A stretch of DNA of 48,715 nucleotides from Clostridia bacterium (lineage in GTDB: Bacteria; Bacillota; Clostridia; Oscillospirales; Acutalibacteraceae). Made by a program: the position numbers and the translations under genes. The notes under the pieces are model-generated. The model saw only the letters and a list, made by a program, of their open reading frames with translations. It did no database searches and was not told the origin of the DNA. The stretch is from positions 1 through 48,715 of the forward strand of contig JAFQBE010000016.1 in assembly GCA_017416765.1 (NCBI GenBank), written 5' to 3'. Below are positions 1-48,715 of this stretch, piece by piece (the first letter of the stretch is position 1; each line of letters starts with the position of its first letter).

Positions 1-145
1 CTGTTCCGTTCAGCCTACCAACATCATTCATTTTTACTTTGCTTTTGTTTTTACGCTTTTTATTTCCGCCGTTAATGATTTTTAATTGTTAATCGATTTT
101 ATAATAGGCGGCATTGTCTGCGGCGACTCGCCGCTAAACTGAAAT

Positions 146-907
146 TTATCCTATCAAAACCCTCTTTGCGATATCAATAAACTGCTTTGTATCAATATTT
201 TCCAGCTTATGTGCGTCTGTGCCTATATTGAACTGCGCACCGACTTCCTTACCTATGTTGTACATTTTTCTGTATATATCGGGAAAAGCAGGCACTACAT
301 TCAGATTCAACTCAAATGCAGTTTCGTGCTGCTTTGCAAGGGTCAGCAAATCGCCTATTTCGTTTTCTGTAAAGCAATTCGGTACACTGCCTTTGCTGAA
401 ATCTACAAGTCCCCTTGATGAATTTGTAAGGTAAGAATCGTGAAAAGGGTGGGCTATGCAGTCCGCTTTATCTGCTTTTATAAGGTTAGTAATGGTAGCT
501 ATCATGTGCTTTTTGTAGCCTTCAGGGCTTCTGTCCTCGGGTTGTTCCCAGCCGGTTACATGGTAGTGGTTGTGCGCCCACAGCCTGTAATCAAGCTCGA
601 TTTCTTCGCCCTTGAAGCTGTATTTATCCACACCGTATGCGGAAAGCTCACCGCCTATATATACCTTTATATCGGTAGCAATTGTGTTCAGCTGTTCTCT
701 CAATTCTTTTACATTTTGTCTGAATTCTTCGTTTTGGTCAAAAATATGGTCGGTTATTGCTATAGCTTCAAGTCCTGCGTTCTCAGCGGTTTTTATTATG
801 TCGCTAAGCACCATTTCGCGCTTTGCGCAGCCTGAAAACAGCGCGTGAATGTGCAGATTCTGCCTTGCGAGTATGTCTAAATCGTATGTGGGTTCGTGAA
901 AATACAT
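146..907 (-). CDS. PHP-domain metal-dependent phosphoesterase
   Basis: A 253-residue cytoplasmic protein of the PHP (polymerase and histidinol phosphatase) superfamily. The metal-binding pattern is visible in order: LHIHALFSGC near residue 20, ITDH near 52, HNHYH near 112, IAHPFHD near 152 and GTDAH near 229. These His/Asp clusters normally bind two or three metal ions and hydrolyse phosphate esters; the length fits HisK-like stand-alone PHP enzymes. No signal peptide is present. No histidine genes are nearby, so histidinol phosphatase is possible but unsupported. It is divergent from the Na/Pi transporter downstream of its start, and the shared 190-bp gap is AT-rich. The start is an ATG at the end of the coordinates with a GGAGAATGTAAT stretch just upstream on the minus strand. 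Family is fairly certain; substrate is unknown. Confidence 0.8.
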   Translation of the reverse strand: MYFHEPTYDLDILARQNLHIHALFSGCAKREMVLSDIIKTAENAGLEAIAITDHIFDQNEEFRQNVKELREQLNTIATDIKVYIGGELSAYGVDKYSFKGEEIELDYRLWAHNHYHVTGWEQPEDRSPEGYKKHMIATITNLIKADKADCIAHPFHDSYLTNSSRGLVDFSKGSVPNCFTENEIGDLLTLAKQHETAFELNLNVVPAFPDIYRKMYNIGKEVGAQFNIGTDAHKLENIDTKQFIDIAKRVLIG

Positions 908-1096
908 ATTACATTCTCCGATGGATTAATTTTATTTTTTGATTATATCTTATTTTCAGATAAAAATAAAGAACAATATATTAAAATTATGAAATTTCTT
1001 TTAAATTCCGAATAAGAAAAATAACTTGACAAAGTTTAATTATAATCGCATTTGGACAGAATTCGTCAAAATTCTTCCCTGATAGGAGGTATATTT

Positions 1097-2839
1097 ATGT
1101 CTTTTGTAGATGTAGCTTCGCTTTTTGGCGGACTTGCGTTTTTTCTGTTTGGTATGAATACAATGGGAAACGCACTTGAAAAAAGCGCAGGTAACCAACT
1201 TAAATCAATACTCGGTAAACTTACCTCAAGTAAGTTCAAAGGTTTTGTGCTCGGTTTACTTGTAACGGCAATTATTCAGTCTTCATCGGCTACTACGGTT
1301 ATGGTTGTCGGTTTTGTAAACTCGGGTATTATGCAGCTTTCTCAGGCTGTTGGTGTTATTATGGGTGCAAACCTCGGTACATCAGTTACTGCGTGGATTC
1401 TGAGCCTTACAGGCATTGAAAGCGATAATTTCTGGGTATCGCTTCTTAAACCCGCATCATTTACTCCCGTGCTTGCTTTTATTGGTATAATACTTTATAT
1501 GTTTGTCAAGAAGGCAAAACATAAAGATATCGGTGTTATCCTTCTGGGGTTTGCTATTCTCATGTTCGGTATGGAAACAATGTCTGATGCCGTTGAACCT
1601 TTGACGGAGCTTGAAGGCTTCAAAAATGCACTTGTTCTTTTTACTAACCCTGTTCTTGGTGTTGTTATGGGTACCGTTGTTACAGCAGTTGTTCAGTCAT
1701 CATCTGCTTCGGTCGGTATTCTTCAGGCTCTGACGCTTACGGGCAGCATCAGCTATATGACCTCTATTCCGATTATAATGGGTCAGAATATCGGTACCTG
1801 TGTCAGCGCTATGATTTCTTCTACAGGTGCTACAAAGAATGCAAAGCGTGCGGCATATATTCATCTTTATTTCAATGTTATTGCTACCGTTATTCTGCTT
1901 ACGGTTTTCTATGTTGTAACTTCTGTTGTTGATATTCCTGTTCTTGATACGGCGGCTAATCCTCTTGGTATTGCTGTTGTCCATACAGGCTTTAAAATAG
2001 CTGCTCTTATTATTCTTTTCCCTGCATCAAAGCTTCTTGAAAAGCTTGCTTGTCTTACAGTGCGTGATAAGGGTGAGGATGAACATGCGCAGCTTCTTGA
2101 TGAACGCCTTTTCAGTACACCTGCAGTTGCTATTGCGCAAAGCCGAAATGTAACATCTGCAATGGCTCAAATCAGTAAATGTGCTGTTGATGATGCAACA
2201 AATGCTCTTTATTCATATGATGAAAAGCTTGCTGAAAGAGTTCGCAAGGGTGAGAAAAAAGTTGATAAATACGAGGATACACTCGGCGAATATCTTGTTA
2301 AACTCAGCACTCATAATCTTACAGATGAAGATAGCCGTGAACTTTCAATGCAGCTTCATCTTATAGGCGACTTTGAACGAATCAGCGACCATGCGCTTAA
2401 TATCCTTGAATCAGCTGAAGAGCTTAAGGATAAAAAAATGTCCTTCTCCGGACCTGCGAAGAAGGAACTTGAAAATATTGTAAATGCAACAAATGAAATT
2501 GTAGCTCTTGCAACTACCGCGTTTGTTGAAAATAACCTTGAAAAAGCCGCTCTTGTTGAACCGCTTGAGCAGGTTATTGACGAACTCAAGAAGAATATGA
2601 AAAACGGCCATATCGAGCGCCTGCGCCGAAACGAATGTACGATTGAACAAGGCTTTGTTTTTAATGACCTTATTACAAATCTTGAACGTGTTTCGGACCA
2701 TTGCTCCAATATAGCCGGTTGTGTTATTGAAACTGCAAATGAACGCTTCGATATGCACAAATATCTTCGCAATATCAAAAAGGGCAATGAAGAATTTGAG
2801 CAGAAATATGCGGAGTTTGCACACAAGTATTCTGTATAA
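1097..2839 (+). CDS. Na/Pi cotransporter family protein with PhoU-like C-terminal domain
   Basis: A 580-residue membrane protein. Two inverted halves each carry the QSSSA signature of NptA/SLC34-type sodium-phosphate cotransporters (residues about 61-65 and 201-205), embedded in hydrophobic helices over residues 1-330. A soluble helical region from about 350 to 560 resembles PhoU, the phosphate-signalling partner fused to many bacterial members. The ATG at 1097 is chosen because GATAGGAGGT lies directly upstream. The reading frame opens 45 bases earlier, but that extension is hydrophilic and has no ribosome binding site. The gene converges with mtaB: the stop codons are one base apart and no clear terminator hairpin separates them. 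The likely role is Na+-driven phosphate uptake or efflux; its direction cannot be told from sequence. Confidence 0.88.
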   Translation: MSFVDVASLFGGLAFFLFGMNTMGNALEKSAGNQLKSILGKLTSSKFKGFVLGLLVTAIIQSSSATTVMVVGFVNSGIMQLSQAVGVIMGANLGTSVTAWILSLTGIESDNFWVSLLKPASFTPVLAFIGIILYMFVKKAKHKDIGVILLGFAILMFGMETMSDAVEPLTELEGFKNALVLFTNPVLGVVMGTVVTAVVQSSSASVGILQALTLTGSISYMTSIPIIMGQNIGTCVSAMISSTGATKNAKRAAYIHLYFNVIATVILLTVFYVVTSVVDIPVLDTAANPLGIAVVHTGFKIAALIILFPASKLLEKLACLTVRDKGEDEHAQLLDERLFSTPAVAIAQSRNVTSAMAQISKCAVDDATNALYSYDEKLAERVRKGEKKVDKYEDTLGEYLVKLSTHNLTDEDSRELSMQLHLIGDFERISDHALNILESAEELKDKKMSFSGPAKKELENIVNATNEIVALATTAFVENNLEKAALVEPLEQVIDELKKNMKNGHIERLRRNECTIEQGFVFNDLITNLERVSDHCSNIAGCVIETANERFDMHKYLRNIKKGNEEFEQKYAEFAHKYSV

Positions 2840-2840
2840 A

Positions 2841-4127
2841 TCAAACAATTTCGCCTGTACAGCTGTCGTTTTCGGCAGCTGTTATTTTTATGTTATAAAC
2901 TTCACCGCATTCTGCACCGCTAATTATTTTAATGGGTGTGTAGTTCGCTGTATATCCTGTGCAGCTGCCGTCCTCAGCTTTGGTTTCTGCAATAACTTCA
3001 ACGGTTCTGCCTATTTGCGCTTTCAAAAAGCTTTCTCTTATTTCGTTTGCAGCGGCTGCCATTTCTGCGGCGCGCTTTTGTTTTGTTTTTTTGTCAGGCT
3101 GGTTGGGGAATTTTGCCGCTCTGGTACCTTCGCGCTTTGAATAGGGAAATACATGTACTTTTTCAAAGCCTATCTTTTTTACATATTCTACAGACTGTCT
3201 GAATTCTTCCTCTGTTTCTCCCGCAAAGCCTACCATAACATCGGTTGTGATAGTGCAGTCGGTAAAGTTTGCGCGCAGAGCGTTACAGATTCGCTCATAT
3301 TCGTCTGCATCATAGTGTCTGTTCATTCTTTTTAAAGTTTCTGTACAGCCGCTCTGAAGCGAAATATGAAACTGCGGGCAGAGCTTCGGCTCTGCTTTTA
3401 ATCCCGCTATCATTTCGTCGGTCATATGGTCCGGTTCAAGCGAACCTAAACGCACACGCATTATACCTTCAACGGAACAAACGGCACTTACCGCATCGCA
3501 AAGCGAAAGGCTGCAGTCTGTACCGTAGGAGGATAGGTTAATGCCTACAAGCACAATTTCCTTAAATCCGTTTGCGGCAAGGCTTTCAGCTTCTTTTTTT
3601 ATTTCTTCAAGCGGCTTTGAGCGTACTCTGCCTCTTGCATAAGGGATAATGCAGTATGAACAAAATCGGTTGCAGCCGTCTTCAATTTTTATTGCTGCCC
3701 TTGTTCTTTCGTCAAAGCCCGAAATACTGCACGGTACAAAATCCTGACCGCTTTCGTGCTGCTCAATATTAATATTGCGAAGTTTGTTTTCAAGGTGCTG
3801 TTTAATCATTGCAGGGAGCATATTGTTATTGCGGTTGCCCGCGACAATATCCGCCTGTATAAGCTCCTGAGCTGCCTGAGGATATGCCTGCGGCATACAG
3901 CCTGTAAGCACTACAACACTTTCGGGGTGAAGCCTTTTGTAGCGCCGTACAGCCTGCCTTGTTTTTTTGTCGCTTTCCGCAGTAACGGTGCAGGAATTTA
4001 TTATGTATACATCGGCTTCTTCGCTTTCAGGCACAATTATAAAGCCCTCTTTTACGAGCGCTTCGCTGATTGCTTGTGTTTCGTATTGATTTACTTTACA
4101 GCCGAGTGTAAAAAAAGCAGCTTTCAT
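2841..4127 (-). CDS. mtaB: tRNA (N6-L-threonylcarbamoyladenosine(37)-C2) methylthiotransferase MtaB
   Basis: A 428-residue radical-SAM methylthiotransferase that turns t6A37 into ms2t6A37 in ANN-decoding tRNAs. The N-terminal UPF0004 domain starts FFTLGCKVNQYETQ and supplies Cys10, Cys46 and Cys77 for the auxiliary cluster. The radical-SAM motif GCNRFCSYC gives Cys152, Cys156 and Cys159. A C-terminal TRAM-like RNA-binding segment begins near residue 370. The GCKVNQYE form of the first motif separates MtaB from MiaB and RimO. The ATG at 4127 is chosen because TCAAGGAGACAAA precedes it; an in-frame extension of 11 residues upstream has no such site. Length is normal. It appears to be monocistronic. 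Confidence 0.93.
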   Translation of the reverse strand: MKAAFFTLGCKVNQYETQAISEALVKEGFIIVPESEEADVYIINSCTVTAESDKKTRQAVRRYKRLHPESVVVLTGCMPQAYPQAAQELIQADIVAGNRNNNMLPAMIKQHLENKLRNINIEQHESGQDFVPCSISGFDERTRAAIKIEDGCNRFCSYCIIPYARGRVRSKPLEEIKKEAESLAANGFKEIVLVGINLSSYGTDCSLSLCDAVSAVCSVEGIMRVRLGSLEPDHMTDEMIAGLKAEPKLCPQFHISLQSGCTETLKRMNRHYDADEYERICNALRANFTDCTITTDVMVGFAGETEEEFRQSVEYVKKIGFEKVHVFPYSKREGTRAAKFPNQPDKKTKQKRAAEMAAAANEIRESFLKAQIGRTVEVIAETKAEDGSCTGYTANYTPIKIISGAECGEVYNIKITAAENDSCTGEIV

Positions 4128-4191
4128 TTTGTCTCCTTGATAAATATGAGAAAAGTGCATTTTAATGTGAGCAATGATTTTTAAACAATGT

Positions 4192-5718
4192 TTATTCGCC
4201 CAATTTTATAACGATTACATTATCAATTACTTTTACGGAATCCTTGGCAGGCCATACATCCATGTTTTTGAATTCTTCACTTTTTTGTATTTCGTTTTGT
4301 AAATCCTCGTTGGCAGAGATTAAGTTCACATTGAAATAATAGCGGAGAAATTCATATATGTTTCTATGGCTGCTTGCTGTGATTTTTGCAAACTGACTAT
4401 TAATATAAGGGGTACCGTTGCCGGGGATGGCAGAATTATAGGTTTCATTTGGTAATGTGTTTACAATAGCGATTGTGTCAAAATCTTCTTGCTCAGCTTT
4501 TTCATCTATGCGTATTGCCATTTGCATTGTCTGAGCGTAACTGGCTTCATATGACCTTTGCAGCAAATGGTAACCGGTATTTGCCAAAACTGCATAATTC
4601 AATGAAATTATAACAAGTAGCAGTGCGCAAAAAGCCCTGACTTTTTTAAATGATAATTTTTCAAAAAGAATTGCTGCAAAAATATATACTATAGCAATAC
4701 TTTGCAACATGAGTATATGGTATCCGACATGTTCTGTGGTAAACAGCCAGATGTATGTGGCTGTAGGAATTAAAGCAAAAGAAAACAGAAAAAGAACGGT
4801 GCGTATTATATTTTGGTATATTTTGTTTCTTATAAAAATCAGTATAGCTGTAACGGCAAAACATATAAGAAAAACAAGGTTAAGTATACCTGCAGCGGTC
4901 AACTTGCCGTTAACAGTTTCAAGCATTACAGATAAGTATGAAAACACAAGACTTGCCGGTAATTTTAATATGCGTATAAAATCTATATTATTGCCAATTT
5001 CTGAAATCCCCTGATAATCAGTAGCTGTTGTATCTTGAAAAAACATACAAAGCTGCCAAATAATATAATATGCTGCAAGCCCTGTGGCTATAAGTCCGAT
5101 TCGGCTGAAAATAAAACTGAAGTATTCTTTTACCGTGCGATTGTTCTCAATCAGATCTTTTATAAAGCCGCAAAGAATCAATACAAGTGCAAAACTGACA
5201 TATGCCTGATATATTCCGCAGGTAAGGCATAAAGAAAGAGCTGCTGTTAAAAGAAGAAGTTTGTTTTTTTGTTCAAATCGCATCAAAAATGCGCTGAGTG
5301 CAGCAAGTGCCATGGCAAGCATATAACCGTCAGCTGTATAAGAGTAGTATAAAGTGTTGGTTATTGCGGGGTAGGTAACAAGCAGAGCAGAACAAATTAT
5401 TATCAGAATGGGGTTATCAATTTTGAAGAATTCTGTGATAATTACCATTGCTGTTGCCGCAAAAAAAAGTGTAAATAACCCGGTAATCCAAGGCAGGTCA
5501 TAAAAGCTGCTTAAGCCGCAGGCAATGCTTAAAAACCATCGTCCTGAAGCAAGAATGTTTTGTGAATGATATATGTTTAAAAATGAATCATGATTTGGCA
5601 GGAAATTTAAAAATTTATATGCATGCGTCAATAATCCTATTATAAATGTAGCAATGAAAGCGGTTTTCCATTGCTTTCTGCATTTTTCCTTATACCACAA
5701 TATTATTGAACTTCCCAT
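4192..5718 (-). CDS. GtrII-type membrane glucosyltransferase
   Basis: A 508-residue integral membrane protein with roughly ten to twelve hydrophobic helices after a basic N-terminus. The first loop contains LPNHDSFLN, followed by SGRWFLS and then the long helical run TYPAITNTLYYSYTADGY. This layout matches the glucosyl transferase GtrII family (Pfam PF14264), multi-helix enzymes that move a sugar from a polyprenyl-phosphate donor to surface polysaccharide or teichoic acid at the outer face of the membrane. The C-terminal 100 residues are soluble. The coding sequence is visibly more AT-rich than its neighbours, as is common for surface-glycan genes that move horizontally. No GtrA flippase or GtrB donor synthase lies in the window. 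The family call is from recalled motifs; the sugar and acceptor are unknown. Confidence 0.75.
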   Translation of the reverse strand: MGSSIILWYKEKCRKQWKTAFIATFIIGLLTHAYKFLNFLPNHDSFLNIYHSQNILASGRWFLSIACGLSSFYDLPWITGLFTLFFAATAMVIITEFFKIDNPILIIICSALLVTYPAITNTLYYSYTADGYMLAMALAALSAFLMRFEQKNKLLLLTAALSLCLTCGIYQAYVSFALVLILCGFIKDLIENNRTVKEYFSFIFSRIGLIATGLAAYYIIWQLCMFFQDTTATDYQGISEIGNNIDFIRILKLPASLVFSYLSVMLETVNGKLTAAGILNLVFLICFAVTAILIFIRNKIYQNIIRTVLFLFSFALIPTATYIWLFTTEHVGYHILMLQSIAIVYIFAAILFEKLSFKKVRAFCALLLVIISLNYAVLANTGYHLLQRSYEASYAQTMQMAIRIDEKAEQEDFDTIAIVNTLPNETYNSAIPGNGTPYINSQFAKITASSHRNIYEFLRYYFNVNLISANEDLQNEIQKSEEFKNMDVWPAKDSVKVIDNVIVIKLGE

Positions 5719-5830
5719 ATATGCACCCTCATCTGTTTGGTTTATTTTAAATTATATCATCAATTAATATGTTAAGTCAATTCTAAAGGTTGATTAAAGT
5801 ATTTAAATGTAATTTATTTTTATCTTTATA

Positions 5831-5837
5831 CATACTA
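5831..5837 (+). promoter_or_regulatory. Possible sigma-G-like -10 element (CATACTA)
   Basis: CATACTA equals the usual -10 of forespore sigma-G promoters and lies about 20 bases before the ribosome binding site of the carboxypeptidase gene. The sequence 18 bases upstream (TGTAA) is only a weak -35 match. No good TTGACA/TATAAT pair is seen in this gap. Tentative. Confidence 0.25.
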
Positions 5838-5869
5838 TTTTATCAGTTTTATTTGTGGAGGAGATATGC

Positions 5870-7030
5870 TTGAAAAGACTTTTATGTACTATTGTTTCTG
5901 CTATTATCGCAATACCTTTTATGTGCTTTGGAGTTAATGCCGAAAACGGTTCGGTTTTGCCTGTTACCGTCAATGCAAAATCGGCGATTCTCGTTGATGT
6001 TTCAACGGGTAAGGTGCTTGTGGCAATGAATGAGCATGAGCGGCTTTTTCCGGCTTCTGTTACAAAAATTATGACACTTCTGCTTGTTATGGAAGCGGTG
6101 GATTCGGGTAACATAAAGCTTGACGATACAGTTGTTGCAAGCGGTACTGCCGCAGCAAAAGGCGGTTCACAGATATGGCTAAAAGAAGGCGAAACTATGA
6201 CTGTTGATGAGCTTTTACGTGCTGCTGCAATTTACAGTGCTAACGATGCCTGTGAAGCCTTGGGTGAACATATAGCCGGCAGTGAAGAAGCACTGGTCCG
6301 TATGCTCAATGAAAGGGCAAAAGAGCTTGGCATGAACGATACGCATTTTGATAACTGTACAGGTCTTGACGATACAACCGAAACTCACCTTACAAGTGCT
6401 TATGATATTGCACTTATGTCCGTTGAATTGCTCAAGCATGAGCTTATACAAAAGTATACAACCGTGTGGATGGATTCGCTGCGGGGCGGTGCAACAGAGC
6501 TTGTAAATACGAATAAACTGGTCCGTTTTTATGATGGCGCAACAGGATTAAAAACCGGTACAACAGCAAAGGCGGGCTGCTGTATATCGGCATCTGCAGA
6601 GCGTAACGGTACACATCTTGTGGCTGTAATTATGGGAAGCCCAACAAGTGATGAACGCTTCAACGGTGCCAAAGCCCTGCTTAACTGGGGCTTTGCAAAC
6701 TATGAAACGGTAACGCCGCAGCTTGATAAATCGCAGCTTGCACCTGTAAGAGTTATAGGAGGGAGAGTTGACAGCTTTATGCCGTCTTTGCCTGAAATCA
6801 GACCTGTACTCGTCAAAAAAGGCGATGCGGAAAATATTAAGCAGAGCATTGAGATTGCAACCGATGTTCAGGCACCGGTTGAACCGGGGCAGAAGGTAGG
6901 TAAAGTTGAATTTGTTCTCGGCAATGAAACAATAGGCGAGTATGTTCTTTCAGCACCTGATAGTATTGAAAGGCTGACAATTTTTGAAGTTTTACGCCGT
7001 ATTTTGTGTTCTTTTTCCGCTTTGGAATAA
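5870..7030 (+). CDS. D-alanyl-D-alanine carboxypeptidase (PBP5/DacF family)
   Basis: A 386-residue exported penicillin-binding protein that trims the terminal D-Ala from peptidoglycan stem peptides. The hydrophobic signal peptide ends near residue 24 (GVNAEN). Active-site motifs are in the right order and spacing: SVTK at 63-66 (nucleophile Ser63), SAN at 123-125 and KTGTT from 228. A PBP5-type C-terminal beta domain follows, ending with a short amphipathic or hydrophobic tail that could anchor it. The start is a TTG at 5870, six bases after GGAGGAG; the apparent GTG further upstream lies inside that ribosome binding site. In Bacillus the family includes housekeeping DacA and forespore DacF. 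A CATACTA element upstream hints at sporulation control but does not prove it. Confidence 0.92.
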   Translation: MKRLLCTIVSAIIAIPFMCFGVNAENGSVLPVTVNAKSAILVDVSTGKVLVAMNEHERLFPASVTKIMTLLLVMEAVDSGNIKLDDTVVASGTAAAKGGSQIWLKEGETMTVDELLRAAAIYSANDACEALGEHIAGSEEALVRMLNERAKELGMNDTHFDNCTGLDDTTETHLTSAYDIALMSVELLKHELIQKYTTVWMDSLRGGATELVNTNKLVRFYDGATGLKTGTTAKAGCCISASAERNGTHLVAVIMGSPTSDERFNGAKALLNWGFANYETVTPQLDKSQLAPVRVIGGRVDSFMPSLPEIRPVLVKKGDAENIKQSIEIATDVQAPVEPGQKVGKVEFVLGNETIGEYVLSAPDSIERLTIFEVLRRILCSFSALE

Positions 7031-7090
7031 AATATGGGGTAAAATCGGTTAAAAAATATTAAAATTGTAAAAAATTTTTAGAAAATCATC

Positions 7091-7119
7091 TTGCAATAAG
7101 ATTAAATATAGGTTAAAAT
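7091..7119 (+). promoter_or_regulatory. Sigma-A-like promoter for pgi
   Basis: TTGCAA (7091-7096), 17 bases, then TAAAAT (7114-7119). Transcription would begin near 7126, giving a leader of about 70 bases before the pgi ATG. Confidence 0.5.
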
Positions 7120-7160
7120 AAACAAAAATATATATGTAACCCTAATGTGAAGGAGAATAT

Positions 7161-7208
7161 TTGCGGCTATCCTATTTTCCGCAAACTACGCAAACCTATG
7201 GCAATTAA
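7161..7208 (+). promoter_or_regulatory. Possible 15-codon leader ORF overlapping the pgi start
   Basis: A TTG at 7161 sits five bases after a good AAGGAGA site (7150-7156) and opens a 15-codon frame ending in TAA at 7206-7208. Its end overlaps the pgi ATG at 7198 in another frame. The pgi ATG has no ribosome binding site of its own, so translational coupling would explain the layout. The alternative is that pgi starts further upstream in its own frame, for example at GTG 7147 or a rare ATT at 7159. Confidence 0.3.
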
Positions 7209-8532
7209 ACTCAATCCCTCTTATGTCGGCAAGGTTGCCGACGCCACCGCACTCAAGGCAATCGAACACGAAATCATCAAAGCTCACGAGGCTCTGCACA
7301 ACGGTACAGGCGCAGGTAACGATTTCCTCGGTTGGCTTGACCTGCCCGTAAATTACGATAAAGCAGAGTTTGCAGCTATCAAAGCTGCCGCTGAAAAGAT
7401 TCAGAGCGATTCGCAGGCTCTTGTAGTTATCGGTATAGGCGGTTCCTATCTTGGTGCACGCGCAGCTATCGAATTCTGCAAATCCGCAAATTACAATCTG
7501 CTCTGTAAGGACACTCCGCAGATTTTCTTTACCGGCAACACAATAAGCTCGTCTTCCGTTAACGAGGTTATGCAGCTTATCGACGGTAAGGATTTTTCAA
7601 TAAATGTTATTTCAAAAAGCGGTACTACTACCGAACCCGCAGTTGCTTTCCGCGTATTCAAGGAAATTCTTGAAGAAAAGTACGGCAAGGAAGAAGCTGC
7701 AAAGCGTATCTACGTCACGACGGACAGGGCAAAGGGTACTCTTAAAAGCCTTGCAGACAAGGAAGGCTATCAGACCTTTGTTGTGCCGGACGATGTAGGC
7801 GGCCGCTATTCAGTTCTCACAGCAGTCGGTCTGCTTCCTATTGCTGCAGCAGGCATTGATATTGATGCACTTATGCAGGGTGCAGCCGATGCAAGAGAAA
7901 AATATTCCGTACCCTCAATCGAAAACGATTGTTACAAGTACGCTGCCATGCGCAATCTCCTTTACCGCAGCGGTAAAAAGGTTGAAATGTATGTCAGCTA
8001 CGAGCCTTCCTTTACTCTCATGAATGAGTGGCTCAAGCAGCTCTACGGCGAGAGCGAAGGCAAGCAGCTCAAGGGTATCTATCCTTCTTCCGCGATTTAT
8101 TCTACCGACCTTCATTCACTCGGTCAGTACGTCCAGGAGGGCGAAAGGCTGATGTTTGAAACGGTGGTATATGTCGATACACCCAAGGCAGATGTCAATA
8201 TTAAGGAAGACCCTGAAAATGTTGACGGCCTTAACTTCCTTGCGGGTAAAACGGTTTCCTTTGTAAACCGCAAAGCCTTCGAGGGTACACTTCTGGCACA
8301 CACGGACGGCGATGTTCCAAACATTGTTATTGAAATCCCCGAAATGAGCGAGTATGTACTCGGCGAGCTTATTTTCTTCTTTGAAAAGGCTTGTGCGGTT
8401 TCAGGCTATGTTCTGGGCGTTAACCCGTTCGACCAACCCGGCGTAGAAAGCTATAAGAAGAACATGTTTGCTCTGCTCGGTAAACCCGGCTATGAGGACA
8501 TGAAGCTTGAGCTGGAAGCAAAACTGAAGTGA
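7198..8532 (+). CDS. pgi: Glucose-6-phosphate isomerase
   Basis: A 444-residue cytoplasmic enzyme that interconverts glucose-6-phosphate and fructose-6-phosphate. Motifs seen are [16 protein letters not shown] in the sugar-isomerase domain, [11 protein letters not shown] in the phosphate-binding loop, the signature [13 protein letters not shown], and the C-terminal signature region ending [15 protein letters not shown]. The length is that of the compact Firmicutes type. The start is uncertain: homologues usually begin close to M-A-I-K-L, which favours the ATG at 7198, but the only good ribosome binding site is about 45 bases upstream (see the leader ORF). The gene is followed 29 bases later by a small P-loop gene and probably forms an operon with it. 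It would link glycogen phosphorylase products to glycolysis. Confidence 0.93.
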
Positions 8533-8561
8533 AAATTTTAAACATAAAGGAGTAGTTAATT

Positions 8562-8978
8562 ATGGTCAAACTCATTCTCGGTCACAAAGGCGCAGGTAAA
8601 ACAAAGAAGCTCATCGAGCTTGTCAACGCAGCTGTTGAAGCATCAAACGGCAACGTTGTCTGTGTAGAAAAGGAACCCCTTCTCACACTCAACATCACAC
8701 ACCGTGCAAGACTTACAGCGACCGACGATTATAAAGTAAGCGGTTATGATGCATTCTACGGTTTCCTTGCAGGTATCTGCGCAAGAGACCACGATATTAC
8801 AGATATATTTGTTGATGCAACTCTTCGCATCGGCGGCAGAAATTATGAAGAACTCGGTGCTTTCCTTGCTAAGGTAAACGAGCTTTCCAAAATCACAGAA
8901 CACGATATCACATTCACTGTTTCCGCAGATAAGGAAGAAATTCCCGCAAGCGTATTTGATTTTGCAGAAGTTCTTTAA
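8562..8978 (+). CDS. Small P-loop protein of unknown function
   Basis: A 138-residue cytoplasmic protein. The N-terminus is a clear Walker A loop, LGHKGAGKTKK (residues 6-16). A possible Walker B strand, DIFVDATL, lies near residues 81-88, and a further beta-alpha pair ends the protein. That is about half of a normal P-loop domain, so it may be a minimal nucleotide-binding protein or may act as part of a complex. Similar short proteins are sometimes labelled PilT or twitching motility, but no PilT-specific motif is present and I would not use that name. An AAAGGAG site precedes the ATG. It lies directly after pgi; no terminator is seen after it, and a fresh promoter starts 20 bases later. Confidence 0.7.
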   Translation: MVKLILGHKGAGKTKKLIELVNAAVEASNGNVVCVEKEPLLTLNITHRARLTATDDYKVSGYDAFYGFLAGICARDHDITDIFVDATLRIGGRNYEELGAFLAKVNELSKITEHDITFTVSADKEEIPASVFDFAEVL

Positions 8979-8997
8979 TTTTTAAAGTAATTTGTTC

Positions 8998-9026
8998 TTG
9001 ACAAATTGTCTTTAAATAGGTATAAT
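8998..9026 (+). promoter_or_regulatory. Sigma-A promoter for the DUF177-rpmF operon
   Basis: TTGACA (8998-9003), 17 bases, TATAAT (9021-9026): a perfect consensus promoter, as expected for a ribosomal-protein operon. Confidence 0.85.
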
Positions 9027-9083
9027 GTTCTCTGCGTGTTATTCGGCACAGCGGCAATTCAGCTGTGAGGGAGGTAACCTACA

Positions 9084-9587
9084 GTGTTTTTAGAGCTTGA
9101 ACCCATTTTTAACAATATAGGTGAAAAACTCGAATTTGATTACGATATGGATTTATCCGCTATTGAAATCAGCACTGTTTATCCCTTTAAAAAGCCGGTA
9201 AAGGTTAAGGGCAGCGTGTTTAACCGTGCAGGTGTTGTTCAGCTTGTGGCTGCAGCATCGCTCGAATACGATGCACCGTGCGACCTTTGCACGCAGCAGA
9301 CAGTTAAACCTCTTACTATTCCCGTTGATCATGTTTTGGTCACCTCGCTTAACGATGAGGAAAACGATGAGCTTATTCTTCTTGAGTCATTTCGTTTTGA
9401 CCTTGACGCACTTGTTACGGAGGATATTCTGCTCAGTCTGCCGTCAAGGCATCTGTGCAAAGAGGACTGTAAGGGTGTTTGCCAGTACTGCGGCAAAAAC
9501 CTTAATCACGACTCATGCAGCTGTTCCGCACCGCCCGACCCGCGTCTGGCGATATTAAAGCAGCTGTTAGATAATAACGATGAGTAA
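9084..9587 (+). CDS. YceD/DUF177 family protein (large-subunit rRNA accumulation)
   Basis: A 167-residue protein of the DUF177 family. It lies directly before rpmF, the usual position of this family in bacteria, where members are needed for normal 23S rRNA accumulation. A CDLC pair sits at residues 66-69 and a C-terminal cluster reads CKEDCKGVCQYCGKN with further Cys residues in HDSCSC; the pairs look able to bind a metal such as zinc. The start is GTG at 9084, preceded by GAGGGAGGTAACC. The stop is 30 bases before the L32 ATG, so the two genes are co-transcribed from the strong promoter at 8998. Confidence 0.88.
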   Translation: MFLELEPIFNNIGEKLEFDYDMDLSAIEISTVYPFKKPVKVKGSVFNRAGVVQLVAAASLEYDAPCDLCTQQTVKPLTIPVDHVLVTSLNDEENDELILLESFRFDLDALVTEDILLSLPSRHLCKEDCKGVCQYCGKNLNHDSCSCSAPPDPRLAILKQLLDNNDE

Positions 9588-9617
9588 GAAGTTACACAGC
9601 AGCAAGGAGGTTCCGAA

Positions 9618-9800
9618 ATGGCAGTTCCGAAGAGAAGAGTCTCTAAGGCAAGAAGAGACAAGAGACGCAGCAGCGTATGGAAGCTTAATGCACCTGAGCT
9701 GATCAAGTGCCCCAAGTGCGGCGAATACAAGAGACCGCACAGACTGTGTGCCAACTGTGGTTACTACAATGGCAGACAGGTAGTTGAAACAGAGGCATAA
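9618..9800 (+). CDS. rpmF: 50S ribosomal protein L32
   Basis: A 60-residue ribosomal protein beginning [18 protein letters not shown], which is diagnostic for L32. Two zinc-ribbon pairs, KCPKCG and LCANCG, show the zinc-binding (C+) form. An AAGGAGG site precedes the ATG. It is the second gene of the DUF177-rpmF operon and is followed by a terminator hairpin. Confidence 0.97.
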
Positions 9801-9816
9801 GAGCTTTAAGCTTTAA

Positions 9817-9855
9817 GGCAGAGAGGTCATTTATCCTCCCTGCCTTTTGCTTTTG
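9817..9855 (+). terminator. Intrinsic terminator after rpmF
   Basis: GGCAGAGAGG pairs with CCTCCCTGCC (one internal mismatch) around an 8-base loop, followed by TTTTGCTTTT. It ends the ribosomal operon. The following 200 bases to the DUF512 gene hold a small TTTGCG/CGCAAA inverted repeat and no clear promoter or gene. Confidence 0.75.
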
Positions 9856-10081
9856 CGGATAATTTTTGCGTTTTTCATTGTCACTTCGAGCTTGAAATAC
9901 CTTTGTATTCCTTCGCCTTTGCGCCTTGAAAGACGCAAAAATAACCACGCAAAAGTTTTAATAAACTAGTTTTTGATACATTATAACCGTTGTCGGTGAT
10001 TTCTTGATAATATTTAATCCGCGATGATTTGTACTATCGTGATTTAAGAATAAACGGTTGATAAAAAGGCAGGTGATAAGT

Positions 10082-11404
10082 GTGTCCGTAAAAATTAAAG
10101 ATGTTGAAAAAGGTTCAATCTGCTACAAAAAGATATCTGCCGGTGACACGCTTGTTGCCGTAAATTCCCACGAGATTAACGATGTGCTTGATTACCGCTT
10201 TTATACAAGCGCATGTAAATTAAAGCTCGAAATTGAAAATTCTAAAGGAAAACGCCATACCGTAAAAGTAAAAAAAGGCGAGTATGACGATTTAGGTCTG
10301 TGCTTTGAAACATACCTTATGGATAAGCACCATTCCTGTAAAAATAAATGCATATTCTGTTTTATTGACCAGATGCCCAAAGGTATGCGCGAAAGCCTTT
10401 ATTTTAAGGATGATGATTCGCGTCTTTCCTTCCTTTTCGGCAACTATGTTACCTTGACCAACCTTACCGATAAGGACATTGACCGAATTATCGAAATGCA
10501 TATCAGCCCCGTCAATGTTTCTGTTCACACAATGAACCCTCAGCTTCGTGTTGAAATGATGAAAAATCCGAATTCGGGTACATCTTTAAAATATCTCAAC
10601 ACACTTGCAAATGCCGGTATAAAGCTGAATACTCAGCTTGTATTATGCCCCGGTATAAATGACGGAAAAGAGCTTGAATTTTCTCTGTCAGAACTTGGCA
10701 AGCTATATCCCGCTGTTCAGAGTATAGCCTGCGTACCGGTAGGGCTTACAAAGCATCGTGAAAATCTGCCGAAGTTAGAGCACTTTAATAAACAAACGGC
10801 AACGGCGGTTATAGATACTGTAGACGATTTTAATGCCCATTTTAAATATTTTAATGGCGAAGCAATAGCCTACGCGGCAGATGAATTCTATATCTGCGCA
10901 AAGCGTGAAATACCGGATGAAGAGTATTACGGCGATTATCCGCAGCTTGAAAACGGTGTGGGTATGTGGCGTCTGCTTGAAACCGAGTTCAATTCAGCTT
11001 TGGAAAATGAAGATTTTACGCTTGAAAAAGTCCGTAGTATTACCGCTGTAACCGGCACTGCTGCATATCCGCTTATAAAAAAACTTGCCGAAAAGGCAGA
11101 AAAGAAATATAATAAACTTAAAATAAATGTTGAAGAAATTAAAAATACTTTCTTCGGTGAAAGCGTAACCGTTTCTGGCTTGCTTACAGGGCAGGATATT
11201 GCCGCACAGCTTGCGGAAAAATCTTTGGGTGATGCTGTGCTTGTACCTGATAATGCCCTGCGTGACGGTGAAGAAGTTTTTCTTGATGATATAACATTGA
11301 GCGGTTTATCCGAAAAATTAGGTGTACCTGTAATTGCAGTACAGGCTGACGGATATGAGCTGCTTGAAAAGTTTCTTGGAATAAACGAAAAGGAGAGTGA
11401 GTGA
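10082..11404 (+). CDS. DUF512 family Fe-S/radical-SAM-like protein with PDZ domain
   Basis: A 440-residue protein. Residues 1-75 form a PDZ-like domain (VEKGSICYKKISAGDTLVAV). Next comes a CxxxCxxC cluster, SCKNKCIFCFIDQMPKG (Cys86, Cys90, Cys93), typical of radical-SAM enzymes. The C-terminal half is the DUF512 domain. The family is widespread in Clostridia, usually next to der as here; its substrate is not known to me. The GTG at 10082 is chosen because AGGTGA lies five bases upstream; in-frame TTG and GTG codons at 10058 and 10073 are alternatives. The stop at 11404 is one base before the der ATG, so the genes are translationally coupled. A link with ribosome assembly is only an inference from that neighbour. 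Confidence 0.85.
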   Translation: MSVKIKDVEKGSICYKKISAGDTLVAVNSHEINDVLDYRFYTSACKLKLEIENSKGKRHTVKVKKGEYDDLGLCFETYLMDKHHSCKNKCIFCFIDQMPKGMRESLYFKDDDSRLSFLFGNYVTLTNLTDKDIDRIIEMHISPVNVSVHTMNPQLRVEMMKNPNSGTSLKYLNTLANAGIKLNTQLVLCPGINDGKELEFSLSELGKLYPAVQSIACVPVGLTKHRENLPKLEHFNKQTATAVIDTVDDFNAHFKYFNGEAIAYAADEFYICAKREIPDEEYYGDYPQLENGVGMWRLLETEFNSALENEDFTLEKVRSITAVTGTAAYPLIKKLAEKAEKKYNKLKINVEEIKNTFFGESVTVSGLLTGQDIAAQLAEKSLGDAVLVPDNALRDGEEVFLDDITLSGLSEKLGVPVIAVQADGYELLEKFLGINEKESE

Positions 11405-11405
11405 A

Positions 11406-12740
11406 ATGTCAAAACCGATAGTTGCTGTAGTCGGCAGACCTAATGTAGGTAAGTCAACGCTTTTCAATAAGCTCTGCGGCAAGCGTCTTTCAATTGTTGA
11501 CGATACTCCCGGTGTTACGCGTGACCGCATTTACGGCGAGTGTGAATGGACCGGCAGAAACATGATTCTTGTCGATACGGGCGGTATTGAACCGTATTCG
11601 GATGATATTATCCTTTCTCAGATGCGCCGTCAGGCACAGCTTGCCATTGACAGCGCCGATGTTATAGTCCTTGTCTGCGATGTGCGCACAGGTGTGGTTG
11701 CGGCAGACCAGGAGGTTGCGGCTATGCTTCAGAAAAGCAGTAAGCCGATTATTCTTGTTGTCAATAAGTGCGATTCAATCGGTGAGCCTCCGCTTGAATA
11801 CTATGAGTTCTATAATTTAGGTCTTGGCGACCCGATTGCCGTTTCTTCCGTTCACGGTCACGGTACGGGTGATTTGCTTGATAAAATTCTTTCCTATGTG
11901 CCCGAAGAACCCGAAGAAGATGTTGATGACGATACAATCAAGGTTGCCATTATCGGTAAGCCCAATGTAGGTAAATCTTCACTTGTTAACAGCGTTTCGG
12001 GTGAGGAACGCGCCATAGTTTCCGATATTGCGGGTACAACGCGCGATGCAACCGATACCTTTATCGAAAACGAGCACGGCAAGTATGTCCTTATTGATAC
12101 AGCAGGTTTGCGCCGCAAGAGCAAGGTTGAGGACGCTATTGAAAAATATTCCGTTCTGCGTGCCAAAATGGCTGTTGAGCGTGCTACCGTCTGCGTTATT
12201 ATGATTGATGCAAAGGAAGGCTTTACCGAGCAGGATTCGAAGGTTGCGGGTATTGCGCACGAAATGGGTAAGGCTTGTATTATAGCCGTTAACAAGTGGG
12301 ATATAGTAGAAAAAGACGGCAAAACCATGGATGCTTACCGTAAAAAGCTTATGAACGATTTTTCGTTCATGTCCTATGCTCCGATTATTTTTATTTCCGC
12401 AAAAACAGGTCAGCGTATTGACAGACTTTTTGAACTGATTAATTTTGTCGATGCACAGAATGCAATGCGTATTTCCACAGGTAAGCTCAATTCCGTCCTT
12501 GCCGATGCTACGGCAAGAGTGCAGCCCCCCACCGACAAGGGCAAGAGGCTGAAAATTTACTATATGACGCAGGCTTCAACCCGTCCTCCGACGTTTGTCT
12601 GCTTTGTAAACAATAAAGAGCTTTTCCATTATAGCTATCAGCGCTACCTTGATAACCAGATTCGTGAAATATTTGGTCTTGAAGGTACGCCCACCCGTTT
12701 CGTTATCCACGAAAGGGAAGAAAAGAAAAAATCCAGGTAA
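11406..12740 (+). CDS. der: Ribosome-assembly GTPase Der (EngA)
   Basis: A 444-residue tandem GTPase needed for 50S subunit assembly. Two G domains are plain: GRPNVGKST near residue 10 with DTPG and NKCD motifs, and GKPNVGKSS near residue 182 with DTAG and NKWD. A C-terminal KH-like RNA-binding domain ends in a Lys/Arg-rich tail. The ATG at 11406 is chosen because AGGAG lies ten bases upstream; the in-frame GTG at 11397 is only one base from that site. The last 38 bases overlap the 3' end of a small gene on the other strand. Confidence 0.97.
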   Translation: MSKPIVAVVGRPNVGKSTLFNKLCGKRLSIVDDTPGVTRDRIYGECEWTGRNMILVDTGGIEPYSDDIILSQMRRQAQLAIDSADVIVLVCDVRTGVVAADQEVAAMLQKSSKPIILVVNKCDSIGEPPLEYYEFYNLGLGDPIAVSSVHGHGTGDLLDKILSYVPEEPEEDVDDDTIKVAIIGKPNVGKSSLVNSVSGEERAIVSDIAGTTRDATDTFIENEHGKYVLIDTAGLRRKSKVEDAIEKYSVLRAKMAVERATVCVIMIDAKEGFTEQDSKVAGIAHEMGKACIIAVNKWDIVEKDGKTMDAYRKKLMNDFSFMSYAPIIFISAKTGQRIDRLFELINFVDAQNAMRISTGKLNSVLADATARVQPPTDKGKRLKIYYMTQASTRPPTFVCFVNNKELFHYSYQRYLDNQIREIFGLEGTPTRFVIHEREEKKKSR

Positions 12741-12915
12741 ACAGTCTTTCAAGCTCGGTGCCGAAAGTTTCGGTGCCGAGCTGTATTTTTTCGCTCTGCG
12801 GTCCGAATACCATGGCATAGCTTTCTTCGTTAACTGTAAGCATTGCAATTGCCGCCAATGTCATACCGCAGATTATAAGGGTAAAAACCATATAATACTG
12901 TAAAAGCCTTTTCAA
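12703..12915 (-). CDS. Small membrane protein downstream of spoIIP
   Basis: A 70-residue protein with one hydrophobic segment at residues 6-26, then a short polar region and a hydrophobic C-terminus (FTWIFSFLPF). The TTG start is two bases after the spoIIP stop, and its AAGGAAG ribosome binding site lies inside the last spoIIP codons, so translation is coupled. The arrangement resembles Bacillus gpr-spoIIP-yqxA, where a small membrane protein follows spoIIP; I see no clear sequence match and offer this only as a positional analogue. Its 3' end runs antisense through the end of der and through the der terminator hairpin. The near-repeat GTETFGTE in the protein is the translation of that hairpin. 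Confidence 0.65.
   Translation of the reverse strand: MKRLLQYYMVFTLIICGMTLAAIAMLTVNEESYAMVFGPQSEKIQLGTETFGTELERLFTWIFSFLPFRG
12752..12791 (+). terminator. Intrinsic terminator of der, inside an antisense coding region
   Basis: AGCTCGGTGCCGAA pairs with TTCGGTGCCGAGCT, then GTATTTTTT. Two central pairs are G-U wobbles in the plus-strand RNA and become A-C mismatches in the minus-strand RNA. The hairpin is therefore tuned to stop der transcription while disturbing the opposing mRNA less. Confidence 0.7.
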
Positions 12916-12917
12916 AA

Positions 12918-14027
12918 TTAATCTTCCTTTTTCATTTGTTCATCTAACAGCTTTACAAGCGAATCGCCGAGCAGTCTGCCCGAATATGTCGCTTCCTCAA
13001 GTGTATTTGCACAGCTTCCCACTTCTATAAGCAGGTTGTTGTGCGTTAAATCCATGTTGTATTTGCGCTGGCAGAAAAACAGCGGACGCATAAGGCCCGG
13101 GTGGTTTTCTTCAATCACGCTTTGCAGTTTAAGTGCAAAGGTAAGGTTGTATTCCCAATCGGGGAAGTCGGTCACTTTACCTTCTTCGCAGCCTGTTATT
13201 ATCATAAGCTGTGCTGCTTTTTTGCCGTGAACCGTTGCGGTGGGCTTTATTCTTGTGCCATTATCAAGCTCAATTGCGTCGCGGTGAATATCAAGCACAA
13301 TCTGAATATCCGGGTTTTCTTTCAGTATTTTTTCAATGCTTTTTCGTGAGTGTGCGTATGCGCCTGTGTACTTCGTATCGTGTATCTCTGTATCATGTAT
13401 AACCTTGTAACCGCCTTTTTCAAGCTGTTCTTTTATTTCTATACCGACTCTTATCATATTGCGGTCGGCAGAGTTGCTGCGTGTCAGCTGGTCCTGCGCG
13501 TACCAGCCTCTGTCAAGCAGTTCATAGGTTTCCGTAGTATGCGTGTGAAAAATCAGTACTGCGGGCGAATCCTTATCTTTAATATTGATATCGGGTTTTT
13601 CTTCGTAATACTTTAAAAAGTTTATATTCTGCTGTGTGCTTGTAGTGTTTCGTATTGATACATTGCCGATTTTTGCGTTGCTTTTATCGTATTGCTTTTC
13701 GCTTATTTTGCCGTCTTCAATATCGTTTTTGCTGTTCTTTTCTGCGCTTGAAATAAGCTGTTTTATATCCTTTGGTGTTACGGCAAGCTCATTTAACGCT
13801 GCTTCAACTAAAACGCTGTCAGAATCGCTTTTTCCACCGGCAGAAGAAAAGTTGTCAACCAACGCTTCAAGCGGCTGCGCGGTGTTTTTTGTAATGTTTA
13901 AAACAGCCTGAACAGCGGTGGCTTTTATTTTGTTTGCGTTTGCCGTTGCAAAGCAGGTCAGCAGAATTATAACAGCTGCAGTAAACGCTGTTGCTTTATC
14001 GTAAAAAGAAAAAGTACTGTTTTTCAA
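12918..14027 (-). CDS. spoIIP: Stage II sporulation protein P (SpoIIP)
   Basis: A 369-residue membrane-anchored peptidoglycan amidase/endopeptidase that works with SpoIID and SpoIIM in septal thinning and engulfment. A single N-terminal anchor spans about residues 14-30. The catalytic amidase motif VLIFHTHTTETYE (residues about 157-169) and the later EVGSCANTLEEA motif are typical. The start is a TTG nine bases after CGGAGG; the in-frame GTG upstream overlaps that ribosome binding site. It follows gpr on the same strand, the same order as in Bacillus subtilis. A TATACATT element upstream resembles a mother-cell sigma-E -10. This is strong evidence that the organism can sporulate. Confidence 0.93.
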   Translation of the reverse strand: MKNSTFSFYDKATAFTAAVIILLTCFATANANKIKATAVQAVLNITKNTAQPLEALVDNFSSAGGKSDSDSVLVEAALNELAVTPKDIKQLISSAEKNSKNDIEDGKISEKQYDKSNAKIGNVSIRNTTSTQQNINFLKYYEEKPDINIKDKDSPAVLIFHTHTTETYELLDRGWYAQDQLTRSNSADRNMIRVGIEIKEQLEKGGYKVIHDTEIHDTKYTGAYAHSRKSIEKILKENPDIQIVLDIHRDAIELDNGTRIKPTATVHGKKAAQLMIITGCEEGKVTDFPDWEYNLTFALKLQSVIEENHPGLMRPLFFCQRKYNMDLTHNNLLIEVGSCANTLEEATYSGRLLGDSLVKLLDEQMKKED

Positions 14028-14057
14028 GAAACCTGTCCTCCGATACACTTTGTCACT

Positions 14058-14065
14058 AATGTATA
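14058..14065 (-). promoter_or_regulatory. Possible sigma-E -10 element for spoIIP
   Basis: On the minus strand TATACATT matches seven of eight positions of the sigma-E -10 (CATACANT) and would start transcription about 24 bases before the spoIIP TTG. A clear -35 is not seen. In Bacillus spoIIP has its own sigma-E promoter downstream of gpr, which supports the idea. Confidence 0.35.
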
Positions 14066-14085
14066 TGCGTATCGGATGCTTTTAA

Positions 14086-14955
14086 TTACGATACAAGTGC
14101 CATAAGGTCATTTATATCCATGTGCGGTTGAAGTGCCGAATTAATTGCCGCGGCAACAAGCTTGGAAGAATGTTCAATAAGCAGGTCTATTTCGCGCGGT
14201 GTTACCATCATTCTTTCGGAATTCGGGTCGATTTTTCCTTTTGAGTTTTCGCCGATTAAGTCGCAGGCGAGGGTAGCGGCATCAACAACCGTCGGTACCC
14301 CCATTGCTATTACAGGCACACCAACCGTTTCCTTGCTGATTTGTGCCCTTGCGTTGCCAACACCCGAACCGGGTGTAACCCCTGTGTCGCAAAGCTGTAC
14401 CGTACAGCCAAGGCGCGACAGCCTGCGCGAAGCCAAAGCATCGACCGTAATCAGCGCAGCGGGGGATACCTCGCGCACGATTCCTGCAAGAATTTCGCCC
14501 GTTTCAATTCCGTTCTGACCCAGCACACCAGGTATTACGCGGGCAACAGGGCGAAGGTTTTCAAAGCCAATGGATTTTTGCAGTTCCTTGCCGATATGCC
14601 GCGTGGAAAAAATAAGCGATGCACATTCAGGTCCCAGTGCATCGGGCGTGATTTTGTCGTTGCCCAGTCCTGCAATCAGTATTAGCCCTTCTTTGGGTAA
14701 AAGTGCCTTGAGTTCTTCTGCTATAATTGCCGTTGCTGCTTCGTGGTTTGCTGTTGTTTCGCCCATGTTACCAAGCTCAACCGTTATATAGCTGCCCATT
14801 TTCCGTTTCAGCTTTTGCTCGCCGTTTTCGTTGGTTATTTTAATTCTGGTTACTTTTATATTGCCTTTTTTGTATTCCTCGCAGTCAATTCCGTCGGTTT
14901 CATTCTGTGCGTTGATTTCACGCTGTTCAAGCGCAAGGTCCGTTCTTAAATTCAA
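14086..14955 (-). CDS. gpr: GPR germination endopeptidase
   Basis: A 289-residue protease that degrades small acid-soluble spore proteins at germination. It begins with the conserved NLRTDLALE. It also has GLGNDKITPDALGP (residues about 97-110), VIPGVLGQNGIETGE, TVDALASRRLSRLG and TGVTPGSGVGN, all typical of GPR, an atypical aspartic protease. It is shorter than the Bacillus enzyme of about 370 residues, mainly through a shorter C-terminus, as in many Clostridia. The TTG at 14955 is used because AAAGGG lies 11 bases upstream. It is divergent from rpsT and followed by spoIIP, the Bacillus-like order. Confidence 0.95.
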   Translation of the reverse strand: MNLRTDLALEQREINAQNETDGIDCEEYKKGNIKVTRIKITNENGEQKLKRKMGSYITVELGNMGETTANHEAATAIIAEELKALLPKEGLILIAGLGNDKITPDALGPECASLIFSTRHIGKELQKSIGFENLRPVARVIPGVLGQNGIETGEILAGIVREVSPAALITVDALASRRLSRLGCTVQLCDTGVTPGSGVGNARAQISKETVGVPVIAMGVPTVVDAATLACDLIGENSKGKIDPNSERMMVTPREIDLLIEHSSKLVAAAINSALQPHMDINDLMALVS

Positions 14956-15054
14956 AATATCAGCCCTTTACTTTGGTTTTCATTTGTAGTATTATACTTT
15001 TGTGAAGAAATTTGCATTTTATTAAAAATAAATCGAAAATAATTCAAAAAAAAC

Positions 15055-15083
15055 TTGCTTTTTTCAGCTAAAAATGGTAATAT
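15055..15083 (+). promoter_or_regulatory. Sigma-A promoter for rpsT
   Basis: TTGCTT (15055-15060), 17 bases, TAATAT (15078-15083), about 36 bases before the rpsT GTG. Confidence 0.7.
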
Positions 15084-15118
15084 ACATATCTGTGTGATAG
15101 TAAAAGGAGGTGTATTCC

Positions 15119-15376
15119 GTGCCGAACATCAAATCTGCTAAGAAAAGAGTTCTTGTAAACAAGACAAAGGCAGCTCGTAACAAGTCTGCTAACTCCGCTC
15201 TTAAAACAGCTATTAAGAAGGCTAACGCTGCAATCGAGGCTAATTCTGCAGAAAAGGACGTTCTTGTTACAGCTGCTGTCAAGAAGATTGACCAGGCTGC
15301 TGCAAAGGGTATCATCCACAAGAACAACGCTGCAAGAAAGAAGTCTGCTCTTGTCACAAAGGCAAACAAGGCTTAA
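15119..15376 (+). CDS. rpsT: 30S ribosomal protein S20
   Basis: An 85-residue Lys/Ala-rich ribosomal protein. PNIKSAKKRVLVNKTKAARN is the typical S20 N-terminus and the C-terminus has the HKNNAARKKS box. The GTG at 15119 is chosen because AAAGGAGG lies eight bases upstream; an earlier GTG at 15110 overlaps that site. It stands alone with its own promoter and a terminator, divergent from gpr. Confidence 0.96.
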   Translation: MPNIKSAKKRVLVNKTKAARNKSANSALKTAIKKANAAIEANSAEKDVLVTAAVKKIDQAAAKGIIHKNNAARKKSALVTKANKA

Positions 15377-15431
15377 GGCGTTTTTATTGGGGCAGGGTGT
15401 TTGTTCCTTGCCCCACAAAGCGGCTTAAAGC

Positions 15432-15485
15432 TGCGGCCGGCCTGTGTTCCCAAGGTTTGGGGGCAGAGGCAGGCCGCAATTTTTT
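15432..15485 (+). terminator. Intrinsic terminator after rpsT
   Basis: TGCGGCC (15432-15438) pairs with GGCCGCA (15472-15478), with a partly paired inner arm (GCCT/AGGC, CCC/GGG), followed by ATTTTTT. A smaller GGGGCA/TGCCCC hairpin precedes it at 15390-15415 without a T run. Confidence 0.7.
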
Positions 15486-15518
15486 ATTCCGTTTTTTATA
15501 TAATTTTTCTGTTTAATC

Positions 15519-15547
15519 TTGACTTTATGTTCTGCAAAGGTTATACT
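15519..15547 (+). promoter_or_regulatory. Sigma-A promoter for the 55-residue peptide gene
   Basis: TTGACT (15519-15524), 17 bases, TATACT (15542-15547); nearly consensus. Confidence 0.75.
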
Positions 15548-15589
15548 TTTATTGATATTAATTATCGTATATTAAGGAGGATAACCCAA

Positions 15590-15757
15590 ATGAAATGTTT
15601 TAAGAAGGTTCTTAAAGTTGTAGGTATTATCGCCGCTATCGCTGCAGCTGCTGCAGGTATCTATTTTGCAATCACCAAGATTAAGGAAAAGAAAGCTGCT
15701 CAGGCTAACGATGAAGAGTGCTACGTTTCCTGCTCTTGCTGCGAAGCTGACGCATAA
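15590..15757 (+). CDS. Small membrane protein with Cys-rich tail
   Basis: A 55-residue protein of unknown function. A basic amphipathic N-terminus (KCFKKVLKVVG) leads into an Ala/Ile-rich membrane helix at about residues 11-29, then a Lys-rich stretch and an acidic, Cys-rich end (ECYVSCSCCEADA, four Cys). The ATG is seven bases after AAGGAGGATAACCC-type sequence, a near-perfect ribosome binding site. It has its own strong promoter and its own terminator, so it is probably expressed at a good level as a single gene. The Cys tail could bind metal or form disulfides, depending on topology. I do not recognise a named family. Confidence 0.75.
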   Translation: MKCFKKVLKVVGIIAAIAAAAAGIYFAITKIKEKKAAQANDEECYVSCSCCEADA

Positions 15758-15775
15758 ATTTAATTTAAAAAATCA

Positions 15776-15810
15776 GATGTACGGTTTATTAAAAGCCGTA
15801 CATCTTTTTT
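15776..15810 (+). terminator. Intrinsic terminator after the 55-residue peptide gene
   Basis: GATGTACGG pairs perfectly with CCGTACATC around an 11-base loop, followed by six Ts. Confidence 0.9.
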
Positions 15811-15814
15811 GTTC

Positions 15815-15843
15815 TTGACAGGGATTTATATTCATAATATAAT
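15815..15843 (+). promoter_or_regulatory. Perfect sigma-A promoter for the propeller/toroid gene
   Basis: TTGACA (15815-15820), 17 bases, TATAAT (15838-15843), beginning four bases after the previous terminator T run. Confidence 0.9.
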
Positions 15844-15879
15844 TTTTATTAATAAATATAATCGTAAAGGAGATTTCTT

Positions 15880-17970
15880 ATGCGAAAAGGTTTTTATAAA
15901 TCTAACAAATATCCGCAGCGTTTCTGCGAATATTTTAACGCTGAAAACGGTCTGCTTTCAAGCAAGGCTTTGTGCCTTGGTGCAGACAAAGGCGGCAATG
16001 TTTACATCGGTACAGAAAACGGACTTAACTACACAAAGGCAGACGGTACACTCGGCAGCTTCCCCTGCGGTAAGGTACAGATGATTTTTTCTGCAGGTGA
16101 TACTGTTTACTTTGCATCCGGCAATGAGCTGTATACAGCTGAAAACGGCGAAATCAGCTCCATGCAGACCTTTGAAGACGAAGTTATTCAGATGAGCGGT
16201 ACAGATACGCTCTACCTTATCACTCCAAGCTATCTCTACATACTTAACGACGGAAAGTTTGAAAAATTTTTCCATACAGAATTTATGCCGACCGATATTG
16301 CAATTTCAGGCGAAAAGATTACTGCCGCAAGCGGTGACAACTTCATTATCGTAAACGGTAAGAGAAAGCACTGGATGTCCATTTTCCATGAGCATTCAAC
16401 AATGCCCGAGTTTAATATAAACTGCATCGCTTTTGACGGTATCGGCTTTGTATGGCTTGGTACTGACAAGGGTGTATATATTTATGATATGAAAAACGGC
16501 TGGTACGGTCACGATGAACTCAACTGCCTGCCCGAAGAAGAGGTTTACAAAATCCGCTTTGCTGATGACGGCAGAGTTATTCTTTCCTCCGCTGCAGGTC
16601 TTATCATCATAAACAACGGTTCACGCAAGTATCTGCCTGCTTGCCGTTGGTCCTGCGAACCTAAGCTCAATGACGCTATTGCAGTAGGTGACACAATCTG
16701 GACAGCTACCGATTCCGGTGTTACAAAAATTACCGAAAAAATGATGACCCTTGAAGAAAAGGCTGATTATTTCTTCAACCTTACCGAAGAAAAGTATATC
16801 CGCGGTATGGGCTTCACAACGGGTATTGACGGTATTGAAAACTTTGATATTGATACAGGTAAGGTCTGCATTACCGACAATGACGGTCTTTGGACTCAGA
16901 CCTATGTCGGCGCTCTGGCTTATTGCTACGCAGTAACAAAGGATGAAAAGGTGCTTGAAGCTGCAAGACGCTCCATGAAGGCTATGGGCTACCTTGCTAA
17001 AATTTCAGGTGTCAAGGGGTTTACCGCACGCGCAGTACGCTTTGAAGGTGAACCCGGCTACGGTACGGTTGTAAAGCGTGACGGTCAGGAATGGCATCCC
17101 GCACCCAACGGCGAATGTGAATGGCTCGGTGAAACCTCAAGCGATGAAATGACCGGTCATTTCTTCGGCTTCTCACTCTATTACGATTTCTGTGCAAACG
17201 ATGAAGAAAAGGAATATATCAAAGAAATCGTATGCGATATAGTTGACCATATTCTTGAAAACAATTATACTCTTTGCGACGTTGACGGCCTGCCGACTAC
17301 ATGGGCTATGTGGAATCCCGAACAGCTCAACCGCAACAGCATGTGGCAGTGGGAAAAATGCATTAATTCCCTTGAAATGCTTACCTTCCTCAGCGTTGCT
17401 TACCATGTATCGGGCGATGAAAAGTACAGAGAAGAATACCTTCGCCTTGCAGTTGAAGAACATTTTGTTCTCAATGCCGCACAGCACAAGAAGGCAGACG
17501 GCCATACCTGCCATATCGACGATAATCTCGGCTTCCTCTGTACTGTTACAATTCTTCGCCTTGAAAATGACCCCGCAATGAGAAGATTTCTGCTTATGGG
17601 CATGAAGCACCATTGGGAATACGAGCGTCCCGAGCATTGCATGTTCTACAACCTTATCTACGGCGCATTTACCGACGAAGCATGTGACCTTGACCTTGCA
17701 GTTAAATCACTTCGCGAATTCCCCATGGACCTTGTACGCAGACCTATGGTAAATTCACTTCGCAAGGGTCTTGTTTACGATACCGAACAGGAGCGTTGGG
17801 GCGGCAGAAAGCAGCTTAAAGAAGCACTCGATATGGATGCAAGAATTGTATACAACTACGATTCCAATCCCTTTATCCCCGATGAAGGCAACGGCACGGT
17901 AGCTTCACCGCCGAGCGTATATCTGCTTCCTTACTGGTTCGGCAGATATTACGGTATTATCGGAGAATAA
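15880..17970 (+). CDS. Beta-propeller plus six-hairpin (alpha/alpha toroid) protein, putative cytoplasmic glycan enzyme
   Basis: A 696-residue protein without signal peptide or membrane helix. Residues 1 to about 290 hold repeated propeller blades resembling two-component regulator propeller repeats (NVYIGTENGLNYT, FVWLGTDKGVYIYD, TIWTATDSGVTKI). Residues 290-696 are helical and look like a six-hairpin glycosidase toroid, with TTGIDGIENFDIDTG, SSDEMTGHFFG and DGLPTTWAMWNPEQ. A paralogue lies at 32902-34683; the SSDE.T.HF and G.PTTWA.WN motifs are shared and probably line the active site. The ATG has AAAGGAG upstream. It is monocistronic, between a perfect promoter and a strong hairpin. The enzymatic role is inferred from fold likeness; a sugar-sensing role of the propeller is possible. 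Confidence 0.65.
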   Translation: MRKGFYKSNKYPQRFCEYFNAENGLLSSKALCLGADKGGNVYIGTENGLNYTKADGTLGSFPCGKVQMIFSAGDTVYFASGNELYTAENGEISSMQTFEDEVIQMSGTDTLYLITPSYLYILNDGKFEKFFHTEFMPTDIAISGEKITAASGDNFIIVNGKRKHWMSIFHEHSTMPEFNINCIAFDGIGFVWLGTDKGVYIYDMKNGWYGHDELNCLPEEEVYKIRFADDGRVILSSAAGLIIINNGSRKYLPACRWSCEPKLNDAIAVGDTIWTATDSGVTKITEKMMTLEEKADYFFNLTEEKYIRGMGFTTGIDGIENFDIDTGKVCITDNDGLWTQTYVGALAYCYAVTKDEKVLEAARRSMKAMGYLAKISGVKGFTARAVRFEGEPGYGTVVKRDGQEWHPAPNGECEWLGETSSDEMTGHFFGFSLYYDFCANDEEKEYIKEIVCDIVDHILENNYTLCDVDGLPTTWAMWNPEQLNRNSMWQWEKCINSLEMLTFLSVAYHVSGDEKYREEYLRLAVEEHFVLNAAQHKKADGHTCHIDDNLGFLCTVTILRLENDPAMRRFLLMGMKHHWEYERPEHCMFYNLIYGAFTDEACDLDLAVKSLREFPMDLVRRPMVNSLRKGLVYDTEQERWGGRKQLKEALDMDARIVYNYDSNPFIPDEGNGTVASPPSVYLLPYWFGRYYGIIGE

Positions 17971-17982
17971 CCCTATAAAACT

Positions 17983-18025
17983 AAAAGCCAGGGTGAGCAA
18001 ATTCACCTTGGCTTTTACTGTTTTT
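17983..18025. terminator. Bidirectional terminator between convergent genes
   Basis: AAAAGCCAGGGTGA pairs with TCACCTTGGCTTTT (one G-U wobble) around a six-base loop, then ACTGTTTTTAC. The flanking A and T tracts let it serve both strands. Confidence 0.8.
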
Positions 18026-18641
18026 ACTTTAAGAATACATCAGGGTTATTCTTAATATATTCTCCTGCGGGTATGAACAAATCAATATCCTTCGTAAGTT
18101 TTTCAAATTCTTCATTCAGCCTGTCGATATTCTGCGGAATAACGGAAGCGGTTTCGTTTTCTTCATCGTAGCAATCAAACATTTCTTTTATAACAGCGTA
18201 AATTTCTTTGCTTACAAACAATTCTGCCGCATCAACTGAATCGCTTGTCAGCGGGCGGCTGCTTGCCTTGAAAAAGGCGGAAAGCTTTAATTCTTTGGCT
18301 TCGCTGGCAAGGTAATAGTAAGCGTATATCTTTTTTTGTCCGTCTGTCATTGAATTGTAAAAATTTTCGGTGTTTTCAGCTTTCTGGCAGGCGGCTTCAA
18401 GGTTAAGCGCAACTCCTTCAAAAAGCGAACCGGCGGGCGCATTTTCAATAATTTGAGCCGTTAAATCCTTGTAAGCATCGCGTATTTCTTTGTTGCGCTT
18501 TGCTTTTGCCATTATTTCGTTTACTTCTTTTTTGTGCCTTGTAGCTGCTGTAGCAGCTTTTTTCCAAACAAACACAGTGATTATAATAAGCACAAAAAGT
18601 ATAATGTACAGATACCAGAATTCCTGCATGTTTTGTAGCAT
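18024..18641 (-). CDS. Hypothetical protein with N-terminal membrane anchor
   Basis: A 205-residue protein I do not recognise. Residues 8-27 form one membrane helix (YLYIILFVLIIITVFVW), followed by a Lys/Arg-rich helical stretch likely to be cytoplasmic and about 150 residues of mostly helical acidic sequence. No catalytic motif is evident. The second ATG (18641) is chosen because it lies eight bases after AAGGAG, whereas the first is only two bases away. It follows rsmI on the same strand after only 12 bases, so it belongs to the trmN6-like/rsmI operon. Its role may be unrelated to RNA modification. Confidence 0.6.
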   Translation of the reverse strand: MLQNMQEFWYLYIILFVLIIITVFVWKKAATAATRHKKEVNEIMAKAKRNKEIRDAYKDLTAQIIENAPAGSLFEGVALNLEAACQKAENTENFYNSMTDGQKKIYAYYYLASEAKELKLSAFFKASSRPLTSDSVDAAELFVSKEIYAVIKEMFDCYDEENETASVIPQNIDRLNEEFEKLTKDIDLFIPAGEYIKNNPDVFLK

Positions 18642-18653
18642 TTTCATTTCTCC

Positions 18654-19496
18654 TTAATCTAATAACATTTTATAAATATCGCTCTTTTTAAAGCCTGTTT
18701 CCTTTGCTGTTTGCTTTGCGGCTTCGCTTGTGCCGCAACCGTTTTCTATCATTTTCTGTGCCAGTTTTACAGCCTGTTCGAGCGTCATTTCTGCTGTTTC
18801 TTCCTCGGGCGCACCGTCAACTATAATTACATATTCACCCTTGGGGTCAGTTGCTTCATATTTTTCTATTGCCGCAAAAAGTGTGGTGCGTATAACTTCC
18901 TCGTGTATTTTTGTTATTTCGCGCACAAGTGCAATTCTGCGGTCGCCGAAATATTCAGCCATTTCCTTGAGCGTGCCGAGCAGCTTGTGCGGTGCTTCAT
19001 AAAAGCACATGGTGCGTTTTTCGTTTCTCAGTTCTTCAAGGTGTTCTCTGCGGCGAGGCTTGCTTGTGCTTAAAAAACCTTCAAATGTAAATCTCTTTGC
19101 ACACATACCGGAAAGCGCAAGTGCACTTACAAACGCACATGGACCGGGCACTACCGCAACGGGAATATTCATATTGTGGCAAAGGTCAACCAAATCCTCA
19201 CCGGGGTCGGATACTGCGGGCATGCCTGCATCTGTTACAAGGCAGCAGTTTTCGCCCGCCATAAGCCGTGCAGCAATCTGCTCTCCGCGTTCTTTTCTGT
19301 TATGTTCATGGTAGCTTACCATGGGCTTTTTTATTTCAAAACGGTTGAGAAGTTTAAGCGTTACCCTTGTGTCTTCGGCGGCTATAAAATCGCAGCTCTC
19401 AAGTGCTTCAACAGCCCTTGGCGAAAAATCGCCCAGGTTACCAATCGGTGTGCCGACTATATAAAGTGTACCGATACTTTTGTTTTCAGTTTGCAT
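18654..19496 (-). CDS. rsmI: 16S rRNA (cytidine(1402)-2'-O)-methyltransferase RsmI
   Basis: A 280-residue tetrapyrrole-methylase-fold enzyme that 2'-O-methylates C1402 in the ribosomal P site. Diagnostic motifs are GTLYIVGTPIGNLGD at the N-terminus, AAEDTRVT, LVTDAGMPAVSDPG and VVPGPCA. The ATG at 19496 overlaps the end of the preceding methyltransferase gene by 11 bases; a TTG 21 bases upstream is an alternative. The small gene downstream is 12 bases away. The pairing with a TrmN6-like gene is common in Firmicutes (the yabB-yazA-yabC neighbourhood). Confidence 0.95.
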   Translation of the reverse strand: MQTENKSIGTLYIVGTPIGNLGDFSPRAVEALESCDFIAAEDTRVTLKLLNRFEIKKPMVSYHEHNRKERGEQIAARLMAGENCCLVTDAGMPAVSDPGEDLVDLCHNMNIPVAVVPGPCAFVSALALSGMCAKRFTFEGFLSTSKPRRREHLEELRNEKRTMCFYEAPHKLLGTLKEMAEYFGDRRIALVREITKIHEEVIRTTLFAAIEKYEATDPKGEYVIIVDGAPEEETAEMTLEQAVKLAQKMIENGCGTSEAAKQTAKETGFKKSDIYKMLLD

Positions 19497-20196
19497 AGCC
19501 GCCGTATATCCTTTCAAGTTCCTTTTCGTCGTTCATATAAAGCGTATTTTCCGTAACAAGTCCGGGCTTTGCGTCTTTTTTGCCTTCAATCAGCACAAGC
19601 CACGGTGCGCTTTTTTCATTCTTTGCTACAAAGCGCAGACGCTTTGGTTCAAGCCTGTTTTCACGCATGGTGCAGATAATGTCAGTCAGCCTTTCAGGTC
19701 GGTGGCACATACACATTCTGCCGCCCGAGCGCAAAAGCCATGCCGCTTGTTTTACAATATCATCAAGCGTACAGCAGACTTCGCTGCGTATGATTCTGTG
19801 CGGTTCATCGCCGCAATCGTAGCCGCTGCCTACAAGAAAATACGGGGGATTGACCGTAAGCAAATCAAAGCTGCCGGCGGGTATATTTTTTCTTATTTCT
19901 TTTAAATCGACATTTAATATATTAAGCCTTTTTTCAAGCTGACTCATTTCAACAGCCCTTTGCATAAGCGCACAGGCATCAGCCTGTATTTCAACCGCTG
20001 TAACAGGCTTATTTTTAATATCTCTTAACATCAGCAGGGGAATGATACCGCAGCCGCTGCATAGGTCGCAGGTGGATTCGCGGTGCTTTATATCTGCAAA
20101 ATCATACAGCAGGAAGGCATCTGTGCCAAAGGTGTGTATTTCGCTGAGTATCGCATAAACACCGCCGCCGAGTGATTCAATTTTTTCTTCGCTCAT
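19486..20196 (-). CDS. TrmN6-like tRNA1(Val) (adenine(37)-N6)-methyltransferase family protein
   Basis: A 236-residue class I SAM-dependent methyltransferase. The SAM-binding motif CDLCSGCGIIPLL lies near residues 42-54 and the N6-adenine catalytic tetrapeptide is in LTVNPPYF near 113-120. This matches the YabB/YfiC family, whose Escherichia coli member methylates A37 of tRNA1(Val); the target here is assumed by family. The ATG has a CAGGAGGG site upstream. It is first in a three-gene minus-strand operon with a TTGACA/TATAAT promoter, and overlaps rsmI by 11 bases. Confidence 0.88.
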   Translation of the reverse strand: MSEEKIESLGGGVYAILSEIHTFGTDAFLLYDFADIKHRESTCDLCSGCGIIPLLMLRDIKNKPVTAVEIQADACALMQRAVEMSQLEKRLNILNVDLKEIRKNIPAGSFDLLTVNPPYFLVGSGYDCGDEPHRIIRSEVCCTLDDIVKQAAWLLRSGGRMCMCHRPERLTDIICTMRENRLEPKRLRFVAKNEKSAPWLVLIEGKKDAKPGLVTENTLYMNDEKELERIYGGYAN

Positions 20197-20227
20197 TTTG
20201 CCCTCCTGAAAAACAGTGTGTTTTATT

Positions 20228-20255
20228 ATTATAATACATTATGCAGAATTGTCAA
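20228..20255 (-). promoter_or_regulatory. Sigma-A promoter for the TrmN6-like/rsmI operon
   Basis: On the minus strand TTGACA (20250-20255), 16 bases, TATAAT (20228-20233). Confidence 0.8.
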
Positions 20256-20270
20256 ATTACAGTTTAATAA

Positions 20271-20306
20271 AAAAGAATCCGATACAATATTGTACCGGAT
20301 TCTTTT
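20271..20306 (-). terminator. Intrinsic terminator of the CehA-like gene
   Basis: AAAAGAATCCGG pairs with CCGGATTCTTTT-type sequence through a nearly perfect 36-base inverted repeat, and the minus strand runs into a T-rich tract. Confidence 0.85.
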
Positions 20307-20316
20307 AAACTGAAGA

Positions 20317-21690
20317 TTAGCCTATTGCTCTGACAAGTTCCTGGAAGATAACATAGAGTCTTGTGCTCTTGAACCAGAATATAATGTCTTCAAGAATTGC
20401 ATTAAAGCTTGTTTCTTCCTCGTATTTGAGGTCTTCTGCGCCGTTGTCAATAACAAGGGGCTGAGTTACGGTCATGCCGCCCTCACCGAGAATTTCAGCG
20501 CGGATGTAGAGGAAATCTTCTGCACCTTCGATTTCATCAAGGTTGAGAGTATGTGTGCCGCTGCCGTTTACAGCCTTCTTGTCGATAACCTTGCCGTTGG
20601 CAATCCACTGAATCTGCTGTGCGTCAGTAAATTCGCAAGTAACTGTGTGACCTGCTGTTGTGACCTTTGTGAACATCGGGTAGGGAAGGTCGCTGTCGAT
20701 AACATCGAATTCTTCTGTAGGACCGATTTCAAAGTCATTTGCGCGAAGCTTTCTTGTAACTGAGAAGAAAGCACCGTTCTGCATTGTTTCTCTGACATGG
20801 TCCATATCATTTTCTTCCATCATGAAAATCATGAAAGAAGAATCAATGGTGCTTAAAAAGTGAGCGTCGGTGTTGCTGTAGCCGAGTACGTTTCTGCCGT
20901 AGGGCAGGCAGTACATGAGAAGGTTATCCCACAGTACGCGGTCGTAGCCTGTTGTGCCGTTGCGTTCGTTGAAAACTTCCATACCGGTGCAGGAAAGATA
21001 TTTAAGCAGTATATCGCCGAAGTATTTGATGTTTGCAGGGTCATTTACTGCATCGGGGTTGCTGTTGGAATCAAGCCAGTCACCGGGGTGGTTGATGTGG
21101 GAAAGGCCGCCGTTTTCTTCAATGAATTTAATTGCACTTTCGAATGAGTTTTCGCCGCCGTCCCATGTGTTGCCGACATCAGCGGGAAGGAAGTAGCCGT
21201 TTGTATGGCTCTTTGTAAGGGTTATGTAACCAAATTCATTAGCGCCGGTAACGCAGGTCATGCCCTTGCCGCGGGGTGTTCCGTCATAAAGAGGATATGT
21301 ACCTGTTGTGATACCCTTGTATTCTTCATCTGTAAGGTGAGCAACCTCGTTGCCGAGAATATACTGATAAAGGTAAAGTGCAGGGCGTGCAGGCTCTTTG
21401 TTCCATTCTACACCTGTTACACCGTGGTCGGCATTTGCAACAAAATCGTAGCCCTGCTCGTAATATTCCTTAATCATTACGGGCAGAGAAAGGTCTGCGT
21501 CGGAATAGGTTGTGTGTGTGTGGAGTGTGCCTTTGTATGCACCCCAGGCATTGTCACCGCTCCATACAACCCTGTCATATGGGGAAACAATGGTGTAATC
21601 CGCATCTGCGGCGCTGACACTCATAATGCAAACCTGCATTGCAAGTATCAGGCAGAGGAGTACGCTGAAAATTTTTGCTGTTTTTTTCAT
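20317..21690 (-). CDS. Secreted CehA/McbA-type PHP metallohydrolase
   Basis: A 457-residue exported protein. A classic signal peptide ends near residue 28 (VSAADA). The PHP-like metal site is visible as GTLHTHTTYSDAD (residues about 54-66), NADHGV, SHINHPGDW and YSNTDAHF. These match the CehA/McbA family, which includes carbamate and phosphonate hydrolases, although most gut members have unknown substrates. The last 120 residues form an immunoglobulin-like or stalk region ending in an amphipathic or hydrophobic helix that may hold it at the membrane. An AAGGAGG site precedes the ATG. It has its own TTGACA/GATAAT promoter and terminator. A second, cytoplasmic PHP protein lies at 146-907, but the two differ in size and architecture. 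Confidence 0.8.
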   Translation of the reverse strand: MKKTAKIFSVLLCLILAMQVCIMSVSAADADYTIVSPYDRVVWSGDNAWGAYKGTLHTHTTYSDADLSLPVMIKEYYEQGYDFVANADHGVTGVEWNKEPARPALYLYQYILGNEVAHLTDEEYKGITTGTYPLYDGTPRGKGMTCVTGANEFGYITLTKSHTNGYFLPADVGNTWDGGENSFESAIKFIEENGGLSHINHPGDWLDSNSNPDAVNDPANIKYFGDILLKYLSCTGMEVFNERNGTTGYDRVLWDNLLMYCLPYGRNVLGYSNTDAHFLSTIDSSFMIFMMEENDMDHVRETMQNGAFFSVTRKLRANDFEIGPTEEFDVIDSDLPYPMFTKVTTAGHTVTCEFTDAQQIQWIANGKVIDKKAVNGSGTHTLNLDEIEGAEDFLYIRAEILGEGGMTVTQPLVIDNGAEDLKYEEETSFNAILEDIIFWFKSTRLYVIFQELVRAIG

Positions 21691-21722
21691 AAGGTTAAAC
21701 CTCCTTAAATTCTATAGTTTAA

Positions 21723-21751
21723 ATTATCGCATTAATATTAAGATTTGTCAA
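21723..21751 (-). promoter_or_regulatory. Sigma-A promoter for the CehA-like gene
   Basis: On the minus strand TTGACA (21746-21751), 17 bases, GATAAT (21723-21728), just beyond the GH13 stop. Confidence 0.75.
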
Positions 21752-21753
21752 TC

Positions 21754-23613
21754 TTATTTTTCTAAAATTACTGCACCGTAAGCGGGTATATCAACACTTG
21801 TGTAGCTGACCGAATTTCCGCCGATAAGCAATCTTGCACCGTGCCAGCTTTCGGGCAGGTAGTAGGTTATGGGGTGTACATTTCGGTTAGCTATTGTTAA
21901 AATGCGGTTGCCGTTTCCGCATCTTTCATAGGCTATACAGCCTGCAGCTTCGGATACCGGTATGAATTCGCCGTCTTTAAGGGCAGGGGAATTGCACCTG
22001 ATTCTGCCGAGTGCTTTGTACCATTCAAGCAGCTCCTTGTTTTCATTACCCCAGGGATAACAGCCGCGGTTAAACGGGTCTCTGCATCCTTCAAGCCCTG
22101 CTTCGTCGCCGTAGTATATGCTCGGTATACCGGGCAGGGTAAACTGAATTGCAGAGGCGGTTTTCATCATTTGTATGCCTATTTCTTTTTGTTCGTTTGT
22201 GAGCTTCTGTTGTGCCTGCCAGCGCCTGTCGCGGTTTTCGCAGCTTTCGCCGACCATGGCCGTAATTGCTCTTACCGTATCGTGTGTGCCTATGTGATTC
22301 ATCAGCAGGTTGATACATTGCGGAGGGTAGTTTTCCAGAATACTGAGTATTTTATTTGTAAATCCGCTTGCAATGCCTGTACGCATAAAGTACATTACGG
22401 CATCGGCAAAGGGGTAGTTCATAACGCTGTCAAGCTGACCGCCGAGCAAATACCTGCGGCGGATATTGTAGGCGCTTTTGTTTGATGCATCTTCCCAAAC
22501 TTCGCCAAGTATAAGCGCATCTTTGCTTTCTTCTTTTACGCAGGTGTTCAGCCGGTCAAGGAAGCTGTCGGGCAGTTCGTCTGCAACATCAAGCCGCCAG
22601 CCCGATGCACCGAGATTCAGCCACTTTTTTATAACTCCGTTTTTACCGAACATGAATTCGCAGTAGCTGTTATCCTGCTCATTTATGTTTGGCAGAGTAT
22701 CAAAATCCCACCAGCATTCGTAATCGCTGTTCCAATTGCGGAAGCTGTACCACGAATAATAGGGCGATTCCTTGCTCTGGTATGCACCTACAGAAGCATA
22801 GCGGTTCAATTTGTTAAAATATACGCTGTCTGCACCTGTATGGTTAAATACACCGTCAAGAATAATACTGATACCCTTTTTATCTGCGGCTTTGCACAGG
22901 CTTGCAAAATCATTTTCTGTGCCGAGCAACGGGTCAATTTTCGTGTAGTCTGCCGTATCATAGCGGTGGTTTGAATGTGCTTCAAATATAGGGTTAAGAT
23001 ATATGCAGTTAACACCTAAAGAAGCTATATAGTCGAGCTTTTCTTCTATGCCTTTCAGGTTGCCGCCGAAATAATCGCTGTTTGTTATTTTACCTTTTTC
23101 GTTGGGCTGCCAGCGTGGCTTCCCGCCCCAATCATCGCGCAGCTCTCTGTCTGCAGGTACATCTTTGGCTTTTATATCTGCTTTATAAAATCTGTCGGGG
23201 AAAATCTGGTATATAATACCGCCCTTGAATTTTTCGGGTGTTGTGAAATTTTTATCATAAACGGTCAGCTGCCATTCATCGCCATCTGCACCGAGCATAC
23301 CTACACCGTTTTCTTCGTGGTATATTTTACCGCTTCCGAAGGGGATATCGTATTCAAAGTGGTACCAGTAAAGCCCTGCATCCTGCGCAGTGAATTCAAT
23401 CCTCCACCATTCTTCGCCCAAACCTTCCATACAGTCCCAATAAAACGGGTATTTTACCGCTTTTTCGCCGTCTTTGCGTATAACAAGCCTTACGGCACTG
23501 CAACGCATTTCACGCGGCAAAATTACGCGCAAAGAAACGGCGCAGCCCGATGGGATTGCGCCGAAAATGCTTTTATGAAACCGAAGCCTTGAATTGTAGG
23601 GGATATAGTGCAT
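21754..23613 (-). CDS. GH13 alpha-amylase family glycosidase (neopullulanase/cyclomaltodextrinase-like)
   Basis: A 619-residue intracellular enzyme, with no signal peptide. Residues 1-125 form an N-terminal beta domain like that of maltogenic amylases. The TIM barrel then shows the GH13 regions: DGVFNHTG, GWRLDVADE (nucleophile Asp), LGEVWED (acid/base Glu) and NHIGTHDT. A beta-sandwich ends the protein. The likely role is hydrolysis of maltodextrins, pullulan fragments or cyclodextrins in the cytoplasm, complementing glycogen phosphorylase close by. Its ATG is ten bases after the mgtE stop, with AGGTGAAATCTC upstream, so it probably shares the mgtE leader and its regulation. The exact specificity cannot be set by eye. 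Confidence 0.88.
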   Translation of the reverse strand: MHYIPYNSRLRFHKSIFGAIPSGCAVSLRVILPREMRCSAVRLVIRKDGEKAVKYPFYWDCMEGLGEEWWRIEFTAQDAGLYWYHFEYDIPFGSGKIYHEENGVGMLGADGDEWQLTVYDKNFTTPEKFKGGIIYQIFPDRFYKADIKAKDVPADRELRDDWGGKPRWQPNEKGKITNSDYFGGNLKGIEEKLDYIASLGVNCIYLNPIFEAHSNHRYDTADYTKIDPLLGTENDFASLCKAADKKGISIILDGVFNHTGADSVYFNKLNRYASVGAYQSKESPYYSWYSFRNWNSDYECWWDFDTLPNINEQDNSYCEFMFGKNGVIKKWLNLGASGWRLDVADELPDSFLDRLNTCVKEESKDALILGEVWEDASNKSAYNIRRRYLLGGQLDSVMNYPFADAVMYFMRTGIASGFTNKILSILENYPPQCINLLMNHIGTHDTVRAITAMVGESCENRDRRWQAQQKLTNEQKEIGIQMMKTASAIQFTLPGIPSIYYGDEAGLEGCRDPFNRGCYPWGNENKELLEWYKALGRIRCNSPALKDGEFIPVSEAAGCIAYERCGNGNRILTIANRNVHPITYYLPESWHGARLLIGGNSVSYTSVDIPAYGAVILEK

Positions 23614-23623
23614 GAGATTTCAC

Positions 23624-24973
23624 CTAAATTAAAAATGCCTTTGCAAGTGCGAAATAAATAACAAGGGTAACAATATCTACGAGTGTTGCAATCATCGGAC
23701 CTGCCATAAGTGCAGGGTCAAGCTTTACTATCTTTGCAAAAATAGGAAGCGAGCAGCCGATGAGCTTTGAAACGATAATTGCTATAAGCATTGCAAGCGA
23801 AACAACAAGAAAAACTTCAATTGTGCCTTCGCTGAAAAAGTACATTCGTATTATATTGGCTGTTGCAAGCACAAGACCGCATACTGCGGAAACACGAAGC
23901 TCTTTTAAAACAATTTTAAAGTAATCCTTTATTTCAATTTCGCCCACTGCAAGTCCGCGGATAATAAGCGTTGAAACCTGGCTGCCTGCGTTACCTGCCG
24001 TACCCATTAGCATGGGCATTGACGCAGTCAACGCAACAAAGCCCGAAAGCAACGCTTCATATCCTTCTATAATCATGCCTGTAAATGTGCCGGAAATCAT
24101 CAGGATAAGCAGCCACAGAATTCTGTTCTTTGCAAGCTTGAATATGCCGGTTTTCAGATATTCATCGTCTGACGGGGTCATAGCCGCCATTTTTTCAAAG
24201 TCTTCCGTTACTTCTTCTTCAATAACGTCAACAACGTCGTCAATAGTAATGATACCGACAAGGCGGTTTTCGTTATCGGTAACGGGTACGCTCAAAAGGT
24301 CATACTTGCGTACAATGTCGGCAACATATTCCTGGTCATCAAGCGTGTTAACGCTGATTAGGGATGCAGCATCTTCCATTATTTCGGAAAGCAGAGTGCT
24401 GTCTTCGTTAAATATAAGCTCGCTCAAGCCTATCGTGCCGACAAGGTGACGCGCCTTATCAATACAGTAACAGGTGTAAATAGTTTCTTTATCAATACCT
24501 GTTCTGCGTATGTTTTCTATTGCCTGCGCCACGGTTAAATTGTCATGCAGCTGTACCATTTCAATGGTCATCATGCTGCCGGCGCTGTTTTCCGGGTAGC
24601 TTAAAAAGCGGTTTATAAGCTGACGGGTTTCCTTATCCGCGTTCTTTAAAACACGGGTGACAACATTTGCCGGAACTTCTTCAAGGAAGTCCACAGTATC
24701 GTCAAGGAAAAGCTCGTCAACAAGTTCGCTGAGCTCGCGGTCGGTAATCGAGTTAACAACATTCATCTGGTCATCGGGTTCAAGGTAGGCAAAAACCTCT
24801 GCCGAAATATCCTTGGGAAGTATGCGGAAAACCAGTAATTGCTGTTTTTGTTCAAGCTCGCCGAAAAATTCAGCTATATCAACTTCGTTGAGTTCGGAAA
24901 GCTCGGATTTTAGTGTGCCGAATTTGCCTGCTTCAAGCAGCTCAAAGAGAAATTCAAAGTTCTTCTCGTCCAT
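23624..24973 (-). CDS. mgtE: Magnesium transporter MgtE
   Basis: A 449-residue Mg2+ channel/transporter. Residues 1 to about 130 are the acidic helical N domain, 130-255 hold a CBS pair (VPVTDNENRLVGIITIDDVV) that senses internal Mg2+, and 285-449 form five membrane helices including the pore signature TAGNAGSQVSTLIIRG. Length and layout are normal. Its ribosome binding site (GGAAAGGG on the minus strand) lies in the 3' arm of a terminator hairpin ending just before the ATG, so both transcription and translation may be controlled. GH13 follows in the same operon. Confidence 0.95.
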   Translation of the reverse strand: MDEKNFEFLFELLEAGKFGTLKSELSELNEVDIAEFFGELEQKQQLLVFRILPKDISAEVFAYLEPDDQMNVVNSITDRELSELVDELFLDDTVDFLEEVPANVVTRVLKNADKETRQLINRFLSYPENSAGSMMTIEMVQLHDNLTVAQAIENIRRTGIDKETIYTCYCIDKARHLVGTIGLSELIFNEDSTLLSEIMEDAASLISVNTLDDQEYVADIVRKYDLLSVPVTDNENRLVGIITIDDVVDVIEEEVTEDFEKMAAMTPSDDEYLKTGIFKLAKNRILWLLILMISGTFTGMIIEGYEALLSGFVALTASMPMLMGTAGNAGSQVSTLIIRGLAVGEIEIKDYFKIVLKELRVSAVCGLVLATANIIRMYFFSEGTIEVFLVVSLAMLIAIIVSKLIGCSLPIFAKIVKLDPALMAGPMIATLVDIVTLVIYFALAKAFLI

Positions 24974-25017
24974 AAAAAATGCCCTTTCCGCTTGTTCGCT
25001 TCAAGCAGAAAGGGCAT
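24974..25017 (-). terminator. Attenuator-like terminator burying the mgtE ribosome binding site
   Basis: On the minus strand ATGCCCTTTCTGCTTG pairs with CAAGCGGAAAGGGCAT (one mismatch) around a 7-base loop, followed by six Ts and then the mgtE ATG. The GGAAAGGG in the 3' arm is eight bases from the ATG and is the only ribosome binding site available. Confidence 0.85.
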
Positions 25018-25034
25018 AGCTGACTAAACGGTTC

Positions 25035-25142
25035 TCAATCCCTTACGGGTGCAAGGAGACCGTGGTTACTTCTGCAAGCAACGAAAAGCTGTTTTGTTTT
25101 AAAATGTGAGCAACATAAAGGTATGCTGTCCTTACTGTCCAA
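25035..25142 (-). promoter_or_regulatory. Leader ORF (35 codons) upstream of mgtE
   Basis: A TTG nine bases after AAGGAGG opens a 35-codon frame closed by TGA, lying between the mgtE promoter and terminator. The peptide begins M-D-S-K-D-S-I-P and contains Cys at 10, 11 and 23; no long run of one amino acid is seen. The codons around residues 22-25 contain GCAGAA, which could pair with TTCTGC in the 5' arm of the terminator and act as antiterminator. Ribosome position on this frame could thus control mgtE. It could instead be chance coding within a structured RNA; no M-box landmarks were found. Confidence 0.45.
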
Positions 25143-25187
25143 AACAGTTTGCCTCCTTTTTTGAGAAAATATCTTAAAGATATTTAA

Positions 25188-25216
25188 ATATTAGGCTTTT
25201 TATTCAGTTTTGTCAA
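25188..25216 (-). promoter_or_regulatory. Sigma-A promoter of the mgtE leader
   Basis: On the minus strand TTGACA (25211-25216), 17 bases, TAATAT (25188-25193). The -35 overlaps the last codons of glgP. The transcript would carry a leader of about 205 bases before the mgtE ATG. Confidence 0.85.
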
Positions 25217-27708
25217 GATTTTTTTGCTGTTTTAGCCTTGCTTTTTGCGGGAGCCTTGGCTTTGGGCTTATCGCCAGCCTTGGCTTTCGCTTTGGGAGCT
25301 TCGGGTTTTACAACGGGAGCGGTGTGCCAGATGTTGGCGGCATATTCGTTTATAGCTCTGTCAGCGGCAAATACACCCGCACCGGAAATATTCATAAGCG
25401 ACATCTGGTTCCACTTTTTACGGTCTGCCCAGAGCTTATCAATTTCAAGCTGTGCCTTGCGGTAATCGGCAAAATCTGCAAGAACCATGTAGGGGTCGTG
25501 GTGGATAATACTTGCACTTACATCGGGGAACTGCTTGCCGTTTATTCCCTTGCTGATAAAGTCAACAACCTTGCGGATTTCCGCATTGTTTTCATAGTAG
25601 GTGTGGGGATTGTAGTTTGGCTTGAGTGCGTTTACTTCGGGCGTTCTCATGCCGAAAATAACAATATTATCTTCACCTACGGCGTCGTGGATTTCAATGT
25701 TTGCGCCGTCCATTGTGCCGAGCGTAATTGCACCGTTTAGCATAAGCTTCATGTTGCCTGTACCGCTGGCTTCTGTGCCTGCAAGCGAAATCTGTTCGCT
25801 GATATCTGCGGCGGGCATAAGTGTTTCAGCCATAGTTACATTGTAATCTTCAACGAATACAACTTTAAGTCTGCCCCTTACATCGGGGTCATTGTTTACA
25901 AGGTTTGCAAATTCGCAGATAAAGTTGATTATACGCTTTGCAACAATGTAACCGGGTGCAGCTTTGGCGGCAAATATATAGGTGTGCGGTACGAAATCGC
26001 CATCGGGATTTTCCTTGATTGCAAGGTAACGGGAAACAATCTGAAGTGCATTGAGATGCTGACGCTTGTATTCGTGCAGACGCTTTACCTGCACATCGAA
26101 TATTGAATTCGGGTCAAGCTCAATACCTTGTTTTTGTTTGATAAGCTTTGCAAAACGCTGCTTGTTGGCAAACTTGATTTTTTCAAGTTTTTCAAGCACT
26201 TCGTCATTATCTTTATAGTCGCGCAGTCTGAGCAGTTCGTCACCGTTATAGGTGAAACCGTCGCCGATAAGTGAGGTGAGGTATTCTGTAAGCTCGGGGT
26301 TGGACTGGTTGAGCCAGCGGCGGTGTGCAATACCGTTTGTTACATTGGTGAATTTTTCGGGTGTGAGTTTATAGAAATCATTAAAAACAGTATCCTTGAG
26401 AATCTGGCTGTGAAGCGCGGAAACGCCGTTTACTGTGTGGCAGGCTGCGACGCAAAGGTTAGCCATGCGGATGCTGCCGCCGGAAATGACAGCTGTACGC
26501 TCAACATAATCGGCATCGTAGGTTGATGACCATACATATGAGCGGTAGCGGTTGTCAATTTCCTTGGTAATCTGATAAATGCGGGGGATAAGACGCTTAA
26601 ACAGCTCTTCGCTCCAGCATTCAAGTGCTTCCTTCATAACCGTATGGTTTGTGTAAGCACAGGTCTGCGATACAATTCGCCATGCATCGTCCCAGCCGTA
26701 GCCGCATTCATCAAGGAATATGCGCATAAGCTCGGGGATAGCGAGGGTCGGGTGAGTATCGTTAATGTGGATTGCGTTCTTTTCGGCAAAGTTTTCGATT
26801 GAGCCGTAGGTACGCAGATGGCGTGCAACAATATCCTGAATTGAAGCGGAAACAAGGAAATACTGCTGCTTTAAGCGCAGGCTCTTGCCCTCATAATGGT
26901 TGTCGGAGGGGTAGAGTACCTTGCTGATAACCTCTGCCATAGCGTTCTGCTCAAGGGCTTTGAGGTAATTGCCCTGGTTGAAATTTTCCATATCAAAGCC
27001 GGGTGCTTTTGCAGACCACAGACGAAGCACGCTGACAGCCTTGCCATCCTTACCGGGAACAAAAAGGTCGTAGGGTACAGCCTGAATAGGTGTGTAATCC
27101 TTTAATTCTACATGGTGGTAGTGAGTATCCCAGAAATCTTCAACCCAGCCTTCAAAGCGGATTTCCTGCGCACTTTCAGGACGCTCTACAAGATGTGCTT
27201 CGCCGCCGGGAAGCCAGAAATCGGGCAGCTCAGTCTGCCAGCCTTCAATGATTTTCTGCTTGAATATACCGTATTCGTAAAGAATGGAGTAGCCCATGCC
27301 GTTGTAGCCCTGCGTTGCAAGTCCGTCAAGGTAGCATGCGGCAAGTCTGCCGAGGCCGCCGTTGCCCAGGCCTGCATCGGGTTCGCAGTCAAAAAGCTTG
27401 TCGAGCTTGATGCCGAAGGAGGAAAGAGCCTTTTCCATTGTAGATGTAAGGTTAAGGTTGAAAAGATTATTTTTAAGGGAACGGCCCATAAGGAATTCCA
27501 TAGAAAGGTAGTATACTTTTTTGGTATCAGTCTTTTTAGATTCCTTTGCGAATTCTGCCCTGCCCTTTGTGAGCATATCCCTTACAACCATTGCTACTGC
27601 TTTGTAGTAGTGTTCGTAAGTAGCCTCTTCGGGTGTTACGCCGAAAAAGTGTGAAAGTTTATTTGATATAAGCTCCTTTGCTTGAGCTGTAGTTAATGAG
27701 TAATTCAT
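25213..27708 (-). CDS. glgP: Glycogen/starch phosphorylase
   Basis: An 831-residue GT35 enzyme that releases glucose-1-phosphate from alpha-1,4-glucans using pyridoxal phosphate. The family signature EASGTGNMKLMLNGA holds the PLP lysine. Other landmarks are GLGNGGLGRLAACYLDGLATQ and KRLHEYKRQHLNAL. The ATG at 27708 begins M-N-Y-S-L-T-T; eight upstream residues in frame lack support. The last 25 or so residues are an Ala/Lys/Pro-rich tail (KAKAKAGDKPKAKAPAKSK) unlike ordinary phosphorylases, perhaps a glucan-, RNA- or membrane-binding tail. It has its own promoter; no terminator is seen before the mgtE promoter overlapping its end. Confidence 0.95.
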   Translation of the reverse strand: MNYSLTTAQAKELISNKLSHFFGVTPEEATYEHYYKAVAMVVRDMLTKGRAEFAKESKKTDTKKVYYLSMEFLMGRSLKNNLFNLNLTSTMEKALSSFGIKLDKLFDCEPDAGLGNGGLGRLAACYLDGLATQGYNGMGYSILYEYGIFKQKIIEGWQTELPDFWLPGGEAHLVERPESAQEIRFEGWVEDFWDTHYHHVELKDYTPIQAVPYDLFVPGKDGKAVSVLRLWSAKAPGFDMENFNQGNYLKALEQNAMAEVISKVLYPSDNHYEGKSLRLKQQYFLVSASIQDIVARHLRTYGSIENFAEKNAIHINDTHPTLAIPELMRIFLDECGYGWDDAWRIVSQTCAYTNHTVMKEALECWSEELFKRLIPRIYQITKEIDNRYRSYVWSSTYDADYVERTAVISGGSIRMANLCVAACHTVNGVSALHSQILKDTVFNDFYKLTPEKFTNVTNGIAHRRWLNQSNPELTEYLTSLIGDGFTYNGDELLRLRDYKDNDEVLEKLEKIKFANKQRFAKLIKQKQGIELDPNSIFDVQVKRLHEYKRQHLNALQIVSRYLAIKENPDGDFVPHTYIFAAKAAPGYIVAKRIINFICEFANLVNNDPDVRGRLKVVFVEDYNVTMAETLMPAADISEQISLAGTEASGTGNMKLMLNGAITLGTMDGANIEIHDAVGEDNIVIFGMRTPEVNALKPNYNPHTYYENNAEIRKVVDFISKGINGKQFPDVSASIIHHDPYMVLADFADYRKAQLEIDKLWADRKKWNQMSLMNISGAGVFAADRAINEYAANIWHTAPVVKPEAPKAKAKAGDKPKAKAPAKSKAKTAKKS

Positions 27709-27762
27709 ACAAAACCCCCAAAATCTTCTCAAAATAAGCTGTTTTTTTGAGATTTTTTATAT

Positions 27763-27791
27763 ATTTTACACTAAAATTTACGGTTTTTCAA
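27763..27791 (-). promoter_or_regulatory. Sigma-A promoter for glgP
   Basis: On the minus strand TTGAAA (27786-27791), 17 bases, TAAAAT (27763-27768), 55 bases before the ATG. Confidence 0.65.
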
Positions 27792-27812
27792 TAGGTAAGC
27801 GAAAATATGTTG

Positions 27813-27841
27813 AAAAAACCGGAGCTTTTTTTCGGCTCCGG
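27813..27841 (-). terminator. Intrinsic terminator after mazF
   Basis: On the minus strand CCGGAGC pairs perfectly with GCTCCGG, followed by six Ts. It ends the minus-strand operon that began near 34.7 kb and separates it from the glgP promoter. Confidence 0.85.
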
Positions 27842-27878
27842 CAGAAAATGTAAAACACTGCATCTAAAATATGGTAAT

Positions 27879-28241
27879 TTATATAGGAAAAACTGTTCTG
27901 TCAAGTCCGAAACTCACGCTCAGGGCTCTGTCAATGCGCATCATATCGTTTTCACCAAGGTTGCCCATTTTTTCTTTAAGCCTGCGTTTGTCAATTGTGC
28001 GCACCTGTTCAAGCAGAACGATTGAATCCTTTGCAAGTCCGCAGCCGTCAGCATCTACTTTTATATGTGTGGGTAAGCCGGTTTTATATTTCTGGCTTGT
28101 GATGGCAGCAGCTATTACAGTAGGGCTGTGCCTGTTTCCCACATCGTTCTGTACTATGAGCACGGGGCGGATTCCACCTTGCTCAGAGCCGACAACAGGA
28201 CTTAAATCGGCATAATAGATATCTCCTCGTTTAATATTCAT
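27879..28241 (-). CDS. mazF: MazF/NdoA-family mRNA endoribonuclease toxin
   Basis: A 120-residue PemK/MazF-fold protein. The N-terminus IKRGDIYYADLSPVVGSEQGG, the RPVLIVQND strand and VLLEQVRTIDKRRL are typical of the Bacillus NdoA branch, ribonucleases that cut mRNA at short U-rich motifs. No MazE-like antitoxin gene lies directly upstream; the preceding gene is a lipoprotein 134 bases away. In Bacillus ndoA sits in an alr-containing region near an Nnr-like gene and a lipoprotein gene (ydcC), so the nnr-lipoprotein-mazF order here may be an old Firmicutes arrangement that lost the antitoxin gene. The start is the ATG at 28241, although GGAGAG lies 12 bases upstream; a GTG at 28253 is too close to that site. 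Confidence 0.88.
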   Translation of the reverse strand: MNIKRGDIYYADLSPVVGSEQGGIRPVLIVQNDVGNRHSPTVIAAAITSQKYKTGLPTHIKVDADGCGLAKDSIVLLEQVRTIDKRRLKEKMGNLGENDMMRIDRALSVSFGLDRTVFPI

Positions 28242-28375
28242 TTTGAAAATCACTCTCCGAATTTATGCAGCACATAAAAGGCTGGTTTAAGTTGTTAATC
28301 ATATTTTTACCTGTATAAAGGCTGCTTAAACATCGGGGAGCGGTATTTTTTGCATTTATTTCATATTATGCACGG

Positions 28376-28870
28376 CTATTTATTTTGTTCATACGGTTCA
28401 AGTATTACGGTAAGGTCGGCACTTTCTATTTCTAAAAATGTCGGTATTAATGTATTTCTGTCAGCGTTTATGTAGTATTCGCCGTACGGTGTGCTGCCCT
28501 GTATCAAAATACAGGTTTCAGCAGCTTCGTATACACCTTTACTGTCGGTCAATGCCGAAAAAATGAGCGGAAGAAACTGCTGCATCTCCGCTTTCGGCAA
28601 AGCTGTGAATTTTAAGCCGTCAAGCTCATAGGAAAAGCCTGAGCCGTTATAATATATTTTCAGACCTTTTATTTCTTCCGGCAAAACAAAAGCAACGCTG
28701 CAGCCGTTTTCATTAATCTGAAAATCGGCTGTATACGCTGCTGATTTTTGTGTTATGGTTGCTTTTGCCGCAAAATTGCGGTTAATTTCGTTTTCAATGT
28801 GTGAGCCGGGTACGGAACAACCCGAAAACAACAAAACCACGGATAAGATTGCGTACAAAAGCTTTTTCAA
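28376..28870 (-). CDS. Small lipoprotein of unknown function
   Basis: A 164-residue lipoprotein. The N-terminus MKKLLYAILSVVLLFSGCSV is a lipobox signal peptide with Cys18 as the lipidated residue. The rest is beta-rich with no motif I recognise. It lies between nnr and mazF, where Bacillus has the lipoprotein YdcC, but it is only half that length and any relationship is a guess. The start is a TTG nine bases after AAGGGG. It follows nnr after 14 bases in the same operon. Confidence 0.7.
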   Translation of the reverse strand: MKKLLYAILSVVLLFSGCSVPGSHIENEINRNFAAKATITQKSAAYTADFQINENGCSVAFVLPEEIKGLKIYYNGSGFSYELDGLKFTALPKAEMQQFLPLIFSALTDSKGVYEAAETCILIQGSTPYGEYYINADRNTLIPTFLEIESADLTVILEPYEQNK

Positions 28871-28884
28871 AGTTGAGTTCCCCT

Positions 28885-30393
28885 TTACTGCTCGTATTCT
28901 GAAAGCAGTTTGGGAAGAACCGCTGCCATGTCGGACGGAGTCATACCGTATACCGAATTGATCTTTGCGGCAATATCGCCGGCCTTGCCGTGAATATGTA
29001 CGGCTGCAACTGCGGCTTCAAACGGTTCAAAGCCCTGGGCAAGTAAGCCTGCAACCATGCCTGCAAGCAGGTCGCCGCTGCCGCCGCGTGCCATGCCGGG
29101 GTTTCCTGTACGGTTTACATATATTCTGCTACCGTCGGAAATAACCGTGTTTGCTCCTTTGAGAACAACCGTAATGCCGTATTTTTTTGCAAGCGCTGCC
29201 GCAAGCGGAATTCTGTTTGCGTTTACCTGTTCAGTTGTAAGCCCGAACAGCCTTGCCATTTCACCGGGGTGCGGTGTAATAACCGCACGGCCTTTAACTG
29301 CTTCAAGCATATTTATATTCGCACCGAGCAGATTTATGCCGTCAGCATCAATTACAACCTTGTCTTTACAAGCGGTAAGCACTTCTTCAAATACGCTTGC
29401 TGTGGCAAGTGTTTGCCCCATACCGCAGCCGATAAGTGTACAATCGGCTTTTTGTGCTTCTTCAACAAGAGTATTTATTGCTCCTCTTGCAAAAAATCCT
29501 TCTTCACAGCAGGGGAGAGAAAGCATAACGGGTTCGGTTAGTTTTGCTGCAATGGCAGAGTATGCCTTTTCGGGGAAGGCAGCAAAAACAAGCCCTGCCC
29601 CCATTTTTACTGCGCCCGTTGCCGCAAGTACCGCCGCACCGGGGTATTTCATGCTGCCGCATACGCTTAAAACCTTGCCGTAATCACCTTTGTGCGATAA
29701 GCTGCTGCGCTTTGGCAAAAGCTTCTGTGGCTTTGTTGAAAGGGTAGTAAATTCTTCTTTTACCGCTTTTGTGTCAAGCCCGATGTCAACGGTTTTTGTT
29801 TTGCCGCAGTATTCGCAGGAGGGCTTGAGCACATGAACAGGCTTTTTACAGCTTATTGCAAGTGTTAAATCGGCTCTTACGCAGTCTTTGCAAACCTTTG
29901 CGCTGTCGCATTCCGCACCGCTGGGGATATCAATTGATACAACAGCACCTTTGGATTCGTTAATAAAACTGAATACTTCAGCCGTTTTTTCGTCGGGTTT
30001 ACCTCTGAAGCCGAAACCGAAAACGGCATCAATTATAACATCAGCCGTTCTGATTTCTTCCTTTGCCTGTTCCTGTTCAAACAAAAATACGGGAACCTCC
30101 TGCAGCTTGCCGAATATGGTCAGCGCGTCTGTAGCTGTTGGTGAACCGCAGGCAAGCACAACGCTTACTCTGCATCCCTTTTTCTTGAGCAGGCGTGCGG
30201 CAACAAATCCGTCGCCGCCGTTTTTGCCCTTGCCGCAGACAACGGCAATATTTTTGTCTGCACAGTCAAAATATCTATATATTTCCTTTGCACAGGCAGC
30301 ACCGGCATTTTCCATCATCGAAAGATAGCTCATACCTTTTTCGTTTGCCGTTGCTTCAATTTTTTTCATTTGTTCGCTTGTATAAATCTTCAT
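28885..30393 (-). CDS. nnr: Bifunctional NAD(P)H-hydrate repair enzyme
   Basis: A 502-residue fusion that repairs hydrated NAD(P)H. Residues 1-210 are the YjeF_N epimerase domain, with GKGKNGGDGFVAARLL near residue 54. Residues 225-502 are the ADP-dependent dehydratase, with TPHPGEMARLFG and the ribokinase-like RGGSGDLLAGMVAGLLAQG near the end. Both halves look complete. The ATG follows AAAGGA by eight bases and lies 12 bases after the GH38 stop. Housekeeping function; its joining to a mannosidase operon is probably incidental. Confidence 0.94.
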   Translation of the reverse strand: MKIYTSEQMKKIEATANEKGMSYLSMMENAGAACAKEIYRYFDCADKNIAVVCGKGKNGGDGFVAARLLKKKGCRVSVVLACGSPTATDALTIFGKLQEVPVFLFEQEQAKEEIRTADVIIDAVFGFGFRGKPDEKTAEVFSFINESKGAVVSIDIPSGAECDSAKVCKDCVRADLTLAISCKKPVHVLKPSCEYCGKTKTVDIGLDTKAVKEEFTTLSTKPQKLLPKRSSLSHKGDYGKVLSVCGSMKYPGAAVLAATGAVKMGAGLVFAAFPEKAYSAIAAKLTEPVMLSLPCCEEGFFARGAINTLVEEAQKADCTLIGCGMGQTLATASVFEEVLTACKDKVVIDADGINLLGANINMLEAVKGRAVITPHPGEMARLFGLTTEQVNANRIPLAAALAKKYGITVVLKGANTVISDGSRIYVNRTGNPGMARGGSGDLLAGMVAGLLAQGFEPFEAAVAAVHIHGKAGDIAAKINSVYGMTPSDMAAVLPKLLSEYEQ

Positions 30394-30405
30394 CGGGGAA
30401 ATCCT

Positions 30406-32886
30406 TTACTCTTTGTCAACGCCTTCAAGGAAGTTTACTTCCTCAACCTTGCCGTCTGCATGAATTCTGAAGGTTTTGATTTCATGGGGCAGGAAGTCAA
30501 CGCGGAATGCGGCATCAACAATGTCGCACATGATATTTACTCTTGTCTTTTTGCCCTGTGCTTCAAAGCAACGCAGTACAGCGTCGCCCGAACCGTCCTC
30601 ACAGAATTTGAAAGCGGTTGCTATTATATTATCCTTATTTATATCAAGGAAGCTTGCCTTCTGCGGTGCGCCCTTGCCCTTGTGGTAGCTTTCAACTACC
30701 GTTACGGGGCGGCAATTGAACTTTGTGGCAAGATTCATGATTTCGGTGTTTTCAACTTCGCCTTCGTGGGTGAAGATTGCGTATTCAAATCTGTTCATAC
30801 CTTCGTCGGTGAAATTGAAATCAGCCGCAGGTCTGTGTGAATAGTGGTCTGCAAAAATAACATTTCGCAGTGCGGTAAGACGCAGCATTGTGCCGGGACA
30901 GTCATAGCTGTACTTACCGTCGTTTACAACGGCAAGACCTGCACGCACGCCGTTTATTGTGCTTGTGATGTCAGCCCACTGCTGTGTAGGCTCTTCTTCG
31001 CCGTTGCAGGGACGCTTGATATAGCCGCAGGGGATTTCATAGGTTGAAATCTCGTCTTCACCGCCGATGTCAAACGGAATTTTAAGCATGGTAAACTGTT
31101 CGCTCCAGTTTGCCTTGCACTTTACGCGGATGTTCTTTTTGCCTGCTGTAAGGCAGAATTCCTGAGTAAGTGTTGAGTGGTTGAAAATGTATCTGATTCT
31201 GACACTTGCACGCAGCGGACCTTCTTCAACAAGCTCTGCTGAAACAACATCCATAGTGCCTTTGATATCGTGGAACTTGAATACATTGTGTGCCCAGGTG
31301 TCGGTTTTATGGTCATCAATAACTGTGGGTACTGCAAGTGCGCCCTTTGATGCGTAATCTATACCGCTTGCTTTGTCAAGCAGCTTTGAAATACCGCCGT
31401 TGGTCTTATCGAATTCAACTCTGATAAGCTCGTTTTCCATGAACAGAATATTGTCATCGCCTGATACAAGGTTGCTTGTGTATTCCTTTTCTTCGCCGTC
31501 ACCGTAAAGCCAGTATGTAGCGTAGCCGAGTGCGGGAATTTCTGCCATGAACAGCGTGTCAAGGTGAGTATCGTTTGAGCGGGAGGAACGGACATTCTGG
31601 AAAAGCACTTCCTTACCTTCGCTGTCTGTAACCTTCAGACTCGGGTGGTAGGTGCGTACAGGCATTTCAACAGCAAATGAAAGGGGATTGAACACAATAA
31701 TCGGTCTGGGAAAATCAGGTCTTGCACCATGGTTGCGCACTTCTGAACATTCAGGATCGGAAACGCCGTCAATCCATGTGTCAATCTGTCTTGAAATTTT
31801 GATAAGTGCTGTGTTGTAAATGTTTGCGGCAATGTCAAGTGCGTGTCCGCTGCTTGCTTTTACATCTTCATATGCTTCCATAATGGAGCAGCCGCAGAGT
31901 ATATCGTGAAATTGATTGAAGCATACCTTTCTCCATGCTTCGGCAAGCTCTTTTGTGGAGGGGACTGCGCCTGCAATCTTTGCGGCAACGGTGTTGAACT
32001 TTTCTGCCGCTGCCAGCTCGTTTTCGCATTTTCGGTTGAGCTGCTTTACAAGCGAAGTTGCAGAGTAGCAGCCGCTTGCATGGTGCTGTAAATCGTCAGT
32101 CCATACAGGTATATCAAGCGGTGTTGCAAGCATTTCTTCAAAGAAATCGTCGGGGGATGAGAATTCAAGGCTTTCAAAGCCGTCCTCCTTCATCTTTGCT
32201 TTAAGATGCTCTATGTCTCTTCTTGTCGGTCCGCCGCCGTGATTGCCTACACCGTAAAACAGCATCATGCCGTGACCGCTGTTTTCACCGCGTTCCATAT
32301 AATCTTCCATAACCTTGTCAAGGTGCTTGGGTGTGCTGTGGCCGTAGCCGTCGGGAATGTGGTAGGTGAGTACGCGTGAGCCGTCCGGGCTTTCCCACCA
32401 GAACATATTTTCAGGAATTTCTGCGTTTTCGTGCTTGCCGGGGCGCATCATAACATATGCACTCATGCCGCCATTGCGAAGAAGCTGCGGAAGCATACCG
32501 TTGTGTCCGAAGGAGTCAACATTATAGCCCGTTTTGCAGATTCTGCCGAATTTTTCGTAGTAGTAAAGCTGGCTGTAGAGTGCCTGCCTTGCAAAGCTTT
32601 CACCGCTGGGCATATTACAGTCGGGCTGTACCCACCAGCCGTTGACTATATGCCAGCGTCCTTTTTTTACCATTTTCTGAATTTCTGCAAACATTTCGGG
32701 GTCAATTTCTTCAACCCAGCGGTAGTATGCCGCAGATGAGCAGGTGAAAACAAAGCCTTTATATTCTTTAAGTCTGTCAAGGGCGGAGCGGAAAGTCTGC
32801 ATAACCTCGTTGCAGCCTTCCTGCCAGCGCCACAGCCAGATTGGGTCAAGGTGAGCGTTGCCGATAAGATGTATAGGTTGTTTCAT
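30406..32886 (-). CDS. GH38 alpha-mannosidase
   Basis: An 826-residue cytoplasmic retaining alpha-mannosidase. The zinc and catalytic motifs are clear: GNAHLDPIWLWRWQEG (His12, Asp14 of the metal site), YNVDSFGHN (nucleophile Asp124) and NQFHDILCG further on. The C-terminal beta-sandwich domains are complete. There is no signal peptide, so it acts on imported mannose-containing oligosaccharides, such as trimmed N-glycans. An AGGGAGG site precedes the ATG. It follows the propeller/toroid gene by 15 bases, which implies that the two proteins work on the same glycan. nnr follows 12 bases later. Confidence 0.93.
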   Translation of the reverse strand: MKQPIHLIGNAHLDPIWLWRWQEGCNEVMQTFRSALDRLKEYKGFVFTCSSAAYYRWVEEIDPEMFAEIQKMVKKGRWHIVNGWWVQPDCNMPSGESFARQALYSQLYYYEKFGRICKTGYNVDSFGHNGMLPQLLRNGGMSAYVMMRPGKHENAEIPENMFWWESPDGSRVLTYHIPDGYGHSTPKHLDKVMEDYMERGENSGHGMMLFYGVGNHGGGPTRRDIEHLKAKMKEDGFESLEFSSPDDFFEEMLATPLDIPVWTDDLQHHASGCYSATSLVKQLNRKCENELAAAEKFNTVAAKIAGAVPSTKELAEAWRKVCFNQFHDILCGCSIMEAYEDVKASSGHALDIAANIYNTALIKISRQIDTWIDGVSDPECSEVRNHGARPDFPRPIIVFNPLSFAVEMPVRTYHPSLKVTDSEGKEVLFQNVRSSRSNDTHLDTLFMAEIPALGYATYWLYGDGEEKEYTSNLVSGDDNILFMENELIRVEFDKTNGGISKLLDKASGIDYASKGALAVPTVIDDHKTDTWAHNVFKFHDIKGTMDVVSAELVEEGPLRASVRIRYIFNHSTLTQEFCLTAGKKNIRVKCKANWSEQFTMLKIPFDIGGEDEISTYEIPCGYIKRPCNGEEEPTQQWADITSTINGVRAGLAVVNDGKYSYDCPGTMLRLTALRNVIFADHYSHRPAADFNFTDEGMNRFEYAIFTHEGEVENTEIMNLATKFNCRPVTVVESYHKGKGAPQKASFLDINKDNIIATAFKFCEDGSGDAVLRCFEAQGKKTRVNIMCDIVDAAFRVDFLPHEIKTFRIHADGKVEEVNFLEGVDKE

Positions 32887-32901
32887 TTTGTTTTTCCTCC
32901 C

Positions 32902-34683
32902 TTAATCCTCAATAAATCCGTGGTAAATTCCTATCCAGTAAGCGTAGGTGTATACATAGCAGCTTTCTACAACATACATGCCGCCCGAATCCTCGTCTTT
33001 ATACTCCCACGGGTCGCGGTCGTATTTTGCAATGAAGTGTTCGTCGGGCTGCAATAAGAATGATGTCTGAACATAGTCGTAATTCCAGCGGTGCTTTTTT
33101 GCCACATCGTTTCTGCCTTCAAGGTAAACGCCTGCGGCAAGGCGGCTGACATTAAAACGCTCAAACCATTTTGCGTTACCTTCCATGTTGAGCCCTTGAG
33201 TGCCGCAGCTGAGCGCAAACGGATATTCATAGCCGGGCATATCTTCGCAGCATACGGTACCGCGCCATGTTTCAAAGCCTCTCTTGTATTTGGCGAGCAG
33301 TTCGGGGTCTTCTTCAAGTGTGCAGAGTGCCCAGAAGGAGCAGACTGCAAGCATATTGTCGCCGTACATAAGCTCTGCGGCAATGTCATTGCCTTCAAGC
33401 AGAGAAGTCTGATAAGCTCTGTCATAGTGCTTTTCAACAAGGTCAGCATAGCCCATGCCTATGAGCTTTTCATATTCTTCCTGCCATCTGCCTTTTTCGC
33501 CTGTGATAGCCATAGTCATTTTAAGGTATGAAAGCAATTCTGCAGAGTTAAGGCATGCGTCTGTCCAGCCCATTGCTGTGTTGAAATATTCAAGGTTCCA
33601 TTTTGCCCATGTTGTCGGCTGACCGTTGCATTCCATAAGCTGATAGCCGTTGTCAATAATGTGTGACATAAGCCCTGTTGCTGAGTTCTTTACAAGCTCG
33701 TCAAATTCGGGGTCGATGCCTTTGAGGAAAAGGTGCGAATAGTAAAGCTGCATAAAGTGTGCCGTTACTTCGTCGCTGCTGGTATCGCCCTTGTAAACAA
33801 TACCTTCTTCAGTGTAGCCGCGTTCTGTGAACAGCTTTCTCAGCCTTTCGGGAATGGGTGCTGATGCGTCAATTTCCATTCCGGATATGCCTTTTTTCTT
33901 TGTATCTGTTGTTTCTACACCCACAGCCTTGTCGCCTTGAATACGGTAGAAAAGTCCGTCATCGGGTACGGGTTCATCGGGTGCAAGGTAGCTTCTTGCG
34001 GGGAAGCCGTTACCGCGCTTTGAAATGTGAAGCAGAAGCATACACGCTTCACTTGTACGCATTGCAAAATTAAGTGCTTCCTTGGTTTCGGGTGCATCTT
34101 TGCCGAGTTCTCTTTTAAGTACTGCATAGCGGTGAAGCATACCGACGGAGAACCACGATGTAAAGCCGCCGTCGTTATCGGAATGACCGTAGGGGACGAA
34201 GGAATCAAGGTCACGGGGTGTTGCAAGCCTTTTCTGGCTGTACATACCTCGTCTGTCAACAATTCTTCTTGATTCTTCGAGCAGCATTTCTGCTTTTTGT
34301 CTGGGAGAAACAGGCTTCATTTCTATATGTACAACACCTGTTTCGGTCTGTACCCAAACACCCTTATCGCTGTCGGGAATAAGAGATACTACTTTGTTGT
34401 CATAAAGGTAGCGGTCGCCGCCGAAATGCATGACCTTGTCATCGTCTTCAGCAGCTTCGTCCCAGCGGGTTACACCGCCTTGGGAACCGAGCCAGAGCAC
34501 ACCGTCTGTGCTTATTGCACTGCAGGTATAATCTTTTTTTCTTGAAGGAAGGGGAAAGCGGATATCCGACAAATCGGGAACCGTACATTCCGCATTGAAA
34601 AGCTCCTGCGGAACTGCTGCATCATCCTTTTTGTAGAAGGTGCAGAATCTGTTGAGTGTGGTACGCAGTTTAATTGTTTGCAT
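32902..34683 (-). CDS. Propeller/six-hairpin putative glycan enzyme (paralogue of 15880-17970)
   Basis: A 593-residue cytoplasmic protein. Residues 1 to about 130 have two or three propeller-like repeats (GVLWLGSQGGVTRWD, GVWVQTETGVVHI). The remainder is the same helical toroid as in the protein at 15880-17970, with GDTSSDEVTAHFMQ and NGQPTTWAKWN conserved. The N-terminal part is roughly half the length of its paralogue, so a full propeller is not present. The ATG follows AAGGAGACAGAT. It is the first gene of an operon with GH38, which supports an enzymatic or glycan-binding role. A six-hairpin hydrolase or lyase is likely by fold, but the reaction is unknown. Confidence 0.65.
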   Translation of the reverse strand: MQTIKLRTTLNRFCTFYKKDDAAVPQELFNAECTVPDLSDIRFPLPSRKKDYTCSAISTDGVLWLGSQGGVTRWDEAAEDDDKVMHFGGDRYLYDNKVVSLIPDSDKGVWVQTETGVVHIEMKPVSPRQKAEMLLEESRRIVDRRGMYSQKRLATPRDLDSFVPYGHSDNDGGFTSWFSVGMLHRYAVLKRELGKDAPETKEALNFAMRTSEACMLLLHISKRGNGFPARSYLAPDEPVPDDGLFYRIQGDKAVGVETTDTKKKGISGMEIDASAPIPERLRKLFTERGYTEEGIVYKGDTSSDEVTAHFMQLYYSHLFLKGIDPEFDELVKNSATGLMSHIIDNGYQLMECNGQPTTWAKWNLEYFNTAMGWTDACLNSAELLSYLKMTMAITGEKGRWQEEYEKLIGMGYADLVEKHYDRAYQTSLLEGNDIAAELMYGDNMLAVCSFWALCTLEEDPELLAKYKRGFETWRGTVCCEDMPGYEYPFALSCGTQGLNMEGNAKWFERFNVSRLAAGVYLEGRNDVAKKHRWNYDYVQTSFLLQPDEHFIAKYDRDPWEYKDEDSGGMYVVESCYVYTYAYWIGIYHGFIED

Positions 34684-34714
34684 ATCTGTCTCCTTGAGGT
34701 TTAGAAATTTTTAT

Positions 34715-34743
34715 TTGACAATTATGTATTACATAATTAAAAT
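34715..34743 (+). promoter_or_regulatory. Promoter with palindromic spacer (candidate operator)
   Basis: TTGACA (34715-34720), 17 bases, TAAAAT (34738-34743), on the plus strand towards the Cys-cluster gene. The spacer is filled by a 19-base inverted repeat, AATTATGTA-T-TACATAATT (34720-34738), lying between divergent genes. A dimeric repressor could bind there. Confidence 0.6.
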
Positions 34744-34774
34744 TGACTTAAAAACTTTTAGAGGTGATAATTCT

Positions 34775-35278
34775 GTGAAAATTGAAAATAAAGCTCTGCG
34801 CGAAGCATATAACCTGCTTGAAAAGGCGACACCTTTAGGTTCTGCCGATTGCGGCAGCGTTTGTTCAGCCGTTTGCTGCGGCGATACACTCGGCGACAGC
34901 ATGGAGCTTTTTCCGTACGAAAAAGATATGTTTGAAAGCCTTGATGGCTTTACCGTTACCGACGGCGAAACACCGCTTGTAAAATGCAACGGCAGCTGCG
35001 CTCGCTGTGAAAGACCGCTTGCCTGCCGTATTTATCCGTTGTTCCCACTTATTGTTGAAGAAGACGGAAAAGAGAAAATACGCGTAATTTACGACCCTCG
35101 TGCTACGGCAGCATGTCCGCTTGTAAAACAGAAGGCAAGGCTTGACCGCCGCTTTACCCGCGCTGTAAGACGCGCAGGTAAATACCTTCTGCGTGATGAG
35201 AAATCCGCCGAGCATCTTAGAAAAACAAGCGAATTCTTAAAAGAGCTTATTGAACTTGAAATGAAGCTCGGTATCTGA
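34775..35278 (+). CDS. YkgJ-like cysteine-cluster protein
   Basis: A 167-residue protein with many Cys residues in the pattern CGSVCSAVCCGD, KCNGSCARCE and ACRIYPLFP. This resembles the CxxCxxCC/YkgJ zinc- or iron-chelating family (Fli/DUF-type), whose members have proposed but unproved metal-cluster or oxygenase roles. The GTG at 34775 is used because GAGGTGAT lies six bases upstream; the open frame extending upstream crosses the promoter and is not coding. It is divergent from the propeller/GH38 operon and shares a palindromic intergenic region with it. A 101-base AT-rich gap without visible features follows. Confidence 0.75.
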   Translation: MKIENKALREAYNLLEKATPLGSADCGSVCSAVCCGDTLGDSMELFPYEKDMFESLDGFTVTDGETPLVKCNGSCARCERPLACRIYPLFPLIVEEDGKEKIRVIYDPRATAACPLVKQKARLDRRFTRAVRRAGKYLLRDEKSAEHLRKTSEFLKELIELEMKLGI

Positions 35279-35379
35279 TTTATCTTTTGATATTCATTAT
35301 ATTATTAGAAACATTCTATAATAACTAAAAAGAATTTGCAAGCTATTTGCAATAATTTAACCAAAAAATATTTATTGTT

Positions 35380-35937
35380 TCAGCTATCTTCTTCAAAGGG
35401 TTCGATGCCGCCGTTTATAAGTGTTTTAAAGCAGACATCGCCGCCCTGTATTTCAAAGCGTATGCCTTCAATGTGCAGGTAGCGTATATAAGCATAATCG
35501 TAGCTGCTCAGCTTGCGGTTGTAATAATCGTCGGAATGGGCTGCAATGTATATTTCGTTGTCGGCTTTGTCTGTTACAACAAGCGTGTGATAAAACAGAC
35601 CTTCGTCATTTCCAAGCTGTATTATATCGCCTTTTTCTATTCTGTCTGCCGTTACTTCGGTTGCAAAAGGTCCTTGTTCTTTGTTGTTTACCATAAAATC
35701 GTAAAAGAATTGTACGCCGCTCCATGACGGAGTTCTGTCATTTGATGATATATAATACCAGCCGTAGGTCGGGGTGTAATTCATTACGCAGCTGCCTGCA
35801 AAAATGCATTGCGAGGCAAAGTTTGTGCAGTCACCGCCGATTCCGTTAAAGCTGAAGAAAAGGGGATTGCGGTCAAGCGCCCAACGCTTAGCATAGGCAA
35901 GGGCGTTTTCGCGGTTATATTCTTTTGTTACAAACAT
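35380..35937 (-). CDS. Amidase-domain protein (putative amidase, PF12671-like)
   Basis: A 185-residue protein of the putative amidase domain family, a papain-like fold common in spore-forming Clostridia. GGDCTNFASQCIFAG (near residue 34) holds the likely catalytic Cys, and the His is probably in FYHTLVVTD (near 115-120). The N-terminal NRENALAYAKRWAL helix and PTYGWYYIS region are also typical. There is no signal peptide, unlike many secreted relatives, so it may act in the cytoplasm, be released by lysis, or act in the mother cell or spore. The TAAGGAGGTATAC site precedes the ATG. Confidence 0.8.
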   Translation of the reverse strand: MFVTKEYNRENALAYAKRWALDRNPLFFSFNGIGGDCTNFASQCIFAGSCVMNYTPTYGWYYISSNDRTPSWSGVQFFYDFMVNNKEQGPFATEVTADRIEKGDIIQLGNDEGLFYHTLVVTDKADNEIYIAAHSDDYYNRKLSSYDYAYIRYLHIEGIRFEIQGGDVCFKTLINGGIEPFEEDS

Positions 35938-35986
35938 TTTTGTATACCTCCTTAAAATATTTTATGTTTTTATCCTGCATTTGTGC

Positions 35987-36015
35987 TTGTAACAAATGTG
36001 GAATGGTGATATAAT
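35987..36015 (+). promoter_or_regulatory. Sigma-A promoter for the DUF554 gene
   Basis: TTGTAA (35987-35992), 17 bases, TATAAT (36010-36015). An inverted repeat CATTTGT/ACAAATG (35978-35998) overlaps the -35. Confidence 0.65.
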
Positions 36016-36049
36016 GCAGAGCGTATTTTATTTTGGGAGATATATCAGA

Positions 36050-36751
36050 ATGAGTATTTTAGTTTCTCTTACAGGCAGCTTTGTAAATGTGGTGCTTGTG
36101 CTTCTGGGCGGCGGTATAGGCTTGCTTGTAAAAAAAGGTTTGCCGGAAAGAGTGTCCGATACGGTAATGAAAGCCATGGCACTGTGTGTGCTTTTTATCG
36201 GTATTGACGGTGCGCTTGAAGGCAGCAATGCCCTTATTGCCGTTATATCAATGGCGGTGGGTACAATAATCGGCAGTCTGCTTGACCTCGATAAGCACAT
36301 TAACAATGTTGCCCAAAAAATCGAAAGCAAGCTTTCAAAGGGTAATGATAAGCCGCAGTTTGCAGAGGGCTTTGTTACGGCAAGCCTGCTTTTCTGCGTA
36401 GGCGCTATGGCTATAGTCGGCTCGCTTGAAAGCGGCATATCGCACGATTACAGCACGCTTATAACAAAATCGGTAATAGATGCTGTTTCGTCAATCGTGT
36501 TTGCTTCAACACTCGGCTGGGGTGTGCTTGCAAGCGTTGTACCCGTTTTTATTTATCAAGGCACTATAACCTTACTTGCGGGCTTTGTTGCACCGTATCT
36601 TAATGATTATACGGTTGCGCACATGACCTGTGTAGGCTCCTTGCTGATTATTGCTATAGCACTTAATATGATGAAACTGACCAATATTAAGGTTATGAAT
36701 TGTCTGCCTTCGGTATTTTTACCGATTATTATTTGCATGTTCTTGAAATAA
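36050..36751 (+). CDS. DUF554 family membrane protein
   Basis: A 233-residue membrane protein with about six hydrophobic segments and the Gly-rich N-terminus GSFVNVVLVLLGGGIGLLVKK typical of DUF554 (YdfK/YqgA-like). The duplicated GTIIGSLLDLD motif is also characteristic. The function of the family is unknown; a transport role is generally assumed. The ATG at 36050 is chosen because GGGAGAT lies eight bases upstream; the frame opens earlier but those codons overlap the -10 region. It is divergent from the amidase-domain gene and precedes the lipoprotein set. Confidence 0.85.
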   Translation: MSILVSLTGSFVNVVLVLLGGGIGLLVKKGLPERVSDTVMKAMALCVLFIGIDGALEGSNALIAVISMAVGTIIGSLLDLDKHINNVAQKIESKLSKGNDKPQFAEGFVTASLLFCVGAMAIVGSLESGISHDYSTLITKSVIDAVSSIVFASTLGWGVLASVVPVFIYQGTITLLAGFVAPYLNDYTVAHMTCVGSLLIIAIALNMMKLTNIKVMNCLPSVFLPIIICMFLK

Positions 36752-36787
36752 TTTTCATTTTTTTAAGAATTTGTTACGCTTTTTTTA

Positions 36788-36817
36788 TTGACTATTGCCT
36801 ATGTTTTTTGGTATAGT
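36788..36817 (+). promoter_or_regulatory. Promoter for the first lipoprotein gene
   Basis: TTGACT (36788-36793), 18 bases, TATAGT (36812-36817), about 63 bases before the ATG. Confidence 0.6.
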
Positions 36818-36880
36818 GTACAAAGAGACCGAATGAAGGTCTTGAATTTCATTAAATTTTGAATGAGAGGGATATCCACA

Positions 36881-37789
36881 ATGAAGAAAGTACTTATGTC
36901 CGTAGTTGCTTTCCTTGTTGCTGCTATGATGCTTGTTTCTTTTGCAGCATGCGGCGGAAACGAAACACCCGATGAAACCACAATAGCTCCTGTAGTTGAA
37001 GACGATTCCACAGTTGCAGCAGATGCTCCCGTAGAAGATTCTTCCGCAGCAGAAGTTGAATCCACAGAAGCTCCTTCCGAGGTTGAATCCACAGAAGCTG
37101 TTTCCGAAACTGAAGAAACAGAAGTAGCTACAGAAGCTGAATCAACAGAAGAAGCTACTCAAGCAGTTGCAGCTCCCACAGACAAGGCTGAAATCGTTGC
37201 CCTTTACAACGAAGCAACAGCAAAGGTTGCTTCTGCAAAGCCCGGTTATAAGAAGACAGTTGAAACAAAGCTCAACGATCTTAAGATGGGTGCACTTGCA
37301 AAAATTGACCTTGTACGTGATACAGTAGGCGACTTCCTTGGTGAAGGTACAGAGACTATCAGTGTTGCAAAGGGTAAAGCAAGCAAGGATTTTGTCAAGA
37401 GCACACTTACAGCAGCAGATGTTACAGCTGCTTCCTGCAAGCTTTCAGCAGACGGCAAGTATTACGAAGTAACAATCACTGTAAAGAATGAGAAGAATCC
37501 CCTCAAGGGTAAGAGCGCTCTCAACAGGTTCACAAACGATTATAAAGATATAAACGAAATGAGAGATGGTCTTATAGATGCAGGTGCAGCTGTTGAAACA
37601 ATTGACATCACTGTTAAAGCTGCTACAATCAAGGCAAAGATTGCTGTTGACACAAAGGCGTTCAGTTCAGTAGATTATACAATCGATTCAGATGCATACC
37701 TTACAAATGTCAAGTACACAATCGCTAAGGTTAAGGTTGTTACAGGTAATATCTATACAACAGTCAAATACTCCGACTTTGCATATTGA
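36881..37789 (+). CDS. Lipoprotein with Ser/Thr/Glu-rich stalk, member 1 of 3
   Basis: A 302-residue predicted lipoprotein of unknown function. The signal peptide ends in the lipobox SFAACGG. Residues about 27-105 are a low-complexity acidic stalk built of repeats such as EVESTEAPS. A folded domain of about 190 residues follows, opening with a helix (IVALYNEATAKVA) and containing VGDFLGEGTE and NRFTNDYKD. The stalk would hold the domain away from the membrane through the cell wall. The next gene is a paralogue with the same VGDFLG and NRFTND motifs and a nearly identical stalk at DNA level. GAGAGGGAT precedes the ATG. Possible roles are binding or adhesion; no enzyme motif is visible. Confidence 0.75.
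   Translation: MKKVLMSVVAFLVAAMMLVSFAACGGNETPDETTIAPVVEDDSTVAADAPVEDSSAAEVESTEAPSEVESTEAVSETEETEVATEAESTEEATQAVAAPTDKAEIVALYNEATAKVASAKPGYKKTVETKLNDLKMGALAKIDLVRDTVGDFLGEGTETISVAKGKASKDFVKSTLTAADVTAASCKLSADGKYYEVTITVKNEKNPLKGKSALNRFTNDYKDINEMRDGLIDAGAAVETIDITVKAATIKAKIAVDTKAFSSVDYTIDSDAYLTNVKYTIAKVKVVTGNIYTTVKYSDFAY
36992..37100 (+). repeat. Direct repeat copy 1 (lipoprotein stalk)
   Basis: A 109-base block that recurs 960 bases downstream (37952-38060) with five mismatches by direct comparison. It encodes the start of the acidic stalk and contains the smaller repeat GTTGAATCCACAGAAGCT. Confidence 0.9.
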
Positions 37790-37852
37790 TTCGGCTTTTA
37801 AAGCGGTTCGATATCAAAATAATAAATTTATTTAACGAAAGGATTTTTTACC

Positions 37853-38749
37853 ATGAAAAAGCTTTTAGCACTCCTTATGGCTCTCGCTATGGTATTTACC
37901 TTCGCAGCTTGCGGCGGTGACGATGTAGCAGACGAAACAACAACAGCACCCGTAGTTGAAGACGATTCCACAGTTGCAGCAGACGCTCCCGTTGAAGAAT
38001 CTTCCGCAGCAGAAGTTGAATCCACAGAAGCTCCTTCCGAAGTTGAATCTACAGAAGCTGAATCAACAGAAGCAGCTACAGAAGAAGTTGAATCAACAGA
38101 AGAAGCAGCTCCCGCAGGTGATATGACAGCAGCAGAATTCGCAGCTTTCATGAATGCTGAAACAGCTAAGATTGCAAAGAGCGGCAAGTACACAGCAAAC
38201 AGAGAATGTAAGTACACAAACCCCATTGATGTCGGCGGTGCAACAGATATTCTCAACAAGATCATCATGGCTATCGATGAAAATTCCAACCTCGATACAG
38301 TTGTTGGTGACTTCCTCGGTATCGGCACAAAGAAGGCTAACATCCCCGCTGAAGATATGGACAGCGATTACAAGATCAAGGCTACATCTCTCAAGCCCGA
38401 AGATCTCGGTTCATTCGCAGCTAAGGATGGCGTTTACACCTTCACACTTAAGAATGAAACCAACCCCAAGAAGACAGGCGCTACACCTTTCAACAGATTC
38501 ACAAATGACTTCATCACACACGAAGAAGTTGTTGACGGTATCGCTGAATTTACAACAGCTATTAAGGTTAACAGCACAACAGTCAACTACAAAAATATCA
38601 AGGTTGAAGTAAAGGTTGTTGACGGTAAGATTTCAAACATCAAGTACTCCTATGCTTTCGATGCAAAGCTTGCTCTCAAGGCAGTTGTTACAATCAACGG
38701 CAGCGGCGCAGCTGTTACTAACGGTGTTTATTCCAACATCAAGTATTAA
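37853..38749 (+). CDS. Lipoprotein with Ser/Thr/Glu-rich stalk, member 2 of 3
   Basis: A 298-residue lipoprotein, paralogous to the preceding gene. The lipobox is TFAACGG, followed by a stalk of residues about 22-85 (PVVEDDSTVAADAPVEESS, then EVESTEA repeats). The folded domain has the shared VGDFLGIGT and FNRFTNDF motifs and ends in a Tyr-rich strand (SNIKY) like the other copy. An AAAGGA site precedes the ATG. It lies 63 bases after member 1, with no clear terminator between, so the two are probably co-transcribed. A strong hairpin ends the unit. Confidence 0.75.
   Translation: MKKLLALLMALAMVFTFAACGGDDVADETTTAPVVEDDSTVAADAPVEESSAAEVESTEAPSEVESTEAESTEAATEEVESTEEAAPAGDMTAAEFAAFMNAETAKIAKSGKYTANRECKYTNPIDVGGATDILNKIIMAIDENSNLDTVVGDFLGIGTKKANIPAEDMDSDYKIKATSLKPEDLGSFAAKDGVYTFTLKNETNPKKTGATPFNRFTNDFITHEEVVDGIAEFTTAIKVNSTTVNYKNIKVEVKVVDGKISNIKYSYAFDAKLALKAVVTINGSGAAVTNGVYSNIKY
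37952..38060 (+). repeat. Direct repeat copy 2 (lipoprotein stalk)
   Basis: Second copy of the 109-base block at 36992-37100, in the same reading frame of the paralogous gene, with five base differences. Confidence 0.9.
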
Positions 38750-38769
38750 TTTTAATTAATGAACTTTTC

Positions 38770-38803
38770 CTCTGCATCGGTTAATCCGGTGCAGAGATTT
38801 TTT
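38770..38803 (+). terminator. Intrinsic terminator after lipoprotein 2
   Basis: CTCTGCATCGG pairs with CCGGTGCAGAG (one G-U wobble) around a five-base loop, followed by ATTTTTTA. Confidence 0.88.
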
Positions 38804-38820
38804 ATTGCAAGCTATATTCT

Positions 38821-38856
38821 AAAACAGAAAATTAATTTTCTGTTTTGCTGTATAAT
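38821..38856 (+). promoter_or_regulatory. 26-bp perfect palindrome and -10 element before lipoprotein 3
   Basis: AAAACAGAAAATT followed at once by its exact reverse complement (38821-38846), then TATAAT at 38851-38856. The expected -35 position falls inside the palindrome, where no good TTGACA match exists. That is the layout of an activator- or repressor-bound promoter. Confidence 0.6.
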
Positions 38857-38889
38857 ATATCTGTAATAATAATGGAAAGAAGAGATATT

Positions 38890-39762
38890 ATGAAAAAGGT
38901 TATATCACTTTTTATTATCGCGGTTACCTTGTTTTCGCTGGTAGCCTGTGGCAGCAATAACAGCACACATGCTACAACAGAAAAAAATACAGCCGTTTTA
39001 AAGGAAGAACAGCTTGATATAACAGAAAAGGTTGATATATCTGTTGAAAGCGTTACGAAAGATAATTTTGCTACAGCAGAATCAACAACTGAAAAAGAAA
39101 AAGTTATTGAAGAAGAAACAACTCATGGGACTGAAGAAAATAAACTGCTTGACCTTAACGACAAGCAGGCGGTGCTTGATTTTTACAATGCCGCAGTTGT
39201 AAAAACCAATCCCGATAAACCCAAAGGCAGCTATGTAATGGGCTTTAGTAAGGATGTAACCGGTGGCGGATCAACTGTTATTGATATTATAATCAAGCTG
39301 GTTGTTCCTGTTGCCAAAATTGTTTTAAAGAATAACGAGTCGGAAACTGATTTTGTTCCGGGTGAAGGTAAACTCAGGCTTGATGACTGTCAGTCGATAT
39401 CCGCAACGAGAAAAAACGGCATTGTTACAGTTGATATAAAACTCAAACCTCATACTGACGGTCCTGACGGTGACCCGAAAAACGGTGGTCCTTCCGCAAG
39501 GGGTATAGGTACACTCGGCAGTATAAATTATGCCGCTGAACAGATGGGTATTGAATTTGAACACGGCAGAGATACTATTCAGATTACATATACAAATGCG
39601 TCAATTAAAGCTGCCATAAACGAGGAAACAGGTAAGGTAACGGGCGGCACATGGAAATTCGATGTTGACCTTCTTATCGGTGATGCAACAGCTACATTCA
39701 AAAAAATCAGACTGACTGTTCAGGACCTAAAGGCTTCCTTCTATTATATTTTCACAATCTGA
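38890..39762 (+). CDS. Lipoprotein with acidic stalk, member 3 of 3
   Basis: A 290-residue lipoprotein. The lipobox is FSLVACGS, followed by a Thr/Glu/Lys-rich stalk to about residue 95, less repetitive than in members 1 and 2. The folded domain begins with the same helix type (AVLDFYNAAVVKT), but the VGDFLG motif is replaced and the NRFTND region reads RGIGTLGSINYAAEQMG. It is therefore a distant paralogue. The ATG at 38890 is chosen because an AGAAGAG site lies upstream; the open frame before it runs through the -10 and palindrome. Its separate promoter suggests different timing from the first two. Confidence 0.68.
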   Translation: MKKVISLFIIAVTLFSLVACGSNNSTHATTEKNTAVLKEEQLDITEKVDISVESVTKDNFATAESTTEKEKVIEEETTHGTEENKLLDLNDKQAVLDFYNAAVVKTNPDKPKGSYVMGFSKDVTGGGSTVIDIIIKLVVPVAKIVLKNNESETDFVPGEGKLRLDDCQSISATRKNGIVTVDIKLKPHTDGPDGDPKNGGPSARGIGTLGSINYAAEQMGIEFEHGRDTIQITYTNASIKAAINEETGKVTGGTWKFDVDLLIGDATATFKKIRLTVQDLKASFYYIFTI

Positions 39763-39777
39763 TTTTTAATCTGTATC

Positions 39778-39801
39778 GGCACACTTTTCGTAAAGTGTGC
39801 C
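39778..39801. other. Perfect hairpin upstream of the alpha/beta hydrolase gene
   Basis: GGCACACTTT and AAAGTGTGCC form a 10-bp stem with a TCGT loop, 11 bases before the AAAGGAGAT site. No T run follows, so it may be a weak terminator, an mRNA-stabilising stem or a protein site. Confidence 0.5.
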
Positions 39802-39827
39802 ACAAGTATTTAAAGGAGATATTGGCT

Positions 39828-40553
39828 ATGCTTTGGAATTGCTTTGAATGCATTGAGTTTGAATTTGAAGGTTATGAGGCAAGGGTGGTTATACCCGATA
39901 AGAAGCTTGAAAAACCTTCGCTTATAGTAAAAACGGAATATTGGAATGCTTTTCCGGAAACGGAAATTAAACTCCTTCAAGAAGGTTTTTATCTCGGATA
40001 TATAAAAAATTCCAACCGTTGGGGTGTTGATGCAGACCTTGACAGAAAAGCGCGTTTTGTTGAATATGTGACACAAAGGTTTTCGCTTAAAAGCAAATGC
40101 ATACCTGTCGGTATGAGCTGCGGCGGACTTATTGCCGTTAAGTTTGCTGCCCGTTATCCTCAACTTGTTTCTTGTGTTTATATAGATGCACCTGTTATTA
40201 ACTATATGAGCTGTCCCTGCGGTTTCGGTATAGGGGAGAGAATAGATGATGAAGAGTTTTCTGAAATTCTCGGTGCGCTGGGTATGAGCAGTATATCTGA
40301 ACTGATTTGTTATCGAGATATGCCGCTGGATAATATACCCGAACTTGTAAAGCATAAAATTCCCATTGTTATGGTGTCGGGTGACAGTGATACCATTGTG
40401 CCCTATACAGAAAACGGAATCATGCTTGAAAAAGCATATAAAGAAAATAAACTGGACTTTGAACTGTATATAAAGCCCGGGTGCAACCATCATCCGCACG
40501 GACTTGAAAATCCGCAGCTTATAGTCGATTTTATCAAAAAACACAGCTGTTAA
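39828..40553 (+). CDS. Alpha/beta hydrolase
   Basis: A 241-residue cytoplasmic alpha/beta-hydrolase-fold protein. The nucleophile elbow is VGMSCGG (Ser near residue 97), the acid is probably in SGDSDTIVP and the His is in GCNHHPHG near residue 226. The length is that of small esterases or peptidases. AAAGGAGAT precedes the ATG at 39828; the frame runs upstream through a hairpin and is not coding there. No lid domain is evident and the substrate is unknown. The following ChbG-type gene suggests deacylation of carbohydrates as one option, but it has its own promoter. Confidence 0.78.
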   Translation: MLWNCFECIEFEFEGYEARVVIPDKKLEKPSLIVKTEYWNAFPETEIKLLQEGFYLGYIKNSNRWGVDADLDRKARFVEYVTQRFSLKSKCIPVGMSCGGLIAVKFAARYPQLVSCVYIDAPVINYMSCPCGFGIGERIDDEEFSEILGALGMSSISELICYRDMPLDNIPELVKHKIPIVMVSGDSDTIVPYTENGIMLEKAYKENKLDFELYIKPGCNHHPHGLENPQLIVDFIKKHSC

Positions 40554-40569
40554 TTAGGTATATTGATGG

Positions 40570-40598
40570 TTTACTTTTCAAAACAGAAATATTATAAT
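40570..40598 (+). promoter_or_regulatory. Promoter for the ChbG-type gene
   Basis: TTTACT (40570-40575), 17 bases, TATAAT (40593-40598). The -10 sits in a short self-complementary stretch, AAATATTATAATATTT. Confidence 0.55.
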
Positions 40599-40648
40599 AT
40601 TTTGTGTATATATTTTTTCGATTATATTTACAGAAAGGAATTAAAAGA

Positions 40649-41545
40649 ATGGAAAGATATCTCATTATAAACGCAGACGATTTCGGTATGTGCCGTGCGG
40701 CAAACTTCGGTGTATTCGATTTACTTAAATCAGGCGGTATCACATCTTCAACAATTATGGCTCCATGCGGTTGGGCACCCGAGGCTGTTAAGTTTGCAAA
40801 GGAACACCCAGAATTTGCAATCGGTGTTCATCTTACAACTACAGCTGAATGGGAAAATTATCGCTGGGGTCCTGTCAGCAGCAGTGCAAACGCATCTCTG
40901 CGCGATAAGGATGGCTATTTTTATCACGAAAGTGATGAGTTTGAGGAGCATGCTGACCTTGAAGAGGTAGAAGCAGAAATCAGAGCGCAGATTGAAAAGC
41001 TAAAGTCCCTCGGACTTAATCCCTCACATCTTGATAATCACATGGGTTCACTCTACGGTGTTGCAACAGGCCGTTTTGAACTGCTTGAACTCATGATTAA
41101 AATTGCGGGTGAATACAAGCTTCCGCTTCGTATGCCTATGAACTTTACGGAAGCACAGTTCGGCAACGAAACACTTGATGTTCAGGTTCCGCCCGAACTC
41201 GTAAAGGGTCTTATTGATAAGGTTGTTGCTTACGGCAAGTCACTCGGTGTAGCTATGCCCGATTACCTTATGCCCGGCGATTGGTCCGGTCCGCAGAAGG
41301 ACAGCTATGAAAACTTCAAGGAATATATTTATGAAATGTATCGCGGTTTCCCCGAAGGTGTAGTAGAAACCTATATCCACCCCGCATATGAAACCGATGA
41401 ACTTAAAGGTACAACAGGTTGTTGGGAACGCAGAGTCTGGGAATACAAGCTCTTCTCTGACCCGCAGACAAAGCAGCATATCGATTCACTCGGTATCAAG
41501 CTGATTAACTACCGCGACCTTGCAAAAATGCGTGCAGCAGAATAA
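40649..41545 (+). CDS. ChbG/HpnK (YdjC) family carbohydrate deacetylase
   Basis: A 298-residue cytoplasmic metal-dependent deacetylase of the YdjC family, which removes acetyl groups from N-acetylated sugars such as diacetylchitobiose. Motifs are LIINADDFGMC at residues 5-15 (Asp and metal ligands), FAIGVHLTTTAEW near 58-70, and SHLDNHMG near 124-131. The ATG at 40649 follows GAAAGGAATTAAAAGA. It heads a plus-strand set with a nitroreductase 18 bases downstream. No chitobiose phosphotransferase genes are present, so the in vivo substrate is open. Confidence 0.88.
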   Translation: MERYLIINADDFGMCRAANFGVFDLLKSGGITSSTIMAPCGWAPEAVKFAKEHPEFAIGVHLTTTAEWENYRWGPVSSSANASLRDKDGYFYHESDEFEEHADLEEVEAEIRAQIEKLKSLGLNPSHLDNHMGSLYGVATGRFELLELMIKIAGEYKLPLRMPMNFTEAQFGNETLDVQVPPELVKGLIDKVVAYGKSLGVAMPDYLMPGDWSGPQKDSYENFKEYIYEMYRGFPEGVVETYIHPAYETDELKGTTGCWERRVWEYKLFSDPQTKQHIDSLGIKLINYRDLAKMRAAE

Positions 41546-41563
41546 GAAAAAAGAGGAATAATT

Positions 41564-42124
41564 ATGTTTTCCGAACTTGTAAAGGCAACGCGCAGTTACC
41601 GCAATTTTGACCCGACGGTCAGAATAAGCGATGAACAGTTAAAAAGCATTATTGAGCTTTGCCGCTATACACCTTCAACGGCGAATAAGCAGTCAATTAA
41701 ATTTGCCTATGCCAACAGCGAAGAAATGTGTGCAAAAGTTTTTGAGCTGCTTGGCTGGGCGGGCTACCTGACCGATAAACCGCCATATGACGGCAATGTT
41801 CCTGCGGCGTATATTCTTGTCTGTTTTGACAATTCAATTGCGCCCGATATCGAAATTGATGCCGGAATCTGTGCCCAGACTATAGCTCTCGGCGCTACGG
41901 ATTCAGGCTTAGGTGCTTGTATGCTCGGCAGCTTCAATAAAGAAAAAATGGCGGAGCTTTTTAAGCTGGATGAGCATATAAAACCGCGCCTTGTAATTGC
42001 CTTGGGCAGACCCAAAGAAACCGTTGAGATTGTCGATGTTTTAAACGGCGATGTGAAGTATTATCGCAACGGTAAAGAAAAGCATATTGTGCCAAAGCGC
42101 ACATTGGGTGAAATAATTTTATAA
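41564..42124 (+). CDS. Nitroreductase-family flavoprotein
   Basis: A 186-residue FMN-dependent oxidoreductase. The N-terminal ATRSYRNFDP region binds the FMN phosphate (RSYR), and SDEQLKSIIELCRYTPSTANKQ-type sequence follows. GATDSGLGACMLGSF near residue 110 and ALGRPKE near 146 are also typical. Reduction of nitro groups, quinones or enoates is possible. AGAGGAAT precedes the ATG. It is probably co-transcribed with the ChbG-type gene and perhaps with the dehydrogenase 33 bases downstream. Confidence 0.85.
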   Translation: MFSELVKATRSYRNFDPTVRISDEQLKSIIELCRYTPSTANKQSIKFAYANSEEMCAKVFELLGWAGYLTDKPPYDGNVPAAYILVCFDNSIAPDIEIDAGICAQTIALGATDSGLGACMLGSFNKEKMAELFKLDEHIKPRLVIALGRPKETVEIVDVLNGDVKYYRNGKEKHIVPKRTLGEIIL

Positions 42125-42157
42125 TTTGAAAATATAAAGAAAATCAGGAGATATTGG

Positions 42158-43459
42158 ATGAACGATATTAAAACGGTAACAGTAATTGGCGCAAACGGTG
42201 CCATGGGGTCAAATGTTTCGGCCATGTTTGCTTCATTCGGAAATGCGAAAGTTTATATGGTTTCGCGCAGCATTGAGGATTCCCATGCTGCTGCAGAGAA
42301 AGCGGCACTTTCGGTTAAAGCGGGCACGGTAAGAAATAATCTTATACCTGTTGATTACAGCAGTTTAGATTATTGTTTATCCGTATCGGATTTCGTTTTT
42401 GAAAGTGTCAGTGAAAACGAAGAAATAAAAAAGCAAGTATATTATTTAATGCATAATTTAAAAGAGAATGTTATTATTTCAAGCGGTACATCAGGTTTAT
42501 CCATTAATAAACTTAAAAAGTATCTGCCTGAAAATGTACATGAATGTTTTTTTGGTGTGCATATGTTTAATCCTCCTTACAGTATGCCGCTGTGTGAGTT
42601 GATTCCGAGTGACGGCGCAAGTCTTGAATTAACTGAACAGTTGAGCGAGTATTTGAGTGAAGTTCTGCGCAGAAAGGTAGTTACTGTTAAGGATACGCCT
42701 GCTTTTTTAGGCAACAGAATAGGTTTTCATTTTATTAATTCAGCTCTTTTACTGGCAGAAAAATATAAAGATAACGGCGGAATTGATTATATTGATGCGA
42801 TTTTTGGCGGCTTTACCGGCAGAAATATGCCGCCGATAGTTACAGCTGATTTTGTCGGGTTAGATGTTTATAAAGCAATTGTTGACAATCTTTATGAAAA
42901 TACAGCTGATTATCAGCATGAATATTTTAAAACACCTGATTTTGCTGAAAAACTGATTTCCAATTCATGGCTTGGAAGAAAAAGCGGAAAAGGTTTTTAT
43001 TCAACAGTAAAAGATGGAGAAACAAAAAAAAGATTGGTGTACGATATAGCACTCGGAGATTTTCGCGAAATAAGAAAATACAACATTCCTTTTGTTGGTA
43101 TTGTTGTTGAAAATCTGCGTAACGGTAATTATAAAGCAGCTTTTGATACTCTTCAATCCGATAAATCCCAGGAAGCACAAATTTGTAAAGAATTATTGAT
43201 AAGCTATGTTATATATAGCCTTTTTTCAGCAAGAGAGTCAGGGTGTAATGCTTCAAATGCTGATACAGTTATGGCAGAAGGTTTTAACTGGGTTCCGCCC
43301 ATGGCTTTGGTTAAAGCGTTTGGCGGAAAAGAAAAATTGCTCGATATGATTAGAAAAGAGTTTTCATCTTCTTTTGAAAACATAGATTATGAGACTTTAA
43401 TCCTTTCGGCAGAGTTTTCAGATTACGATTACAGAAGATATTTAAAGGCAAAAAGGTGA
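42158..43459 (+). CDS. 3-hydroxyacyl-CoA dehydrogenase family protein
   Basis: A 433-residue NAD-dependent dehydrogenase. The Rossmann motif [11 protein letters not shown] starts at residue 9; the catalytic His is in [21 protein letters not shown] (near 135-150), and the helical C-terminal 3HCDH domains include [13 protein letters not shown] and GRKSGKGFY. The second half seems to hold two degenerate copies of the C-terminal domain, as in FadB-type proteins, but no enoyl-CoA hydratase is fused or nearby. The codons are conspicuously AT-rich compared with upstream genes, which suggests transfer. It lies four bases before a thiolase gene, so the pair is one unit. The acyl substrate is unknown. 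Confidence 0.85.
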
Positions 43460-43463
43460 ACTG

Positions 43464-44720
43464 ATGGAAAAGGTATATGTTCTTGGAGGCGCACAGACTG
43501 ATTTTGAGCGTAATTGGACAAAAGAAGGTAAAGGTGTAATAGCGCTGTTAAGAGAAGTTATTGAAGACGGATTGGCAGATACAGGCATAACTTATGATGA
43601 TATAAAAAAACTTAACAATCAGAACAGAATAGCTTGTTTTGTCGGAAATTTTATAGGTGAGTATTATATAAATCAGGGTCATCTTGGTGCGCTTCTTACA
43701 GAAGTTAACGAAGCTTTTTATGGTGTGCCTTCAGCAAGGTACGAAGCTGCCTGTGCTTCAAGTTCAGTAGCATTGGATGCTGCTCTTACAAAGGTGCGCG
43801 CAGGCGACTATGATCTGGTGCTTGTAATCGGTTTTGAACTTATGAAAACTGTAGATTCAAAAACCTGTGCAGACTATCTTGGCAGAGCGGCTTTTTATGA
43901 AAGCGAAGGAAAGAATATTGATTTTCCCTTCCCGAAACTTTTTGGCAGGCTTGCAGACCTGACTGTTGAAAAATACGGTCTTGATAAAGAGCGTTATCTT
44001 AATAATCTTGCAAGGATTTCTGAAATAAACTATGCAAATGCTTCACGCAATCCTGCGGCGCAGACAAGAAAATGGTTTATGAACTACGAACAGGCTTCAA
44101 CCAGAGGGACTGCGACCAATACTTCTGTAGGCGGAATGCTTGCGGTGTCTGATTGTTCTCAGATAACCGACGGTGCAGTTATGGTGGCGTGTGCTTCAAA
44201 GCGCTTTATTGATGAGTATAAGTGCGGTAATACTTATCCTATTGTAAAGGGGTGGGGGCATACAGTCGCACCTATAACTTTTGATAAAAAAATCGATATG
44301 GCTAAAGAAGCTGACTGTGTTTTACCGTATACTGCAAAAGCGGTTGAGTTAGCATATGACAAGGCGGGTCTGAGTGTTGAAGATATTGATTTCTTTGAAA
44401 CACATGATTGCTTTACATCAAGTGAATATGCCGCAATTTCTGCATTCGGTATTACTCCTGTTGGTGAAGAATACAAAGCTATTGAAGACGGAACTATTTC
44501 ATTTACAGGTAGTAAACCTATTAATCCCAGCGGCGGTCTTATAGGCTGCGGACATCCTGTTGGCGCAAGTGGTACACGAATGTTTCTTGATTTGTATAAG
44601 CAGATTGCAGGTAAGGCGAAGGGCTATCAACTGAAAAAGGCAGATAATGGTATGATGTTGAACATAGGCGGAAGTGCTACAACGAACTATGTTTTCATTG
44701 TGGGAAGGGATGCTGAATAA
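43464..44720 (+). CDS. Thiolase family protein (SCP-x/acetyl-CoA acyltransferase-like)
   Basis: A 418-residue thiolase. The nucleophile Cys97 is in [15 protein letters not shown], a Ser-rich form typical of SCP-x-type thiolases rather than PhaA/AtoB. The second half has [11 protein letters not shown] and the C-terminal [14 protein letters not shown] with the base-activating His. An AAAGGTGA site overlaps the end of the dehydrogenase gene. The stop is directly followed by the ATG of the acyltransferase gene, so the three are translationally coupled. It may make or cleave a 3-ketoacyl-CoA for the dehydrogenase next to it; the absence of hydratase or acyl-CoA dehydrogenase genes argues against full beta-oxidation. 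Confidence 0.87.
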
Positions 44721-45374
44721 ATGAGCAAAACAGATCTTGTTGTTTTTGGTTCCGGCGGATTCGGTAGAGAAGTTATGTGGATGATAGAAACCAATCCTGA
44801 ACTTACCGAAAAATATAATATTCTTGGTTATGTTGATGATTCAACCGAAAAAAAAGGTTGTGAAATTAATGGTAGGGTTGTTGTAGGTAATACGGATACT
44901 CTTCTGTCAGCTGAAAGTGAAACTGCGGTAGTTATAGCGGTTGGTGATCCTGATTTACGAAAAAGCATTTATGAAAAACTGAAAATAAATCATAATTTGT
45001 TTTTTCCTACAGTAATATCTGCTGATGCACGTGTATCTGATTATGTTAAAATGGGTCAGGGTAGTATAATCTGCTGTAATACAATCATTACAGTAAATAT
45101 TGAAATAGGGGATTTCTTTATTTCAAATCTTGACTGTACGGTTGGTCACGATGCGGTGATTGGCAATTTTGTAACGCTGAATCCAAGTGTAAATGTTTCA
45201 GGAAATGTTACTGTTAAAGATGGTACCGATATAGGCACAGGCACAAATATTATTCAAGGTAAAACTATAGGCTCTGATGTTATTATTGGTGCAGGTTCGG
45301 TTGTTGTAAAAGATATTCCCGACAGCTGTACTGCCGTAGGTGTGCCTGCAGTGCCGATTAAATTTCACAATTGA
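44721..45374 (+). CDS. NeuD/PglD-type sugar O- or N-acyltransferase
   Basis: A 217-residue acyltransferase. The N-terminal Rossmann-like PglD_N domain has VVFGSGGFGREVMW (residues 7-20) and binds the nucleotide sugar. The C-terminal left-handed beta-helix has hexapeptide repeats (IEIGDFFISNLDCTVGHDA, with the active-site His in VGHD). Members acetylate or acylate nucleotide sugars, such as bacillosamine precursors or sialic acids, or act in capsule formation. The ATG directly follows the thiolase stop. Coupling to a thiolase and a dehydrogenase suggests that the acyl donor may be a 3-hydroxyacyl-CoA. Confidence 0.85.
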   Translation: MSKTDLVVFGSGGFGREVMWMIETNPELTEKYNILGYVDDSTEKKGCEINGRVVVGNTDTLLSAESETAVVIAVGDPDLRKSIYEKLKINHNLFFPTVISADARVSDYVKMGQGSIICCNTIITVNIEIGDFFISNLDCTVGHDAVIGNFVTLNPSVNVSGNVTVKDGTDIGTGTNIIQGKTIGSDVIIGAGSVVVKDIPDSCTAVGVPAVPIKFHN

Positions 45375-45392
45375 TTTATGGGAGAAAATTAA

Positions 45393-47069
45393 ATGAGTGC
45401 AATAATTTCATTTTTTTCTTATATTTTAGCTTTGTTAATAGCTTTGCCCGGAATTATTTCTTCGGGTGGAGAAAGTATAAACGACTATAGCTTTTCTGTC
45501 GATGCTTCGGCTATTGGCACAGAGCTTCCCAATGTTGTAAGTAATGTCAATATCTGGGATATGAACGGTTCTGACCAGTTTACAAACCTTAAAATTAACG
45601 ATGAATACAATATCGGTGAATTTGTTGAGTATGTGCAGTTTATGCAGTGTACAGGCGGCAACGAAACACGCGATTTGTTCAAAAATCCGCTTGATGCAAC
45701 TGTTCTTGATGATTACGATTTCACCCGTCTGATTGATAATTGCAAGGGTGTACTTGAACTTGGTGCAAAGCCGCACCTCAAGCTTGGCAGTGTGCCGATT
45801 AAGTATTCTGCAAATGCACTTGCCGGTGAAGATTTCGGTACCAATATTTACCCGCCTGATGATTATGATGTATATTATAACTACATGGCGGCTATGGCAC
45901 AGGCACTTGTGGATGAGTTCGGCAAGGAAGAACTTTTAAAATGGCGTTTCGGTGTTATGACCGAGTATGAAAATTCACAATGGTTTATGGCAGTCAGCGG
46001 TGACCCGCAGGAATCGGCTGTTGAATATTGCAAGCTGTATGACTATACGGTTGCTGCTTTGCAGGAAAAAATTGGTGAAAATGTAGTTGTAGGCGCACAT
46101 TCGATGACCGTAACCGAAGGCTTATGGGATGAAAATATTTTCATTGACCATTGTGCTAACGGCATTAACTATAAAACGGGTAAAAAGGGTACTCGCATAT
46201 GCTTCCTTACAGGTTCATTTTACGATTATTGCCCCGGTGAACCGACAAGCGGATACACTTTGCCCAAAACTATAGCTTTTCTTCAAAACTGTGCAAAAAA
46301 AGCAGGGCTGAAAGATATAATTTTCGGCATTGATGAGGGTAGGCTTCTTTGCGGTATTAATTCAGGTGCAGATGACAACCAGCTTTTCAACCGTACCGTA
46401 GGCTATACATATCAGGCAGCTTACGATGCCCGTGTTTATAAGCAGCTTTTTGATTCTGATGCGGATTATTTTTCAGCATGGGGTTATCTCTCAAACGGTC
46501 TTTTTGACGGCAATCCGACTGTCAGCTACCATGTTGCACGCAATATAGCAAAGTTTGCAAACTCTAACCGTACAAGTGTTGAAAAGGCAAAGAGCGGTGT
46601 TATTTATAAGGCAGAGGTTGATGCAGTATCAGCATATGATGCTGATACAAAAACTCTGCGCGTGATGGCTTATAATTTTAAGGATGATATTGAATACAGC
46701 AAGTCTGCTGATTTAAACTTTGAAGTTAAGCTTTCACAGCTTGAAGGTGAAACCGTACAGATAACCAAATATGTTATAGACGATAACTGTAACTATTTTG
46801 ATGAATGGGTTAAAGACAGAGTTACCTACGGCATAGGGGATGAATGCTTCGCTTGGTCACCTGATGACCCGTGTATAGACACCTCCACAACCCTCAGGGA
46901 TTCTGCTGCCCGCGAAATTTATTTCACACAGCTTCGTGATAAGTATTATGAATGTTCAAAGCTTGTTCCCGTAACTCAAACCACAACGGTTGAAAACGGT
47001 AAGCTTTTGCTTGAAGATACTCTTGCACCAAACGGTGTTATCTTCTATGAGATTGCACCCGTAAAATAA
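45393..47069 (+). CDS. Secreted clan-A glycoside hydrolase (GH39-like)
   Basis: A 558-residue exported protein. The N-terminal hydrophobic segment (residues 2-22) looks like a signal peptide or anchor. A (beta/alpha)8 barrel follows with a likely acid/base Glu in WRFGVMTEYENSQWF (near residue 190) and a nucleophile Glu in IIFGIDEGRLL (near 315), typical of clan GH-A. YFSAWGY and the sandwich domain after about residue 430 resemble GH39 xylosidases and iduronidases. The assignment to GH39 is by impression. It lies 18 bases after the acyltransferase gene, with GGGAGAAAATTAA before the ATG, and ends at a strong bidirectional terminator. Its codon usage is closer to the general genome than that of the preceding three genes. 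Confidence 0.7.
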   Translation: MSAIISFFSYILALLIALPGIISSGGESINDYSFSVDASAIGTELPNVVSNVNIWDMNGSDQFTNLKINDEYNIGEFVEYVQFMQCTGGNETRDLFKNPLDATVLDDYDFTRLIDNCKGVLELGAKPHLKLGSVPIKYSANALAGEDFGTNIYPPDDYDVYYNYMAAMAQALVDEFGKEELLKWRFGVMTEYENSQWFMAVSGDPQESAVEYCKLYDYTVAALQEKIGENVVVGAHSMTVTEGLWDENIFIDHCANGINYKTGKKGTRICFLTGSFYDYCPGEPTSGYTLPKTIAFLQNCAKKAGLKDIIFGIDEGRLLCGINSGADDNQLFNRTVGYTYQAAYDARVYKQLFDSDADYFSAWGYLSNGLFDGNPTVSYHVARNIAKFANSNRTSVEKAKSGVIYKAEVDAVSAYDADTKTLRVMAYNFKDDIEYSKSADLNFEVKLSQLEGETVQITKYVIDDNCNYFDEWVKDRVTYGIGDECFAWSPDDPCIDTSTTLRDSAAREIYFTQLRDKYYECSKLVPVTQTTTVENGKLLLEDTLAPNGVIFYEIAPVK

Positions 47070-47072
47070 ATT

Positions 47073-47124
47073 AAAAAAGTACAGCTCCCATGCTCAGGTT
47101 TTCTGAACATGGGAGCTGTTTTGT
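47073..47124. terminator. Bidirectional terminator between convergent operons
   Basis: ACAGCTCCCATG and CATGGGAGCTGT form a perfect 12-bp stem (47081-47092 and 47108-47119), with an A run before and TTTTGTTA after. It stops the glycosidase operon and the sigma/anti-sigma operon. Confidence 0.92.
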
Positions 47125-47873
47125 TATTCTAATTCTTTTATTACTTTTATTATTTCGTCGAGCGTGTAGCCGTTGCCTGTAAAGCTGTACATAACATTTT
47201 CGTAAACAAAGGTTACGGTTATTCTGCCGGGCATATCGCCTGCGGTGTAGCAGACGGCATCAATATCAAGCTCATCAATATGGATTTCATCAAGTAAAAT
47301 CTTGTGACCCATGGCATCAATGCCTTCCGAAAATGCAAGCACATAGCCTTCTTCTGCACCGACATTGAGCATGTATACGGATTGATTGAGATGTTTTTCG
47401 CCTTCCGCACCGTCGCTGAATATCTGCGGCCACCAAAGGTCAACTCGTGCAATGCTGCCGTCTTTATTAAGGCTTGTGTCGTAGTTTACCATAGGGTTTT
47501 CGGATTCTTTATGGTGAAGTATATCAAAACCGAGTACAGCTTCAACTTCCGCGTGAGTCATTGGCAGCATATTGCCGTATTCTTCTGTTTTTGGTGCGGT
47601 GTCGGGTATAGCTTTGAACATTGCGTTTTCAATTATTTGCGCGGTTGAACCGTCATCAAACTGAACGGACGAAGACCAGTTTGTACGGCTTGCCGCTGTA
47701 TAAGCAATTGTTCCAACTATCAGCAGTATGACTATTGTTGCCGCAAGCGGTGCTTTTATAAACAAATCCTTTATATTTCTGATTTTCGGCTTTTCTGTTG
47801 CATAAGCGGCAGCTTCTTCAATGTATTCATTATTTATACCGTCAAGAATTTTTGAAATATCTTCTTTTTTCAT
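47124..47873 (-). CDS. Membrane anti-sigma-factor-like protein
   Basis: A 249-residue protein with an N-terminal cytoplasmic segment of about 36 residues, one membrane helix at about 39-58 (APLAATIVILLIVGTIAYTA) and an extracytoplasmic domain of about 190 residues. The start overlaps the sigma gene by four bases (ATGA), the usual layout of an ECF sigma factor and its cognate anti-sigma. No zinc-binding HxxxCxxC motif is present, so it would be a non-ZAS type. The outer domain (DGSTAQIIENAMFKAI, NPMVNYDTSLNKDG) has no recognised ligand. An AAAGGGG site precedes the ATG. Role from context; moderate certainty. Confidence 0.72.
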   Translation of the reverse strand: MKKEDISKILDGINNEYIEEAAAYATEKPKIRNIKDLFIKAPLAATIVILLIVGTIAYTAASRTNWSSSVQFDDGSTAQIIENAMFKAIPDTAPKTEEYGNMLPMTHAEVEAVLGFDILHHKESENPMVNYDTSLNKDGSIARVDLWWPQIFSDGAEGEKHLNQSVYMLNVGAEEGYVLAFSEGIDAMGHKILLDEIHIDELDIDAVCYTAGDMPGRITVTFVYENVMYSFTGNGYTLDEIIKVIKELE

Positions 47874-48427
47874 ATATCAAACCCCTTTTCGTTAAGATGT
47901 TTTTTCAGCGCATTTCTTGTGCGTGAAAGTTTTACCGTTATGTTGTGGCTTGTGGTGTTTATGCTTTTGGCAATCGCCGATATATCTTCGCCAAACCAAT
48001 AGCGTTTAACAAAAATGATACGGTCTTCTTTCTTGAGTGTTGTCAAAAACAAGTTTATTTCTTCGGATAAAATGGCGGCATCAGCATCATCTTCAGCGTT
48101 GAAATTTGACGGCAGACAGCTTTCAATTTCATCAAGTGCGGTTTCATAAAAGCTGTTGCGTTTTGCTGCGGAGTTATAACGGTGTTTTTTTAGCGCAAGG
48201 TTGCGCACAACCCTGTAAACATATGCGGATAAAGGCTCGGGTTTTTCGGGCGGTATTCTGTTCCATATACCTAAAAACGCATCGTTCACACATTCCTGCG
48301 CATCAGCTTCATTGCCAAGTATGTTGAATGAAATTTTGTGGCAGATTTTTGAATATTTTTCCGACAGCTCGGTTATTGCCTGCTCCGAGCGCTCAAAGAA
48401 CAAATCAATTATTTTACTGTCGTCCAA
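47870..48427 (-). CDS. ECF-type RNA polymerase sigma-70 factor
   Basis: A 185-residue sigma factor. Region 2 is at about residues 20-85 (NILGNEADAQECVNDAFLGIWNR, then YVYRVVRNLALKKHR), and region 4 at about 125-180 (DRIIFVKRYWFGEDISAIA, then TTSHNITVKLSRTRNALKKHL). The start is a TTG seven bases after AAAGGAGGAG. The anti-sigma gene overlaps by four bases. The upstream sequence contains a TGTGACATT/CGGTAGTATA pair, typical of self-activated ECF promoters. Targets of the sigma factor are unknown. Confidence 0.92.
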   Translation of the reverse strand: MDDSKIIDLFFERSEQAITELSEKYSKICHKISFNILGNEADAQECVNDAFLGIWNRIPPEKPEPLSAYVYRVVRNLALKKHRYNSAAKRNSFYETALDEIESCLPSNFNAEDDADAAILSEEINLFLTTLKKEDRIIFVKRYWFGEDISAIAKSINTTSHNITVKLSRTRNALKKHLNEKGFDI

Positions 48428-48457
48428 GGCTTATCTCCTCCTTTCCGCCCTCAACTA

Positions 48458-48487
48458 TATACTACCGGTTGGGTGATGAATGTCACA
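48458..48487 (-). promoter_or_regulatory. Candidate autoregulated ECF promoter
   Basis: On the minus strand TGTGACATT (48479-48487) and CGGTAGTATA (48458-48467), separated by 11 bases, precede the sigma gene by about 30 bases. The form TGTnACATT...GTnnTA is typical of clostridial ECF promoters. No TTGACA/TATAAT pair is seen here. Confidence 0.5.
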
Positions 48488-48539
48488 AAAGATTAACAAA
48501 TTGCAGTTTGTCAGGGACAAACAATGTAAAATGGAAAAT

Positions 48540-48715
48540 TAAAAATGTAAAATTGTGGGAGGGCTTTGCCCTCGCCCGATTGTAAAAACTATTACCTATT
48601 ATTTATTATCTTCTATCTCTTATCTCTCGCTGATTTTTAATATCGTTTAGATAATAGATAAGAAATAAAACCTAATAGATAATAATTGTCGGCGGGACAC
48701 CTGTACCCGAATATA
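48540..48715. other. AT-rich non-coding region with inverted repeats at window edge
   Basis: GAGGGC-TTT-GCCCTC forms a small hairpin at 48559-48573. Two long arms rich in TTAT/CTAT (about 48590-48627) and ATAG/ATAA (about 48655-48695) are roughly reverse complements. No gene is seen. It may be a degenerate repeat or miniature mobile element. Confidence 0.35.

Follow-up and report, generated by a model that had tools for sequence, protein, structure and literature searches.

A probable leader-peptide attenuator upstream of mgtE in a member of the Acutalibacteraceae and related leaders of Mg2+ importers in Clostridia

How might the synthesis of a Mg2+ importer be adjusted in a bacterium whose importer gene is preceded by no M-box? 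The M-box (RF00380) is a direct Mg2+-binding RNA that controls mgtE, mgtA and corA. The question is raised by the mgtE leader (minus strand, 24974-25216) in a stretch of 48,715 nucleotides from a gut Clostridia bacterium of the Acutalibacteraceae, referred to here as the window. The encoded importer is the single match to PF01769 in the window genome, and no MgtA was found in that genome at E 1e-180. An M-box or another described RNA family was considered at this leader and rejected: no Rfam match over the gathering threshold was obtained within the window, no plausible M-box match was obtained for positions 24900-25300 at E values up to 10, and RF00380 had no match in the window genome under strict filters, which agrees with the absence of M-box landmarks stated in the initial annotation. 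The M-box was likewise absent from 20 named mgtE loci that were scanned. The analysis described below suggests that the mgtE leader is probably a translation-dependent transcription attenuator, with low Mg2+ as its most likely signal.

The features of the locus are collected in Table 1. The TTGACA-17-TAATAT promoter, the AAGGAGG-led TTG ORF of 35 codons and the terminator touching the mgtE start codon, all described in the initial annotation, were found in the sequence as stated, and the leader length deduced from the predicted promoter is about 205 nucleotides. The burial of the mgtE ribosome binding site was confirmed as well, since the Shine-Dalgarno (SD)-like stretch GGAAAGGG lies within the 3' arm of the terminator, the T run of which adjoins the ATG (24973-24971). 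Four promoter-like sites were counted in 601 bases compared with a mean of 0.6 in shuffled sequences, and by reading of the sequences TTGACA with a TAAAAT-like -10 element is also present in the relatives L003-L007 and L009 and absent from L008. In the latter relative, the promoter and helix P1 are swapped for unrelated sequence and the leader is kept from AAAGGAGG on, as would result from an exchange of the upstream part. The -35 element of the window (25211-25216) overlaps the TGA stop codon of an upstream glycogen phosphorylase-like gene (25213-27732, minus strand); transcription of that gene might therefore continue into the mgtE leader. Shuffled sequences contain 1.0 terminator-like site on average, so the presence of a terminator alone is not significant; its 12 compared pairs are formed in all eight aligned relatives, and two of the 12 are changed on both sides. 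The fold of the whole leader is more stable than that of 200 out of 200 dinucleotide shuffles (z -5.28).

Table 1. Features of the mgtE locus in the window, with the predicted alternative structures of the leader
Feature	Positions	Strand	Description
mgtE	23624-24973	-	449 aa Mg2+ importer; MgtE_N, CBS and MgtE domains
Promoter TTGACA-17-TAATAT	25188-25216	-	-35 at 25216-25211, -10 at 25193-25188
Leader ORF Shine-Dalgarno AAGGAGG	25152-25158	-	read from the sequence
Leader ORF	25035-25142	-	TTG (25142-25140), 35 codons, TGA (25037-25035); peptide MDSKDSIPLCCSHFKTKQLFVACRSNHGLLAPVRD
Terminator	24974-25017	-	stem 25017-24979, 16 pairs; T run ends at 24974
Helix P1	25032-25167	-	25167-25161 with 25038-25032, closes P2; predicted fold; absent from L008
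Helix P2	25055-25156	-	leader SD GGAGGC (25156-25151) with anti-SD GUCUCC (25060-25055); predicted fold
Helix P3	25089-25147	-	25147-25141 with 25095-25089; covers leader start codon; predicted fold, invariant
Hairpin P-alt	25028-25063	-	25063-25056 with 25036-25028; incompatible with P1 and P2
Antiterminator 5' strand	25069-25089	-	leader codons about 18-25; predicted
Antiterminator 3' strand	24990-25012	-	terminator 5' arm, loop and start of 3' arm; predicted

The predicted alternative structures give the leader the layout of an attenuator: within the genus, an intrinsic terminator precedes the gene, and an antiterminator that excludes the terminator has one of its strands inside the leader ORF. 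It had been proposed that a GCAGAA stretch in the ORF pairs with TTCTGC in the terminator 5' arm. The complementarity is real and forms part of the predicted antiterminator in the window genome; as a conserved switch it was rejected, because it is an extension found in the window genome and is not kept in relatives. The conserved part lies beside it and consists of GC and two bases following P3, which are paired with the loop and the 3' arm of the terminator. In the eight-sequence alignment of the genus, two of the four pairs of this antiterminator core and three of the eight pairs of P-alt are changed on both sides. Taken together, five of the 12 pairs are so changed. All 148 cells of the tested structure pair, compared with 25-51% when the partners were slid. 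The covariation score exceeded that of 500 out of 500 shuffles; in the same eight rows, the count of doubly changed pairs was reached by 50 of the 500 shuffles and the count of pair types by 353, and neither stands out. The bases of the 3' strand of the core answer to two partners, as this strand doubles as the loop or 3' arm of the terminator. P2 is paired in all eight genus rows, and P2, P3 and P3b hardly vary and thus provide little evidence; complements of the SD are enriched across the leader family.

The antiterminator duplex was stronger than the shuffled mean in 10 out of 10 leaders, with p ≤0.05 in six. Outside the genus, none of the eight leaders of the MGSSD group gave a significant duplex energy (p 0.06-0.78); of six other leaders, only L077 did, with p below 0.005. 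When the ORF start was blocked as by a ribosome and the transcript was cut before closure of the terminator, the antiterminator was predicted to fold in all eight sequences. In unblocked transcripts, P2 wins over the antiterminator only in the window and in L009 and loses in the other six of the eight. Full-length transcripts fold with the terminator in ten sequences; hence, control must act during transcription. The suggestion that the position of the ribosome flips the structure is thus supported by folds, duplex energies and covariation within the genus.

Whether such an ORF precedes mgtE in other genomes was assessed with 149 upstream regions, comprising 29 of 30 loci (the 30th begins at a contig end) and 120 further stretches drawn among the matches listed (158 of 295 genomes with a match). 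In 96 of the 149, an SD-led ORF was present whose second codon specifies Asp or Glu. With the same filter applied to regions with at least 330 nucleotides upstream and the ORF within 350 nucleotides, the count was 94 of 147, compared with a mean of 4.35 and a maximum of 9 in 20 shuffled sets and with two in the reverse complement. Fifteen other classes of second codon gave 1-10 ORFs each in these 147 regions, so that the GA class dominates. The remaining 53 regions lack an Asp/Glu leader ORF by the filter; L016 and L024 have leaders outside it when judged by eye, and others, such as L020, which carries none, seemingly have no leader. Among named mgtE loci, which overlap the unnamed set and include records named Lachnospiraceae, Oscillospiraceae and Sedimentibacter, 77 had sufficient sequence and 61 of these satisfy a somewhat broader filter, L103 and L089 being among the few doubtful cases. 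A DNA search of 300 genomes of the family with the window leader gave strong matches in the genus only and weak, short ones elsewhere, and seven leader peptides had no match in NCBIfam or Pfam.

Several individual loci of this survey have peculiarities of their own. The region of L022 was rejected as a leader as it sits within a longer open frame; the mgtE frame there (G035:C52:6549-8567) has 728 amino acids, with extra N-terminal domain repeats (three additional partial matches). In L102, L128 and L130, the leader ORF is overlapped in a different frame by a shorter ORF (MRSKYENGQ-like) with its own SD. Leaders of the MGSSD group (L067-L075) have, besides the hairpin overlapping the mgtE start, a further hairpin with a T-rich tail downstream of the leader ORF.

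The leader peptides of the genus begin with MDSKDSIPLCC (in one case MDSKDNIPLCC) or MDGADSIPLRC, and those of relatives are of the types MDxxDGSR, MDAGSSxG..GRS, MDICGRSTKMDSDIHL, MEGRSRKMEADAHPEP, MDDGGRSMSADGVPRS and MGSSDIPNPRSR. The acidic start to which the initial annotation had drawn attention holds in the genus, where Asp2 and Asp5 are present in the window leader and in 10 out of 10 leaders compared; it is not general at position 5, as many distant leaders keep an acidic residue at position 2 only. In ungapped N-terminal codons, pN/pS ranged from 0.09 to 0.89 and was below 1 in all 15 overlapping groups; in 13 of these the reading frame had the lowest value, the exceptions holding two or three sequences. 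For the genus, it was 0.46 in frame compared with 1.08 and 1.11 in the other frames. With the exception of the genus, the groups were assembled according to similarity of the peptides, and pN is thereby biased downward in the ungapped test as well as in pairwise pN/pS on MAFFT peptide alignments. In the latter, frame 0 was lowest in 11 of 15 sets; that version favours frame 0 by construction, and the ungapped test was therefore preferred. In most groups only some 10-18 N-terminal residues are conserved and the C-terminal parts diverge; the genus is near-invariant over codons 1-18. The N-terminal codons of the leader thus look selected for the peptide, judging from these comparisons. Conservation of the ORF in homologous leaders, on which the first reading had been made to depend, was accordingly found, together with signs of selection at the codon level, and no known riboswitch emerged over threshold from Rfam.

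The occurrence of the leader ORF together with mgtA and with M-boxes strengthens the case for a link to Mg2+. Upstream of mgtA, which encodes an unrelated Mg2+ ATPase, an SD-led Asp/Glu ORF was found in 13 of 29 regions (from 30 loci, one being too partial); shuffled regions gave 1-6 and the other second codons 0-5. Some single cases may be chance. M-box matches were obtained in only 24 of 295 sampled relatives with strict filters. Among 20 mgtE loci scanned, an M-box was present in 14, all of which had been selected on the basis of a prior M-box scan; a leader ORF was present in seven of the 14, always between the M-box and the gene, so the idea that M-box and leader ORF are mutually exclusive proved wrong. 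Of 20 mgtA loci scanned among the 29, five had an M-box and four of the five a leader. A search of 295 genomes with a pattern for the MDAG type of leader gave 31 hits, and the reversed pattern gave none. Judged by position or by reading, 21 of these hits are followed by a listed mgtE and a further one by an mgtE-like frame (L268); three (L264, L265, L266) follow M-boxes and precede Mg2+-ATPase sequence; four (L267, L269, L270, L271) are coding or unrelated sequence; and the two others are G371 and G408. The downstream genes of L264 and L266 pass TIGR01524 and NF011702, and that of L265 is a short open frame judged by eye. L265 combines an M-box and the MDAGSSNGIKPGGRSRG leader with a seemingly truncated MgtA frame of about 200 amino acids; no mgtE match was obtained in that genome at E 1e-60. 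Across Clostridia, related leaders serve importers of both the MgtE and the MgtA kind, in some cases downstream of an M-box.

For the window leader, the sequence comparisons support an ORF with constraint at the peptide level, a terminator that encloses the ribosome binding site of mgtE and an antiterminator exclusive with that terminator. In the proposed attenuator, a ribosome would initiate on the ORF and then pause or fall off within about the first ten codons, which would leave the antiterminator strand free and allow RNA polymerase to read into mgtE. A ribosome reading on would instead cover the antiterminator strand or the P-alt hairpin while the terminator emerges, and transcription would stop. 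When no ribosome is loaded, pairing of the leader SD with its anti-SD may shut the leader, a state favoured in the window genome and one relative but not in six others. Low Mg2+ would weaken ribosomes early on the peptide (Asp2, Asp5 and some uncommon codons), as reported for MgtL and MgtQ; it is by analogy with these systems that we infer the signal, the drop-off and the direction of the switch.

Uncommon codons are conspicuous in leaders whose first 22 residues include an xRS motif. In 77 such leaders, Arg is encoded by CGA in 69 and Ser by AGT in 66, and CGAAGT is present in 62. The mgtE genes of 43 such named loci use CGA for 4.3% of 846 Arg codons and AGT for 10.2% of 884 Ser codons, compared with CGA in 40 and AGT in 41 of the 43 leaders of the same loci; binomial values for this bias overstate it, as the leader sequences are related. 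AGT accounts for 141 of 220 Ser codons at codons 3-9 compared with 28 of 218 from codon 16 onward. The window's genus has no CGA-AGT, and its early AGT and TTA make up 7% of Ser and 7% of Leu codons, respectively, in six window genes. Base pairing was considered as the reason for CGA-AGT and rejected. Perfect downstream 7-mer complements to the SD region are in excess (10.8% compared with 3.2% at -10 to -6 and 5.3% compared with 2.2% at -5 to -1), and no such excess was found for the first leader codons. Motif-centred pairing scores were moderately above shuffles for CGAAGT (11.4 compared with 10.0, 43 of 68 higher), GACAGT (9.3 compared with 8.0, 17 of 28 higher) and AGTAGT (12.6 compared with 8.4, 11 of 17 higher), and some contribution of pairing to the fixation of CGA-AGT is possible.

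The same codons could point to a signal other than Mg2+. The attenuator might respond to the uncommon codons themselves (CGA-AGT, AGT, TTA) or to tRNA shortage, an antibiotic or a general slowing of translation, with mgtE switched on because ribosome trouble calls for Mg2+. The strong fixation of CGA-AGT in Arg-Ser leaders in spite of its rarity in mgtE genes and the concentration of AGT in early Ser codons would fit such a signal. It is nevertheless considered unlikely, given that the leaders are associated with two unrelated Mg2+ importers and with M-boxes, that CGA-AGT is lacking in the window's genus and that the peptides contain no run of codons for one amino acid, as would mark an attenuator of the amino-acid type; the gene concerned is an ion importer.

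The very stable, conserved fold, the near-invariance of codons 1-18 in the genus and the covariation of alternative helices could also be those of a novel riboswitch that binds Mg2+ or another ligand directly, the ORF being incidental or secondary. Recurrence of the ORF with unrelated RNA sequence in many groups, its reading-frame constraint and the lack of an excess of downstream 7-mers complementary to the first codons make this rather improbable. Alternatively, the ORF might make a functional small protein that is co-transcribed with Mg2+ importers, followed by an ordinary terminator. Constraint on the peptide and recurrence before two importer families are consistent with this; a small protein nevertheless appears very improbable, because in most groups conservation ends after some 10-18 residues, the motif is written with fixed synonymous codons and the genus ORF contains a covarying antiterminator strand.

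Translation-dependent attenuation, the preferred reading, has counterparts among known leaders, which are compared here on the basis of the portions of the cited papers that were consulted. For MgtL of enterobacterial mgtA, it was reported that completed translation favours termination and that drop-off at EPDP in low Mg2+ allows expression (PMC11282234). MgtL shares with the window leader a short ORF before a Mg2+ importer and acidic residues among the first codons; it differs in its Rho-dependent terminator, whereas the window has an intrinsic terminator and an antiterminator encoded in the ORF, and the Clostridia peptide lacks EPDP and serves MgtE as well as MgtA. MgtQ of Salmonella mgtCBRU has the SD AGGAGG, needs Asp2 and Glu5, and alternative stems hide or free the ribosome binding site of the importer (PMC8092293). 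The window leader similarly has Asp2 and Asp5 and predicted alternative structures, one of which buries the importer's ribosome binding site. MgtQ has eight codons and acts on translation only, whereas the window has 35 codons and a transcription terminator. The Clostridia leaders thus have a short SD-led ORF with acidic early residues upstream of a Mg2+ importer, as in both systems, and by eye their peptides are short and unlike both.

The M-box differs in kind from these leaders; it can sit upstream of a leader ORF in the same transcripts, and it is absent from the window and the window genome. In mycobacteria, an M-box is followed by the conserved uORF rv1805A, reported as a switch product with an unclear role and with Rho-dependent termination (PMC12810186). 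The sharing of an M-box and a conserved short ORF is a partial precedent for the tandem, though the organisms differ. The SRC-65-1 motif also precedes mgtE; in the consulted part of its description, it is a riboswitch candidate confined to Thioalkalivibrio and not a leader ORF (PMC11109978). A survey of structured RNAs names a corA motif in the part consulted (PMC6429828). No report of these Clostridia leaders was found in the main texts of open-licence PMC articles among the matches listed, and the leaders are regarded as a variant of leader-peptide attenuation of Mg2+ importers.

As a tentative generalization, possible rather than probable, the leader peptides across Clostridia may constitute a second, ribosome-based Mg2+ sensor. 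It would act on two unrelated importers, either in parallel to the M-box or in series with it, and in most groups it would sense through a fixed uncommon codon pair, CGA-AGT, read with a very short nascent chain starting with Asp or Glu. Sensing through a fixed codon pair is a principle not described for MgtL or MgtQ in the material consulted, and such a pair makes codon-specific pausing or drop-off directly testable. Natural tandems of M-box and leader peptide would allow the sensing of the free ion to be told apart from that of the ribosome state in one transcript. If the reading is correct, ribosome-based Mg2+ sensing would be a layer of control in many gut Clostridia and not an enteric speciality.
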